Part shown: positions 1 through 51,156 of the stretch, piece by piece
Position numbering within the stretch: position 1 is the first letter of the stretch
Layout of the letters: every line of letters starts with the position of its first letter
DNA from: Paludibacter sp.
Lineage (GTDB): Bacteria; Bacteroidota; Bacteroidia; Bacteroidales; Paludibacteraceae
DNA length: 51,156 nt
Assembly (NCBI GenBank): GCA_017882285.1
Contig: JADGPS010000012.1
Span: 1 to 51,156 of the forward strand
Direction of reading: 5' to 3'
The notes under the pieces: model-generated
Told to the model about the DNA's origin: nothing
Database searches by the model: none
What the model saw: the letters and a program-made list of their open reading frames with translations, nothing else
Translations under genes and position numbers: made by a program

Positions 1-2238
1 CGGATGATTCCCGAGCACAAAATTCAATGCATTCAATAAATATTTAGAATCGTAGATTTCAGGAAAATCTTTCAAGAGAAAATACTGATTTACGGCAAAA
101 CTCTGGATATTCCAGCCATCGCCCCAGATGTAAGGATGATATGGTACACCAAACGGATTTTCGTTTTGCAACTTGTCCACTTCCACTTTATATCCGTTGG
201 CTGCTGTAATAACTAATGCTGTAAGTTTGGCATTATTGATTTGTTTTAAAACCCTACCCAAATATCCAATTACATCGTTACGTTTTAATACTTCGGCATT
301 CGTATATTTCAGAATGTCCTGCTTGTATTTTTGGTCTGCGGTAGTAATTAATAATTCTACAGCTGCATTAATTTTGGAAGCAGTCAGCTTTTCATTGTTT
401 ATTACATTTACACGGCTATAAAGCACTTCGGCAGCCGAAATGGATTGAACCGATAATGTATCGTTAAACCCTTTCAATACCCGTGCGGCGGTGGCCAATG
501 ACTTGGCTACATCCAGTTCGCGTCCCGGATTTTCTTCGGTAAAGACCAGTCGATCATCCAACTTTCCCGATTCGGTAGCCGTTACTTCATCTTCTTTCAA
601 TGCAGGATTATATTTCCGTCCATCGGTAATGGTAGCCGCATCACCCAAATGAACGTACTGACGAATGCTGTTTTCGATAATGCCACGATACAAACGACCC
701 ATGCTTTGATAACCTGCCAGTATAGAGATTACGCCATGTTCAACTTGCTGGAGCAAGTCGTTTTTGCCGTCAGGACGATGAATTTCAACTACATGCAACT
801 TCTGATCTATCGTGGTCTGATCCCAATCGGGATGAAATAATTCGTAAGCTTGCGATAATACCCAGACTGTTCCTGCCTGTGATTCAACTCGCAGGTCGTA
901 GTCACCGGCATCATGCCATCCGCCTCGATTAAGACCCGGAACCTGTTGCAAGGGTTTGAACCGGGTAAGGGTTGAAGGTCCTTGTTTATATCCATCAAAA
1001 TGGTTGGAATCAACAGGAGCCATCAGGGCATCGTCCATGTGGCAGAGACCATGCCATACGCGGTATCCTTCGTTGATGCGCATGTGGCACATTTGTACCG
1101 GAAGGAAATATTCGATGGTGGGTTGCCATACGTTTCGGTCGTAGACATTATCGCTGATGCGGAAAGGTTGGGTGCTGTTTCCGGCGTAGCTGATCTGGTA
1201 CATACCGGGTGTAGTAATATCCGAAAAATCGAAGCGATAATAATTGAAGCGTAGGAATTTTCCCCATTTCTGAGGCTCTACGGTACGGATTTCTTTCAAC
1301 CCGCCATTTTCGGAGATACGATACAGGCTTACTTTTTCGACCGTCGACGTGTTTTTATCCACTTCTATTTCGGCTATCTTTTGTTGTTTGGGGTGATAAC
1401 CAATCTGACTGACATGCACAACAGGTTTCGAACGAAAATCTTTCAGTACATTGCAATCAACTACCCATTCGATGGCTCCTTTTATTTTTCCGGGGGTTAC
1501 GAGTGAGCGAACAACAAACCAACCGTTGTTGTGATAAAAACGTCCATCGAGCAATTGCAAAGGTTGTCCTTTACTTTCAATCACCATCGATTGCGCTGTA
1601 ATTTCGGGAGCAACGGTTAACTTCTGTCCCATTGCCATAGGGAAAGCCTGCCAGAGTCCATCAACATCTTTTTCCATCGGACCATTGGCTTGTGTTGGAA
1701 AAATTCCCAATTGTCCATCGAGATACCAACTTTTTCCAAACAAAATAGCCGGAAATAATTCAAAATTAAATCCTACTTTTTTTTCCCAACCTGCAGGTAA
1801 TGCTTTGTCCAGATCGACCAAAATACGAAACTTATTTCCTTCGGCAATTACCCGTACATGATAGGTGAAGTTCAAATCCGGATATTCTACCGGATTGAAA
1901 CCTTTGCGGTTTATACTTGAATCGGGATAGGTACAACTTACGCTGATTTCATTATTCATCTTGTCGACTGTCCGTTTTCCTACTTTTGGAATTGGTTGCC
2001 ATTGTCCGGGAGTAGGTTCCAGTCGTAAATCGCCGTTGGTACCTATGCGAGTTCCGTTTTGAATGATACCAACTCCTCCCTGATGACCTTCGGGATAGAT
2101 ATCAAAAAAAACCATCACATTCAGACCCGGTTTTTCGAAATACCCGTTTTCGTTGATCTGAAGCGATTGGGCCGGAGCGTTGGCCGGAAAGAAGAAAATA
2201 AAAAGGAACAGAAAGAAGGATATGATTTTGGATTTCAT
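1..2238 (-). CDS. Secreted GH9-family glycoside hydrolase (partial, C-terminus beyond window)
   Basis: An uninterrupted minus-strand frame runs from ATG at 2238 to the window edge (746 codons) with no stop. It opens with a signal peptide (MKSKIISFFLF..., cleavage near ANAPAQ). Residues ~25-260 form a beta-rich domain I cannot name. A CelD_N-type Ig-like domain begins near residue 275 (SQIGYHPKQQKIAEIEV). The (alpha/alpha)6 GH9 domain follows, with the signature GGWHDAGDYD at 439-448; D443 and D446 are the expected base and nucleophile-positioning Asp pair. The window ends at NFVLGNHP, just before the usual C-terminal His/Asp/Glu motifs, so the catalytic acid cannot be checked. Family knowledge suggests a beta-1,4-glucanase or xyloglucanase in the periplasm or outside the cell. 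The exact substrate is unknown. Confidence 0.88.
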   Translation of the reverse strand, partial: MKSKIISFFLFLFIFFFPANAPAQSLQINENGYFEKPGLNVMVFFDIYPEGHQGGVGIIQNGTRIGTNGDLRLEPTPGQWQPIPKVGKRTVDKMNNEISVSCTYPDSSINRKGFNPVEYPDLNFTYHVRVIAEGNKFRILVDLDKALPAGWEKKVGFNFELFPAILFGKSWYLDGQLGIFPTQANGPMEKDVDGLWQAFPMAMGQKLTVAPEITAQSMVIESKGQPLQLLDGRFYHNNGWFVVRSLVTPGKIKGAIEWVVDCNVLKDFRSKPVVHVSQIGYHPKQQKIAEIEVDKNTSTVEKVSLYRISENGGLKEIRTVEPQKWGKFLRFNYYRFDFSDITTPGMYQISYAGNSTQPFRISDNVYDRNVWQPTIEYFLPVQMCHMRINEGYRVWHGLCHMDDALMAPVDSNHFDGYKQGPSTLTRFKPLQQVPGLNRGGWHDAGDYDLRVESQAGTVWVLSQAYELFHPDWDQTTIDQKLHVVEIHRPDGKNDLLQQVEHGVISILAGYQSMGRLYRGIIENSIRQYVHLGDAATITDGRKYNPALKEDEVTATESGKLDDRLVFTEENPGRELDVAKSLATAARVLKGFNDTLSVQSISAAEVLYSRVNVINNEKLTASKINAAVELLITTADQKYKQDILKYTNAEVLKRNDVIGYLGRVLKQINNAKLTALVITAANGYKVEVDKLQNENPFGVPYHPYIWGDGWNIQSFAVNQYFLLKDFPEIYDSKYLLNALNFVLGNHP

Positions 2239-2402
2239 TATTGAATGAGTTGTTTTTAAGTTCTCGATGATTTAATCTACGGATAAAAGTCAGCTTATAC
2301 CGATTGCACAAACAATATAGCCCAATTTCGACTCCCGTCAAGTCGGGACAAATTCGTCTTATTGTCCGATTTGTTTGTATGCATCGGCATTAACAACAGT
2401 AG

Positions 2403-2434
2403 ACATATAAAACAGATTGGACTGTTTTATATGT
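2403..2434. repeat. 13-bp perfect inverted repeat, candidate operator or leader hairpin
   Basis: ACATATAAAACAG (2403-2415) and its exact complement CTGTTTTATATGT (2422-2434) flank a 6-nt spacer ATTGGA. It lies between the putative GH9 promoter and the GH9 start, with no T-run on the minus strand, so a regulator site or leader hairpin fits better than a terminator. Confidence 0.6.
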
Positions 2435-2477
2435 ACAGTTGGTATTACATGCCATCCTTAGCATTAAATTTCGAGTC

Positions 2478-2485
2478 CAAAGGTA
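2478..2485 (-). promoter_or_regulatory. Putative -7 box (TACCTTTG) of the GH9 gene
   Basis: The minus strand reads TACCTTTG, matching the Bacteroidetes TAnnTTTG -7 element. No clear -33 TTTG is visible. Confidence 0.45.
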
Positions 2486-2572
2486 CAAAATTTGTTTCTT
2501 TTGTGACGTATGTTTTTTAAAATTCATACATATCAAAAAAATAGTCGTGATGGCTAATTCATTTCTTTAAAA

Positions 2573-2612
2573 CAAAAAAAACTCCCCGATACACATCAGC
2601 ATACCGGGGAGT
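2573..2612 (-). terminator. Hairpin terminator, copy A of the ACTCCCCGATA family
   Basis: Stem ACTCCCCG / CGGGGAGT, followed on the minus strand by a run of eight T. It lies 16 bp beyond the stop of the small membrane protein gene. Related hairpins occur at 4173, 13275 and 15327. Confidence 0.8.
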
Positions 2613-2628
2613 TTCTTAACTTTACTTA

Positions 2629-2946
2629 CTAATTGCGCGCAGAATCTTTAGCTCCATTTTGTAAAAATGCCGGCAACTTCTTTTTCCATGCCAGCACAAA
2701 AATACCGAGCGCATACAGGCCCACATTAAAAATGCTGATGGAGAAAATGCCAACTGAAAAGATTCCTGCCGAAAAGATGCCAATGGAGAACATCCCGGCT
2801 GCAAATACGCCCATAGCATAATCGCCCGATGAAAAATAATTAAAGTTTAAATTACCAATACTGATTTGATTGCCATGTAAGGCCACTACCACTGCTCCGA
2901 TAATTAAAAGAGCTACTGCTGTTACTAAAATCCAATGTTTTTTCAT
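2629..2946 (-). CDS. Small membrane protein of hydrophobic pentad repeats
   Basis: A 105-aa protein of unknown function. An N-terminal membrane helix (residues ~5-23) is followed by about nine five-residue units of form G-x-F-S-x at residues 41-85 (GVFAA, GMFSI, GIFSA, GIFSV, GIFSI and so on), then a basic tail (AWKKKLP). The five-residue period with a central aromatic recalls pentapeptide repeats, but the usual Asp/Asn position is hydrophobic, so the repeat block may sit in the membrane. The gene has its own promoter (3001-3008) behind four phased direct repeats, and lies downstream of the LytTR gene, which points to LytTR control (inference). A rho-independent terminator follows it. Confidence 0.75.
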   Translation of the reverse strand: MKKHWILVTAVALLIIGAVVVALHGNQISIGNLNFNYFSSGDYAMGVFAAGMFSIGIFSAGIFSVGIFSISIFNVGLYALGIFVLAWKKKLPAFLQNGAKDSARN

Positions 2947-3000
2947 TTTTCTGAAAATTTAAATAGTTTATATTAATTTGTGTCCGTTTGAACTACGATG

Positions 3001-3008
3001 CAAAACTA
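3001..3008 (-). promoter_or_regulatory. Putative -7 box (TAGTTTTG) of the pentad membrane protein gene
   Basis: TAGTTTTG on the minus strand, about 55 bp upstream of the ATG at 2946. A weak TTTA lies about 21 bp further upstream at the -33 position. Confidence 0.55.
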
Positions 3009-3035
3009 TTTCAACTTCAGAAAACTAAAAAATAA

Positions 3036-3111
3036 TTGGGATATTCGGATGTTAATTGGGATAAACGGTTATTGAATGGGATGATGCGTAATTTGTTCGG
3101 GATAAACGGCC
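3036..3111 (-). promoter_or_regulatory. Four phased direct repeats, candidate LytTR binding sites
   Basis: GGGATATTCGG (3038), GGGATAAACGG (3058), GGGATGATGCG (3078) and GGGATAAACGG (3099) recur at 20, 20 and 21 bp. Read on the minus strand, the 3058 unit contains ACCGTTTAT, which fits the known LytTR half-site pattern [TA][AC][CA]GTTN[AG][TG] exactly; the 3099 unit fits 8 of 9. The array sits just upstream of the promoter at 3001 and next to a LytTR gene. Confidence 0.6.
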
Positions 3112-3113
3112 GG

Positions 3114-3968
3114 TTAAAAGCGGGAAATGATACGGTCTTTTAAGTTTTTTGAAAAATTGCGCGAAACCGGAATTTCCGTTTCCGTATCGTTCAAGTCCAA
3201 TCTTAAGCCCTGCGAATTACCTTTTACCTGTATAATTTTATCGATATTTACCACAAAGGCCCTGTGACATTTCTGCATCGAAGGATAGTGTTCGAGTTGC
3301 AATTCAGTTCGTTTTAAGGTCGACCGTAAAAGGGTACTTTTTAATTTTTCCTCTTTTGTGTAGAAAATTTCAATGTAATTCCCCGTCGACTCGATGTACA
3401 GCAGATGGGATAATTCAATTTCAAACCGGTCTTTTTCATTATCGGCAGTTAAACAAACCCGTTCGTCGCCCCGCGCTTCGTTTTTCCGGTTCAGGCTGCT
3501 GTTGAATTCCTGCGCCGATTTTAAATTCTGCGCCAATAGTGCATTCTGCTGAATGATGGTGAGTACAACAATCGGAATTATCCCCACAATGGAAGTATAA
3601 ACCTGAAACAATAAAAAGTAATGCAGGTTCCAGAACGAAAATAAAACCGAGGTGTAGACGAAATTACCCAACCCGATACTGAAAATAATAAACACAAGCC
3701 AGACAATCTGTTTTTTTACCGTCCAACGTTTATTTTCGAACAGGGATGGGAAGAAAAACGGAATAAGGTGCAGATTAATCAGCAGGATGACGAAAGTAAC
3801 AAAGCCATACCCGAAGCAGAAAGCCGCTTTATACAGGTTGTTGCTTCCCGATATACCAAAGGGTTGGAAAATCAGCATAAACAGTCCGATAAACAAACTG
3901 ATGGTAATATTCAGTTTCCATTTATTGCCCGACTGCGGGTAGGGTTGACCCAGGTATTGTTTTATCAT
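3114..3968 (-). CDS. Membrane-anchored LytTR-family transcriptional regulator
   Basis: A 284-aa protein counted from ATG at 3968. A longer reading from TTG at 3995 is possible but less likely. Four hydrophobic segments fill residues ~20-140, followed by a short linker (NLKSAQEFNSSLNRKNEA) and a C-terminal LytTR DNA-binding domain at ~180-284. Domain landmarks are LLYIESTGNYIEIF, CHRAFVVNIDKI and IPVSRNF. LytTR domains bind pairs of ~9-bp direct repeats about two helical turns apart; such repeats lie immediately downstream of this gene, ahead of the pentad membrane protein gene. There is no receiver or kinase domain, so the membrane part probably senses the signal directly (inference). Confidence 0.88.
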   Translation of the reverse strand: MIKQYLGQPYPQSGNKWKLNITISLFIGLFMLIFQPFGISGSNNLYKAAFCFGYGFVTFVILLINLHLIPFFFPSLFENKRWTVKKQIVWLVFIIFSIGLGNFVYTSVLFSFWNLHYFLLFQVYTSIVGIIPIVVLTIIQQNALLAQNLKSAQEFNSSLNRKNEARGDERVCLTADNEKDRFEIELSHLLYIESTGNYIEIFYTKEEKLKSTLLRSTLKRTELQLEHYPSMQKCHRAFVVNIDKIIQVKGNSQGLRLDLNDTETEIPVSRNFSKNLKDRIISRF

Positions 3969-4164
3969 GGCATGACGAGGTTTTTTTCTTTGCAAACTTA
4001 CAGAAAAATTTGAGATTTATAAGAGGGTCAAATAAAAATCAAGACCACTTCTTTGAAGGTTTTGCAAAATCGTTTTATTAGAACCAATTTAATTAACGTA
4101 GTCTAAGCTACAATCGTGTAATTTAAAGTAGCAATATTTTGAAACGAATAAGTGTCAATATAAA

Positions 4165-4204
4165 ACCAAAAAACTCCCCGATACGCATCAGCCTATCGAG
4201 GAGT
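4165..4204 (-). terminator. Hairpin terminator, copy B of the ACTCCCCGATA family
   Basis: Stem ACTCCCCGATA (4173-4183) with TATCGAGGAGT (4194-4204), then T-rich on the minus strand. The hairpin plus the flank GTTGTCTTTTATCTT closely matches copy D at 15327-15375, downstream of the intact GGGtGRT gene. Confidence 0.7.
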
Positions 4205-4235
4205 TGTCTTTTATCTTGGTTCTTGATTCTAAAAT

Positions 4236-4441
4236 CTAAGATCTTATTTCGCCATACTTCTCCTCACTCAGCCAAAAATCCGGACATACCACCTTTACTT
4301 CGGCATACGTTAAGTCGTAGAGCTTGAAAACCAATTCATCTATTTTGTGCTCTATGTCAAAAAAGTCAAATTATTTATTTCCTGCCAAAGTTTTTCGCCT
4401 CGGGAGTCGATTAAGTTATTGATTAATTTAGAGTTGTTCAT
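4236..4441 (-). pseudogene. Remnant of a type IIG / Eco57I-like methylase C-terminus, frameshifted
   Basis: Minus-strand reading gives MNNSKLINNLIDSRGEKLW..., then, after a -1 shift at a run of six T near 4360, FDIEHKIDELVFKLYDLTY and VCPDFWLSEEKYGEIRS before a TAG. The string ID-x-LV-x-KLY-x-LT is characteristic of the extreme C-terminus of large Eco57I/TaqI-type adenine methylases and related PglX proteins. Only ~67 codons survive; the catalytic body is missing. It is the outermost gene piece of the defence island. Confidence 0.55.
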
Positions 4442-4546
4442 TTTTTAAACTTGATTATTCGGATATCTTTCTTAATATATTCCATATTATTTTTCTTATA
4501 TTCATTATGTTAGGAAAAATCATATCTATTATCTTTTGTGATAGAT

Positions 4547-6451
4547 TTAAGGCTCACATGAATCCTCATCATTGTTCAATTCCTCATTGATAACCTTTGC
4601 CATTCCAGTTTTTAATACTTCTAAGAATGTTTTATTCCGTAATTCAGCATCATTTAGAAAAGCATCGAATGAAAGTATAAATAGACCGATAGGAACTGAA
4701 GTAACTTCATCATCCAATAATGCATCATGTTCTTTGTAGTAAACACTACCAGAAGAATATAACTCAACAAATTTTTCTTCTTTGAGTGATATGCGGAATT
4801 CGGCATCAATATCAACAATACCATAGAACCACAATCTTTGAATTTTATTCGGATAATGTTTTATCAATTTTCTGGCGCGTTGTTTTAATTGGCTGACAAC
4901 TTCTTCTCTTTTAGCCAATGGCAATCCAAGTTTTTTTAATTCAATAATAACTACATCAACCTTTGAGTTTTCTGACATTTCATTTGAGAAAACAATTGCT
5001 ATATCAGGTCTTTTGATATCTTTAAACTCATTTTCCGAAACTTCAATATATGGCAAAATATCATCAAATTCTCTATCGCTTAAAATGGAAGTGTACGACA
5101 TGTATTTATCATCCAACAACCATGCATTGTTAGTAAATAAAGTTTTAGCCCAGTCGGACTTTTGAAATGTTTTTTTACGCGGAACAATTAAATCATGTAT
5201 TTCTAACTCTGAATTTTTTACATCTAAATTTCGGAGATTCTGAATAATAATGTTTCGGTACAGAATATATTCCATTAAAGTTCTGGAAGATACTTCTAAT
5301 GCCTTTTCATATTTTTCTTCAGAAAGTATATTTTGTGTTTCTAACACTTCTTTTTGTGCAAGAAAAAACTTTTTTTGAGCAACTTCGAGGGCTTTGTTTG
5401 TTTCAATAATTCCTACATAATCTTGATTGAAATAACCCTGTAAATGGGGATATGTGTCATATAAATGGCTTTTAATTCTTGTATTCTCAGATTGAATAAA
5501 TGGAATTTCCTCTGTGAGTATTTCCATTGCATGTTTACGGAATAAATGCTTTGTGGTATTTAAATCATTCTCACTCAAAACTAATTCCTGTCTTGAAGAA
5601 TTGGATTTACCTTTGAAAAAGTCCGAGAAGAATAGAAAAATAATGTCGTATCCGGCAGGAACAGCCTCTTTAGGCATTATATCTATTGGTATAGTACGAC
5701 CTTCAACACAAATAGCTGTAACAATAGTAGATTCTTTGTCTGTGCGCTCAACCTTATAGAAAATATCGAATGTTTTGAATAAGTCTAAGTTCTCGGCATT
5801 AAATTCTTTTACTTTTAGATTTGTTATTTCGCTGGCAGTGAAGCTTTTAGAATCATTAAAGAAATCCTGGTCTATTTGGGGCTGAAGAGTGGTTAAAGTG
5901 ATATTGATTTTCAAATCTTTGCCAGCTTTTACTAAAGAAAATAGGTTTGGATAAAAGTGATATGCTATTGATTTAATTAACATACTAGGTTTAATAAAGT
6001 CATATGAATTAATTTTTTTACCTTTAAAGCCAGTGAAAATTAGTTTACTGCCTTGTTTATCACTATTTGATTTTGGTAATACCGTGAAATTTTTCTTTTT
6101 AAACGTACTTTGAAAAGTAAACTTTCTTGTAGAATTATTATAAGTACTTGTAACATCTATTTTATTGAAGTATTTCAGGAAAACAAGCCTTCCAAGCCCT
6201 TTGTGGTCTTCTTGATCAGTTTCAAGTAATATACCGAACTTTTTGTATCTTTCATTTGTAAAACCATCACCATTATCAGAAATAACAATAGTTAAAGATT
6301 CAGACGCAGCAAAAGAATCAATATATATTAGAATATCAATCACATCTGCATTGGCATCAATTGCATTTGCAACAGCTTCAAAATAAACTAATTCTAATGA
6401 GGTTGCTGTTGGGAAAAAATAACTTATTGCCTTTTCTAAATTAATTTCCAT
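4547..6451 (-). CDS. GHKL-type ATPase with C-terminal PD-(D/E)XK nuclease-like domain
   Basis: A 634-aa protein. Its N-terminus is a GHKL (Hsp90/MutL/MORC) ATPase: N-box FEAVANAIDANA at 24-35 (E25, N29, D32), G1 motif SDNGDGF (D59, G61, G63), and G2 motif KGLGRLVF at 84-91. An S5-like middle region runs to ~310. A helical segment with coiled-coil character lies at ~345-395. The C-terminal domain carries RPDIAIV (D483) and VIIELKK (E504, K506), the spacing of a PD-(D/E)XK nuclease. The gene follows res on the same strand after 199 bp. MORC-like GHKL proteins are known in R-M operons, so an ATP-gated defence nuclease or R-M accessory factor is likely (inference). Its target is unknown. Confidence 0.75.
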   Translation of the reverse strand: MEINLEKAISYFFPTATSLELVYFEAVANAIDANADVIDILIYIDSFAASESLTIVISDNGDGFTNERYKKFGILLETDQEDHKGLGRLVFLKYFNKIDVTSTYNNSTRKFTFQSTFKKKNFTVLPKSNSDKQGSKLIFTGFKGKKINSYDFIKPSMLIKSIAYHFYPNLFSLVKAGKDLKINITLTTLQPQIDQDFFNDSKSFTASEITNLKVKEFNAENLDLFKTFDIFYKVERTDKESTIVTAICVEGRTIPIDIMPKEAVPAGYDIIFLFFSDFFKGKSNSSRQELVLSENDLNTTKHLFRKHAMEILTEEIPFIQSENTRIKSHLYDTYPHLQGYFNQDYVGIIETNKALEVAQKKFFLAQKEVLETQNILSEEKYEKALEVSSRTLMEYILYRNIIIQNLRNLDVKNSELEIHDLIVPRKKTFQKSDWAKTLFTNNAWLLDDKYMSYTSILSDREFDDILPYIEVSENEFKDIKRPDIAIVFSNEMSENSKVDVVIIELKKLGLPLAKREEVVSQLKQRARKLIKHYPNKIQRLWFYGIVDIDAEFRISLKEEKFVELYSSGSVYYKEHDALLDDEVTSVPIGLFILSFDAFLNDAELRNKTFLEVLKTGMAKVINEELNNDEDSCEP

Positions 6452-6515
6452 AACTATAATATTGATATTGTTAAACTTTTAATTATATTACTCCTAGTAA
6501 AATGAACAAATTACC

Positions 6516-6572
6516 CTATTTCAGCTTATCACAATAGCCCAGCACTTCTTCTACTTTCTCGACAGAAGTAAT
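6516..6572 (-). pseudogene. Possible HsdS (type I specificity subunit) remnant
   Basis: A short minus-strand frame between stops reads ITSVEKVEEVLGYCDKLK and ends in TAG. It resembles the conserved KVEELM-x-LCD-x-LE segment of type I specificity subunits. Only 18 codons remain, so chance similarity is quite possible. It lies in the 199-bp gap between res and the GHKL gene. Confidence 0.25.
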
Positions 6573-6650
6573 TATGTAACTTATTTTGCAGGTTTTAGCT
6601 TATCAGTTGGCATGTACGATTTGAATAAGTGCTTGACTACAAAGCGTGGG

Positions 6651-9209
6651 CTATAAATTCAATGTTTCTTCCAATGTTTTCTTAAATTCGTTTTCGTTTT
6701 CATTGTTATAGAAAGGAACACCAGTAATCAAATAGTTGTCTGTGTATATTTTGATTGTCCTTTCTTCTTCTCTAATTTCTTTTAAAAAGTCCTCTTTCCA
6801 TTTGTCGTGAGCAACCAAGTGAGCACCTTTAGGCTCAATGAAAACTTGATAAGTAAGTTCCTTGTATTTTTTCTGTTTGCAGAATAAAATAAAGTCAGGT
6901 TCAAATGCTCTACCGAGCTTGTCAATGATTTTGATTTCTCTTTCGTTTCGGATTAAATAAATGTCTTTGAATTTTTGACCTAAACTTTCAAAGCGTCTAG
7001 CGAACATTGAAACAAAAGATTTTTCTTCACTTGTCCCGTAGTTTGCATTGTAAACATACCAAGGCTCATTTGCTACAAGAGTTTCTTGTCCGTCTGCTCT
7101 TTCGCTGTCTTTGTAAACTTTGATTTCCTTGTCCTTGAAAACCTTGTGAACATATTCTTTGATATACTCCGAACCTTCATACTCTGTCAGGTTGGATTTT
7201 ATCTCCGATTCAATGCTTTGTAAAAGTCCTTGTATAGAAAGCAAATAATCATTGTTTGTTATATCTGTAAGTCTTTTCTTTGAACCATTAAAAGTAATTT
7301 CCAAACTTCCTAAGTAGTCCATGCTGTCAATAAAATTAGATAGCGAGCCAACATTTGGAAAATACCTCTGTAAACTGTCGAAGTAGAAGAATGGATTTTG
7401 TGCCAAAGCAAAACGCACAATGTGTTTTGGAATAACTGAAAGTTTGATGTCTTTACTTTCTATTTTTTCAGTTGTAGTTTCTTCTTCTACAATGAAAACC
7501 CCCGACATTTTACCAATCCCTGAAGATAGGATATATGAAAAGTTACGTTTAAAAACTCCAAAGTCAGCAAATGATTTTACATTATTATAGCTTTTAGGAA
7601 CTTTTTTATTGTAAACGACTTGACCTGTTCTGTAAAATTCAGTTTCCTTAAAGTCTAATTTCAGTGTAAGTTGTTTTGTTAGCAATTTTTCTTCGTCTTC
7701 ATAAATACCAGAAAGAACAAGAGCTTTCTTTAATTCAGAAATATAGTTACTATTCTCTTTTGTATGATAATAAAGCTCTTCTAATATTTTTAAATCGTTA
7801 GATGGATCGTTGTCATATTTTCTTGTATATTTATCTTGACCAGGTTCTAATGAAAACGGAAAATATCTTGCACCTCTTCCAATTAATTGAGCTTCTGAAA
7901 GTGTTGTCTTACCAACTGTAGTATTTGTTCCTCCTGAATTCTGACCTTCATATAATCGAACAATATCAAACAAATTCAAAACGTCCCATCCTTCATTTAA
8001 TTTTTGAACCGCAAAAACTGCACGGATTGGATTATTTTCATCTTCTAATGTGTTTAAAAGTAATTGATTCTTTTCTGCTTCATCGTCGTTGTTTGCACTT
8101 ATACAATTCTCAAAACGAAAATTCGATTTAATTCTTCTTGAAATTTCGGATGAGGAAATATTTTTTATATCAAAGAATTTAAAAGCTTTCTGAACTATTG
8201 AAACTGTTGCTGTATTTCTTATTTCATCAATCGTTTGAGATGACAATACATCTATAAGGTGGTGAAAGTTTACTTTGTTCTGTTCAGATTCTTTAATTGT
8301 TTTTTTTGCTTTAAAAAGAATTACAGGCTTTAAGTTGATATTGTTTGCAGTTGCCAATTCTTGACGATATGTGTTTAAAATTAAGGCTTGTATGATGCGT
8401 TCTTGTTCATCATACATTGACCTTATAAGATTGATTTCTTTTGAGTATTTGTCAATTCTGAATTGAGCAAGGTCGTATTTGAAAATAACTTTGTCTTGAT
8501 AATGATTTAGTAAGGCTGCTGTTTCTGTGTCAATAGTAGCAGTAAATTCAAGTAAGATGTTATCAAAATTAGATTCATGAATTTTCTTTACCGTATCTTC
8601 CCAGCTACCAAAAAGATTCCCCGATCTTGTTCCTGCTACTAAATGGTGTGCTTCATCAGCAATCAACACCATTTTTTTGTCTTTAAAATCTTCATAAGTA
8701 ACGCTGTTCTCTTTGGTGTTATTTAAATCAATATGAAGTTGCTGAATAGTCGTGAATTTGATATTGATGTTTTTATCATCAGCACTTTCAAAGGTGTCAG
8801 TTTCCTTTATATAAACCTCTTTTCCGTCAATTACTATTTTGTCGTTAAACAAATATTTTGAAGCCTGCGGATTCAAAAAGTTGTCTTTCGTTTTCTTGAT
8901 AATGTTGTTTGAGTTTACGAAAAATAAAAAGTTCCTATATCCTTTCTCATACAAGTAAAGCATCAAACCCGCCATTATCAAAGTCTTTCCGCTACCTGTT
9001 GCCATATTATACAACAAGTGAAACGGTTTATTTGGTCTGCCTTCAAAATCTTCAGTATGGCAAAGTATATAACGCTGAAACGATTCTATTTGATAAGGTC
9101 TCTGACCAAAGCCAGACTTAAGATTATCGGTTATATAATTAGGAACAGGAATACGGGCAATTTCTCTTTTACCAAACTCCTGCACTAATGTGTCGTATAA
9201 AAAACTCAT
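6651..9209 (-). CDS. res: Type III restriction endonuclease subunit Res
   Basis: An 852-aa SF2 helicase-nuclease. Visible motifs are Q-like GQRPYQIESF, Walker A ATGSGKT (70-76), the DEAH box in ADEAHHL (185-188), a helicase C-terminal region with NEGWDVLNLFD and motif VI QLIGRGARYFPF, and a C-terminal PD-(D/E)XK nuclease (EPDFILF with D772; VFIEPKG with E792 and K794). Its length is slightly below the usual ~900-1000 aa but all motifs are present. It starts 5 bp after the mod stop, a tight translational pair. Res acts with Mod to translocate or diffuse along DNA and cut near inversely oriented unmethylated sites. Confidence 0.95.
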   Translation of the reverse strand: MSFLYDTLVQEFGKREIARIPVPNYITDNLKSGFGQRPYQIESFQRYILCHTEDFEGRPNKPFHLLYNMATGSGKTLIMAGLMLYLYEKGYRNFLFFVNSNNIIKKTKDNFLNPQASKYLFNDKIVIDGKEVYIKETDTFESADDKNINIKFTTIQQLHIDLNNTKENSVTYEDFKDKKMVLIADEAHHLVAGTRSGNLFGSWEDTVKKIHESNFDNILLEFTATIDTETAALLNHYQDKVIFKYDLAQFRIDKYSKEINLIRSMYDEQERIIQALILNTYRQELATANNINLKPVILFKAKKTIKESEQNKVNFHHLIDVLSSQTIDEIRNTATVSIVQKAFKFFDIKNISSSEISRRIKSNFRFENCISANNDDEAEKNQLLLNTLEDENNPIRAVFAVQKLNEGWDVLNLFDIVRLYEGQNSGGTNTTVGKTTLSEAQLIGRGARYFPFSLEPGQDKYTRKYDNDPSNDLKILEELYYHTKENSNYISELKKALVLSGIYEDEEKLLTKQLTLKLDFKETEFYRTGQVVYNKKVPKSYNNVKSFADFGVFKRNFSYILSSGIGKMSGVFIVEEETTTEKIESKDIKLSVIPKHIVRFALAQNPFFYFDSLQRYFPNVGSLSNFIDSMDYLGSLEITFNGSKKRLTDITNNDYLLSIQGLLQSIESEIKSNLTEYEGSEYIKEYVHKVFKDKEIKVYKDSERADGQETLVANEPWYVYNANYGTSEEKSFVSMFARRFESLGQKFKDIYLIRNEREIKIIDKLGRAFEPDFILFCKQKKYKELTYQVFIEPKGAHLVAHDKWKEDFLKEIREEERTIKIYTDNYLITGVPFYNNENENEFKKTLEETLNL

Positions 9210-9214
9210 TGTGC

Positions 9215-11203
9215 TTATTTTTTAAGTTGGTAAAAATCTTGGGTAACTTTATTTTCCTCCGCCGAAACTGCAAAGTCTTTGTCGTTTATTGAAGAAAGAT
9301 TTACATACAATTGATTTTTGTCTAACAACTCAACCAAATGTTGTTTTTGTTCTGCTAAGGTTAAGACTTTAAATTCTTCAATATGTGCTTCTTGCTTTTG
9401 TATATCCACGTTGTAGTTAAGAAATGATTTTGCTTTCATCTCTTCCCAAATTTTCAATACGGCTTTCGTGTCTTTAGCAGATTTAATTTCTTCAACAAAG
9501 TTTTGATTGTATTTTTTAAGTTCAAGGTAAACAAACTGTCCGCCACCTTTCCATTTCACCGCTTTTGAAATTCCAGTTGCATCACCAGCAATTACATTTT
9601 TCAGTCTAGTAACGCTGTCGTTATCGCCATAATTCAACTGCTCCAAACCAATGTATTGTCTTTTAAGTTTATGAGCTGCGGCAGTTGTAGTTCCACTACC
9701 TAAATGATAATCAAGTACTATGTCATTTTCATTTGTAGCTAATTCAATTATTTGTTTGATAAGTTTTTCTGGTTTTTTCCCATTCTTTAATTTAACTCCG
9801 CCTTCATTTGCAATGCCAGCCCAAGATATGTGATTCCAAAAATCGGTTAACAGTTCAGTTACTTCCATTTTGCCATCAAGCTCTTGCATTTTATTTGAAT
9901 AGAAAGCTAATGCACCGCCTTTATACAAATACATTGTACTACCATCTTCTCTTTGATATTCAATTACCTTATCTTCATTTTTCGATTTTATCATTAAATC
10001 TTTTAGTCTTTCAGTCGGCTTATGAGGGTCACGAACACTAACAACATTTGAAGCATTTTTATAGGCAAAATCTTCTATCATAACCTTAATAATACTACTC
10101 CATAAATCACCGTATTTTTTCTTGGCTTCGGGTTCGTTTACAAACCCTGCATCTCTAATTACCTTTTCTTTTAATGGAGTAAATTCCCATTTACTAACAT
10201 CATCGTTCTTGTCTAAATACAGGTTGTAGTTTGCATTGTAACCTACAGGAACATAACCTTTCTTAAACTCAAACTTGGATTTGTTTTTTGTATAAAAAAG
10301 AATGTATTCAGTAACGTCAATTGGACCTGGGTTTACAGTTTTAAATCCTGCTGGAGAAGCAGTTTTTATAGATATAACTTGCACTTTATTCTCTTTTCCA
10401 AAAACTTCATCTAAAAGGACATTAAGGTAACCTAATTGATGATGATCTATGTGAACATAGATTGCACCTTTGTCACTTAAAAGTGTAAGTGCAACTTGTA
10501 GTCTATTACGCATAAATGTCAACCACGTGGATTGATTGAAGGAATCATTGTATTTGAAAGCATCGCTTCCAGTATTGTATGGTGGGTCAATGTAAATCAG
10601 TTTTACTTGTCCAGCAAATTCTTCTTTTAAAGAATGTAGTGATAAAAGATTGTTTCCTTTTATAATTAAATTGTCGGTAATTATTCCTTTTTCGTTACGA
10701 TTAAATTTGCCGAGTGGTTTTTCTCCTTTGTCTGTATAACGAATTGAATTTGTAAAAACCTTTGGTTCTAAAAGTTGAGTTATTTCGTCTTGTGCAAGTG
10801 TTTCATTAAAAAATATTTCCTCACGTTTATCTTCTTCACGGCTTTGTCCGCCTTCTAAAACACAGTCTTTAAAAGGCCAAACTAACGCAACTTCGTTGCG
10901 TTGTTTCAAGTATTTTCCATCTATGTTTAAACCAACCTTGTTTTTGTAAGCGGTGTAACTATCATTCAGATAGTTCTTTTGCTCCAAGAATTGAACAAAT
11001 AAAGATTGGTTGAAAACCAATATGCCTTTAATTTCAATAAAGAATTTTGCTTTTAGTTCTTTGTCGTCAAGCAATAAGCCAATAAGTTCAGCATCATAAT
11101 TCTGTGCTTTATTTATTACAACCCATTTTTTAAGTTCTCCGTTGTCGGTAATATAGTTTGGCTCTTTTTTTAACTGAGTTTCTAATGTTTCGTATAGTTT
11201 CAT
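9215..11203 (-). CDS. mod: Type III DNA methyltransferase subunit Mod
   Basis: A 662-aa adenine methylase of the beta class. Catalytic motif IV IDPPYNTG is at 205-212 (DPPY 206-209), and the AdoMet motif DYHLGSGTTTAAA is at 498-510. The region between them (~260-480) is the expected target-recognition domain. Residues 1-150 form the Mod N-terminal extension. Order IV before I is normal for this class. Mod methylates one strand of a short asymmetric site and guides Res. It leads the mod-res pair, with a -7-like box (TATCTTTG) at 11224-11231. I see no simple-sequence tract in the gene, so phase variation by slippage is not indicated. Confidence 0.95.
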   Translation of the reverse strand: MKLYETLETQLKKEPNYITDNGELKKWVVINKAQNYDAELIGLLLDDKELKAKFFIEIKGILVFNQSLFVQFLEQKNYLNDSYTAYKNKVGLNIDGKYLKQRNEVALVWPFKDCVLEGGQSREEDKREEIFFNETLAQDEITQLLEPKVFTNSIRYTDKGEKPLGKFNRNEKGIITDNLIIKGNNLLSLHSLKEEFAGQVKLIYIDPPYNTGSDAFKYNDSFNQSTWLTFMRNRLQVALTLLSDKGAIYVHIDHHQLGYLNVLLDEVFGKENKVQVISIKTASPAGFKTVNPGPIDVTEYILFYTKNKSKFEFKKGYVPVGYNANYNLYLDKNDDVSKWEFTPLKEKVIRDAGFVNEPEAKKKYGDLWSSIIKVMIEDFAYKNASNVVSVRDPHKPTERLKDLMIKSKNEDKVIEYQREDGSTMYLYKGGALAFYSNKMQELDGKMEVTELLTDFWNHISWAGIANEGGVKLKNGKKPEKLIKQIIELATNENDIVLDYHLGSGTTTAAAHKLKRQYIGLEQLNYGDNDSVTRLKNVIAGDATGISKAVKWKGGGQFVYLELKKYNQNFVEEIKSAKDTKAVLKIWEEMKAKSFLNYNVDIQKQEAHIEEFKVLTLAEQKQHLVELLDKNQLYVNLSSINDKDFAVSAEENKVTQDFYQLKK

Positions 11204-11223
11204 TTTATTATTTATTTAGACTT

Positions 11224-11231
11224 CAAAGATA
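11224..11231 (-). promoter_or_regulatory. Putative -7 box (TATCTTTG) of mod-res
   Basis: TATCTTTG on the minus strand, 21 bp upstream of the mod ATG. No clear -33 element. It implies the R-M genes can be transcribed independently of the CBASS pair. Confidence 0.5.
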
Positions 11232-11286
11232 CAATTATTCGTGCATGTGTCAGTATTAAAATAGCTCTTTTGCAAACATACGTGTG

Positions 11287-11856
11287 TTATGCCCTAGTAC
11301 TTTTCTTTAAATCATTTGGTAAAAACAAGTCTATTTCATCGTCTGAAAATGTCAATTCTTCATTTGATTTTAAAGCTTTGCTTGCTTTATCGTATGCTCC
11401 ATTTATTGACCGTGGTGCACCTTGATAAATATTATGAAGTTCAACTTGTAATTCATCTCTTTTTTGTGTAATTTTTTCAACGTCAATAATTCCAGCTTTA
11501 ATGTCTGTCAATAGTGAAAGGTAAGTTTCTCGAATATTCCATAAATTAGAAGCGCAATCAGCATGCTTTTGTGCGATTTGCCCCAAATCATAGTTTTTAA
11601 GATACGTATTTAGCGCTAAAAGTGTTGTTGAAATAATCGCTGTCAAAATACCAACCCATTTTTGGTCACCAACAATAGTTATCATAATACCTGTTGTTGT
11701 TATAGCCGACAAAACTATCTGTGTGACTTTTATTGTTCTATTTCTACTTAATAATATATCTGCACACTTTTCTTGTGTTTTGTGAGTCCATGCAACTCGA
11801 CCAAAACACTCCCGAATCTGAGATTCAAGTATTTTAATTTGGGAATTTTGTTCCAT
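11287..11856 (-). CDS. SLATT-domain two-helix membrane protein, predicted CBASS effector
   Basis: A 189-aa protein from ATG at 11856 (MEQNSQIKIL). The frame extends upstream to 11907, but the internal ATG gives the normal SLATT N-terminus and a 23-nt overlap with the CD-NTase stop. Two adjacent hydrophobic helices lie at ~42-62 and ~66-86 (VTQIVLSAITTTGIMITIV; WVGILTAIISTTLLAL). A helical tail follows with AQKHADCASNLWNIRETYLSLL, ending in DEIDLFLPNDL, typical of SLATT proteins. SLATT proteins are predicted pore-forming effectors triggered by nucleotide signals. Overlap with the CD-NTase gene indicates one coupled transcript. Confidence 0.82.
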   Translation of the reverse strand: MEQNSQIKILESQIRECFGRVAWTHKTQEKCADILLSRNRTIKVTQIVLSAITTTGIMITIVGDQKWVGILTAIISTTLLALNTYLKNYDLGQIAQKHADCASNLWNIRETYLSLLTDIKAGIIDVEKITQKRDELQVELHNIYQGAPRSINGAYDKASKALKSNEELTFSDDEIDLFLPNDLKKSTRA

Positions 11857-12715
11857 AAATTTCTCTCCATTTTTGATTTGCTGACCATTCCATATTTTTT
11901 CCTTCATATATTAAAGCCTCTAATGATAAATTATAGCATTGTCTAGCTTTACTCTCAAAATTTCCTTTTCTCCAAACATATTGATTAGAGCCTGGAGCCG
12001 ACCAATATTGTTGGGTTGTATTCTGATTCATAAGATACTGAAAGAAATCTCTCGTCATCCAGTCATAGTATATATAAGAATTTCCTTTGTATGCCCAATT
12101 TGTGAGGAAATTATAAGCTAGAGTGTCAATTAATAGTCCGCCAATTGGAACAGCCCAAGTGTCTTTCCAAGCTCTTGCCATTCGACACAGTCTTTTTAAA
12201 TTATTATTACAAACGGCAGAATTAGCATTAATAATTTCTGCTATTTCAGGTTTTGGGTTTGTTGTTTTCCAACTACCACCATTGTTGGAGTCAGGAAAAG
12301 TATAACTACCGTTAGAGTTTAAAAAACATGGAACAATTTCGAAAGATATACCATCTGTAAAGTCTAATTTAATAACTTGTCCATCTGTGCCTAAATAGCT
12401 TAAGGAATAAGTCTTACATATAGCATTTTTAACTGCTTGCAGAAGGGAAGATTGCCCATTATAGGTGTAAGCGTTATATTGTGTATAAACACTATATGGT
12501 AAAACAAACAACATGTCAATGTCACTTACATGAATAGCCGTACCTCTACCATATGAGCCGACATAAATGCTATGTAATGTTTCTGAATCACTACTGTAAA
12601 ATTCTAAATTTAATCGTTTCGTGATTTGTTTGTATCTGCTTGATACATTGTTTACTACTATCTGAGGCATTCTCAGATTGGTGCAAAAAGCTTGAAATTT
12701 TTCACTGATACTCAT
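11834..12715 (-). CDS. SMODS-type CD-NTase (CBASS nucleotide second-messenger synthase)
   Basis: A 293-aa nucleotidyltransferase. The polymerase-beta-like active site is GSYGRGT (53-59) followed by SDIDMLFVLP (D65, D67); the third acid is E126 in SFEIVP. A helical C-terminal half follows (NNLKRLCRMARAWK; IGGLLIDTLAYNFL), as in CD-NTases. These enzymes make cyclic oligonucleotides on phage infection to activate a linked effector. The partner is the overlapping SLATT gene. No ubiquitin-like, HORMA/TRIP13 or other ancillary genes are adjacent, so this is a minimal (type I) arrangement. Which nucleotide it makes cannot be read from the sequence. Confidence 0.85.
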   Translation of the reverse strand: MSISEKFQAFCTNLRMPQIVVNNVSSRYKQITKRLNLEFYSSDSETLHSIYVGSYGRGTAIHVSDIDMLFVLPYSVYTQYNAYTYNGQSSLLQAVKNAICKTYSLSYLGTDGQVIKLDFTDGISFEIVPCFLNSNGSYTFPDSNNGGSWKTTNPKPEIAEIINANSAVCNNNLKRLCRMARAWKDTWAVPIGGLLIDTLAYNFLTNWAYKGNSYIYYDWMTRDFFQYLMNQNTTQQYWSAPGSNQYVWRKGNFESKARQCYNLSLEALIYEGKNMEWSANQKWREIYGTKFPN

Positions 12716-12757
12716 GTCTTTTCTTTTTTTTCTTTTCTTTCTTTTCTATAGTTTTGA

Positions 12758-12810
12758 CTAACGACCATGTAGATAGCTGATTTTCAATAGTCGTATTTTT
12801 TGGTCGTTAG
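12758..12810. repeat. 10-bp inverted repeat in the CBASS leader
   Basis: CTAACGACCA (12758-12767) and TGGTCGTTAG (12801-12810) are perfect complements 33 nt apart, inside the ~195-nt leader between the promoter and the CD-NTase start. It could be an operator or an RNA structure. Confidence 0.55.
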
Positions 12811-12917
12811 CAAAATAAGTCGATTGATTTTCAATATCCTGAATTGGTGCTAACACCATGCTATGTGTACTTCAAATTTGTGTATGTGTACTAGAAGTGA
12901 AAATATATTATAAGTTG

Positions 12918-12946
12918 CAAATATACAAAATAAAGTTAAAGACCAA
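12918..12946 (-). promoter_or_regulatory. Promoter of the CBASS-like pair
   Basis: Minus strand: TTG at 12944-12946, an 18-nt spacer, then TATATTTG at 12918-12925, matching the Bacteroidetes -33/-7 pattern. Confidence 0.55.
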
Positions 12947-13274
12947 GCTTTTTGGGTAGTTATGAAATAGTATTAAATGAAAAAAGTGAGCAGAAATGTA
13001 TTATTCCACTCACTTTTAAAAAGATTATCTTAGTAATTTTAGCTTATTCCCAAATTTTAGAGTCTAACTTATCCATTTCCTCGCCAATATAGTTATCTTT
13101 TATTTTAGAGTACTATATAATCTTGTAACTGAAATGTTTAGGGCTTCACCCACTTCCTGATTTAGCTCCGTCTATCTTGAGAAAGTGATGTAAAGGGGTT
13201 TTTAAGATGTTTCAGATAAGTACAAACTTCTAAATGAAAAGTATAATCTTACTTACGATATTATTAAACACAAA

Positions 13275-13304
13275 ACTCCCCGATACTGAGTTGTACCGGG
13301 TAGT
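13275..13304 (-). terminator. Hairpin, copy C of the ACTCCCCGATA family
   Basis: ACTCCCCGATAC pairs with GTACCGGGTAGT, with one or two mismatches. It lies downstream of the truncated GGGtGRT copy, as copy D lies downstream of the intact gene. A 16-bp palindrome TCCGCCAGCTGGCGGA follows at about 13323-13338. Confidence 0.55.
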
Positions 13305-13351
13305 TTCTTTTATTGTCTTAAGTCCGCCAGCTGGCGGATTTAGGGGCTGTC

Positions 13352-13828
13352 TTATTTCGCCATTTCAATAGCCACAGCCACTTGAACGGTAGCTCCAACC
13401 ATTGGGTTATTACCCATTCCAATGAATCCCATCATTTCCACATGAGCCGGAACTAATGAAGAACCTGCGAACTGAGCATCACCGTGCATACGTCCCATTG
13501 TGTCGGTCATGCCGTACGAAGCCGGCCCAGCCGCAACATTATCAGGGTGTAACGTACGGCCTGTACCGCCATCTGAAGCAACTGAGAAGTATTTTTTACC
13601 TTGTTCCATACATTCTTTTTTGTAGGTACCTGCTACCGGGTGTTGGAAACGGGTTGGATTGGTTGAGTTACCGGTAATCGATACGTCAACACCTTCGGCA
13701 CGCATGATAGCCACACCTTCACGAACATCATCGGCACCGTAACATTTCATAGCTGCACGAGGTCCGTCAGAATATGCTTTGGTACGTACTACTTTCAATT
13801 CGCTTGTATAATAATCATTGTTTTTCAA
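13352..13828 (-). pseudogene. Truncated duplicate of the GGGtGRT-family gene (C-terminal half)
   Basis: The frame matches residues ~178-331 of the intact protein encoded at 15398-16393, with only about six substitutions, so the copy is recent. The N-terminal half is absent and the only in-frame start near the breakpoint is TTG at 13828. The family signature reads SDGGTGRT instead of SGGGTGRT, a change in the motif that names the family. The downstream hairpin was copied too. It is probably not functional. Its position next to the defence island suggests a rearrangement or integration scar. Confidence 0.8.
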
Positions 13829-14400
13829 CTACAAAACTACACATTTCATTTTAAAAAACCTATCATTTTGTTAAATACTTACACATATCCTTACAATTTT
13901 TTTAGTAAAGGTAATTTATCAAGGATAATACAATAAAATCCGAGCGGATAACTACCCACTAAAGCAGGTAAAACTTATAGTTTGTTTTTGAATCTTTGAT
14001 CTGTAATGGAGTGCAGGCGATGTTGTTTTGGGTAGTATTGATAGCTGGTATTGAAATAATTTTTTAGTAATGAAACCAACTGAGCAATAAATATGAAATT
14101 AACTCCTTATTTGTATGACTAAAAAGTTTATTTATCTGTTTTATTTCTTTCATTAATGAAAGTTATTGACAATAATTTTCCATAATAATTTAATTTTTGG
14201 AAAACAATTCTGTAATTTTCAAATTCTATATTCTTGTATATTAGATATATAAAATTATAAATAGAAAACAATATAAAGTTATCAACATAATGTCGATAAC
14301 TTTTAGTATTTTTATTTTGTAAATTAAAATATTATGCTTAACATTGCAGCGCTATTGTTGCACAAGGATGTGTAACAAATAAAAGCACCATTTATTTTTT
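13829..14400. other. Intergenic region before the HU-like gene
   Basis: 572 bp, very AT-rich, with no coding frame I can support. The only clear structure is a 9-bp inverted repeat AAAGTTATC / GATAACTTT at 14275-14303, about 100 bp upstream of the HU-like start, which could be an operator. Confidence 0.5.
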
Positions 14401-14787
14401 ATGATACAGTTAAAAACAATCCAGCGTCCCAACCCACAGGACGCGACTGCTGCCCGCAAGTATTATGTGAGCACGCAGAGTTCAGGGGAAGTTTCTCTGG
14501 AGGAGATGTCGGAATTAATTTCCGAAAAATGTACGCTAACTGAAACGGATGTGTTGGCCGCGCTAACCGCGTTGACAAAAGAGATGACTATACATCTGAT
14601 GGACGGAAAAATTGTGCGTTTTGGCACTTTTGGTTCTTTTCAGTTAGGACTAAGCAGCAACGGTGTTGAAACCGAAGTCGAGTCATCTCGTTTGCAAGTG
14701 AAAAAAGCACGTGTCAAATTTCGCCCGGGAAGACGGATTGAAGACAGTTTGCTTCTTTTGAAGTACACTTTGGCTGCAAAACAGTAG
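14401..14787 (+). CDS. HU-related histone-like DNA-binding protein
   Basis: A 128-aa protein of the Bacteroidetes HU-related family. The N-terminus carries the usual RPNPQDATAARKYYV, then SLEEMSELISEKCTLTETDVLAALTAL (dimerisation helices) and GKIVRFGTFGSFQL, with a DNA-contacting arm and the closing KFRPGRRIEDSL. Such proteins bend or coat DNA. The gene stands alone between two copies of the GGGtGRT 3' region, on the opposite strand to its neighbours. The start is the ATG at 14401, with no in-frame alternative nearby. Confidence 0.88.
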   Translation: MIQLKTIQRPNPQDATAARKYYVSTQSSGEVSLEEMSELISEKCTLTETDVLAALTALTKEMTIHLMDGKIVRFGTFGSFQLGLSSNGVETEVESSRLQVKKARVKFRPGRRIEDSLLLLKYTLAAKQ

Positions 14788-15326
14788 GCATTTCGTATGC
14801 TAACCCTAAAGCATTTTGCTTCATTTCTCTTTTGAAAATGTGGGTAGCTCCACGATACTTCCTATTTTAAAATTTCACCTTCGAATGCATTGCAGTGCTT
14901 CGGGGGTGTTTTTTTGCCTGAATGACTCAAAATAGACTGTAAGTTTGTGTCAAAACTACCTGACTTTTTCAGAAAAAGACTTGATGTTTTCCCGAAAACT
15001 ACCTGATGTTTTAAAAAAACTACTTGTTGCATTCGGAAAAATCGCTGAAAAGTTGAAACCAAGTTCCAAAACGCACAAAAAAGAGCTTTTGTATCTAATT
15101 TCGTTGCAAAGATAGACTAACGGGAGTGTTAATTGTATACTTTCAATCTTTAAATAAATCTAAATAGGGTTAATTTGAGTTCGTTTTATGTTAAAACTGA
15201 ACATTCAATCGGATGTATTTGTATGAGAATAGTAGGTATAGGTACAGATTTATTTTGCGGAGCAAGTGGTTTTTTAATTGATTTCAAAAAAAGGTTTACT
15301 GATTGTTAACAAAATATGCAAATAAA
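14788..15326. other. Intergenic region with 21-bp degenerate tandem repeats
   Basis: About 540 bp after the HU-like gene. It contains four ~21-bp units of the type ACTACCTGATGTTTT between ~14955 and 15040. The minus-strand frame 14862-15062 (66 aa) reads through them as seven-residue units (MQQVVFL, KHQVVFG, KTSSLFL, KKSGSFD), but I cannot show that it is translated. Confidence 0.5.
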
Positions 15327-15360
15327 AGCTCCCCGATACGCATTCGCATATCGGGGAGTT
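15327..15360 (-). terminator. Hairpin terminator, copy D of the ACTCCCCGATA family
   Basis: Stem GCTCCCCGATA / TATCGGGGAGT with loop CGCATTCGCA, 38 bp beyond the stop of the intact GGGtGRT gene. The minus-strand exit is only moderately T-rich. Confidence 0.7.
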
Positions 15361-15374
15361 GTCTTTTATCTTAG

Positions 15375-15400
15375 AACCCCCTTTAGGGGGCAGGGGGTCA
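15375..15400. repeat. GC-rich palindromic repeat (CCCCTAAAGGGG type)
   Basis: The minus strand reads TGACCCCCTGCCCCCTAAAG and onward, and its first TGA is the stop codon of the GGGtGRT gene. Similar units sit just after gene ends at 43099, 49098 and, inverted, 49191. Confidence 0.6.
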
Positions 15401-16393
15401 TTTCGCCATTTCAATAGCCACAGCCACTTGAACAGTAGCTCCAACCATTGGGTTATTACCCATGCCAATAAATCCCATCATTTCCACGTGAGCAGGAACA
15501 GATGAAGAACCGGCAAACTGAGCATCACCGTGCATACGTCCCATCGTGTCCGTCATACCGTACGAAGCCGGTCCGGCCGCAACATTATCAGGGTGAAGTG
15601 TACGTCCGGTACCACCACCTGAAGCCACCGAGAAGTATTTTTTACCTTGTTCGATACATTCTTTTTTGTAGGTACCTGCAACAGGGTGTTGGAAACGGGT
15701 TGGATTGGTTGAATTACCGGTAATCGATACGTCAACACCTTCCGAAGCCATAATAGCCACACCTTCGCGAACATCGTCTGCACCGTAGCATTTTACAGCA
15801 GCACGTGGGCCGTCGGAATATGCTTTGGTACGAACCACTTTCAATTCGCTTGTGTAATAATCGAATTCAGTCTGAACATACGTAAATCCGTTGATACGTG
15901 AAATGATCATGGCTGCATCTTTACCCAATCCGTTCAGGATAACGCGCAAAGGTTCTTTACGAACTTTATTAGCCGATAAAGCAATACCGATAGCACCTTC
16001 GGCAGCTGCAAACGATTCGTGTCCGGCAAGGAAAGCGAAACACTTGGTTTCGTTGCGGAGCAACATGGCAGCCAGATTTCCGTGACCAAGACCTACTTTG
16101 CGGTCTTCGGCTACCGAACCGGGAATACAGAATGCCTGCAAACCGATACCGATAGCTTCGGCAGCTTCAGCAGCTGTTTTGCAACCTTTTTTTATAGCGA
16201 TAGCAGCACCTACCACGTAAGCCCATTTTGCGTTTTCGAACGCGATATTTTGAATTCCTTCACAAATTGCATAAGGATCAATATTTTTGGCAGCGCAAAT
16301 TGCTTTGGCTTCATCGATATCCTGGATACCGTATGTATTAAGAGCCGCATTAACCTTGTTGATACGACGGTCATAACTTTCAAATAGTGGCAT
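15398..16393 (-). CDS. GGGtGRT-family protein
   Basis: A 331-aa protein of the conserved but poorly characterised GGGtGRT family. The name motif is visible as VASGGGTGRTLHPDN, with further conserved stretches RFQHPVAGTYKKECIEQGK, GHGNLAAMLLRNETKCFAFLAGHES and GFIGMGNNPMVGATVQVAVA. It has no signal peptide or membrane segment and is probably cytoplasmic. It follows the NifU-like scaffold gene on the same strand after 76 bp, a pairing that suggests shared Fe-S or redox work (inference). A recent truncated copy lies 2 kb away. Confidence 0.85.
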   Translation of the reverse strand: MPLFESYDRRINKVNAALNTYGIQDIDEAKAICAAKNIDPYAICEGIQNIAFENAKWAYVVGAAIAIKKGCKTAAEAAEAIGIGLQAFCIPGSVAEDRKVGLGHGNLAAMLLRNETKCFAFLAGHESFAAAEGAIGIALSANKVRKEPLRVILNGLGKDAAMIISRINGFTYVQTEFDYYTSELKVVRTKAYSDGPRAAVKCYGADDVREGVAIMASEGVDVSITGNSTNPTRFQHPVAGTYKKECIEQGKKYFSVASGGGTGRTLHPDNVAAGPASYGMTDTMGRMHGDAQFAGSSSVPAHVEMMGFIGMGNNPMVGATVQVAVAIEMAK

Positions 16394-16469
16394 AATTTTA
16401 AGTAATTGAGTTAATTGGATAATTAGTTAATTGGTTGTTGACTATAAACTATTGACTATAAACTATAGA

Positions 16470-17162
16470 CTACTCTTGACGTGGATCGATATATTTTGCA
16501 GCATTCGCAAAACGACCATAAGTACTCGTAGATTTTTTCAATGCTTCGTTTGCATCAACACCTTTTTTGATCAGGTCCATCATCGGTCCGAAACGAACAA
16601 ATTCATATCCGCAAGCTTCGCCGTCTTCGTCCAACGCCATACGGTTGATGTAACCTTCGGCCATTTCCAAATAACGAACACCTTTTTTGTTGGTGCTAAA
16701 CATGGTTCCAATTTGCGAACGCAAACCTTTACCTAAATCTTCCAAACCTGCACCGATAGGCAAACCACCTTCAGAGAAAGCTGATTGTGTACGTCCGTAA
16801 ACGATTTGAAGGAACAATTCCCGCATTGCTACGTTGATTGCATCACATACTAAGTCAGTATTCAACGCTTCAAGAATCGTTTTTCCGGTAAGGATTTCAG
16901 CAGCCATAGCAGCCGAGTGAGTCATTCCCGAGCAGCCGATTGTTTCAACCAATGCTTCTTCAATAATACCATCTTTTACGTTCAAAGTCAGTTTGCAGGC
17001 ACCTTGTTGAGGAGCACACCAACCCACACCGTGAGTCAAACCTGAAATGTCTTTTATTTCTTTCGATTTTACCCATTTGCCTTCTTCAGGTATGGGAGCC
17101 GGTCCATGATTTGGACCTTTTTTTACAACACACATGTGTTCTACTTCGTGCGAATAAATCAT
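16470..17162 (-). CDS. NifU-like iron-sulfur cluster scaffold protein
   Basis: A 230-aa protein with a NifU/IscU-like fold signature. Cysteines that could bind a cluster are in GVGWCAPQQGACKLTL, ETIGCSGMTHSAAMAAE and DLVCDAI. The C-terminal ~100 residues (SEGGLPIGAGLEDL; GEACGYEFVRFGPM) extend beyond a plain IscU. It begins at ATG 17162 behind a TACTTTTG -7 box and precedes the GGGtGRT gene, probably as an operon. It is unlike the housekeeping SUF or ISC scaffold and its client is unknown. Confidence 0.82.
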   Translation of the reverse strand: MIYSHEVEHMCVVKKGPNHGPAPIPEEGKWVKSKEIKDISGLTHGVGWCAPQQGACKLTLNVKDGIIEEALVETIGCSGMTHSAAMAAEILTGKTILEALNTDLVCDAINVAMRELFLQIVYGRTQSAFSEGGLPIGAGLEDLGKGLRSQIGTMFSTNKKGVRYLEMAEGYINRMALDEDGEACGYEFVRFGPMMDLIKKGVDANEALKKSTSTYGRFANAAKYIDPRQE

Positions 17163-17223
17163 ACTTTTCTTGTTTAATTTAATATAATGTTAGGATAGAA
17201 ATTTCTTTGTTAGAATTTGAGCG

Positions 17224-17231
17224 CAAAAGTA
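17224..17231 (-). promoter_or_regulatory. Putative -7 box (TACTTTTG) of the NifU-like / GGGtGRT operon
   Basis: TACTTTTG on the minus strand, 61 bp upstream of the ATG at 17162. Confidence 0.5.
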
Positions 17232-17364
17232 CGTTTTTTTTACCGTTTTTCAATGAGAACTTAATGATAATTTGCTTATATTTTTGAACTTTTTTGGTTG
17301 TAATTTGTTAAGGTTCAAAAGGCTTTATTCAGCTATTTTCAAATTTCCCATCAAAGAAGAAAAT

Positions 17365-17922
17365 ATGCTTAACTTTTACCGTATTAACAGCGTTTCCGAT
17401 CCGTTTTTTCTCAATTTGTACAACCTGTATACGCTTGCTTTTCCACCAAGAGAACGTAGAACCTGGGCAGGTCTTGAGTATGAACTGAGCTACGAAAAAC
17501 GTTTTTGTGCACATGCCCTGATTCAAAATGATAAATTTGTAGGTTTTTTTAATTTTTGGACTTTTGACCGTTTCTATTATATCGAACATATTGCCGTAAT
17601 TCCTGCTATGCGTGGGCAGCAAATCGGAACTGAAGCCATGGAAATATTTAAATCGCAAACCAAATTGCCTATTGTTATGGAAGCTGAAATGCCGAATGAT
17701 CCTACTTCAATCAGGCGAATAGAGTTTTATGAGAAACAAGGTTTTTCAGTTCTATCACACAAATATGCTCAACCGCCTTACGAAGGCGATGAATTTTTAA
17801 TCCCCATGCAATTGATGAGTAATGACCTTCATTTTTCCAATACACATTTTGACCTGATTAAGGAAACACTTTATGAGAAGGTGTATCATTATGAGGTGGA
17901 GAAGGAGAAGGAAGAAGTTTAA
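17365..17922 (+). CDS. GNAT-family N-acetyltransferase
   Basis: A 185-aa protein from ATG at 17365, which follows the purine-rich AAAGAAGAAA; the frame is open further upstream but that stretch does not look like protein. GNAT motif A is visible as YYIEHIAVIPAMRGQQIGTEAMEIF, with the acetyl-CoA loop RGQQIG, and motif B as RRIEFYEKQGFSVLSHKY. The N-terminus NLYTLAFPPRERRTW is typical of a Bacteroidetes GNAT group. The substrate is unknown. It is a single gene facing the M20D amidohydrolase gene. Confidence 0.85.
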   Translation: MLNFYRINSVSDPFFLNLYNLYTLAFPPRERRTWAGLEYELSYEKRFCAHALIQNDKFVGFFNFWTFDRFYYIEHIAVIPAMRGQQIGTEAMEIFKSQTKLPIVMEAEMPNDPTSIRRIEFYEKQGFSVLSHKYAQPPYEGDEFLIPMQLMSNDLHFSNTHFDLIKETLYEKVYHYEVEKEKEEV

Positions 17923-17974
17923 TTTCCAATTATTGAATTTTCAACTAATTGGGGATTGAAAATTAAATAATTGA

Positions 17975-19159
17975 TCAATTGGTGATGAATTTCCACGCCA
18001 ACCACGCCATCCCACCCATTCCTATTTCCAATGCTTTTTCATCAATCTGAAAGGATGAACTGTGTAAGCCGCCTGTGTTGGCATTTGTTTCTCCTTTCAC
18101 TCCAAAACGATAAAATGTGCAAGGATATTTCTGTGAGAAAAATCCAAAATCTTCAGAAGTCATTCGCATTTCAAGCTTTCGGATATTATCTGCACCAATC
18201 CATTCTGTAGCGAATTCACGTGCTTTCGAAGTAATTTCTTCATTGTTTATCACACAAGGGTAGCCATCAGGAATGTCGATTTCGGCAGTACAACCATAAG
18301 CAGCACAAGTTTCATTAACAATACGACGAATATGATTTTTTGCTTCGGGTCGCCATTTCTCGTCAATTGTGCGAAAAGTTCCGGAAAGTAAAACTTCGTG
18401 AGGAATTACATTTGTTGCACCATCAGCAATTAGTTTACCAAAAGTCAACACCATAGGCGTTAACGGATGACAAAGCCGACTGCGAACCTGTTGCAACGAG
18501 ACGATTGTTTGTGAAGCTGCCAAAACAGTATCGTTTATTAAGTGTGGCAATGCACCATGTCCACCTTTCCCATGAATTTTTACATGAATTTCATCAGCAG
18601 ATGCCATAATCATTCCCGACAGAAAGCCCATTGTTCCGGTTGGATAATCTACCGAAACATGTTGTGCCAAAATAAGTTCGGGTTCAAGTTCATCAAACAA
18701 ACCATCTTCGAGCATTAATCTGGCACCACCGGGTGCTTTTTCTTCTCCTGGTTGAAATATCAGCAAAATAGTTCCTTCAAATTCGGTCTTTATTTCATTC
18801 AAAATCATTGCGGCTCCCAACAAACAAGCCGTATGTGCATCGTGACCACAAGCATGCATAACATTTTCAGAAGTCGATTTCCATGGAATATCAACAGTTT
18901 CGCAAATCGGTAAAGCATCCATATCGGCACGCAAAGCAATTATTTTTTTGTGCGGATTACTTCCTTCAATTTTGCCCAAGATACCTGTTCCGCCAATGCC
19001 TGCCCGGAAAGTAATGTTCATTTTGGTCAATTCATTCTGTATAAATTGGGCAGTTTCAAATTCCCGAAACGAAAGTTCGGGATGAGCGTGAAGTTGATGA
19101 AAACAATCGATTACGTACTGGTTGTATCTTGCAGTAAGTTGCTGAAAATATGATTTCAT
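17975..19159 (-). CDS. M20D-family amidohydrolase (N-acyl amino acid hydrolase type)
   Basis: A 394-aa protein from ATG at 19159 (MKSYFQQLT); the upstream extension to 19207 lacks family likeness and overlaps the promoter. Metal-site motifs are HACGHDAHTA and QPGEEKAPGGARLM, with the lid domain around KGGHGALPH and the closing TGGLHSSSFQIDE. The family removes acyl groups from amino acids (hippurate, IAA-amino acid or N-acetyl-diaminopimelate hydrolases). It has no signal peptide, so it is cytoplasmic. The exact substrate is not evident. A TACTTTTG box lies 21 bp upstream. Confidence 0.9.
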   Translation of the reverse strand: MKSYFQQLTARYNQYVIDCFHQLHAHPELSFREFETAQFIQNELTKMNITFRAGIGGTGILGKIEGSNPHKKIIALRADMDALPICETVDIPWKSTSENVMHACGHDAHTACLLGAAMILNEIKTEFEGTILLIFQPGEEKAPGGARLMLEDGLFDELEPELILAQHVSVDYPTGTMGFLSGMIMASADEIHVKIHGKGGHGALPHLINDTVLAASQTIVSLQQVRSRLCHPLTPMVLTFGKLIADGATNVIPHEVLLSGTFRTIDEKWRPEAKNHIRRIVNETCAAYGCTAEIDIPDGYPCVINNEEITSKAREFATEWIGADNIRKLEMRMTSEDFGFFSQKYPCTFYRFGVKGETNANTGGLHSSSFQIDEKALEIGMGGMAWLAWKFITN

Positions 19160-19179
19160 AGGTTTATTGTTTAAAATGA

Positions 19180-19187
19180 CAAAAGTA
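19180..19187 (-). promoter_or_regulatory. Putative -7 box (TACTTTTG) of the M20D gene
   Basis: TACTTTTG on the minus strand, 21 bp upstream of the ATG at 19159. It supports choosing that start over the longer frame. Confidence 0.5.
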
Positions 19188-19335
19188 GCTATTTTTTTGA
19201 TAAGCATTCGTCGAATTTTGAATCGAAAATTATTTTTTACAACTATTATTCTGATATTATTATGTTGAAAAACAATAAATAAATCACGAAATGAGATATT
19301 TAACTAAATTTAAATAGATATATTATTTATTTCGG

Positions 19336-19364
19336 TTGTAAGAGCGACATTTTTTATATTTTTG
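19336..19364 (+). promoter_or_regulatory. Promoter of the DUF1573 pair
   Basis: TTG at 19336-19338, an 18-nt spacer and TATTTTTG at 19357-19364: a good Bacteroidetes -33/-7 match, about 60 bp before the first ATG. Confidence 0.65.
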
Positions 19365-19425
19365 CACATCGCAATTATAATTGGGTCCTTGTTCTGAGTC
19401 AAATAAATCAATTAATTTTATAAAT

Positions 19426-19842
19426 ATGAAAAAGTATAGTATTTTATTAGTATGTTTGGTATTTTCAATGGTAGCCATGTCACAAAAACCAGTTATTAGT
19501 TTTGACGTGAAAACTCATGATTTTGGAAAAGTAAATGAAAAAGATGGTAATGTTACCTATGTGTTTAATTTTACCAATAAAGGAAATGCGCCCTTGGTTG
19601 TTAACAGAGTTCAGGCTTCGTGTGGTTGTACTACTCCAACCTGGACAAAAGAACCAATAGAAGCAGGTAAAACAGGAGCTATCACGGTTACTTATAATAC
19701 TGCAAACCGTCCGGGTATGTTTACCAAAACAATAACAGTATATTCGAATGATGCATTGGAACAATCTGTATTGATTATCACGGGTGAAGTCATTCCTATC
19801 CCAAAACAACCGGAAGCTGCTACTCCAAAAGCGACAAAATAA
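19426..19842 (+). CDS. DUF1573 secreted protein, short paralogue
   Basis: A 138-aa protein from ATG at 19426. The signal peptide MKKYSILLVCLVFSMVAMSQ is followed by a single DUF1573 Ig-like domain with the hallmark VQASCGCTTPTW and the HDFGKVNEKDG opening. It is very similar to the N-terminal domain of the next gene, so the two arose by tandem duplication. DUF1573 proteins are exported beta-sandwich proteins of the Bacteroidetes envelope; their role is unclear. The TTG-side extension to 19381 lies in the leader and is unlikely. Confidence 0.88.
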   Translation: MKKYSILLVCLVFSMVAMSQKPVISFDVKTHDFGKVNEKDGNVTYVFNFTNKGNAPLVVNRVQASCGCTTPTWTKEPIEAGKTGAITVTYNTANRPGMFTKTITVYSNDALEQSVLIITGEVIPIPKQPEAATPKATK

Positions 19843-19876
19843 ACTCTGAAACAACAATGGGTTGTTTAAAGAGTTT
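19841..19876 (+). promoter_or_regulatory. Intercistronic hairpin between the DUF1573 genes
   Basis: AAACTCT/AGAGTTT and AAACAAC/GTTGTTT nest around the loop AATGG, starting inside the stop codon of the first gene and followed by TTTTAT. It may act as a partial terminator or an mRNA-stabilising hairpin giving unequal expression. Confidence 0.5.
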
Positions 19877-19895
19877 TATAAAATAATAATAAGAA

Positions 19896-20975
19896 ATGAA
19901 GAAATATAGTTTTCTGATTGTTTGCTTATTGTGTTCATTGCTCGCCATGTCTCAAAAAGCAGTTATAAGCTTTGAGGAAAAAACTCATAATTTTGGAAAA
20001 GTTAATGAAGAAGATGGTAAAATAACCTATGTGTTTGATTTTACTAATAAAGGGAATACGCCTTTGGTTGTAAACAAAGTTCAGGCTTCGTGCGGTTGTA
20101 CCACTCCAACATGGACAAAAGAACCAATTGAACCCGGTAAAAAAGGTTCGATAACAGTTACTTACAATCCTACAGGTCGTCCAGGTGCATTTACCAAAAC
20201 AATTACTGTTTATAGCAATGCTGCTGAAGAACAATTTGTGTTAACAATTCATGGTGAAGTAATCCCAAAACAAACAGGTGAGAACTCGGCATATCCCGTT
20301 AAAATGGATGGTCTTGGCTTAAAAACAAAAGTAGTTCAGATGAATAATGTGGATAAAGGCAAAACCCAAACACGGGTTTTGGGTATTCAGAATACAACAA
20401 AAGCTGTTCTTAAACCGTCACTTGAAAATCTTCCAACCTATTTTACAGCTACAATTTTACCAGAAATATTAAAACCCAATGAAGAGGGTAAAATAACTTT
20501 TACATTTAATTCAAAAGGTTGCAATCAGTGGGGTCCAATTTCGGATGAAATTTATTTAAGTCTGAATGGAGTTAAAAAATTTACCGATGATTCTAAAATT
20601 ATTGTAGTTAGCAATATTGTTGAAGATTTCAGTAAACTTACTTTAGACCAAAAACGTAAAGCTCCAATACTTGAAATATCTCAAAGAACGCTAAATTTTG
20701 GTGTTTTAAAACCGGAAGCAAAACGGGTTGGAAAAATAAGAGTAAATAATAAGGGTCAAAATACCTTAGAAATTAGACGAATCATAAATAACAATCGAGA
20801 ATTTGCTGTCAAACAACAGAAGTTAAGTGTAACAAGTGGTAGGAGTTCAAATTTAATTGTTGATCTAAAAATAAAAGATTTGGCAGTTGGAGAATACAAA
20901 AAATCATTTACCATACAAACTAATGACCCGGAAAATAGTTTTTTAATATTAATTGTAAGCTGGACTATTCAGTAA
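19896..20975 (+). CDS. DUF1573 secreted protein, long paralogue
   Basis: A 359-aa exported protein with signal peptide MKKYSFLIVCLLCSLLAMSQ. Domain 1 (~20-125) is a DUF1573 unit nearly identical to the preceding gene (VQASCGCTTPTW, RPGAFTKTITVYSN). Two further Ig-like repeats follow at ~140-245 and ~255-359 (LNFGVLKPEAKRVGKIRVNNKG; TNDPENSFLIL). It shares a promoter with the shorter paralogue 53 bp upstream. A hairpin at 21011-21047 follows. Its function is unknown; an envelope location is likely. Confidence 0.88.
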   Translation: MKKYSFLIVCLLCSLLAMSQKAVISFEEKTHNFGKVNEEDGKITYVFDFTNKGNTPLVVNKVQASCGCTTPTWTKEPIEPGKKGSITVTYNPTGRPGAFTKTITVYSNAAEEQFVLTIHGEVIPKQTGENSAYPVKMDGLGLKTKVVQMNNVDKGKTQTRVLGIQNTTKAVLKPSLENLPTYFTATILPEILKPNEEGKITFTFNSKGCNQWGPISDEIYLSLNGVKKFTDDSKIIVVSNIVEDFSKLTLDQKRKAPILEISQRTLNFGVLKPEAKRVGKIRVNNKGQNTLEIRRIINNNREFAVKQQKLSVTSGRSSNLIVDLKIKDLAVGEYKKSFTIQTNDPENSFLILIVSWTIQ

Positions 20976-21010
20976 TAGCAAATACTAAAAGTAAATACTT
21001 TTTTAAATTT

Positions 21011-21047
21011 AAGAGCCGGAAATTTATCATAAACTTCTGGCTCTTTT
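21011..21047 (+). terminator. Hairpin terminator after the DUF1573 pair
   Basis: Stem AAGAGCCGGAA / TTCTGGCTCTT with one G-T pair, followed by TTTTAAT. It lies 35 bp beyond the stop. Confidence 0.6.
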
Positions 21048-21061
21048 AATCTGAAAAATAT

Positions 21062-22171
21062 ATGCATTACAAAAATAATTACCATCCCGAGAATGAACCT
21101 GTTTACAAAGGATTAAGTGTGAATCAGGGTGTAAATGACGCCCCAATGATTAATCCTTACGGACAACCCAAAAGAAAACGTCAGCAATATTCGGCTTCTG
21201 AATTTGTAGAAGGTATTTTAGGGGGTGACATTTCCATGTTGAGTCAGTCGGTAACATTAGTTGAGAGTTCACTTCCTGAACATCAACTTATTGCACAAAA
21301 AGTTATTGAAAAATGTCTTCCTCATGCCGGAAATGCTGTTCGGTTAGGAATTACAGGCGTACCGGGAGCCGGCAAAAGTACCTTTATCGAAGCATTGGGC
21401 ATGCATCTGGTTCGAGATGGGCATAAACTTGCCGTATTGGCCATTGATCCGAGCAGTGAAAGATCAAAAGGCAGTATTTTGGGAGATAAAACCAGAATGG
21501 AAGAACTTTCGGTAGCCAAGAATGCATTTATTCGTCCTTCACCTTCAGCAGGTTCGCTGGGAGGAGTGGCACGCAAAACACGCGAAAGTATTATTCTTTG
21601 TGAGGCAGCCGGTTTTGACACCATTTTTGTTGAAACAGTAGGAGTAGGGCAGTCCGAAACTTCTGTTCATTCTATGGTCGACTTTTTTTTGCTGATTCAA
21701 TTGGCAGGAACGGGAGATGAATTACAGGGAATTAAACGTGGCATTATGGAAATGGCCGACGGGATTGCAATTAATAAATGCGATGGAACAAATATCGATA
21801 AAGCGCGTGTTGCTAAAACTCAATATCAGAATGCATTACATCTTTTCCCCCCACACGAATCCCATTGGTCTCCTGAGGCAATAACCTGTTCTTCAGTTGA
21901 GTTGAATGGCATAAGGGAAGTCTGGAATATGGTGGAACGATACATTGATTTTGTAAAAGCAAATCATTATTTTGAAATAAAACGAAATGCTCAATCGAAA
22001 TATTGGATGTATGAGACAATAAATGAACAATTAAAAAATAATTTCTATCAAAATTCGGAAATACAGAACATGCTTATTGATAGCGAAAAAAGAGTTTTGT
22101 CAAATGAATTAAGTTCGTTTGTAGCAGCAAAGAATTTGTTAGATAAATATTTTAGGAAAATAAGAAAATAA
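21062..22171 (+). CDS. meaB: MeaB-type G3E GTPase, chaperone of methylmalonyl-CoA mutase
   Basis: A 369-aa protein. The P-loop GVPGAGKST is at 99-107, followed by AIDPSSERSKGSILGDKTRME, the DTIFVETVGVGQSE segment and the NKCDGTN guanine-specificity motif. The N-terminus with YKGLSVNQGV is typical of the Bacteroidetes form. MeaB loads and protects the B12-dependent methylmalonyl-CoA mutase used in propionate metabolism; no mutase gene lies in the window. It starts at ATG 21062, 15 bp after the hairpin of the DUF1573 pair. Confidence 0.93.
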   Translation: MHYKNNYHPENEPVYKGLSVNQGVNDAPMINPYGQPKRKRQQYSASEFVEGILGGDISMLSQSVTLVESSLPEHQLIAQKVIEKCLPHAGNAVRLGITGVPGAGKSTFIEALGMHLVRDGHKLAVLAIDPSSERSKGSILGDKTRMEELSVAKNAFIRPSPSAGSLGGVARKTRESIILCEAAGFDTIFVETVGVGQSETSVHSMVDFFLLIQLAGTGDELQGIKRGIMEMADGIAINKCDGTNIDKARVAKTQYQNALHLFPPHESHWSPEAITCSSVELNGIREVWNMVERYIDFVKANHYFEIKRNAQSKYWMYETINEQLKNNFYQNSEIQNMLIDSEKRVLSNELSSFVAAKNLLDKYFRKIRK

Positions 22172-22254
22172 TTTATAATCAATAGTTTATAGTTGGTAGT
22201 GTTTTGTTTATGTGAAAGTCAACTAACCAACTAATTAACTAAATAATCAATTAG

Positions 22255-22968
22255 ATGCAATCTAATGTCATTTATCACCAATCCTGTCTCGAAGGACTAA
22301 AAAAACTTCCCGACGAGTGTGTCGATTTGATTTTTACCGATCCTCCTTATTATCAGTATCGTGCTCAAAATGTGCAAGGATTAAAAAATCACAAAGATGT
22401 GGTGACTGAATTTGATTTTGATGGTTTTAAATCCGAAAAGGAATATTTACAGTTTTTGGAAGATGTGTTGACTGAGTGTTTCAGAGTTTGCAAACCGGGA
22501 GCAGCAGGTTATTTGTGGTGTGGTGATGATTTTGTTTCTTACCTTAATAGAATGGTTGAACGAGTAGGTTTTCAGTTTCGAAAAGTAATTCACTGGCATA
22601 AAACTAATCCATTTCCGGCCATATATACCCGAAAAATGTACGCTAATAGCATGGAAATGTTGGTTCATTTTTCGAAAGGCACTCCTAAAACCTGGAACCA
22701 CAAGTCGGTGAATGAAATGCACAATTTTATTCAGGCACCCATTTGTATGGGCAAGGAACGAACTAAACACAAAACTCAAAAACCGCTGAAAGTATGTTTG
22801 CCTTTTATCGAAATCAGCAGTAATGAGGGTGATTTAGTTCTCGACCCATTTATGGGTTCTGGAAGTACAGCGGTTGCCGCTAAGATGCTGAAAAGAAATT
22901 ATCTGGGGTTTGAAATAAACGAAGAATTTTGCAAAATTGCAGAAGAGCGAATGAATAAAATCACGTAA
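22255..22968 (+). CDS. Orphan DNA (adenine or cytosine-N4) methyltransferase
   Basis: A 237-aa beta-class amino-methyltransferase. Catalytic FTDPPYY is near residues 28-33 (DPPY 29-32); the AdoMet motif VLDPFMGSGSTAVAAK is near the C-terminus, with THKTQKP before it. It is short, with a small target-recognition segment between. No restriction gene is adjacent, so it is either an orphan regulatory or protective methylase or a lone R-M relic. It ends 9 bp before the stop of the convergent lptC. Confidence 0.9.
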   Translation: MQSNVIYHQSCLEGLKKLPDECVDLIFTDPPYYQYRAQNVQGLKNHKDVVTEFDFDGFKSEKEYLQFLEDVLTECFRVCKPGAAGYLWCGDDFVSYLNRMVERVGFQFRKVIHWHKTNPFPAIYTRKMYANSMEMLVHFSKGTPKTWNHKSVNEMHNFIQAPICMGKERTKHKTQKPLKVCLPFIEISSNEGDLVLDPFMGSGSTAVAAKMLKRNYLGFEINEEFCKIAEERMNKIT

Positions 22969-22977
22969 TTTGATGAA

Positions 22978-23724
22978 TTATTTGCCACCCGGTTTTGGAA
23001 AAATCAGTACAGATGGTGGTAAAACGGGATTTGAAGGTTGAGGAGTATTTACAGTATTCGTTCGGGTTACAGGAACTGTGTTTATCGGTTGTGATGGATT
23101 TGGTTGTGGAGGAGTATTTTTTGCGTTTTCATTAACAGGGAAAATGCCCTGAGGTCTATTAATCACATACTTTGTCATGGATTGGTTTGACTGAAAACCT
23201 ATACCTGTAATGATACGTGTCGCTTGAGTAATTTTAACTAAAGTGTCAGAATAAATTATTTCCATTCGTTGATTCCAAAATAAATGCTCAGTTTCAAAAA
23301 GTTCACCTTGCAAATTAATTGCTTTCACCTTCCCACGCAATTCCCAAATTTGTTCGTTTTCGTAGAATTTTGCATATTTACTATGTATATTGGCATCAAC
23401 TTTCAGATTCTGGTCAAAGCGTTCAAAATGAATGCCATTAAGGAATTCCCAATATGGTTGAGTTGCACGATCATATACATCCCAGCGAGGAGCAGAAATT
23501 CTGTATCGTGTAACTCCTGAATCGGAAATAACGGTGGTGATTTCAGTTGCATGAAGTTTGGGCATTTTGGATCGGTCAACTACAGCCCCGATTTTATCAG
23601 GCTTATCATTGCTGCAAGCAAGAACAAATAGTATAAGAAAAACACTGCAAATGAATGTTTTCCAAATGTTTGCTGACAAATCAAAATGTAAAATGTGTGA
23701 CTTTTCCGGTCTCATTTCAATCAT
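22978..23724 (-). CDS. lptC: LptC, LPS export periplasmic protein (lipoprotein form)
   Basis: A 248-aa protein with a membrane-targeting N-terminus ending in a lipobox-like LFVLACSN. The LptC region follows (HATEITTVISDSGVTRYRISAPRWDVYD; WELRGKVKAINLQGELFETEHLFWNQ), the beta-jellyroll that passes LPS from the LptBFG complex to LptA. The last ~50 residues are Pro/Asn/Thr-rich low-complexity sequence. It sits last in a coaX-barrel-lptC cluster. Confidence 0.88.
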   Translation of the reverse strand: MIEMRPEKSHILHFDLSANIWKTFICSVFLILFVLACSNDKPDKIGAVVDRSKMPKLHATEITTVISDSGVTRYRISAPRWDVYDRATQPYWEFLNGIHFERFDQNLKVDANIHSKYAKFYENEQIWELRGKVKAINLQGELFETEHLFWNQRMEIIYSDTLVKITQATRIITGIGFQSNQSMTKYVINRPQGIFPVNENAKNTPPQPNPSQPINTVPVTRTNTVNTPQPSNPVLPPSVLIFPKPGGK

Positions 23725-23751
23725 GATATAGAATTTGAGTACCGTTTTTGA

Positions 23752-25005
23752 TTAGAGTTTACGTTTAAAGAACCAGTGTTCATTAAACGTAGCGTTGAAA
23801 GTGAATTTAAAATAATCTTCGCTCAATAAACTTGTGGATCCGATTTTACCATATTCGAACGAAGCATTTATCATGGTGTTACTATTGCGTAAAGGAAGTC
23901 CAATACCGAACGAAAGGCCATAATTTTTTGGCAATGATTGTCCATTTACATTAAAATAGGAATCGCTCGTATTAAACCCTCCACGATAATGAATTCTGTC
24001 AGAGTATTTTCTGCCTTTTGGGTTTGGAAGATATTCAACTCCAATTGCCAATTTTGATCGGTTGTTTAAGGTTTCTAAGTTTTTCGAAGTGACCGGGTCC
24101 CAGTAAAACTTAGTGTCACTCCAACTTTGTAAAGTATAATCTATACCAACTGAGAGTCTTTTATCATAGGTGTAGTTTAAACCAATTCCATATATTGTTG
24201 GTAGTTCAAATTCGTAATTATTAGGAATACTATCCGTTAATACGCCTGTTGTAATACTGGAAAACCCCCCATTCAGTCTGGCTTTTGGTTCATAAATAAA
24301 TCCTAATGTTACATCATGTTTTTTTGCAAATGTATTATAAAATTGAGCACCTAATCTATAACGAAAATTAGTTGCTATAATCGAATTTACTTGTAAAGTT
24401 GAATCATTTTCCGTAGTTATGCTTCTTTTATTATCAATATTTCCAAACAAATAATATGCATTTATTCCTAATGAAATATGATTAAATAAATTAGCTGATA
24501 ATCCTGAATAAACCTGACTAAAACCACCTTGACCCCAATATTTTGTTCTATAAGGAATTGAATCGAATCCCGTAATACCGGTTATTTTAGTTCCATTTTG
24601 AAAAAAATCGTATCCTGAAAATGAATAAGGCAATGCACCGGCACTAAATCCTAACCATTTTGCCAATGGGAATTGCAGGGTTATGTATTCTAAATTTCCA
24701 TTAAAAGTTGTTTTTCCGCCAGTTTGATTTGTAAATCTTGATATTAAAGTTGAAGCTCCCACGTCAAACATAAAAGTCATACTGTCAACACAACTGTATG
24801 AAGCCGGATTGACGTTATTGATGCTGAAATTTGAGCGAGAACCAATTGCAATTCCTCCCATAGCTCTTTGTTCGCCATTATTTGTGTCGCTAATATCTCC
24901 GTATCCGAAACGGGTATAAGGTGAGTTAGTATTATTCTGACTGATAATAAATTGAGAGAAAATGAATATCGCGAAAACTAGAACAAATAGCTTATTTTTG
25001 TACAT
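23752..25005 (-). CDS. Outer-membrane beta-barrel protein, unassigned
   Basis: A 417-aa exported protein with signal peptide MYKNKLFVLVFAIFIFSQF. The body is rich in alternating aromatic strands and the opening NSPYTRFGYGDI; NGEQRAMGGIAIG is typical of Bacteroidetes barrels with a FadL-like look. It overlaps the coaX stop by 14 nt and is followed by lptC after 27 bp, so all three are probably co-transcribed. A transport or assembly role in the outer membrane is likely, but the ligand is unknown. Confidence 0.82.
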   Translation of the reverse strand: MYKNKLFVLVFAIFIFSQFIISQNNTNSPYTRFGYGDISDTNNGEQRAMGGIAIGSRSNFSINNVNPASYSCVDSMTFMFDVGASTLISRFTNQTGGKTTFNGNLEYITLQFPLAKWLGFSAGALPYSFSGYDFFQNGTKITGITGFDSIPYRTKYWGQGGFSQVYSGLSANLFNHISLGINAYYLFGNIDNKRSITTENDSTLQVNSIIATNFRYRLGAQFYNTFAKKHDVTLGFIYEPKARLNGGFSSITTGVLTDSIPNNYEFELPTIYGIGLNYTYDKRLSVGIDYTLQSWSDTKFYWDPVTSKNLETLNNRSKLAIGVEYLPNPKGRKYSDRIHYRGGFNTSDSYFNVNGQSLPKNYGLSFGIGLPLRNSNTMINASFEYGKIGSTSLLSEDYFKFTFNATFNEHWFFKRKL

Positions 25006-25720
25006 TGTATTGGAGGATGCGGTTGAGCCCGATTAACACTAAATTTTTTTCTGCAAAGATGGCATTTTTTAGCTTGGTATCAAAGTAAAAAGTGCTACCG
25101 CCTGTTAAAAAAGTAGAAAGTTGTGGATATTTAATTTTTAATTCATTAATATAACCATCTATCTCGAAAACAATACCATAAATTGAACCCGAAATTAGAG
25201 CCTTATTTGTTGTATCCCCCAAAAATGGACTTTCAGCATTTGGTTCAACTAAAGGCAATTTCTGAGTAGATTCATGAAGCGAACGTAACCTGATATTTAG
25301 TCCGGGAGCAATATTCCCCCCAAAATAAACCTGATTTGAATCAATAAAGTCATACGTAATTGCAGTTCCGGCGTCAATGACCAAAATATCACTTTCGGGT
25401 TTTAAAAATGCAGCTCCTACTATTGCGGCTAATCGGTCTTTTCCGAGTGTTTCGGGCGTCAAATATCTGTTTTCAATTGGGACGACCGTTTTATGGGTTA
25501 ATTCAATAAAGTTTTGAGTGTTTTCTTCTAATATTCTTCTAATATCTTTATTTTCGTGAATTACACTCGAAAGTATACACGAATCAATTAAAAATTTGAT
25601 GAAAAGTTCTTTAATTTCATTTGTGCCGAAATTTTCAAAATTAAAGCTTTCAATCAAGTCATTATGATTGAAAATGCCAACTTTCGTGCTTGAATTTCCC
25701 TGATCGATACAAAGATTCAT
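24992..25720 (-). CDS. coaX: Type III pantothenate kinase
   Basis: A 242-aa protein of the ASKHA fold: CIDQGNSSTKVGIF (phosphate-1), DAGTAITYDFI (phosphate-2), GGNIAPGLNIRLRSLHE, and LTGGSTFYF near the end. It catalyses the first step of coenzyme A synthesis, ATP-dependent phosphorylation of pantothenate. Its last 14 nt overlap the barrel gene. Confidence 0.93.
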   Translation of the reverse strand: MNLCIDQGNSSTKVGIFNHNDLIESFNFENFGTNEIKELFIKFLIDSCILSSVIHENKDIRRILEENTQNFIELTHKTVVPIENRYLTPETLGKDRLAAIVGAAFLKPESDILVIDAGTAITYDFIDSNQVYFGGNIAPGLNIRLRSLHESTQKLPLVEPNAESPFLGDTTNKALISGSIYGIVFEIDGYINELKIKYPQLSTFLTGGSTFYFDTKLKNAIFAEKNLVLIGLNRILQYNVQK

Positions 25721-25798
25721 GAATAATAATAATTACATTCTGAAAAATTACAACCTATTTCTCACACAACAATTAACAAGTTTACCAATTAACCACAA

Positions 25799-26650
25799 TT
25801 AAAGAATCATTTTTTCAATAGGAACAACCAAAATTCCTTCAGCTCCTAAGGCTTTTAATTTTCCGATTATATCCCAGAATCTTTTTTCATCAATTACAGC
25901 ATGAAGTGAATTCCAGCCTTCTTTTGCCAACGGCATAATGGTTGGACTTTTCATACCAGGAAGGACTTCTATAATTTTTTCAATATTTTCAGTCGGAACA
26001 TTCATCAAAATATATTTTTTGTCCTCAGCCATCTGTACTGCTTCAATTCTGAAAAGCAATTCGCCCAGAACAACTTGTTTTTCTTCAGTTAAGTTAGGAT
26101 TTGAAATAAGCAAGGCTTCCGATTTCATTAGCACCTCCACTTCTTTTAAATGGTTAGTAACTAAGGTACTACCTGAGCTGACAATATCAAAAATGGCATC
26201 TGAAAGTCCAATACTCGGAGCGATTTCTACCGAACCCGTTATAATATGAATATCGGCTTTTACACTTTTTTCTTTCAAAAAATCACTTAAAATTTCTGGA
26301 TAGGAGGTGGCAATTACCTTTCCGTTTAACCAGGAAATGTCATTATAATCTACTTCTTTAGGAATAGCAATTGATAATCTACACTTACTAAACCCCAAAC
26401 GTTTTGTCAGAACGACATTTTTTTTCTTTTCAGCATATTCATTTTCACCCACAATACCTATATCAGCAGCTCCATCAGCTACCGATTGAGGAATGTCATC
26501 ATCTCTTAAAAATAAAACTTCGAGTGGAAAATTTTTGGCTGGAAGGAGTAATAATCGTTTGCCTGATTCCAGTTTAATCCCTGATTCAGTAAACAACAAC
26601 ATGGTTTCATCGTACAACCTTCCTTTTGCCTGAACTGCAATTCGTAACAT
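25799..26650 (-). CDS. hisG: ATP phosphoribosyltransferase, long form
   Basis: A 283-aa enzyme of the long HisG type: MLRIAVQAKGRLYDET, DIGIVGENEYAEK, and a PRPP-loop-like SDAIFDIVSSGSTLVTNHL. The C-terminal ~75 residues form the ACT-like domain that senses histidine (KYILMNVPTENIEKI; EGWNSLHAVIDEKRFWDII). It catalyses the first step of histidine synthesis. No other his gene is nearby; the next gene on the strand is coaX 78 bp downstream. A TACCTTTG box lies 28 bp upstream. Confidence 0.94.
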   Translation of the reverse strand: MLRIAVQAKGRLYDETMLLFTESGIKLESGKRLLLLPAKNFPLEVLFLRDDDIPQSVADGAADIGIVGENEYAEKKKNVVLTKRLGFSKCRLSIAIPKEVDYNDISWLNGKVIATSYPEILSDFLKEKSVKADIHIITGSVEIAPSIGLSDAIFDIVSSGSTLVTNHLKEVEVLMKSEALLISNPNLTEEKQVVLGELLFRIEAVQMAEDKKYILMNVPTENIEKIIEVLPGMKSPTIMPLAKEGWNSLHAVIDEKRFWDIIGKLKALGAEGILVVPIEKMIL

Positions 26651-26677
26651 AATCTTTTAATTTTTATTTTGCTAATG

Positions 26678-26685
26678 CAAAGGTA
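26678..26685 (-). promoter_or_regulatory. Putative -7 box (TACCTTTG) of hisG
   Basis: TACCTTTG on the minus strand, 28 bp upstream of the hisG ATG, so hisG has its own start of transcription. Confidence 0.55.
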
Positions 26686-26711
26686 CAAAAAATGCCTGAA
26701 TTAAAGCTTTA

Positions 26712-26748
26712 TTAAAAAAATAAGGTTCGTTATTGAAATAACGAACCT
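26712..26748 (-). terminator. Terminator of the ADSIA-repeat lipoprotein gene
   Basis: Perfect 12-bp stem AGGTTCGTTATT / AATAACGAACCT with a 2-nt apex, followed on the minus strand by seven T. It ends 41 bp past the stop codon. Confidence 0.85.
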
Positions 26749-26788
26749 CAATGCTTTGCAAGAATTTCTTTTTGCGTTAGCTTTTTAA

Positions 26789-26992
26789 CTACCTTTTAAC
26801 AGTTTTTGCGATTGAATCAGCTCTTGCGATTGAATCAGCTTTAAGAGTAGCTTTTGCGATTGAATCATTCATGATTGAATCAGCTTGAACTTTAGCAATA
26901 GAATCTGCATTTGGAACAGTTCCTTCAGCTTTTTTAGGAGTACAAGATGCGAAAGCCATAGCTACCACAAAAAATAATAATACTTTTTTCAT
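26789..26992 (-). CDS. Mini-lipoprotein with ADSIA repeats
   Basis: A 67-aa protein. The lipoprotein signal MKKVLLFFVVAMAFASC is followed by CTPKKAEG and five imperfect (A)DSIAK/R units. At the DNA level, GCGATTGAATCAGCT recurs. The mature peptide is only ~50 residues, charged, and probably a surface or periplasmic tether of unknown role. The signal and ~70 bp of leader are nearly identical to those of the gene at 27245, so they are paralogues. Confidence 0.8.
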   Translation of the reverse strand: MKKVLLFFVVAMAFASCTPKKAEGTVPNADSIAKVQADSIMNDSIAKATLKADSIARADSIAKTVKR

Positions 26993-27045
26993 TTCTTTTA
27001 AACTTTAAAAATTTAACATGTTTGTTTTGCAATTCAAAATCGATG

Positions 27046-27053
27046 CAAAGATA
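27046..27053 (-). promoter_or_regulatory. -7 box (TATCTTTG) of the first mini-lipoprotein gene
   Basis: TATCTTTGCAT on the minus strand, 54 bp upstream of the ATG. The same box at the same distance occurs before the paralogue. Confidence 0.6.
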
Positions 27054-27178
27054 CACCATTTTTTTATTCTACATTAATAATTATCACTTTTTTTTAAAAT
27101 ATTTTTTGGTTTATGTTATTTTTGTGCGTTTTTAAGAAAATTGTGGGTACAGATTTTGTTTTTTGTGATTAAAATCAT

Positions 27179-27213
27179 AAAAAAAGTCTGAAGGAAATTT
27201 CCAACAGACTTTT
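27179..27213 (-). terminator. Terminator of the 53-aa lipoprotein gene
   Basis: AAAAGTCTG pairs with CAGACTTTT around the inner palindrome GGAAATTTCC. The minus strand continues into seven T. Confidence 0.75.
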
Positions 27214-27244
27214 GTTTCGTAAAATAAGATTACGGAATCTTTAA

Positions 27245-27406
27245 TTACTTAACAACTACAGTTGTGTCAGCAACAACTGTAGAATCAGTAGTTACAGTAT
27301 CAACAGATACAACAGTAGAATCAACTTTTGGAGCTTCTTCTGCTTTTTTGGGTGTGCAAGAAGCAAAAGCCAAAGCTACAATGCAGAACAAAAATACTTT
27401 TTTCAT
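27245..27406 (-). CDS. 53-aa mini-lipoprotein, paralogue of the ADSIA-repeat protein
   Basis: Translation from ATG at 27406 gives MKKVFLFCIVALAFASC, then TPKKAEEAPKVDSTVVSVDT and a tail of DSTVV/DTTVV units ending VVVK. The lipobox AFASC and the CTPKKAE start match the gene at 26789. The repeat differs (DSTVV instead of ADSIAK), so the pair shares an export leader with divergent tails. It has its own -7 box and terminator. Confidence 0.8.
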   Translation of the reverse strand: MKKVFLFCIVALAFASCTPKKAEEAPKVDSTVVSVDTVTTDSTVVADTTVVVK

Positions 27407-27459
27407 TACTTTAAAACTTTAAAAATTTAACATGTTAATTTTGCAATTCAAAATCAATG

Positions 27460-27467
27460 CAAAGATA
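27460..27467 (-). promoter_or_regulatory. -7 box (TATCTTTG) of the 53-aa lipoprotein gene
   Basis: TATCTTTGCAT on the minus strand, 54 bp upstream of the ATG at 27406, inside the ~70-bp leader shared with the paralogue. Confidence 0.6.
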
Positions 27468-27571
27468 CATCATTATTTTATATTACGTTATTAATTTTCG
27501 TTTTTTTTTATTATTTATTTATTGAAGTTCGATTTATATTGTAAATATATAATATTCAGCAATATAAATAC

Positions 27572-29281
27572 TTATTTTTCGGTGGAATACAAGTATCTTT
27601 TAATACTTTTCTTCGGAGTTTTTTCAAATTCGTATGGATAAAGTTTAATTTTAGATACATTTTCGTAAACTGCAACCATCGAATTAAGTAATTTTCTGTT
27701 TTCTTCCATCAACTGTTCTAATTGATTTTGATCAACTCCTTCCGCATCAACAACCTCATAATCAGGACAAACCAGGGCAATTAATTTCCCATTGCTTTTA
27801 ATAACCAAACTTTCCATAACATAAGGTAAATTGTTGAGTTTCGCTTCAATTTCTTCCGGATAGATATTTTGTCCACTTGCGCTTAAGATCATCGTTTTGT
27901 TACGTCCACGGATAAAAATGTTTCCTTCTGAATCGATAGTGCCAAGGTCACCTGTATGTAACCAACCTTCATTATCAATAACTTGTGCAGTAGCTTCAGG
28001 ATTTTTAAAATAACCTGACATAAGGTTTTCGCCACGAACGCAAATTTCGCCCACACCACTTTCGGCATCCGGCTGCGAAAGTTTTGCTTCCATTGTGTCG
28101 AGCAATTTTCCGGACGATTTGGTAATAAAATCTTTATAATGTGAATAACTGATAATTGGAGCACATTCTGTCATACCATATCCGATAGTATATGGAAATT
28201 TTATTTTAGCAAAAAATTCTTCCACTTCTGCATTTAAAGGGGCACCACCGATAGCGATTTGTGAAAACTCACCTCCAAAAGCATCCATCAACTTTTTGCG
28301 AATCTGTGACAAAACCGTTTGATCGAGGAACGGAATACTTAGTACCCAACGCATGGAAGGTTTTGCTAACAAAGGTTGAATTTGTTTTTTATAAATTTTT
28401 TCAACAATTAGCGGAACGAGAAACACTATGTTTGGTTTAATTTCGGCAAATGCAGTCAATAAAATCTTTGGTGAAGGAATTTTGCCAATAAAATGAATAT
28501 GGCAACCTGCACAAGTTGAAGTCAAAAATTCAAAGGCGCAACCATAAGCATGAGCAAGGGGTAGAAATGAAATTATTCTGAATTGTGGGGCGACTAATCC
28601 TGTGCGAAGCCCGAAAGTGATATTTCCTGCCAATGCATTTCCGCTTGTCAAAACACCTTTGCTGAAACCGGTTGTACCCGAAGTATAGTTTATTGATACA
28701 ATTTCAGTATTGGGTTTATCGATATACCTAACATGGTCGCGATAGAAACCTTGCGGATATTTGGCATGAAAAAGGCTATTTATATAATCGGGTTGCAAGT
28801 ATTTTAGCACTAATAGTTCATGAACTTCGAATTCTAATGTTTCCGGCTTAGGTTCTTTATTTAATAATGTGAGGCAATTAAATCCGGTGAGTGAAAACAC
28901 CGCTTTAACTGTGGTTAGTTTCTCTTCTTCCAGGTTTTCCCAAATATTATCACCTGCAAATAACAATGTAGACTCCGAATGATTAGTAATATGATGAACA
29001 TCGTTCGGATTGAAATCCTGCAAAATAGGTACAATAATAGCACCGTAAGTGACTGTGGCTAAATAGGTGATTGCCCAATTGGCGTTGTTTCTTCCAATTA
29101 AAGCAACTTTATCATTCGGTTTCAATTTACATTGCTCGAACAAAATATGAATTTTGGCAATTCGTTTGGCAACATCGGCATAAGTTATTGTAAGTTCTTC
29201 ACCATAATTGCTGTATGCAGGTAATTCCCAATTGTTTCGAAAAGAATCTTCGAACATGCGGATAAAGTTTTCCTGAATCAT
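27572..29281 (-). CDS. Long-chain acyl-CoA synthetase (AMP-binding)
   Basis: A 569-aa ANL-superfamily enzyme. The P-loop is YTSGTTGFSKGVL; the adenylate motif is GYGMTECAPIISY; hinge and C-terminal motifs are GWLHTGDLGTID and the RGRNKTMILSASGQNIYPEEIE segment. It activates fatty acids to acyl-CoA through an acyl-AMP; chain length is not deducible. It has no signal peptide. It is divergent from pheT, with TATTTTTG at 29311-29318 as a likely -7 box. Confidence 0.92.
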   Translation of the reverse strand: MIQENFIRMFEDSFRNNWELPAYSNYGEELTITYADVAKRIAKIHILFEQCKLKPNDKVALIGRNNANWAITYLATVTYGAIIVPILQDFNPNDVHHITNHSESTLLFAGDNIWENLEEEKLTTVKAVFSLTGFNCLTLLNKEPKPETLEFEVHELLVLKYLQPDYINSLFHAKYPQGFYRDHVRYIDKPNTEIVSINYTSGTTGFSKGVLTSGNALAGNITFGLRTGLVAPQFRIISFLPLAHAYGCAFEFLTSTCAGCHIHFIGKIPSPKILLTAFAEIKPNIVFLVPLIVEKIYKKQIQPLLAKPSMRWVLSIPFLDQTVLSQIRKKLMDAFGGEFSQIAIGGAPLNAEVEEFFAKIKFPYTIGYGMTECAPIISYSHYKDFITKSSGKLLDTMEAKLSQPDAESGVGEICVRGENLMSGYFKNPEATAQVIDNEGWLHTGDLGTIDSEGNIFIRGRNKTMILSASGQNIYPEEIEAKLNNLPYVMESLVIKSNGKLIALVCPDYEVVDAEGVDQNQLEQLMEENRKLLNSMVAVYENVSKIKLYPYEFEKTPKKSIKRYLYSTEK

Positions 29282-29310
29282 TTTGTGTGTTTTAAAAATT
29301 TAAGATGACA

Positions 29311-29318
29311 CAAAAATA
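29311..29318 (-). promoter_or_regulatory. Putative -7 box (TATTTTTG) of the acyl-CoA synthetase gene
   Basis: TATTTTTG on the minus strand, 30 bp upstream of the ATG. Confidence 0.45.
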
Positions 29319-29480
29319 ATGATTAATTACACATATTATATGAAAATGTGCAGAAATTTTATATTAACAGTAAAATTAATGAATATCGATTAAACTAAAA
29401 AAACATATTTAACTCTTCAATTAGGATAGAATCGGGTTCAGAATAGTAACTTATAGATTCGAAAACTCTGAAAAAAATCG

Positions 29481-29488
29481 TATCTTTG
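29481..29488 (+). promoter_or_regulatory. Putative -7 box (TATCTTTG) of pheT
   Basis: TATCTTTGTGAC on the plus strand, 31 bp upstream of the pheT ATG. No clear -33 element. Confidence 0.5.
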
Positions 29489-29518
29489 TGACTTCAAAAA
29501 AAATACAATTAAATTGTT

Positions 29519-31978
29519 ATGAATATATCGTATAATTGGCTGAAACAATACATTAACATTGATGTTACGCCCGATGAATTGTCAAAAGCATTAACTTCCA
29601 TTGGTTTGGAAGTGGGTGGAGTTGAAGAAGTTCAAACAATTAAAGGTGGATTGGAAGGATTGGTTATTGGCGAAGTGCTGACTTGTGCTAACCACGAAAA
29701 CTCTGACCATTTGCATGTTACCACGGTAAATGTTGGAACAGGCGAACATCTGCAGATTGTGTGTGGTGCTCCGAATGTTGCCGCAGGACAAAAAGTAGTA
29801 GTAGCAACCGTAGGAACAAAGCTCTATTCGGGCGACGAAAGTTTTACGATTAAACGTTCGAAAATTCGGGGCGTTGAATCGATGGGAATGATTTGCGCCG
29901 AAGATGAAATTGGCATAGGAACCAGTCACGACGGTATCATTGTATTACCTGCCGAAGCTGTGATTGGAACTTTAGCCAAAGATTATTACGGTATTAAAAA
30001 CGATACCTTGTTGGAAGTAGATATTACCCCCAACCGTATTGACGCAACTTCGCACTTTGGCGTTGCCCGCGATCTAGCTGCATTTTTTGCTTTGAAAGAT
30101 AAATCGGTCAGACTCACCAAACCTTCAGTGGATGCGTTTGCAGTTCAGAATACAAAACTTTCCATTCCCGTAACAGTTGAAGATACGGATGCTTGTCCGC
30201 GTTATTCGGCAGTGACAATTTCGGGTGTAAAAGTAACCGAATCGCCGGAATGGTTGAAAAATCAGTTACTTATTGTTGGACTCCATCCCATCAATAATAT
30301 TGTCGACGTTACTAATTATGTATTGCACGAATTAGGTCAACCGATGCATGCTTTTGATTCCGACAAGATTAAGGGCGGTGAAGTACATGTAAAAATGTTG
30401 ACTGAAGGAACCTCTTTCACTACATTAGATGGCACGGAACGCAAACTAAATGCGGCCGATTTGATGATTTGTAACACCGAAGAACCGATGTGTATCGGTG
30501 GAGTATTTGGCGGTTTAAATTCGGGTGTGACCGAAACCACTCAAAATGTATTCCTGGAAAGTGCTTATTTCAATCCGATTTCTATCCGTAAAACGGCTCG
30601 TCGCCATGGTTTGAATACCGACGCTTCGTTCCGTTACGAACGCGGTTGTGACCCAACCAATACAATATATGTACTGAAACGTTGCGCGTTACTGATCCAG
30701 GAAGTAGCCGGTGGTCAAATTTCGAGCGAAATTGTGGATGTTTATCCGCAGGAAGTGAAACCGTTTGAAGTTTCGGTTTCGTTCCGCAAAATCGATACGT
30801 TGATTGGCAAAGCCATTGGCAAAGAAAACATCGAAACCATTCTGGATGCACTCGAAATGAAGATCGTGAGCAGGGATGAGCATGGTTACGTGCTTCATGT
30901 TCCGGCGTACCGCGTGGATGTGCAACGCGACGTAGATGTGATTGAGGATATCCTGCGCATTTACGGTTATAATAATGTGGAAATTGGCGAAACGCTGAAA
31001 TCGACATTGAGCTACAGTTCGAAACCGGACAGCTATAAACTTCAGAACCTGATTTCGGAACAACTCACGGCTCAGGGATTCAATGAAATACTGAACAATT
31101 CGCTTACAAAAGGCGGATATTATACCGATTTGACTTCGTTTCCTGCAGCTCACAGCGTGAAAATCATGAACGCATTGAGCTCGGATTTAAACGTGATGCG
31201 ACAGACGTTGCTTTTCGGCGGACTGGAAAATATCAATCGCAATGTGAACCGCCGGAATGCCGACCTGAAATTCTACGAATTCGGAAATTGCTATTATTAT
31301 CATGTCGAAAACAAAAAAGAAGGCGAAACACTGGCGGCTTATTCCGAAGATTATCACCTCGGATTGTGGCTTACAGGCAATAAACATGCACAATCGTGGA
31401 CAACTGCCGATGAGAAATCGAGCATTTATGAACTGAAAGCGTATATCGAAAATATCTTCCGTCGCCTTGGTTTCAACCTGCGTAAACTGGTTGTGGGCGA
31501 ATATGCCGACGATCTGTTGAGCGAAGCGTTGACCGTGTACAGTGCCGCAGGCCGAAAACTGGCTATGTACGGTATTGTTCACCCGAAAATGCGCAAAGTA
31601 GCCGACATTGATCAGGAAATTTATTTTGCCGACCTGAACTGGGGTGCTATTATGGACGAACTGGGCGAACACAAGGTGCAATATGCCGAACTCTCGAAAT
31701 ACCCCGAAGTGAAACGCGATCTGGCTTTGTTGCTCGACAAGAATATCACTTTTGCTCAAATAGAAAAAATTGCTTTCGAAACGGAACTCAAATTGCTGAA
31801 AAAGGTCAACCTGTTCGACGTGTACGAAGGCAAGAATCTGGAAGCCGGCAAGAAATCGTATGCCGTAAGTTTCTTATTGCAGGACGAAACGAAAACGCTT
31901 ACCGATATGCAGATTGACGGCATTATGAAGAAACTGCAAGGAAACTTTGAAACGAAACTGGGAGCTAAGTTGCGTTAG
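29519..31978 (+). CDS. pheT: Phenylalanyl-tRNA synthetase beta subunit
   Basis: An 819-aa protein with the standard bacterial order: N-terminal MNISYNWLKQYINID, an EMAP/OB tRNA-binding domain (GLVIGEVLTCANHENSDHL; CGAPNVAAGQKVVVA), B3/B4 editing domain (HPINNIVDVTNYVLHELGQP), B5 domain, catalytic-like core (LFGGLENINRNVNRRN), and the C-terminal FDX-ACB domain (KYPEVKRDLALLLDK; SFLLQDETKTLTD). It pairs with PheS, whose gene is not in the window. The second half uses more G/C-ending codons than its neighbours. Confidence 0.97.
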   Translation: MNISYNWLKQYINIDVTPDELSKALTSIGLEVGGVEEVQTIKGGLEGLVIGEVLTCANHENSDHLHVTTVNVGTGEHLQIVCGAPNVAAGQKVVVATVGTKLYSGDESFTIKRSKIRGVESMGMICAEDEIGIGTSHDGIIVLPAEAVIGTLAKDYYGIKNDTLLEVDITPNRIDATSHFGVARDLAAFFALKDKSVRLTKPSVDAFAVQNTKLSIPVTVEDTDACPRYSAVTISGVKVTESPEWLKNQLLIVGLHPINNIVDVTNYVLHELGQPMHAFDSDKIKGGEVHVKMLTEGTSFTTLDGTERKLNAADLMICNTEEPMCIGGVFGGLNSGVTETTQNVFLESAYFNPISIRKTARRHGLNTDASFRYERGCDPTNTIYVLKRCALLIQEVAGGQISSEIVDVYPQEVKPFEVSVSFRKIDTLIGKAIGKENIETILDALEMKIVSRDEHGYVLHVPAYRVDVQRDVDVIEDILRIYGYNNVEIGETLKSTLSYSSKPDSYKLQNLISEQLTAQGFNEILNNSLTKGGYYTDLTSFPAAHSVKIMNALSSDLNVMRQTLLFGGLENINRNVNRRNADLKFYEFGNCYYYHVENKKEGETLAAYSEDYHLGLWLTGNKHAQSWTTADEKSSIYELKAYIENIFRRLGFNLRKLVVGEYADDLLSEALTVYSAAGRKLAMYGIVHPKMRKVADIDQEIYFADLNWGAIMDELGEHKVQYAELSKYPEVKRDLALLLDKNITFAQIEKIAFETELKLLKKVNLFDVYEGKNLEAGKKSYAVSFLLQDETKTLTDMQIDGIMKKLQGNFETKLGAKLR

Positions 31979-31979
31979 G

Positions 31980-32032
31980 TGATTGGTTAATTGGTTCATC
32001 GGTTAATTGGTTCATTAGTTAATAGGTATATT
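31980..32032. repeat. Tandem GGTTAATTGGTTCAT repeats between pheT and the MetY-type gene
   Basis: Two good copies and one decayed copy of a ~16-bp unit (GGTTAATTGGTTCAT). Related AATTGGTTAATT strings occur at 16405-16435 and 22225-22250, always between genes. Confidence 0.55.
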
Positions 32033-32064
32033 TAAATAGTTTAGAAAAATAAAAACCGTTGATA

Positions 32065-33309
32065 ATGCAAAAGGACGATTTATCATTTGAAGGAAAAATA
32101 CTGCATACGCCTTATGCAAAAGACGATGTGTATGGCGCATTGAGTATGCCGGTGTATCAGAATGCTGCGTTTGAGTTTGACTCGGCGGAAGCAATGGAAG
32201 CTGCCTTCACAGGAAAATCGACGGAGCATACCTATTCACGGATTACCAATCCGACGGTGCAGTATTTCGAGGACCGTGTAAAAGTAATTACCGGTGCCCT
32301 GAGCGTAACGGCTTTGAATTCGGGCATGGCAGCCATCTCCAATGTCTTCTTCACATTGGCACAAAGCGGAAGCAATATCGTCACTTCGCGTCATTTGTTT
32401 GGAAATACTTATTCTTTTTTTGCTTCCACGCTGGCCGCTTTTGGAGTGGAAGTCCGCTTTTGCGACCTGACCAGCCCCGACGAAGTGGAAGCACATATTG
32501 ATGCCAACACCTGTGCGGTTTTTCTGGAGATTATTACCAATCCTCAAATGGAAGTGACCGATTTAGCCGCGCTTTCGGCAATAACCAAACAAAATGGTGT
32601 GCCCCTGGTGGCCGATACCACCATTGTTCCTTTCTGTGCTTTCAAAGCTGCTGATTTTGGAATCAATATTGAAGTTGTATCGGGCACCAAGTATATTTCG
32701 GGCGGAGCAACCGGACTTGGCGGATTGATTATCGATTACGGAAATTTCAACTGGCTTTCGTCGCCCAAGTTACACACCACGGCCAAAGAATTCGGTACGG
32801 CAGCTTTTACCTCCAAACTTCGCAAGGAAATTCACCGCAATCTGGGTGCGTACATGACTCCTCATGCTGCGTATATGCAAACCCTGGGACTGGAAACGCT
32901 GACCATTCGGTACGAACGTGCTACCAATACCTGCCTGAAACTGGCAACAAAACTGGAAAAACTGCCCGAAGTTGAATCGGTCAATTACACCGGCTTGCCT
33001 TCGAATAAATATCATGCATTGAGCCTGTCGCAGTTTGGCGACCGACCCGGAGCGATGTTTACATTTAATCTGGCATCGCGCGAAGCGTGTTTCCACTTTA
33101 TGAATAAACTGAACGTAGTGCGACGTGCTACAAACTTGTTCGACAATAAAACACTGGCTATTCATCCTGCCAGCACAATTTTTGGAACTTTTACCCCCGA
33201 AGTGCGCAAGGAAATGAACATATCGGACAAAACCATCCGCATTTCTGTGGGACTGGAAGATGTGGAAGATTTATTCAATGATATAAAAAATGCATTGAAA
33301 ATAATTTAA
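32065..33309 (+). CDS. O-acetylhomoserine sulfhydrylase / Cys-Met metabolism PLP enzyme
   Basis: A 414-aa protein from ATG at 32065 (the frame also has a TTG two codons earlier). PLP-fold landmarks are TYSRITNPTVQYFEDRV, ALNSGMAAIS, HLFGNTYSFF, and the lysine in VVSGTKYISGGATGLGG that binds PLP. The C-terminal half ends RISVGLEDVEDL. It is closest to MetY-type O-acetylhomoserine aminocarboxypropyltransferases, making homocysteine from sulfide; a gamma-lyase activity cannot be excluded. It has no methionine operon partners. Confidence 0.88.
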   Translation: MQKDDLSFEGKILHTPYAKDDVYGALSMPVYQNAAFEFDSAEAMEAAFTGKSTEHTYSRITNPTVQYFEDRVKVITGALSVTALNSGMAAISNVFFTLAQSGSNIVTSRHLFGNTYSFFASTLAAFGVEVRFCDLTSPDEVEAHIDANTCAVFLEIITNPQMEVTDLAALSAITKQNGVPLVADTTIVPFCAFKAADFGINIEVVSGTKYISGGATGLGGLIIDYGNFNWLSSPKLHTTAKEFGTAAFTSKLRKEIHRNLGAYMTPHAAYMQTLGLETLTIRYERATNTCLKLATKLEKLPEVESVNYTGLPSNKYHALSLSQFGDRPGAMFTFNLASREACFHFMNKLNVVRRATNLFDNKTLAIHPASTIFGTFTPEVRKEMNISDKTIRISVGLEDVEDLFNDIKNALKII

Positions 33310-33375
33310 AGAGTAAATTTAGTATATTCAATTCTCCTTTAATCAAATAATTATATATCAAATTTAGTTGCTGGA

Positions 33376-34197
33376 ATGAAAAAAAATATTGTTTTACTAT
33401 TAATTATAATATTAAATATATCAGAATCGTGTGCAAATAAGAAAAATATGGAAACGATAGTAAGTTTTGAAACATCTTATGGGAAAATCGTAGTAAAATT
33501 ATATCCGGAAACGGTTAAACATCATGATAATTTCGTTAAGTTAGTAAATGAAGGTTTTTATAAAGGGGTGTTATTTCATCGTATGATTGCCAATTTTATG
33601 ATTCAGGCCGGTGATCCTGACTCAAAGACGGCTAAATCTTCTGCTTCACTTGGTTCTGGTGATGTAGGTTATACTATTCCTGCTGAATTTATTTATCCAA
33701 AATATTATCACAAACGTGGAGCATTAGCAGCGGCTCGAGAAGGTGACCAAGCGAATCCGTTACAAGCTTCATCGGGTTGTCAGTTTTATATTATTCAGGG
33801 TAAAACATTTACCGACAGTCAATTGGATAGCATTGAACGAAATAATGAACATAAATTCGAAACAAAATTGTTTCAGGAAATTGTGAACAAAAAACAGGAT
33901 GAAGTAAAGCAATTTCGGTTGGAAGGCAGTCAGCTTAAATTAGATGCTTTGCGAGATTCTATATTAGCAGAAGTTCACACACATATGAAAAATCACCCGA
34001 CTTATAAATTAACACCGCAACAACGTTCTGATTATAAAATAGTTGGTGGCACACCGCATTTAGATGGTGCCTATACCGTATTTGGGGAGGTAATTGAAGG
34101 CTTGGATATTGTTGAAAAAATTTCGAAAGCTCAAACCGGAAAAAATGATAGACCGTTACAGGATATAAAGGTAATAAAAGCTGAAGTTCTAAAATAG
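33376..34197 (+). CDS. Cyclophilin-type peptidyl-prolyl isomerase, probable lipoprotein
   Basis: A 273-aa protein. A lipoprotein-like signal MKKNIVLLLIIILNISESC precedes a cyclophilin core: YGKIVVKLYPETVKHHDNFVKL, GVLFHRMIANFMIQAGDP, and SSGCQFYIIQGKTF. A helical, charged insert (~155-225: NNEHKFETKLFQEIVNKKQDEV) interrupts the core before the final GGTPHLDGAYTVFGEV. It probably folds periplasmic proteins. Confidence 0.9.
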   Translation: MKKNIVLLLIIILNISESCANKKNMETIVSFETSYGKIVVKLYPETVKHHDNFVKLVNEGFYKGVLFHRMIANFMIQAGDPDSKTAKSSASLGSGDVGYTIPAEFIYPKYYHKRGALAAAREGDQANPLQASSGCQFYIIQGKTFTDSQLDSIERNNEHKFETKLFQEIVNKKQDEVKQFRLEGSQLKLDALRDSILAEVHTHMKNHPTYKLTPQQRSDYKIVGGTPHLDGAYTVFGEVIEGLDIVEKISKAQTGKNDRPLQDIKVIKAEVLK

Positions 34198-34216
34198 TTT
34201 TTTTAGTTGACAGTTA

Positions 34217-35731
34217 TCATTGATGTTCAGCTCTCAATAAATCATTTACAGTTTTTACAGGATTAAATGTATCAATAGGTACTTCTACGAAAATAGTATT
34301 CCAATCGCTCATAGCTCCGTTCCAAAGTCCCGGAAGTTCGAGTGCTTTCAATTCTCTTCCACTTTTTGATTTTAGTGAAATAAATCCGGTGTTTTTATCC
34401 ACATAGTTGAGCAAATCAAATTTTTCTCCTTTATAATCCTTCATGCTACAAACCAAATCTACTGGGTTGAAATGGGTTGATTTCATCATTTTTTCTTTGT
34501 CGGCTGGGATTTCCAGATTAATTTGGGAACTTTCAAGAATTTGAGGTGAAACGGTTCCATCCGCATTAACCGTCAGAAAAGGTCCGCCGCCTGGCTCACC
34601 CACATTTTTCACCATACCACAAACCCGAATCGGGCGATTCAGTTTAATGAAAAGATATTTTCTTAATTCGTCATGCGAAAGTAACAGTAAATTTGTATGA
34701 TGATTATTTAAACGGACTTCGCAAAACTGAGCAATTATCGAAAGTTTAGCGTCGGAAATTGTGTTTTTTTCCAACTCACACAAATAAGCAAAGCATTGTT
34801 TCTGAAGGTTTACCAACACACCGGCAATCACTTTTTTATAAGTTACCGTGCTATCTTTAAGCGAATCGGGAACCACGTTGTCAATGTTTTTGATAAAAAC
34901 AATATCGCTGTTCAAATCATTCAGATTTTCGATTAAAGCACCGTGTCCACCCGGACGGAAAACCAATTCTCCTTTATCTCGGAAAGGTTGATTATTTTCA
35001 TCTGCTGCAATGGTATCAGTGGACTGTTTCTGTTTCGAAAATCGAACATCGAAGCTAACTCTGAATTTTTTTTCATAAGTATCAATTGTTTCGTTCAGAT
35101 GCTTTTCAAACAAAGTACGATGTTCTTTTGAAACTGTAAAATGAATGTTCACTTTACCCGAAGCAGCTGCATAAAGTGCACTTTCCACAAGATGTTCTTG
35201 CAATGGAGTGCGTTTTTCAGTAGGGTAGGAGTGAAATTTTAATAAGCCTTTTGGTAATGAACCGTAATTCAATCCCTTATCAGTTAATAAATTTTCAACA
35301 ATTGGTTTAAATTGTTTATTTTCAATTAATTTGTTGATTGATTTTCCATTGTTTTTTCGACAAATTTCATTAAGTTCTTCATAAAAAGCAAATTTTTTAA
35401 TCTCAGTAAAAAATTTCTTTTCAAAAACGGTGGTAGGTTCATTTCTTTCACTTTCCAAAAACTCGAAAAGATCTTTAAACATACGACTTGCAGCTCCTGA
35501 AGCTGGAACAAATTTAACGATAGTAGCATCGGATTGCAGATATTCTTCCCATTGATTCAAAATTGCAGTTATTTCATCTGCTTTTACTTGTAAAATTCCT
35601 TTGTCGGGTTCAGCTGCGCTCTGAATTCCCAGATAAGGAAAGCCGGTTGCAAAAGCATTCAGCTGTTCTTTGATTTTGTCGTAAGAAATTCCTTTCTTTT
35701 TCAGGATAATTTCATCTGTTGGAGATAACAT
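34217..35731 (-). CDS. DUF4301 family protein
   Basis: A 504-aa protein of the Bacteroidetes DUF4301 family. Conserved stretches are VKFVPASGAASRMFKDLFEFL, ELVFRPGGHGALIENLNDLNSDIVFIKNIDNV and GMVKNVGEPGGGPF, which together resemble a nucleotidyl- or sugar-nucleotidyltransferase core (inference from fold-like motifs). It is cytoplasmic. It ends 19 bp from the convergent cyclophilin stop. The substrate is unknown. Confidence 0.82.
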   Translation of the reverse strand: MLSPTDEIILKKKGISYDKIKEQLNAFATGFPYLGIQSAAEPDKGILQVKADEITAILNQWEEYLQSDATIVKFVPASGAASRMFKDLFEFLESERNEPTTVFEKKFFTEIKKFAFYEELNEICRKNNGKSINKLIENKQFKPIVENLLTDKGLNYGSLPKGLLKFHSYPTEKRTPLQEHLVESALYAAASGKVNIHFTVSKEHRTLFEKHLNETIDTYEKKFRVSFDVRFSKQKQSTDTIAADENNQPFRDKGELVFRPGGHGALIENLNDLNSDIVFIKNIDNVVPDSLKDSTVTYKKVIAGVLVNLQKQCFAYLCELEKNTISDAKLSIIAQFCEVRLNNHHTNLLLLSHDELRKYLFIKLNRPIRVCGMVKNVGEPGGGPFLTVNADGTVSPQILESSQINLEIPADKEKMMKSTHFNPVDLVCSMKDYKGEKFDLLNYVDKNTGFISLKSKSGRELKALELPGLWNGAMSDWNTIFVEVPIDTFNPVKTVNDLLRAEHQ

Positions 35732-35769
35732 TTTAATTTGATATGAAGGTTTATATTTTTAGTTTTCAG

Positions 35770-36816
35770 CTATTCTCCTACCTGTTTCTTTAAGATTTCA
35801 ATTTCATTTTTACGTTTATTTAATTCATTTATATAATCAGTAATTCGGATTAATAAATCATAATTAACTATTGTAAGTTTACCAAATGAATAATATGATT
35901 TTGTTGCATAATCAAGGGCTTTATCAATATCTCCATTAATTTCATAAGCAATGGCAATATTATTGGCTGCTTGTGCCTGAATCAGTGCATTTTTGGTATT
36001 ATTAAATGCATTTTCCCAGGAATTGATAGCAGATTTCCAATTTTTTACATAGACCGAATCCATCCCTTGTTTCATAAGTTTGTTATTTGGATTAAAGAAG
36101 AAACGATCTACTTTTTCCCAATAAGGAACAAATCTGTTAACTGATTTATGTCCGGTATCCAAAGCCCCATCAATCAATGCATCTACTCTCTTTGGGATAT
36201 CATTCATTACGTTTTGTCGATTATAACCTTCAGATTCCCAGTAAAGTGTATCAATAAATTGAATAGGAGTAACTTCAGGCTTATCAAGATAATGAATACT
36301 CCACGAAGTTTCAAATTTAACTTCCAACGAAGATAAAAAAGTACTACTTTCAGGAATAAAATACTCATTCAGATCATCATTCACTTTTATATTGTCAAGT
36401 GAAAGTATTACATTAGCTCCATTTGACTGACATAATTTTTTAACGAGTTCAAAGTTAAATTCAGAAGATTTGAAAAATTCAGTTCCTGTATTTACCGTAT
36501 TTGGTATAAGTTGCACCGACGAGAAAAAATCTTTTCCTTCCAAATCCTCAGTTAGAGCTCCTAAACAAAAAATGGCAAGACTGTCAGAAGATAGGCGTAT
36601 ATTTTTAACTTTTTCGTTTAGCCGTTGAGTTTTGTGTCCATAATTTGAAGGTTGAATAACGGTGTTATTTACAATTAATAAATTATTGGCATTCAGCTCA
36701 AAAGCTACTTTTGCCGGACGAAGTACATCCAGTGAAGTATAAAGTAATTTTGTGCATGAAGTAAAGAAAACAACTCCAAAAACAAGAAGAATGATTTTTA
36801 GTTTGTGTGTTTTCAT
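35770..36816 (-). CDS. DUF6340-like lipoprotein with C-terminal TPR
   Basis: A 348-aa protein with a lipoprotein signal (IILLVFGVVFFTSC). The following TSLDVLRPAKVAF and NNLLIVNNTVIQP match my recollection of the DUF6340 family. The C-terminus (~255-330) has TPR-like helices (SAINSWENAF; AQAANNIAIAYEINGDIDKALDYA). It is probably anchored at the outer membrane. Function unknown. Confidence 0.7.
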   Translation of the reverse strand: MKTHKLKIILLVFGVVFFTSCTKLLYTSLDVLRPAKVAFELNANNLLIVNNTVIQPSNYGHKTQRLNEKVKNIRLSSDSLAIFCLGALTEDLEGKDFFSSVQLIPNTVNTGTEFFKSSEFNFELVKKLCQSNGANVILSLDNIKVNDDLNEYFIPESSTFLSSLEVKFETSWSIHYLDKPEVTPIQFIDTLYWESEGYNRQNVMNDIPKRVDALIDGALDTGHKSVNRFVPYWEKVDRFFFNPNNKLMKQGMDSVYVKNWKSAINSWENAFNNTKNALIQAQAANNIAIAYEINGDIDKALDYATKSYYSFGKLTIVNYDLLIRITDYINELNKRKNEIEILKKQVGE

Positions 36817-36854
36817 GATAATTTCAAAATATTGTTATGTTGTAAAAATGTAAA

Positions 36855-37601
36855 TTATATGGTTAATTTCAATCCATCATAAGCCAAATGAATATGTTTC
36901 GGTAATTTATGATTAACCTGCTCATGCAAACCCATATCGTGGCTCATGTGTGTAAAATAAGTTTCTCGAGCTCCAATTTTGTTAGCTAAATCTATTGCTT
37001 CGTCAAGTGATAAATGCGAAATATGTTTGTTTGGCCTGAGTGCATTCAGTATTAAGATTTCGAGGTTTTTCAACAAATCGATTGATTTAGTATCAATCGT
37101 TTTCACATCGGTCAAATATGCGATTTTTCCAAATCTGAAGCCAAAAATAGGTAAAGTGGCATGTTTTATTCTGATTGGTTGAATTTCCAAGTCGTTAATT
37201 TTAAAATTATTTTCATCAATTTCATGTAATTGAATTAATGGAACACCCGGATATCTTTGATCACCAAAGCAATAGGGCATATTTCGTTGAATTATGTTTA
37301 AAACCTTTTTCTCAGCATAAAGTTGAGCTTCACCAAGCGGTCTTATGTCATCCAAACCTCCTACATGATCATAATGTTCGTGTGTCAATAAAATTCCTGA
37401 AAGATAATCAATGTTATTATTAATAAGTTGTTGGCGTAAATCCGGTCCACAATCAATTAAAATCTGGGTTTCCCCCTCTGTTATCAAAACTGATGCCCGT
37501 AAGCGCTTGTCTTTTTGATCAGACGAAGAGCAAACATCACATTTACAACCAATTTGTGGCACACCGGTTGAAGTCCCTGTTCCCAGAAAAAGAATATTCA
37601 T
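36855..37601 (-). CDS. PhnP-like metallo-beta-lactamase-fold hydrolase
   Basis: A 248-aa protein with FLGTGTSTGVPQIGCKCDVC at the N-terminus, the metal motif LLTHEHYDHVGGLDDIRPL, and later ligands in YLTDVKT and YFTHMSHDMG. The Cys pair in GCKCDVC is typical of the PhnP branch (cyclic phosphodiesterases). It begins 10 bp after the stop of the RsmF-like gene and is probably co-transcribed with it. It lacks a phn operon, so the native substrate is unclear. Confidence 0.85.
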   Translation of the reverse strand: MNILFLGTGTSTGVPQIGCKCDVCSSSDQKDKRLRASVLITEGETQILIDCGPDLRQQLINNNIDYLSGILLTHEHYDHVGGLDDIRPLGEAQLYAEKKVLNIIQRNMPYCFGDQRYPGVPLIQLHEIDENNFKINDLEIQPIRIKHATLPIFGFRFGKIAYLTDVKTIDTKSIDLLKNLEILILNALRPNKHISHLSLDEAIDLANKIGARETYFTHMSHDMGLHEQVNHKLPKHIHLAYDGLKLTI

Positions 37602-37611
37602 ATTTGATTTT

Positions 37612-38946
37612 TTATCTAAGATTCATTCTTATACGCCATTCCTGGGGATATAAATTATTACATCTGTTTCCGAGATTTTTAACCCAACCTAACCCTAGAC
37701 CTTTATAACAAATTAAAATGTATCCGCGACTTGAATCGGGTAGGCAAATGGCTTCTTTTTTTAAAAAAGAAATAGCCGTATTATAGTCAACATCAACAGT
37801 TTCAACTGATTTTAAGTTCAATTTTTTCGATAAGGCAATACTCGCTGAAGGTATAAAGTCCAAACCTTTAAATTCACCTAATAATATACCCGAATGCATA
37901 CACCTCAGTTTCATATTCAGTAACAAAAAGTCATTATATCTTTCTTTATCGTAAGCTTTCATCAGATTGTTTTCAGTTGTAATAATCCAACGTTCCGGTT
38001 CTGTTAAAGATAACGTTGGAACATAGCTTTTTGTTACAAATTTTATTCCTTTTTTTTGAATATTCTTACTTTTATACGTGTGATTTTCGATGGAGTTTTT
38101 TCTTAAAATTGATATAAAAAATCCTTCTCCTTTTGTTTTGTGAGGATAAAACCGATATCCAAAATCACTTGTTATTATATCTTTATTGCCTTGTAAATCA
38201 ATAGTTAATAAGTCTGCTCCGAGTTCTCTGCAAAACCATTGAACATTTTCTTCATTCTCTTCACGATTAAAAGTACAGGTGCTGTAAACTAAAATTCCAT
38301 CTGTTTTTAATGCGGTCCAAACCGAAGACACAATTTCGCGTTGTCGTGCAGCGCATAAAGTCACATTGTATTCGGACCATTCCTGAATAGCGCCTGAATC
38401 TTTTCGAAACATTCCTTCACCTGAACATGGAGCGTCAATGACAATTGCATCGAAAAATCCAGATAAAGAGGCAAAATCATTTGGTTTGTTATTTGTAACA
38501 ACTACATTCGGATTTCCCCATTTAATAAGGTTTTCAGCCAAAATATAAGCCCTTGAACGAATTATTTCATTACTAACCAATAAACAGCTTTCTGTTAAAG
38601 TTTGTGATAAAAGGGTTGACTTTCCTCCAGGAGCAGCACACAAATCCAAAACAGTTTGAGCATCCGGAAAATGTTGTTTTACGGCCTGTTCTAAAAACAT
38701 TGAACTGGCTTCCTGCACATAGTATGCTCCGGCGTGGAAAAGAGGATCGGCTGTAAAAAGTGGTCGTTCTTTTAAATAATAACCGGAATTACACCATGCA
38801 ACCTGCTCGTATGAAGGTTGATATGCATTTTTATTATTTACCCGAATGCTGGTTGGGGGATTTTCTTCAAGAGCTTTTTCAAATTCCTGATATTCTTTTC
38901 CCAATAATTTTTTTGTGTTGATGACAAAAGCTTCGGGTAAGTTCAT
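37612..38946 (-). CDS. RsmF-like rRNA (cytosine-C5) methyltransferase
   Basis: A 444-aa NOL1/NOP2/Sun-family enzyme. N-terminal PTSIRVNNKN, the AdoMet motif VLDLCAAPGGKSTLLSQ, motif IV IDAPCSGEGMFRKD with its Cys, and the catalytic Cys in VYSTCTFNREENEENV are all present. The C-terminal ~120 residues form the RNA-binding domain of RsmF-type enzymes. It methylates a cytosine in 16S rRNA or a related RNA. Confidence 0.92.
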   Translation of the reverse strand: MNLPEAFVINTKKLLGKEYQEFEKALEENPPTSIRVNNKNAYQPSYEQVAWCNSGYYLKERPLFTADPLFHAGAYYVQEASSMFLEQAVKQHFPDAQTVLDLCAAPGGKSTLLSQTLTESCLLVSNEIIRSRAYILAENLIKWGNPNVVVTNNKPNDFASLSGFFDAIVIDAPCSGEGMFRKDSGAIQEWSEYNVTLCAARQREIVSSVWTALKTDGILVYSTCTFNREENEENVQWFCRELGADLLTIDLQGNKDIITSDFGYRFYPHKTKGEGFFISILRKNSIENHTYKSKNIQKKGIKFVTKSYVPTLSLTEPERWIITTENNLMKAYDKERYNDFLLLNMKLRCMHSGILLGEFKGLDFIPSASIALSKKLNLKSVETVDVDYNTAISFLKKEAICLPDSSRGYILICYKGLGLGWVKNLGNRCNNLYPQEWRIRMNLR

Positions 38947-38964
38947 TTTTTCAGAAATAACAAT

Positions 38965-39105
38965 TTATAAAGCGTTTACGATTTTTGAGATTGTTTCAGT
39001 ATATTCAGTTTCTGATAATTATACTTTTTGAAGATTCATTTCGAAAATACCTCCGAATTCAAATTCTCCTTCGTATTTTGGTGCCAGATGAAAATGAAGA
39101 TGTAG
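38965..39105 (-). pseudogene. Decayed HIT-family (histidine triad) gene, C-terminal fragment
   Basis: The minus strand reads LHLHFHLAPKYEGEFEFGGI then FEMNLQKV, an in-frame TAA, and then LSETEYTETISKIVNAL before a final stop. HLHFHLAPKYEG is the histidine triad and its usual continuation, so this is the tail of a HIT nucleotide hydrolase. The N-terminal two thirds is gone. Confidence 0.65.
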
Positions 39106-39151
39106 TAATATAAATAATTATAAATTGATAGATCACAGAACTATAGATTGT

Positions 39152-39193
39152 TCAAAAAAAGAAAGCAGTGAGATGAAATGTCACTGCTTTCTT
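39152..39193 (-). terminator. Terminator of the small HTH gene
   Basis: Perfect 13-bp stem AAGAAAGCAGTGA / TCACTGCTTTCTT, loop of 9 nt, followed on the minus strand by TTTTTTT. It lies 18 bp beyond the stop. Confidence 0.88.
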
Positions 39194-39210
39194 GAAATTT
39201 AATCTCAGTT

Positions 39211-39465
39211 TTATACTTTTTTTGATTCTAAAATTCGCATTGCAATGTCCAGAATCTGAGTATCATCCAACATTACTAATCCTCCATCCGGTCCGGGTTC
39301 TATATGAACTCCACAACTTTTACCGTCTTTGTAGTCGTGTCCACCAAAATAATTGCGCACTGTTTCTTTTTCCAGACCAAGTTCTTCAGCGATCTTGGCC
39401 ATACTACCGCTTGGGAGCGCATCCTTTATTCTACGTAGTTCGTTGAATGTTATCGTTTTAGTCAT
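39211..39465 (-). CDS. Small helix-turn-helix DNA-binding protein
   Basis: An 84-aa protein. Residues ~18-40 (SGSMAKIAEELGLEKETVRNYF) form a helix-turn-helix. A glycine-rich stretch follows (YFGGHDYKDGKSCGVHIEPGPDGG), then a C-terminal helix. It looks like the small single-domain HTH proteins common in Bacteroidales. Target unknown. It has its own strong terminator. Confidence 0.75.
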   Translation of the reverse strand: MTKTITFNELRRIKDALPSGSMAKIAEELGLEKETVRNYFGGHDYKDGKSCGVHIEPGPDGGLVMLDDTQILDIAMRILESKKV

Positions 39466-39804
39466 GACATTAAGTATTAGAATTATTTATAAAATTGTGT
39501 TTCCTAAAGTGCAATAAACGTAGTGCATTCTTTTTAAATATCAAAATTATTTCGAAAGAATTTTTCCAAAAAAACAAAAAATAATTTATGATTTTCACAA
39601 GTTATTGATATGTAGGTTTTTATTTTTGTGGTAGAATTTAGATGTTTTAATTCTGCTTTATTTCTAATTTCTTTATTTGTTTACAATTTTATTCAATAAT
39701 GAACTATTGTATATCTAATTAATTAAATAGAAAATAAAATATTCCCCGAATATTAATAAAATCCTGAAAACTTTTTTGGGATTTTGTTGTTATAAAATGG
39801 AAAC

Positions 39805-39835
39805 TTGGAAACTATTAAAAGAAATTAGTTTCCAA
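39805..39835. promoter_or_regulatory. Inverted repeat, candidate TetR operator
   Basis: TTGGAAACTA (39805-39814) and TAGTTTCCAA (39826-39835) are perfect complements with an 11-nt spacer, 137 bp upstream of the tetR start. TetR proteins bind such palindromes. Confidence 0.45.
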
Positions 39836-39936
39836 TGTGTATTTTTAAAAGTCAATGTATCAGGCGAATATAATCACGTTTTATATTATTAACAAATAAA
39901 TAATTCAAAAGATAGTAATTAGACATATTCATTGTA

Positions 39937-39944
39937 TAATTTTG
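39937..39944 (+). promoter_or_regulatory. Putative -7 box (TAATTTTG) of the efflux operon
   Basis: TAATTTTG on the plus strand, 27 bp upstream of the tetR ATG at 39972. No clear -33 element. Confidence 0.4.
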
Positions 39945-39971
39945 CAGTGTTTTTTATTCTTAAAAATATTC

Positions 39972-40577
39972 ATGGAAAATCAAAGTGATAATATTGTAAT
40001 TGCTGCCGTCCGTTTGTTTGAGCAATTTGGCATACGAAGTGTTTCAATCGACAATGTTTGTAGTGAATTACACATTTCAAAAAAAACATTTTATACTTTT
40101 TTTCCACAAAAGGAAGACTTGGTAGATGCGGTTCTAACATATCAAAAAATAAATAATTACGAAAAATTTGAGAAACTGTTTAAGAACAAAAATGCAATAG
40201 ATTCGTTGATTGTCTCAATTAAGGAAATAAGAAAAGCATCGGAGACTGAATCTCAAACCTTGTTCTACGACTTACAAAAGTATTATCCAAAAGTTTTTGA
40301 GAAACACATGTCGAAGAATACTGATGAAATGAGACTTGGTTTCGAAATGAATTTGCGACAAGGAGTTAATGAGGGTTATTATAGAGAGGATTTGGATATT
40401 GAGTTGATTTCGTTGTTTCATTCGCTTCAAATAAAGAATACCTTTGAATTAATGCAACAGTTTCCTAAAAAATTTACTAAGAAACGTTTGGTTGATTTTT
40501 TTATTGACTTGATGATTCACTTAATAGCCAATGAAAAAGGGTTGAAATACATGGAGGAACATTATAATAAAGAATAG
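39972..40577 (+). CDS. TetR/AcrR-family regulator of the efflux operon
   Basis: A 201-aa protein from ATG at 39972 (MENQSDNIVIAA). The TetR HTH is at ~10-55: AAVRLFEQFGIRSVSIDNVCSELHISKKTFYTFFPQKEDLV. The ligand-binding half is helical without a recognisable subfamily. It is the first gene of a tetR-tolC-mfp-rnd run on the same strand, so it probably represses the pump. Confidence 0.9.
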   Translation: MENQSDNIVIAAVRLFEQFGIRSVSIDNVCSELHISKKTFYTFFPQKEDLVDAVLTYQKINNYEKFEKLFKNKNAIDSLIVSIKEIRKASETESQTLFYDLQKYYPKVFEKHMSKNTDEMRLGFEMNLRQGVNEGYYREDLDIELISLFHSLQIKNTFELMQQFPKKFTKKRLVDFFIDLMIHLIANEKGLKYMEEHYNKE

Positions 40578-40669
40578 ATGGTAGTTAGGAGCAGGTAGTG
40601 TCAAGTATTAAAGAAAAATAAACGAAGAAGTATAGTTAAAAATATCGATATAAATAATTTAATGTAAAT

Positions 40670-42028
40670 ATGATTGTGAAACAGATTAATAGAAAAATTG
40701 TATTGTTAATGGCAATAATTGGTTTGTTGCCATCCATTGCGCTAAAAGCACAAGACACGCTCACTGTCTCTCTCTCAAAAGCATTGGAAATAGCCATGAG
40801 CAAGAGTCCGACTATAAAAGTGGCTGACAAAGAAATACAACGTGTAGATTATTCAAAGAAAGAAAAATTTGCAGCTTTGTTTCCTACTATTTCAGCTTCG
40901 GGTGCTTATCAGAGAACATTAAAAAAACAGAAAATGTATTTTACCATACCAGGTTTTCCTTCTGATCCAAATGGATTTGAAGTTGGTCAAGACAATACTT
41001 TTAATGCAGGTATCTCAGCTTATATGCCACTAATTTCGGCGACTTTGTGGGCAACTTTGCAAATGACCGAAACGGATGCTCAATTGGTACTTGAATCTGC
41101 CCGTTCGTCTAAACTATCCTTAATTAATCAGGTAAGTAAAGCATATTATGCAATTCTGCTAACTCAGGATTCATATAATGTAATTAAACGTAGTTATGAC
41201 AATACGGTTGAAAATGCCCGGATCATTCAAAATAAATTTAAACAGGGAACTGTTTCAGAATTTGAATGGATACGTGCCGATGTTCAGGTAAGAAATGCTC
41301 AATCGAACGTAGTTTCTGCTGAAAGTGCTGTAAACATGAGTATTTTACAATTAAAAATGCTTATGGGAATTGATATGTTCACAGGATTGAAAGTGGAAGG
41401 AAATTTAGCGGATTTCGAATCAAAAATGTATGGAGATATTTTAGCAATTGACACAACAACTTTAAAATCAAACACAGATTTGAAACAATTTGATATCAAG
41501 GCAATGCAATTGAATCATGCGCTCAAAATTCAGAAAGCATCCTGGTGGCCAACGTTAGCCGCCAGTTTTAGTTATCAATACATGTCGATGGCTGACGATG
41601 CGATTGCTCTATCAGCTTATAGATGGTTTCCAACTTCATCGGCTGCGGTAAGTCTTTCAATCCCGATTTTTCAAGGTGGTGCGAGGATTTACAAACAAAA
41701 ACAATTGCAAATTCAGATAGATGAGATGAAAGATCAGCGCGATAATTTACGACGAGGTTTGGAATTGCAGGTTATTTCCTGTTTAGATAATATTAAAAAG
41801 GCAATTGAAAAAATTGCGTCGAACAAGGAAGGATTACGACAGGCAGAAAAAGCTGTTGTCATTTCCAAAAAACTATATGAGGTGGGTTCCAGTACCTATT
41901 TGGATCTGACAAACACTGAATTAGCTTATATTTCTGCCGGAGTATCCTATAATCAGTCAATATTTGATTATCTGTCTGCTAAAGCAGATTTAGAGAAATT
42001 ATTAGGGAAGGATTCTCCCCAACAATAA
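40670..42028 (+). CDS. TolC-family outer-membrane efflux protein
   Basis: A 452-aa exported protein with signal peptide ending near ALKAQ. It has the typical long amphipathic helices and repeat structure of TolC (LSKALEIAMSKSPTIKVADKEI near the start; TYLDLTNTELAYISAGVSYNQSIFDYLSAKADLEKLLG at the end). It forms the outer-membrane duct of the RND pump encoded next to it. Confidence 0.93.
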   Translation: MIVKQINRKIVLLMAIIGLLPSIALKAQDTLTVSLSKALEIAMSKSPTIKVADKEIQRVDYSKKEKFAALFPTISASGAYQRTLKKQKMYFTIPGFPSDPNGFEVGQDNTFNAGISAYMPLISATLWATLQMTETDAQLVLESARSSKLSLINQVSKAYYAILLTQDSYNVIKRSYDNTVENARIIQNKFKQGTVSEFEWIRADVQVRNAQSNVVSAESAVNMSILQLKMLMGIDMFTGLKVEGNLADFESKMYGDILAIDTTTLKSNTDLKQFDIKAMQLNHALKIQKASWWPTLAASFSYQYMSMADDAIALSAYRWFPTSSAAVSLSIPIFQGGARIYKQKQLQIQIDEMKDQRDNLRRGLELQVISCLDNIKKAIEKIASNKEGLRQAEKAVVISKKLYEVGSSTYLDLTNTELAYISAGVSYNQSIFDYLSAKADLEKLLGKDSPQQ

Positions 42029-42075
42029 ATACCAGAAAGTAATAAATCAGTCTAAAACATTAAAAATATTAAAAG

Positions 42076-43095
42076 ATGAAACAAATTAAACTAATTGGCA
42101 TAATATTTTGTGCATTAGCATTAGGATTCAGCTCATGCAAGAAAACCGATAAAACCGATACGAAAGCGACTACTGAAATCCAGAATGTTAGGATTCAACA
42201 AGCTACCGAACGTCAGGTGGAACAAACTTATGAATTGACAGCAACCGTTCAACCCGACGCTAAAAACAGCATTGCACCTTCAGCTCCCGGTAGAATCCGT
42301 AATATCTTGGTTGAAGTGGGACAACGTGTTTCAAAAGGACAGAAATTGGTTCAAATGGATGTTGCCAATCTTTCGAATCTGGAAACTCAGATTGAAAATG
42401 TAAAACGTATTTACAAAAGAACACAGGAACTTTTCAATGTAGGTGGAGCTTCACAACAGGATTTGGATAATGCAAAGCTTCAATTGGATGTTGCTCAGAC
42501 AAATTTGAAGAATCTGACTGAAAACACCTTCCTGTTAAGTCCTATTAACGGAGTTGTGACAGCGCGTAATTATGATAATGGTGATATGTATTCCGGACAA
42601 ATGCCGGTTCTTACGATAATGAATATTAATCCGGTGAAATTGCTGATTAATGTTTCAGAATCGTATTATGCTCAGGTTAAAGTTGGAATGAATGTAAAAG
42701 TAGGTTTTGATGTTTTTGGTAATCAAAATTTTCAGGGCAAAGTAAATCTGATTTATCCAACTATTGATGAACGTACCCGCACTTTTGCAGTTGAAGTTAA
42801 ATTGAATAATAACAACAATAAAATCCGTCCGGGTATGTTTGCCCGCGTAACTCTTGAATTTGGAAAAGTGAAACACCTTGTTGTACTGGATAAATCTATC
42901 ATGAAACAAGCCGGTTCTGGAGATAAATATGTTTATGTTTACCACGATGGTAAAGTTCAATACAAACATGTAGAAATAGGTCGTCGTGTCGATGCTGATT
43001 ATGAAATTCTTTCAGGTCTGACAGTAGGAGAACAAGTTGTTGTTGCAGGTCAGGCTAAATTAGTTGACGGTGCTGAGGTGAAAGTAATTAAGTAA
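42076..43095 (+). CDS. RND efflux periplasmic adaptor (membrane fusion protein)
   Basis: A 339-aa lipoprotein (lipobox near GFSSCKK). Barrel-sandwich and lipoyl-like halves: APGRIRNILVEVGQRVSKGQKLVQMD and FLLSPINGVVTARNYDNGDM. The helical hairpin lies between at ~100-145, and the beta-barrel and membrane-proximal domains follow. It links the RND pump to TolC. A degenerate GC-rich repeat follows the stop. Confidence 0.93.
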   Translation: MKQIKLIGIIFCALALGFSSCKKTDKTDTKATTEIQNVRIQQATERQVEQTYELTATVQPDAKNSIAPSAPGRIRNILVEVGQRVSKGQKLVQMDVANLSNLETQIENVKRIYKRTQELFNVGGASQQDLDNAKLQLDVAQTNLKNLTENTFLLSPINGVVTARNYDNGDMYSGQMPVLTIMNINPVKLLINVSESYYAQVKVGMNVKVGFDVFGNQNFQGKVNLIYPTIDERTRTFAVEVKLNNNNNKIRPGMFARVTLEFGKVKHLVVLDKSIMKQAGSGDKYVYVYHDGKVQYKHVEIGRRVDADYEILSGLTVGEQVVVAGQAKLVDGAEVKVIK

Positions 43096-43098
43096 TAG

Positions 43099-43123
43099 CC
43101 CCCTAAATCCCTCGAAGGAGGAC
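43099..43123. repeat. GC-rich repeat after the adaptor gene (degenerate CCCCTAAA type)
   Basis: CCCCCTAAATCCCTCGAAGG and adjoining bases, directly after the stop codons of the adaptor gene. It is related to the units at 15375, 49098 and 49191. Confidence 0.5.
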
Positions 43124-43168
43124 TTATTAGTAGTAAATTGTAAATGTTTAAATAGTAAATATAAGAAT

Positions 43169-46100
43169 ATGAGTTTATACGAAAGTTCGGTTAGAAAGCC
43201 TGTAATGACTTCGATAATATTTGTCGCAGTGGTTATTCTGGGACTTTTCTCTTACAATAAATTGCCGATTGATTTGATGCCGAAGATTGAAATGAACACC
43301 ATTATGGTTATGACAACTTATAATGGGGCAAGTGCTTCGGATGTTGAAACAAATGTAACGCGCCCGCTGGAAAATTCTTTAAATACGGTTTCTAACCTGA
43401 AAAATATAAAGTCAGTTTCGAAAGAAAACAGTTCGATTATTACGATGGAGTTTGATTACGGATTAGATGTTAATGCCGTGACCAATGACGTTCGTAATAA
43501 ACTGGATTTGGTTAAATCCTTTATGCCAGCAGGTGCCAGTGATCCGATTATCTTCAAATTGAGTACAGATATGATTCCGGTAATAATGCTTTCGGCAACA
43601 GCCAATCAAAGCCTACCGGCACTGTATAAAATTCTGGATACAAATGTGGCTAATCCGCTGGCACGTATTAATGGTGTGGGTTCTGTTTCTATTAATGGTG
43701 CTCCGCAACGTGAAATCCAGGTTTTTGTTGATCCGGTTAAGCTGGAAGCTTATCACCTGACTATTGAAGCCCTGGCACAGTATATTCGTATGGAAAATGT
43801 GAATACTCCGGCCGGCTCTATGGATGTTGGTAGTGATACTTATGCTTTGCGTGTAGAAGGTGAGTTTAAAGATCCATCGGAATTGAATAATATTGTTGTT
43901 GGAAATTTTAATGGTAAGACTGTGATGTTGTCTGATGTGGCTACGGTAAGCGACAAACATGAAGAACGCATGCAGGAAAGTTATACCAATGGAGTTCAGG
44001 GAGCTTCTATCATGGTTCAAAAGCAATCGGGATCAAATACGGTTCAGATTGCCAGAGAAGTAAAAAAGATGTTGCCACAAATTCAGAAGAACCTTCCTTC
44101 GGATGTAAAATTGAACGTTATTATGGATACTTCGGATAATATCGTCCGGACTATTAATAGTTTGGCTGAAACGGTAATATACGCACTTATATTCGTAATG
44201 CTGGTTGTTTTGTTTTTCCTGGGGCGCTGGCGTGCAACGGTGATTATTATTCTGACAATTCCTATTTCATTAATCTCGGCATTTATTTATCTGGGTCTGA
44301 CCGGTGGAACATTGAATATCATTTCGTTAAGTTCACTTTCACTGGCTATCGGATTGGTAGTGGATGATGCCATTGTGGTGTTGGAAAATATTACAACGCA
44401 CATTGAGCGGGGCAGTCGTCCTAAAACTGCAGCTGTAAACGGAACAAATGAGGTTGGACTTTCAATTATTGCTTCTACACTGACTATTATTGCCGTATTC
44501 CTTCCACTGACTATGGTTTCGGGTATGGCAGGTGTTATATTCTCGCAACTTGGTTGGATGGTGAGTATTATTATTACCGTGTCGATGATTTGCGCATTGA
44601 CTCTGACTCCAATGCTGGCTTCGCAGTTGATGCGACTTAATCCAAAACGCAGTAAAGGATTTAATTTTGTTTATGGACCTATTGAACGCTTTTTGGATCA
44701 ATTGGATCAAAAATATGCTCAGTTGGTTAACTGGGCGGTTCGTCATAAAATAAGAGTTTTGCTTTTCGCAACAGGATTTTTCTTTATCAGTCTGATTCCG
44801 CTAATTGTAGGTTGGGTTGGTACTGAAAACTTCCCTGCACAGGATAGCGGCTCAATATCAGCATCCATTGAATTGCCGGTAGGAACGAGAATGGAATTAA
44901 CCAAAGAAGTTTGTCAAAAACTGAATGCTGAATGGAAAAAGAAGTATCCTGAAATTGATATGATTAACTTTAATGTTGGACAGGCAAGCAGTAAAAATAT
45001 TTTCGGCTCATTGTTTGGTAAAAACTCAAGTAATGTTGGAGCTTTTTCAATAAGAATGGTGAATCTGACCGCCCGAAAACGATCTTCTTTTGTTTTGTGC
45101 GACAGTATACGTAATGATATCAAACAAATTCCTGAAATTCGCAAGTCAACGGTTACTGCCGGTGGTGGTATGAGTATGATGGGGGGTCAGTCGACGCTCG
45201 ATGTAGAAATTTATGGTTACGATTTTGCTAAAACCGATAAAGTAGCTGCCGAATTATCGAAACGGTTGGCTAAAGTTCAAGGTTTGGTAAATACAACAGT
45301 CAGTCGCGAAGAATATACACCGGAATATCAGGTTGATTTCGATCGCGAAAAACTGGCATTGAACGGATTAAATGTAGCCACAGCTTCCAATTATTTGAGC
45401 AATCGTATCAATGGGCTCACAGCTTCACTTTACCGCGAGGATGGAGAAGAGTATTTAATTAATGTTGCTTATGCTCCAAAATATCGCCAATCAATTGAAG
45501 ATATTGAAAATATTCTGATTTATAATAATCAGGGTCAGGCTGTCCGCTTGAAAGATTTAGGTAAAGTGGTTGAACGTTTTACACCGCCTACCATCGAACG
45601 TAAAAACCGTCAGCGTATCATTACTGTTTCGTCTACTGTTTCAGGAACTACACTTGATAAAGCGGTGACAGCTATTAATGCCGAACTAAAAAAGATTGAT
45701 ATTCCTTCGGAAATTACAACCACTATTGCCGGTTCGTTCAAAGACCAACAGGAGTCGTTCGGCGATTTGGGATCTTTGCTCCTAATCATTATTTTGTTGG
45801 TATTTGTTGTGATGGCTTCGCAGTTTGAATCGTTAACTTATCCGTTTATTATCATGTTTTCTATTCCGTTTGGAATTTCCGGTGTGGTACTGGCCTTGTG
45901 GTTTTCCGGAACAACGTTCAACGTAATGACATTCGTGGGTGTGATTATGCTTGTGGGTATTGTGGTGAAGAACGGTATTGTGATGGTGGATTATATCAAC
46001 CTGAACCGTGAACGTGGCAATGGTATTATCCGAGCGGTTGTTACCGGTGGTAAATCTCGTCTGCGTCCGGTATTGATGACCAGTTTGACTGCTATTCTGG

Positions 46101-46321
46101 GCATGATGCCTTTGGCTATTAGTCACGGACAGGGTGCGGAAATGTGGAAACCAATGGCTGTAACAGTAATCGGAGGTTTAACGGTTTCAACCGTCTTAAC
46201 TTTAGTCGTTGTTCCTACAATATATACACTTTTTGCCGCTAGTGGTGTAAAACGTCAACATAAGAAACTGAAACGTATTGCACTGGAAAAGAAAATGGAA
46301 GACTTATCTGCTAATAATTAA
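43169..46321 (+). CDS. RND-family efflux pump, inner-membrane subunit
   Basis: A 1050-aa protein of the AcrB/HAE type with 12 predicted membrane helices and two large periplasmic loops. Landmarks are SVRKPVMTSIIFVAVVILG at the N-terminus, LPIDLMPKIEMNTIMV, the TM4 proton-relay Asp pair in AIGLVVDDAIVVLENI, and FVGVIMLVGIVVKNGIVMVDYIN. It exports drugs, bile acids or similar using the proton gradient; the substrate cannot be told from sequence. It is the core of the tetR-tolC-mfp-rnd-PG0541 operon. Confidence 0.96.
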   Translation: MSLYESSVRKPVMTSIIFVAVVILGLFSYNKLPIDLMPKIEMNTIMVMTTYNGASASDVETNVTRPLENSLNTVSNLKNIKSVSKENSSIITMEFDYGLDVNAVTNDVRNKLDLVKSFMPAGASDPIIFKLSTDMIPVIMLSATANQSLPALYKILDTNVANPLARINGVGSVSINGAPQREIQVFVDPVKLEAYHLTIEALAQYIRMENVNTPAGSMDVGSDTYALRVEGEFKDPSELNNIVVGNFNGKTVMLSDVATVSDKHEERMQESYTNGVQGASIMVQKQSGSNTVQIAREVKKMLPQIQKNLPSDVKLNVIMDTSDNIVRTINSLAETVIYALIFVMLVVLFFLGRWRATVIIILTIPISLISAFIYLGLTGGTLNIISLSSLSLAIGLVVDDAIVVLENITTHIERGSRPKTAAVNGTNEVGLSIIASTLTIIAVFLPLTMVSGMAGVIFSQLGWMVSIIITVSMICALTLTPMLASQLMRLNPKRSKGFNFVYGPIERFLDQLDQKYAQLVNWAVRHKIRVLLFATGFFFISLIPLIVGWVGTENFPAQDSGSISASIELPVGTRMELTKEVCQKLNAEWKKKYPEIDMINFNVGQASSKNIFGSLFGKNSSNVGAFSIRMVNLTARKRSSFVLCDSIRNDIKQIPEIRKSTVTAGGGMSMMGGQSTLDVEIYGYDFAKTDKVAAELSKRLAKVQGLVNTTVSREEYTPEYQVDFDREKLALNGLNVATASNYLSNRINGLTASLYREDGEEYLINVAYAPKYRQSIEDIENILIYNNQGQAVRLKDLGKVVERFTPPTIERKNRQRIITVSSTVSGTTLDKAVTAINAELKKIDIPSEITTTIAGSFKDQQESFGDLGSLLLIIILLVFVVMASQFESLTYPFIIMFSIPFGISGVVLALWFSGTTFNVMTFVGVIMLVGIVVKNGIVMVDYINLNRERGNGIIRAVVTGGKSRLRPVLMTSLTAILGMMPLAISHGQGAEMWKPMAVTVIGGLTVSTVLTLVVVPTIYTLFAASGVKRQHKKLKRIALEKKMEDLSANN

Positions 46322-46333
46322 AAATTACAAAAG

Positions 46334-46627
46334 ATGAAATCAATATTTATATCATTCGATCAGGCATATTATGAACAAGTTCAGGCTATTCTGTCAATCA
46401 ATCATGTGCGTGGTTTTAGTGGATGGGAATCAGTTATAGGTCGTGGAACTAAAACCGGTGAACCTCATTATGGTACTCATGCATGGCCATCATTGAATAC
46501 TGCCATAATTACTGTGGTTGACGATGAAAAGGTAAAACCTATTCTGGAGCAATTGCGTGAGCTCGACGTAACTTCCGAACGAATGGGTATTAGGGCATTT
46601 GTTTGGAATATAGAAGACGGAATGTAA
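46334..46627 (+). CDS. PG0541-family, PII-like transporter-associated protein
   Basis: A 97-aa protein 12 bp after the RND stop. It matches the small proteins called PG0541-type in Bacteroidetes, which sit at the end of RND operons (KSIFISFDQAYYEQVQAIL; GFSGWESVIGRGTKTGEPHYGTHAWP). The PII-like ferredoxin fold suggests it senses a small ligand and adjusts pump activity (inference). Confidence 0.8.
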   Translation: MKSIFISFDQAYYEQVQAILSINHVRGFSGWESVIGRGTKTGEPHYGTHAWPSLNTAIITVVDDEKVKPILEQLRELDVTSERMGIRAFVWNIEDGM

Positions 46628-46662
46628 ATCAATGCATAATTAACAATGCATAATTCATAATT

Positions 46663-46704
46663 AAAAAATACGCTTCTCGAACAATCGGGAAGCGCATTTT
46701 TTTT
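46663..46704. terminator. Bidirectional terminator between the efflux operon and the EamA gene
   Basis: Stem CGCTTCTCGA / TCGGGAAGCG with loop ACAA. Eight T follow on the plus strand, and an A-run precedes it, giving a T-run on the minus strand. It serves both convergent genes. Confidence 0.85.
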
Positions 46705-46752
46705 ATTGTGGTGATAATTATTGAAATATTAACTTTGAAAGACGAATAAAAT

Positions 46753-47634
46753 TTATATGAAAAATAAAGTAGCACCGACAATGCTGACAATAGCTCCGAT
46801 AACCTGTTGTGGACGGATTTTTTCTTTAAACATAATAGCTGAAGGCACAATAATAAAAATTGGAACCAGTCCCATAAGAGTTGAAGCGATACCGGTTTTG
46901 GTTTGTTGGATGGCGAAAAGTCCCAATGCAACACCTACAAAGGGACCAAAAAATGCACCAACCGTTACTGATTTCATGGCACTTGTATGCTTGATTGCCT
47001 GTCCTAATTTGTTCCAACGACCAAGAACGGTTGTTAGAATCCCAAAACTTAAAAATCCAAACAATGCCCGAATTTGAGTGGCAGCAACCGGATCGTAATG
47101 TCCCATGCCTTTTTTGCTGAGAATCAATCCGACGGCTTGTCCCATTGCACCTCCAAATGCCAGTAAAAATCCTTTAAATGGGATATTCAGTTTCATTTTT
47201 CGATTCGAAATGGCTATGATTATTCCCAAAACACTTACAACGATTGCAGTGATATTTTTCAGTGAAAGAATTTCGTCCAGAAAAAACCACCCGATAACAG
47301 CGGTTAGCATGGGAGCAAGACTCATAATCAGCGCAGCAGTTCGTGAGCCAATAACCATGTACGACTGAAAAAGCAGCAGGTCACCTAGAAAAAACCCGAT
47401 AAAGCCAGACAAACCAAGCCAGAACCATTGATATGATGTAGCATCGGTGGGGAAAAACAATCCACGGGTAAAGAATGTGGTGATACCCAAAAAACCGATG
47501 GCAAAAAGGAGTCGAATGAAATTGACTGATAATGAGCCTATTTTATGTCCTGCTTTTTCGAAAAACAAGGCACTCACAGTCCAGCAAACTGAAACTCCTA
47601 ATCCGGCAAACTCACCTATATGCGATTGAAACAT
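46753..47634 (-). CDS. EamA/DMT-family transporter
   Basis: A 293-aa membrane protein with ten hydrophobic helices in two EamA repeats (GVSVCWTVSALFFEKAGHKIG; then LAFGGAMGQAVGLILSKKGM, ending VIGAIVSIVGATLFFI). Likely an exporter of small metabolites; the substrate is unknown. A TATCTTTG box at 47701-47708 is a likely promoter. It converges on the efflux operon. Confidence 0.88.
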   Translation of the reverse strand: MFQSHIGEFAGLGVSVCWTVSALFFEKAGHKIGSLSVNFIRLLFAIGFLGITTFFTRGLFFPTDATSYQWFWLGLSGFIGFFLGDLLLFQSYMVIGSRTAALIMSLAPMLTAVIGWFFLDEILSLKNITAIVVSVLGIIIAISNRKMKLNIPFKGFLLAFGGAMGQAVGLILSKKGMGHYDPVAATQIRALFGFLSFGILTTVLGRWNKLGQAIKHTSAMKSVTVGAFFGPFVGVALGLFAIQQTKTGIASTLMGLVPIFIIVPSAIMFKEKIRPQQVIGAIVSIVGATLFFI

Positions 47635-47700
47635 TTTTTATTTACAATTTAGAAATTTATAATTCAATATTTAAATTTTTTACAATAAAAAAAATTTCTG

Positions 47701-47708
47701 CAAAGATA
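47701..47708 (-). promoter_or_regulatory. Putative -7 box (TATCTTTG) of the EamA gene
   Basis: TATCTTTGCAG on the minus strand, 67 bp upstream of the ATG at 47634. Confidence 0.5.
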
Positions 47709-47820
47709 CAGGAAGAAAGTTACAATTTATAATTCAAATCGTTTAATTATTCATTCAACTGACTTTTAATGTATTATATGAATTTTATATTGGTATTGTG
47801 ATGAAATACAATAATTTAGC

Positions 47821-47828
47821 TACCTTTG
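47821..47828 (+). promoter_or_regulatory. Putative -7 box (TACCTTTG) of the small unknown gene
   Basis: TACCTTTGCAG on the plus strand, 59 bp before the ATG at 47887. A TTG lies upstream at a longer-than-usual spacing of 22 nt. Confidence 0.5.
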
Positions 47829-47886
47829 CAGTCTGAATAAGGAGTATAATTCTTATTTCTTAATTATTCAGTATTAATTAATTGAC

Positions 47887-48291
47887 ATGCCAAAAGAAGA
47901 TTATTTACTGAAATACCTTGAGAAACTCAGCCGTGTTATTGCTGCCATGATGGGGTTTCGCGACAAGGGTTTTCCGGAAGATGCTATTCGTTTGGCTGAC
48001 GAAACCTATAAGGAATTGCTTGATTTAAAGGTGGAAGAATTGACAGTTATGCCAGTTGAGAAATTTATTGAAATTGTTCGGAAAACCGGATATTCATCAA
48101 CTTATTTAGAAACATTGGCACAATTGGCAAACGAAACTGCTAATTCTTTTCAAATGCAAGGGAATGAATTATTTGCTCAAAGTTTTTATCTTAAAACCTT
48201 GAATTTATATTTATTTCTAAATGATAAAGACAAAACTTTTTCCTTTGAAAGGGGAATGATAATCGCTAAACTCGAGCAATTGACAAAATGA
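47887..48291 (+). CDS. Conserved-looking small helical protein, function unknown
   Basis: A 134-aa protein, probably all-alpha and cytoplasmic. The N-terminus EDYLLKYLEKLSRVIAAMMG resembles the DUF6483-type start, but I am not certain of the family. Helices follow (AIRLADETYKELLDLKVEEL; YLETLAQLANETANSFQMQGN) in a TPR-like pattern. It lies 52 bp upstream of rlmB on the same strand and may share its transcript. Confidence 0.65.
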   Translation: MPKEDYLLKYLEKLSRVIAAMMGFRDKGFPEDAIRLADETYKELLDLKVEELTVMPVEKFIEIVRKTGYSSTYLETLAQLANETANSFQMQGNELFAQSFYLKTLNLYLFLNDKDKTFSFERGMIIAKLEQLTK

Positions 48292-48343
48292 CAACTAATA
48301 ACTTCCGAAGGGGTCAATAACGCGCAGCAAATAATATTTTGAT

Positions 48344-49114
48344 ATGATTAACTACAAAAACAAACAACGTCCTGAAAAGGATATGATTTTCGGCATTCGT
48401 GCAGTGATTGAAGCCATTCAGGCCGGAAAAGAAATTGATAAAATACTGATGCGTCGCGATATGACCAATGAATTGTCTCGCGAACTTTTTGCTGCACTGA
48501 ATGGTTTGCAAATTCCTGTTCAATATGTGCCGCTTGAAAAGCTGAACAAAATGACAGTGAAAAACCATCAGGGAGCTATTGCTTTTATTTCCCCAGTCGC
48601 TTATCAACGTATTGAAGATATTATTCCCGGAATTTATGAAGAAGGACGTATGCCGTTCATAGTTGTTTTGGATGGTGTGACCGACGTTCGTAATTTTGGA
48701 GCCATTGCCCGTACGTGCGAATGTGCCGGAGTGGATGCCATAGTTATTCCAACTAAAGGTGGAGCTTCAATCAATGCTGATGCTGTGAAAACATCAGCCG
48801 GAGCTTTGCTTTCCATTCCTGTTTGTCGGGAAGAAAATTTAGGAAATGCATTGAAATTCATTGTATCATCCGGAATTAAAATTGTTGCAGCCAGCGAAAA
48901 AGCAACTAAGAATTATACAGAAGCCAGCCTGACTGAACCGATAGCTTTTATTATGGGATCGGAAGATGAAGGCGTTTCTTCTGATTACCTGCGGCTTTGC
49001 GACGAAATGGTAAGCATTCCAATGCTTGGAACGATTGATTCTTTGAATGTATCGGTTGCTGCGGGAGTGTTGATTTATGAAGCCGTTCGCCAACGGATGA
49101 CCCCTAACCCCTAA
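48344..49114 (+). CDS. rlmB: TrmH/RlmB-type rRNA 2'-O-ribose methyltransferase
   Basis: A 256-aa SpoU-family enzyme with an N-terminal substrate-binding domain (MIFGIRAVIEAIQAGKEIDKI; NHQGAIAFISPV) and SPOUT knot motifs: LDGVTDVRNFGAIARTCECA, IMGSEDEGVSS, and DSLNVSVAAGVLIYE. It probably methylates 23S rRNA G2251 or a similar site. The C-terminal residues TPNP are encoded inside a GC-rich repeat that contains the stop codon. Confidence 0.9.
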   Translation: MINYKNKQRPEKDMIFGIRAVIEAIQAGKEIDKILMRRDMTNELSRELFAALNGLQIPVQYVPLEKLNKMTVKNHQGAIAFISPVAYQRIEDIIPGIYEEGRMPFIVVLDGVTDVRNFGAIARTCECAGVDAIVIPTKGGASINADAVKTSAGALLSIPVCREENLGNALKFIVSSGIKIVAASEKATKNYTEASLTEPIAFIMGSEDEGVSSDYLRLCDEMVSIPMLGTIDSLNVSVAAGVLIYEAVRQRMTPNP

Positions 49115-49215
49115 AGGGGAATTGGAGTTACCTTCATCTTGTAACTAAAATATCAATTTAATAATGAATTATATAATCTAAACTAATCAGAACTCCCCTT
49201 TAGGGGTTGGGGGCA
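49098..49215. repeat. Inverted pair of CCCCTAAAGGGG repeats flanking a short spacer
   Basis: A unit starting CCCCTAACCCCTAAAGGGG at 49101 and its inverse ending at 49215 (CCCCTTTAGGGGTTGGGGG) face each other across ~65 bp of AT-rich DNA. The left unit holds the rlmB stop; the right unit abuts the start of the next gene at 49217. It resembles a small MITE-like or REP doublet. Confidence 0.6.
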
Positions 49216-49216
49216 C

Positions 49217-49900
49217 ATGAAAATTCTATACGAAGACAACCACATAATAGCCGTAAATAAAACCTGTTCGGAAATTGTACAGGGAGATAAAACCGGTGAT
49301 GAACCGCTTTCGGAAACTATAAAAAAGTATTTGAAAGAAAAATACAATAAACCCGGTGAAGTTTTCTGTGGGGTGACGCATCGTCTGGATCGTCCGGTGA
49401 GCGGCGTGGTGTTGTTTGCCAAAACAAGCAAAGCATTGACACGTTTGAACGAAATGTTTAAAAATCAGGAAGTAAAGAAAACTTATTGGGCGATTGTCAA
49501 AGAAAAACCCGCACAACCTGAAGCCCGTCTGGAGCATTTTCTGCTTCGAAACGAAAAACAAAACAAATCGATGGCACACAATAAAATGGTTCCGAATGCA
49601 AAAGCAGCGGCATTGAGCTACAAACTTATCGCACATTCCGACACCTATTTTCTACTCGAAGTGCATCTCGAAACCGGTCGTCACCACCAAATCCGCTGCC
49701 AGTTGGCCAAAATGGGTTGTCCGATAAAAGGCGATTTGAAGTACGGTTTTGCACGGTCTAATCCAAATGGTGGTATTGGCCTTCATGCCAGAAATGTAGA
49801 ATTTATCCATCCCGTTTCTAAAGAATTGATTCAAATTACCGCTCCTGTGCCCGAAGATGATAAATTGTGGTTGGCAATGGAGCGAATTTCAACTAAATAA
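49217..49900 (+). CDS. RluA-family RNA pseudouridine synthase
   Basis: A 227-aa enzyme. The N-terminus ILYEDNHIIAVNKTCSEIVQGD is standard. The catalytic motif HRLDRPVSG is at 55-63 with D58 as the nucleophile, and KKTYWAIVK and HLETGRHHQIRCQLA follow. It lacks an S4 domain. It isomerises uridines in rRNA or tRNA. Its start follows the right arm of the GC-rich repeat, which covers its ribosome-binding region. Confidence 0.93.
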   Translation: MKILYEDNHIIAVNKTCSEIVQGDKTGDEPLSETIKKYLKEKYNKPGEVFCGVTHRLDRPVSGVVLFAKTSKALTRLNEMFKNQEVKKTYWAIVKEKPAQPEARLEHFLLRNEKQNKSMAHNKMVPNAKAAALSYKLIAHSDTYFLLEVHLETGRHHQIRCQLAKMGCPIKGDLKYGFARSNPNGGIGLHARNVEFIHPVSKELIQITAPVPEDDKLWLAMERISTK

Positions 49901-49915
49901 TTCAACGTTGAATTT

Positions 49916-50869
49916 ATGTTTCAAACAAAAGTACAGATTTCTTCTTCGCCCTTGAAAATAGGTTATGAAAATCGGGTTATGACGATGGGTTCGTGCTTTG
50001 CCGAGAATATTAGCAAGAAATTGAATGATGTCTTTTTCCTGACCGATATCAATCCGTTTGGTGTGCTTTACAATCCGGTTTCTATATCTAACAGCATTGA
50101 ACTGTTGATTCACAATAAACCCTTTACTGAAAAGGATTTATTTCAGAACAAGGGGTTGTGGCAAAGCTTCTCGCATAGCAGTTTGTTTTCGGCAACGACA
50201 GCCGAAAAATGTCTTGAAAACATCAACGACCGACTTAGTAACGCGTCTGATTTCCTCGCCAAAACCAACTTTTTACTGATAACATTTGGTACCGCTTGGA
50301 TTTATGAAGAACAAAAGAGTGGGAGTGTGGTGTCCAATTGTCATAAACTGCCTGCAACGGCTTTTTTCAGAAGAAGATTAACTGTTGAAGAAATTGTTGC
50401 AGGATATTCAAAACTAATAAACGAATTAACCAATAAACTGCAACAGTTAAAACTAATATTTAGCGTCAGCCCCATTCGCCACTGGAAAGACGGGGCACAC
50501 GAAAACAACATAAGCAAAAGCATTTTGTTGTTAGCTATTGACGAACTTCAAAAGCAGTTCGAACAAGTTCATTATTTTCCGGCTTACGAAATTCAACTGG
50601 ACGAATTGCGTGATTACCGCTTTTATGCCCCGGATATGCTGCATCCGTCCGACGTGGCTGTAGATTATATCTGGGAGAAATTCTGCGAAACCTATTTCGA
50701 CGCACAAACCTCAAAAATAAAGAAGGAATTGGAACAATTAGCGGCTGACTTATCGCATCGCCCGTTGTTTCCCGACTCGGAGAAATATCAGAAATTTCAG
50801 GCGAATATCACGAAAAAGAAAGAGGAATTAATAGCATGTTATCCGTTTCTGAATGATCGGTTGAAATAA
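49916..50869 (+). CDS. GSCFA-domain protein
   Basis: A 317-aa protein with the family signature MTMGSCFAENI at 22-32 (GSCFA 25-29), which suggests an SGNH/GDSL-like hydrolase with the Ser of GSCFA as nucleophile. Later conserved pieces are INPFGVLYNPVSI, FGTAWIY, FSVSPIRHWKDGAHENNISKS and the LHPSDVAVDYIWEKF segment. It lies 15 bp after the pseudouridine synthase gene and is probably in its operon. The substrate is unknown. Confidence 0.9.
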   Translation: MFQTKVQISSSPLKIGYENRVMTMGSCFAENISKKLNDVFFLTDINPFGVLYNPVSISNSIELLIHNKPFTEKDLFQNKGLWQSFSHSSLFSATTAEKCLENINDRLSNASDFLAKTNFLLITFGTAWIYEEQKSGSVVSNCHKLPATAFFRRRLTVEEIVAGYSKLINELTNKLQQLKLIFSVSPIRHWKDGAHENNISKSILLLAIDELQKQFEQVHYFPAYEIQLDELRDYRFYAPDMLHPSDVAVDYIWEKFCETYFDAQTSKIKKELEQLAADLSHRPLFPDSEKYQKFQANITKKKEELIACYPFLNDRLK

Positions 50870-50949
50870 CCCTATTTTTTGCGGGAGCTTCATTGTCCGC
50901 CCAGTCCTTCCTGATATATACCCTCAATTATAGTTTAAAATGGTGCGAA

Positions 50950-51069
50950 CTGTCGGTGGAACCTACCTGCCGCCGGCAAGTTTGCAATTCCACCTCTTGT
51001 ATTCTTAGCACTTGCCTGCGGCAGGCAAGTCCTCGTAGTACAAGAGTTGGGATTAAAAGAAAATCCCAA
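50950..51069. repeat. REP-like nested palindromes near the right edge
   Basis: Inner palindrome ACTTGCCTGC-G-GCAGGCAAGT (51010-51030) sits within outer arms CTCTTGTA (50994-51001) and TACAAGAG (51039-51046) with matching 8-nt gaps. It is followed by the hairpin TTGGGATT / AATCCCAA (51047-51069) and preceded by TGCCGCCGGCA near 50968. No gene is visible in 50870-51156. Confidence 0.6.
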
Positions 51070-51156
51070 CAACCAAGACTGATCTTTTGCACATTTAATC
51101 AGTGTTAGATATATCCGACTGGATGGGGTGCCTTTTTTCCCTGATAGTTTTATCGT

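Follow-up and report, generated by a model that had tools for sequence, protein, structure and literature searches.

The stretch of Paludibacter sp. DNA analysed here (contig JADGPS010000012.1, 51,156 nucleotides; hereafter the window) contains a defence cluster in which genes for a SMODS CD-NTase, a SLATT_4 protein, a type III Mod, a type III Res and a GHKL ATPase follow one another in that order, all on the minus strand. Its features are:

11834..12715, minus strand: SMODS CD-NTase (CBASS cyclase), 293 aa; Pfam SMODS 1e-47, PADLOC Cyclase 3.5e-136
11287..11907, minus strand: ORF of the SLATT_4 two-TM CBASS effector; SLATT_4 2.7e-71, PADLOC 2TM effector 4.9e-82
9215..11203, minus strand: type III Mod, 662 aa; Pfam, PADLOC, DPPY motif
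6651..9209, minus strand: type III Res, 852 aa; Pfam, PADLOC, SF2 helicase motifs
6452..6650, minus strand: spacer between res and the GHKL gene, 199 bp
4547..6451, minus strand: paraMORC3-type GHKL ATPase with a Shedu-like PD-(D/E)XK nuclease, 634 aa
5462..6451, minus strand: GHKL and S5 module, residues 1-330; motifs, fold matches
4547..5341, minus strand: C-terminal nuclease region, residues 371-634; invariant residues, fold matches

The collinearity of mod, res and the GHKL gene, which a sequence-only reading of this DNA had pointed out, is confirmed by their minus-strand frames (11203-9215, 9209-6651 and 6451-4547), with gaps of 5 bp and 199 bp. With lengths of 662, 852 and 634 aa, intact motifs and, for the GHKL protein, an alignment of 55 homologues, these three frames cannot be products of chance. 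Mod matches the Pfam families N6_N4_Mtase (1.5e-43) and TypeIII_RM_meth (3.8e-20) as well as PADLOC MTase_III (9.8e-195), and has a DPPY motif at residue 206. Res matches ResIII (7.3e-31) and PADLOC REase_III (8.3e-137); it displays the SF2 helicase motifs GSGKT (at 72) and DEAH (at 185), and a C-terminal PD...ExK pattern (771, 792) with a putative catalytic role. The pair thus combines an N6/N4 methylase and a type III N-terminal domain in Mod with an SF2 helicase in Res, as is characteristic of type III R-M systems.

Directly upstream of mod, on the same strand, lies a CBASS pair that was absent from the sequence-only reading. The CD-NTase possesses the GSYGR...DID motifs, and the PADLOC 2TM effector match to the SLATT protein begins at residue 19. 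In four plasmid relatives cyclase and effector overlap by 23 bp, and the start of the SLATT gene is likely to be an internal ATG at 11856, which would give a 23-bp overlap with the cyclase here. A CD-NTase active site and a SLATT/2TM effector, with no ancillary gene (11203-12715 holds no additional ORF of >=100 aa), define the pair as type I CBASS with a 2TM effector. The GHKL gene is the last gene of a cluster whose other two modules are this CBASS pair and the type III R-M pair; the usual definition of neither system is known to include a GHKL gene.

The five cluster genes have a G+C content of 0.30-0.335, lower than that of the flanking genes (0.40-0.46) but not lower than that of several other stretches of the window, where 2-kb bins fall to 0.307-0.329 and the value outside the cluster is 0.369. 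The notion of a low-GC island is weakened by this comparison and, since other stretches are as G+C-poor as the cluster, composition alone is no proof of acquisition; we infer that the cluster was gained horizontally. The minus strand of the 199-bp spacer shows no terminator-like site, so read-through from res is possible and the GHKL gene may be co-transcribed with it. The spacer is single-copy in the genome and hence not a genomic repeat. One weak promoter-like site (6482-6453) precedes the GHKL start, of a kind found at chance level (51 sigma-70-like sites in the window against 42.1 expected). A Bacteroidetes-type promoter pattern matches the window 5 times against 6.0 expected, and in none of the minus-strand cluster spacers.

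In the GHKL protein, the Pfam search detected HATPase_c_3 (1.5e-7) and no nuclease, and PADLOC-DB 2.0.0 yielded no match at E<=0.01. The GHKL domain displays conserved ATP-binding motifs, namely the N-box (E25/N29/D32), DNGDG (59-63) and HKGLGR (83-88), while the fourth motif was not located; E25, N29, D59, G61, G63, G85 and G87 are invariant across the 55 aligned homologues. A VIA second look at residues 1-330 placed the ATPase structures of MORC3, MORC2 and MORC4 as best matches (Z 18.1-19.4, rmsd 3.6-5.0, 271-295 aligned), and the Foldseek ranking by E-value placed HtpG/Hsp90 and GyrB first. The S5 domain is a part of the ATPase modules of MORC and MutL proteins, and the Z of 16-19 with which residues 1-330 match these modules suggests that an S5 domain is likewise present here. 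Membership in the MORC family proper was considered and rejected: the MORC-specific S5 motif GhXhhpXXRhl is absent from the GHKL protein and is present somewhere in 2 of the 55 homologues.

The C-terminal half contains a second set of residues invariant across the 55 homologues: E415, H419, D483, D499, E504-x-K506 and Q521. When residues 371-634 were modelled alone (pLDDT 88.2), the first four VIA entries were all Shedu (8ti9, Z 10.8; 8ti8, 9.5; 8ps5, 9.5; 8ps4, 9.4), at identities of 17-20%. The fifth, the restriction-enzyme subunit R.BspD6I2 (Z 9.0), is tied with ranks 2-4, and among the Shedu rows only 8ti9 stands clear. These matches emerged when VIA re-examined Foldseek's 1000 candidates; Foldseek's own top 50 for the nuclease model included no Shedu. 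The Pfam signature SduA_C (DUF4263) was recovered in 0 of the 55 family members at E<=0.1; in another search the same model matched a neighbour protein. A profile of the C-terminal domain retrieved no Shedu chain and nothing meaningful from the PDB sequences, in which the GHKL protein itself had no match. As the Pfam signature is lacking, the fold match alone was rejected as proof of Shedu membership, and we describe the domain as Shedu-like and PD-(D/E)XK on the strength of its predicted fold. The earlier proposal that the third gene joins a MORC-like GHKL ATPase to a nuclease domain is borne out by the fold matches and the invariant active-site residues.

Three groups of known proteins resemble this architecture. 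1) In the available part of their paper, Iyer, Abhiman and Aravind (2008; PMC2292703) include the S5 domain in the MORC/MutL ATPase modules and describe paraMORC3 as GHKL and S5 followed by a C-terminal RE-fold domain with E-D-ExK, patchily distributed, prevalent in Proteobacteria and Bacteroidetes, and found in R-M neighbourhoods in some cases and standalone in others. By that description the present protein is paraMORC3-like, with GHKL, S5 and an RE-fold E-D-ExK (E415, D483, E504-x-K506) and without GhXhhpXXRhl. 2) VcSduA, as reported in PMC12137116, is a single-protein GHKL-Shedu system (Shedu type I-D) that blocks phage, and the substitutions E27A and K557A abolish its activity. Compared by description, both are single proteins with an N-terminal GHKL ATPase and a C-terminal PD-(D/E)xK nuclease; they differ in that VcSduA carries DUF4263 (PMC12137116). 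3) Shedu SduA of B. cereus and E. coli (8ti8, 8ti9, 8ps4, 8ps5) would share the nuclease fold, and differs in that the GHKL protein has a MORC-like ATPase ahead of the nuclease.

These likenesses make it probable that the GHKL protein, a neighbour of Mod-Res, works as an anti-phage nuclease in its own right, of the paraMORC3 / GHKL-Shedu type. By analogy with MORC and MutL, the GHKL and S5 half would bind ATP, dimerise and shut as a DNA clamp; closure would position or release two C-terminal Shedu-type PD-(D/E)XK domains, and these would cut phage DNA, the cutting being presumably ATP-gated. The anti-phage role of the protein, and of the cluster, is a prediction from sequence, models and analogy.

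The family to which this protein belongs is sporadic. At E<=1e-10, and with the genome under study included, relatives occur in 3 of 395 genomes sampled from the phylum and in 8 of 295 sampled from the order. No match was found among phage records and none was confirmed with the GHKL protein as single query in viral_contigs; plasmid matches amount to only four records, at about 22% identity. This distribution bears on the possibility that the protein is a MutL-type repair protein with no part in defence. Profile matches to the MutL and PMS2 ATPase domains (best 2.1e-4) would agree with such a role, and Iyer et al. allow it, in the part of the text available, for versions in non-RM contexts (PMC2292703). 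The sporadic occurrence, the linkage of the family to R-M, BREX, Gabija and CBASS genes and the Shedu-like nuclease model speak against it, and we consider a repair function extremely improbable.

A genome scan confirmed 110 relatives, and the neighbourhoods of 80 of these were examined (a tree of the family leaves out two of the 80, L055, with no GHKL ORF called, and L012, split into two ORFs). R-M or BREX operons contain or adjoin 40 of the 80 loci, often with overlapping reading frames: type I at 18, BREX type 3 at 14, IIG at 3, ISP at 2, C5 at 2 and III at 1; owing to near copies (L028-L031, L062/L068, L038/L040), these 40 loci do not equal 40 events. Three loci belong to a weak class, 'one hsd gene within four genes'. 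The gene lies between hsdR or hsdM and hsdS in 10 of 15 type I loci (gaps of -26 to +50 bp) and directly 5' of pglX in 10 of the 13 BREX loci where a GHKL ORF was called, and the overlapping frames inside these operons argue for functional coupling there. Within 2 kb, 62 of 349 ORFs carry an R-M or BREX label, and at 8-10 kb 4 of 205 do, a fall-off that is partly built in, because the profiles (one example of each named by PADLOC) were made from genes of these same loci. At the other 40 loci, partly scanned through chosen proteins, no R-M neighbour has been recognised so far; 34 neighbour proteins from them, tallied together and not by locus, gave one match to an EcoRI-type methylase and one to GmrSD_N. 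Across the tree the type III context appears at two separate positions and the type I label requires 9 changes. The paraMORC partners named in the available part of PMC2292703 are SF2 helicases, DNA methylases, Vsr and RE genes; BREX, type ISP and overlapping positions in hsd operons, as seen among the present homologues, are unnamed there.

The sequence-only reading had placed MORC-like GHKL ATPases in restriction operons, and the 40 of 80 loci agree with this. It had gone on to suggest that the third gene may expand the type III pair into a three-gene defence system by adding an ATP-gated layer of cutting or loop trapping. In the strict form of this idea Mod-Res would pick the target and the GHKL protein would trap loops or cut; a system dedicated to type III is not supported. 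The single strand and the short gaps fit such an obligatory system, as does locus L016, where the gene sits 3 bp before a type III mod, and the sister MORC genes occur in operons with Rad25-like helicases usual in type III, according to the available part of PMC2292703. L016, which ends at the contig end, is the only one of the 80 loci with an adjacent type III mod; L031 and L087 have a mod-like gene further away on the opposite strand. A Res homologue was found at 0 of the 80 loci (phmmer E<=1e-3; at 21 of the 79 loci whose anchor was called, one side spans <3 kb). Conversely, neither the GHKL gene nor the CBASS genes lie near any of seven Res relatives (five at 67-79% identity, two at 43%) within the stretch fetched. 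Two of the 240 plasmid records with a Res relative were inspected (H5, H6); H6 has an 'ATP-binding protein' gene nearby on the other strand and is not among the four plasmid records with GHKL matches. With partners conserved in neither direction, the GHKL gene was rejected as a conserved third type III subunit, and we judge an obligatory three-gene system very unlikely. Under the refuting condition that the sequence-only reading had set, the type III claim fails; the part of that condition about an unrelated operon in most genomes does not apply, since R-M or BREX genes of other kinds adjoin half of the homologues.

A looser partnership would make the GHKL nuclease a backup effector, firing when anti-restriction blocks Mod-Res or on restriction-made or stalled DNA. 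The half of the family in or beside R-M/BREX operons, the hsd-internal and pglX-preceding positions and the thinning of such genes with distance favour it; so does the description of auxiliary nucleases of BREX loci, Shedu forms included, as backup effectors in PMC12839542. Against this, 199 bp separate the gene from res in the window and the two frames do not overlap, no R-M neighbour has so far been recognised for about half of the family, and close mod-res relatives have no GHKL gene. The nearest sister (L008, 59%) has ordinary genes upstream (mnmE, a Fic gene, sulfatases) and no R-M neighbour, and VcSduA works alone, as reported in the accessible part of PMC12137116. We regard the backup role as unlikely for this locus.

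Given that a VcSduA-like build is already active alone, Mod-Res and the nuclease seem to be adjacent systems rather than a single three-gene machine; most likely the GHKL protein is not an obligatory subunit of Mod-Res, and its independence is what we infer from the comparisons above. What weighs against independence is that all five genes share one strand and the spacer lacks a terminator, which would permit co-expression with mod-res. The domains, motif residues, fold matches, gene order and family neighbourhoods described here are results of sequence analysis or modelling. For the window alone the result is a modest one, a mosaic defence cluster and not a new type of system. For the family, the best reading is a portable nuclease module that has repeatedly entered many kinds of restriction operon and neighbours one here. 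A more general proposal, which we hold as tentative and rather doubtful, is that the family supplies an ATP-gated second nuclease able to join almost any DNA-modifying defence operon (I, III, IIG, ISP, C5, BREX type 3) by sensing a DNA state that all create, or a phage block on all; the type III pair would then be one more host.

As PADLOC-DB 2.0.0 has no match to it, annotation with PADLOC would miss a gene that is found inside type I and BREX operons, and these operons belong to several phyla. Should the copies cooperate with their host systems, the recurrence of one nuclease among unrelated enzymes would be accounted for, and the MORC/MutL clamp would be tied to restriction in the way that Iyer et al. 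put forward in 2008 (PMC2292703).

The mod, res and GHKL genes lie where the sequence-only reading had placed them, with spacings of 5 and 199 bp, and Pfam and PADLOC both uphold the first two as type III Mod and Res. Two further same-strand genes, a CBASS pair absent from that reading, lie directly upstream of mod, so that the cluster comprises five genes:

12715-11834, minus strand: SMODS CD-NTase of the CBASS pair
11907-11287 (ORF; likely start 11856), minus strand: SLATT_4 two-TM protein of the CBASS pair
9215-11203, minus strand: mod
6651-9209, minus strand: res
4547-6451, minus strand: GHKL gene

The G+C content of these genes is 0.30-0.335, as against 0.40-0.46 in the genes directly flanking them. 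Because equally low values (0.307-0.329) occur in other 2-kb bins of the window (mean outside the cluster 0.369), it is defence content and patchy distribution that suggest acquisition by transfer. A scan of the 199-bp spacer between res and the GHKL gene, which is single copy, found no minus-strand terminator-like site. Adjoining the cluster, 13352-13828 is a truncated 3' copy of the neighbouring gene 15398-16393 (463 bp aligned, 90% identical), with DGGTGRT in place of the GGGTGRT motif of that gene; it may be a mark of cluster insertion. Elements with AACTCCCCGATA are repeated on either side of the cluster (2577-2625, 4169-4217, 13261-13286 and 15324-15372), and are probably terminators of resident genes.

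In the GHKL protein, Pfam recognizes the ATPase only (HATPase_c_3, 1.5e-7). An AlphaFold2 model built from 55 aligned sequences (pLDDT 83.9) places residues 1-330 closest to the ATPase modules of MORC3, MORC2 and MORC4 (VIA Z 18.1-19.4), followed by SMCHD1, Hsp90, MutL, Topo VI and GyrB (Z 16.4-17.5); Foldseek E-values put HtpG/Hsp90 and GyrB on top. The C-terminal 264 residues, modelled separately (pLDDT 88.2), match Shedu nucleases at VIA ranks 1-4 (Z 10.8, 9.5, 9.5 and 9.4), of which only the first leads by more than 1 Z unit, and then R.BspD6I2 (9.0), McrBC (8.1), Can2 and FokI. Shedu is absent from the Foldseek top 50 for this model. At the sequence level the link is invisible: SduA_C matches none of the 55 family members, and a profile of the domain retrieved no Shedu chains from PDB sequences. 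In both halves the motif residues do not vary across the 55 sequences, and E415-D483-E504xK506 fits the E-D-ExK pattern described for paraMORC3 (PMC2292703). We therefore file the protein as paraMORC3-type and describe it as working like a GHKL-Shedu, and do not assign it to Shedu.

The proposal that mod, res and the GHKL gene form an expanded three-gene type III defence system was examined from both sides. Scanning one genome from each species confirmed 110 relatives of the GHKL gene, of which 80 loci were kept (38-59% identity). None of these contains a Res homologue, and a single one has an adjacent type III mod: in L016 the GHKL gene lies 3 bp ahead of a type III methylase called by PADLOC, which runs off the contig. 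Mod-like genes occur on the opposite strand in L031 (~7 kb away) and L087 (~9 kb away). Reciprocally, Res had matches at E<=1e-50 in 8 of 395 phylum-sample genomes, its own included, and in the other seven neither the GHKL gene nor CBASS genes lie near res (stretches of 11-19 kb; that of L113 ends ~0.8 kb past res). The three-gene system accordingly finds no backing in either direction. In some mod-res relatives, mod and res are separated by an additional gene that is absent from the window: L108 6806-7651 (281 aa), L109 7394-7843 (149 aa) and L131 7492-7929 (145 aa).

The wider premise, that MORC-like GHKL genes occur in restriction operons, is borne out: 40 of the 80 loci adjoin R-M or BREX operons or lie within them, several being near copies, so that independent events number fewer than 40. 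Neighbours were labelled by naming the genes of L081, L024 and L015 with PADLOC and Pfam, and then with profiles from their in-locus relatives. This gave 14 BREX loci (two or more core genes), 15 type I loci (two or more hsd genes), three loci with a single hsd gene within four genes, and the one with a type III mod, leaving 47 unlabelled. Scans of selected neighbours reassigned seven of the 47, to IIG-type enzymes (L012, L017, L021), C5 methylases (L038, L040) and type ISP enzymes (L067, L078). They also found helicases (L009, L026, L057), a phage integrase (L046) and ordinary genes (GMP synthase in L053, an NADH dehydrogenase subunit in L082). In L032 a GajA-GajB (Gabija) pair (5158-8873) lies 166 bp upstream of the GHKL gene. 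Of the 349 ORFs less than 2 kb from the GHKL gene, 62 are labelled R-M or BREX genes, all 62 on its strand; farther out the successive counts are 24/200, 28/211, 18/217 and, at 8-10 kb, 4/205.

In 10 of the 15 type I loci the GHKL gene has hsdS on one side and hsdR or hsdM on the other, the gaps running from -26 to +50 bp. Among the 13 BREX loci in which its ORF was called, 10 have it immediately ahead of pglX. The BREX loci are called type 3 from L081, with brxF, brxC, pglXI, brxHI and pglZ, which we take to be the type 3 gene set. In six of the 13 (L052, L059, L071, L074, L080, L081) an AlbA/Schlafen-type gene (SLFN_AlbA_2 plus HATPase_c_4 in L081) precedes the GHKL gene with an 11-bp overlap, and the two travel as a pair. 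At L012 10001-11887 and L055 10001-11845 the GHKL gene lacks a single intact ORF; these may be decayed copies next to defence genes that are otherwise present. Members of the GHKL nuclease family also turn up in 12 viral contigs (L088-L099; two of them 40-41% identical, the other ten 25-26%), and prophages or similar elements thus seem to carry the family too.

A tree pairs the window protein with its closest sister, L008 (SH-aLRT 100), which has mnmE, a Fic gene and sulfatases upstream and whose contig ends ~1 kb downstream. In this tree the BREX members group together with labelled rows only and require two changes with all rows; type I requires nine changes and type III two. The GHKL module has thus repeatedly entered or left restriction operons. 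The CBASS pair behaves likewise in five plasmids examined of 203 records with a cyclase match: it stands without R-M genes in Enterococcus, adjoins an AlwI-family endonuclease gene on the opposite strand in Macrococcoides, is followed by two uncharacterised genes in Haliscomenobacter, lies within a type I operon in Arcobacter, and in Microcystis is flanked by genes for an N6-methylase and a helicase. The window cluster thus reads as a restriction core between two modules, both of which occur elsewhere free of R-M genes as well as within restriction operons.

VcSduA, which combines GHKL and PD-(D/E)xK domains, blocks phages as a single gene and is inactivated by ATPase or nuclease mutations; its authors class it as Shedu type I-D and state that similarly organised proteins had been annotated as paraMORC3 (PMC12137116). 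As a protein of similar build defends alone, we infer by analogy that the window protein would be a stand-alone, ATP-gated nuclease clamp that attacks phage DNA unaided. It may still be coupled to Mod-Res, an association that is not conserved in the loci compared. BREX auxiliary nucleases have been described as backup effectors, and are said to include Shedu forms as well as Schlafen-type genes that carry a minimal histidine kinase domain (PMC12839542), an idea that could by analogy extend to the type I and BREX copies of the GHKL gene.

MORC and paraMORC genes within R-M operons have been on record since 2008, and the paper in question already sets MORC genes, not paraMORC3, beside Rad25-like helicases of the type III kind (PMC2292703). 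Later accounts described Ymh-type HEPN domains fused to paraMORCs in R-M neighbourhoods (2013; PMC3710099) and a paraMORC-like histidine-kinase family close to type I and II R-M genes (2021; PMC8011034); a functioning GHKL-Shedu was reported in 2025. A literature search of limited depth found paraMORC3 reported neither together with type III Mod-Res nor as having a regular place inside hsd operons. The window protein itself fits a known kind, and the more interesting part is the breadth of partners of the GHKL nuclease family.
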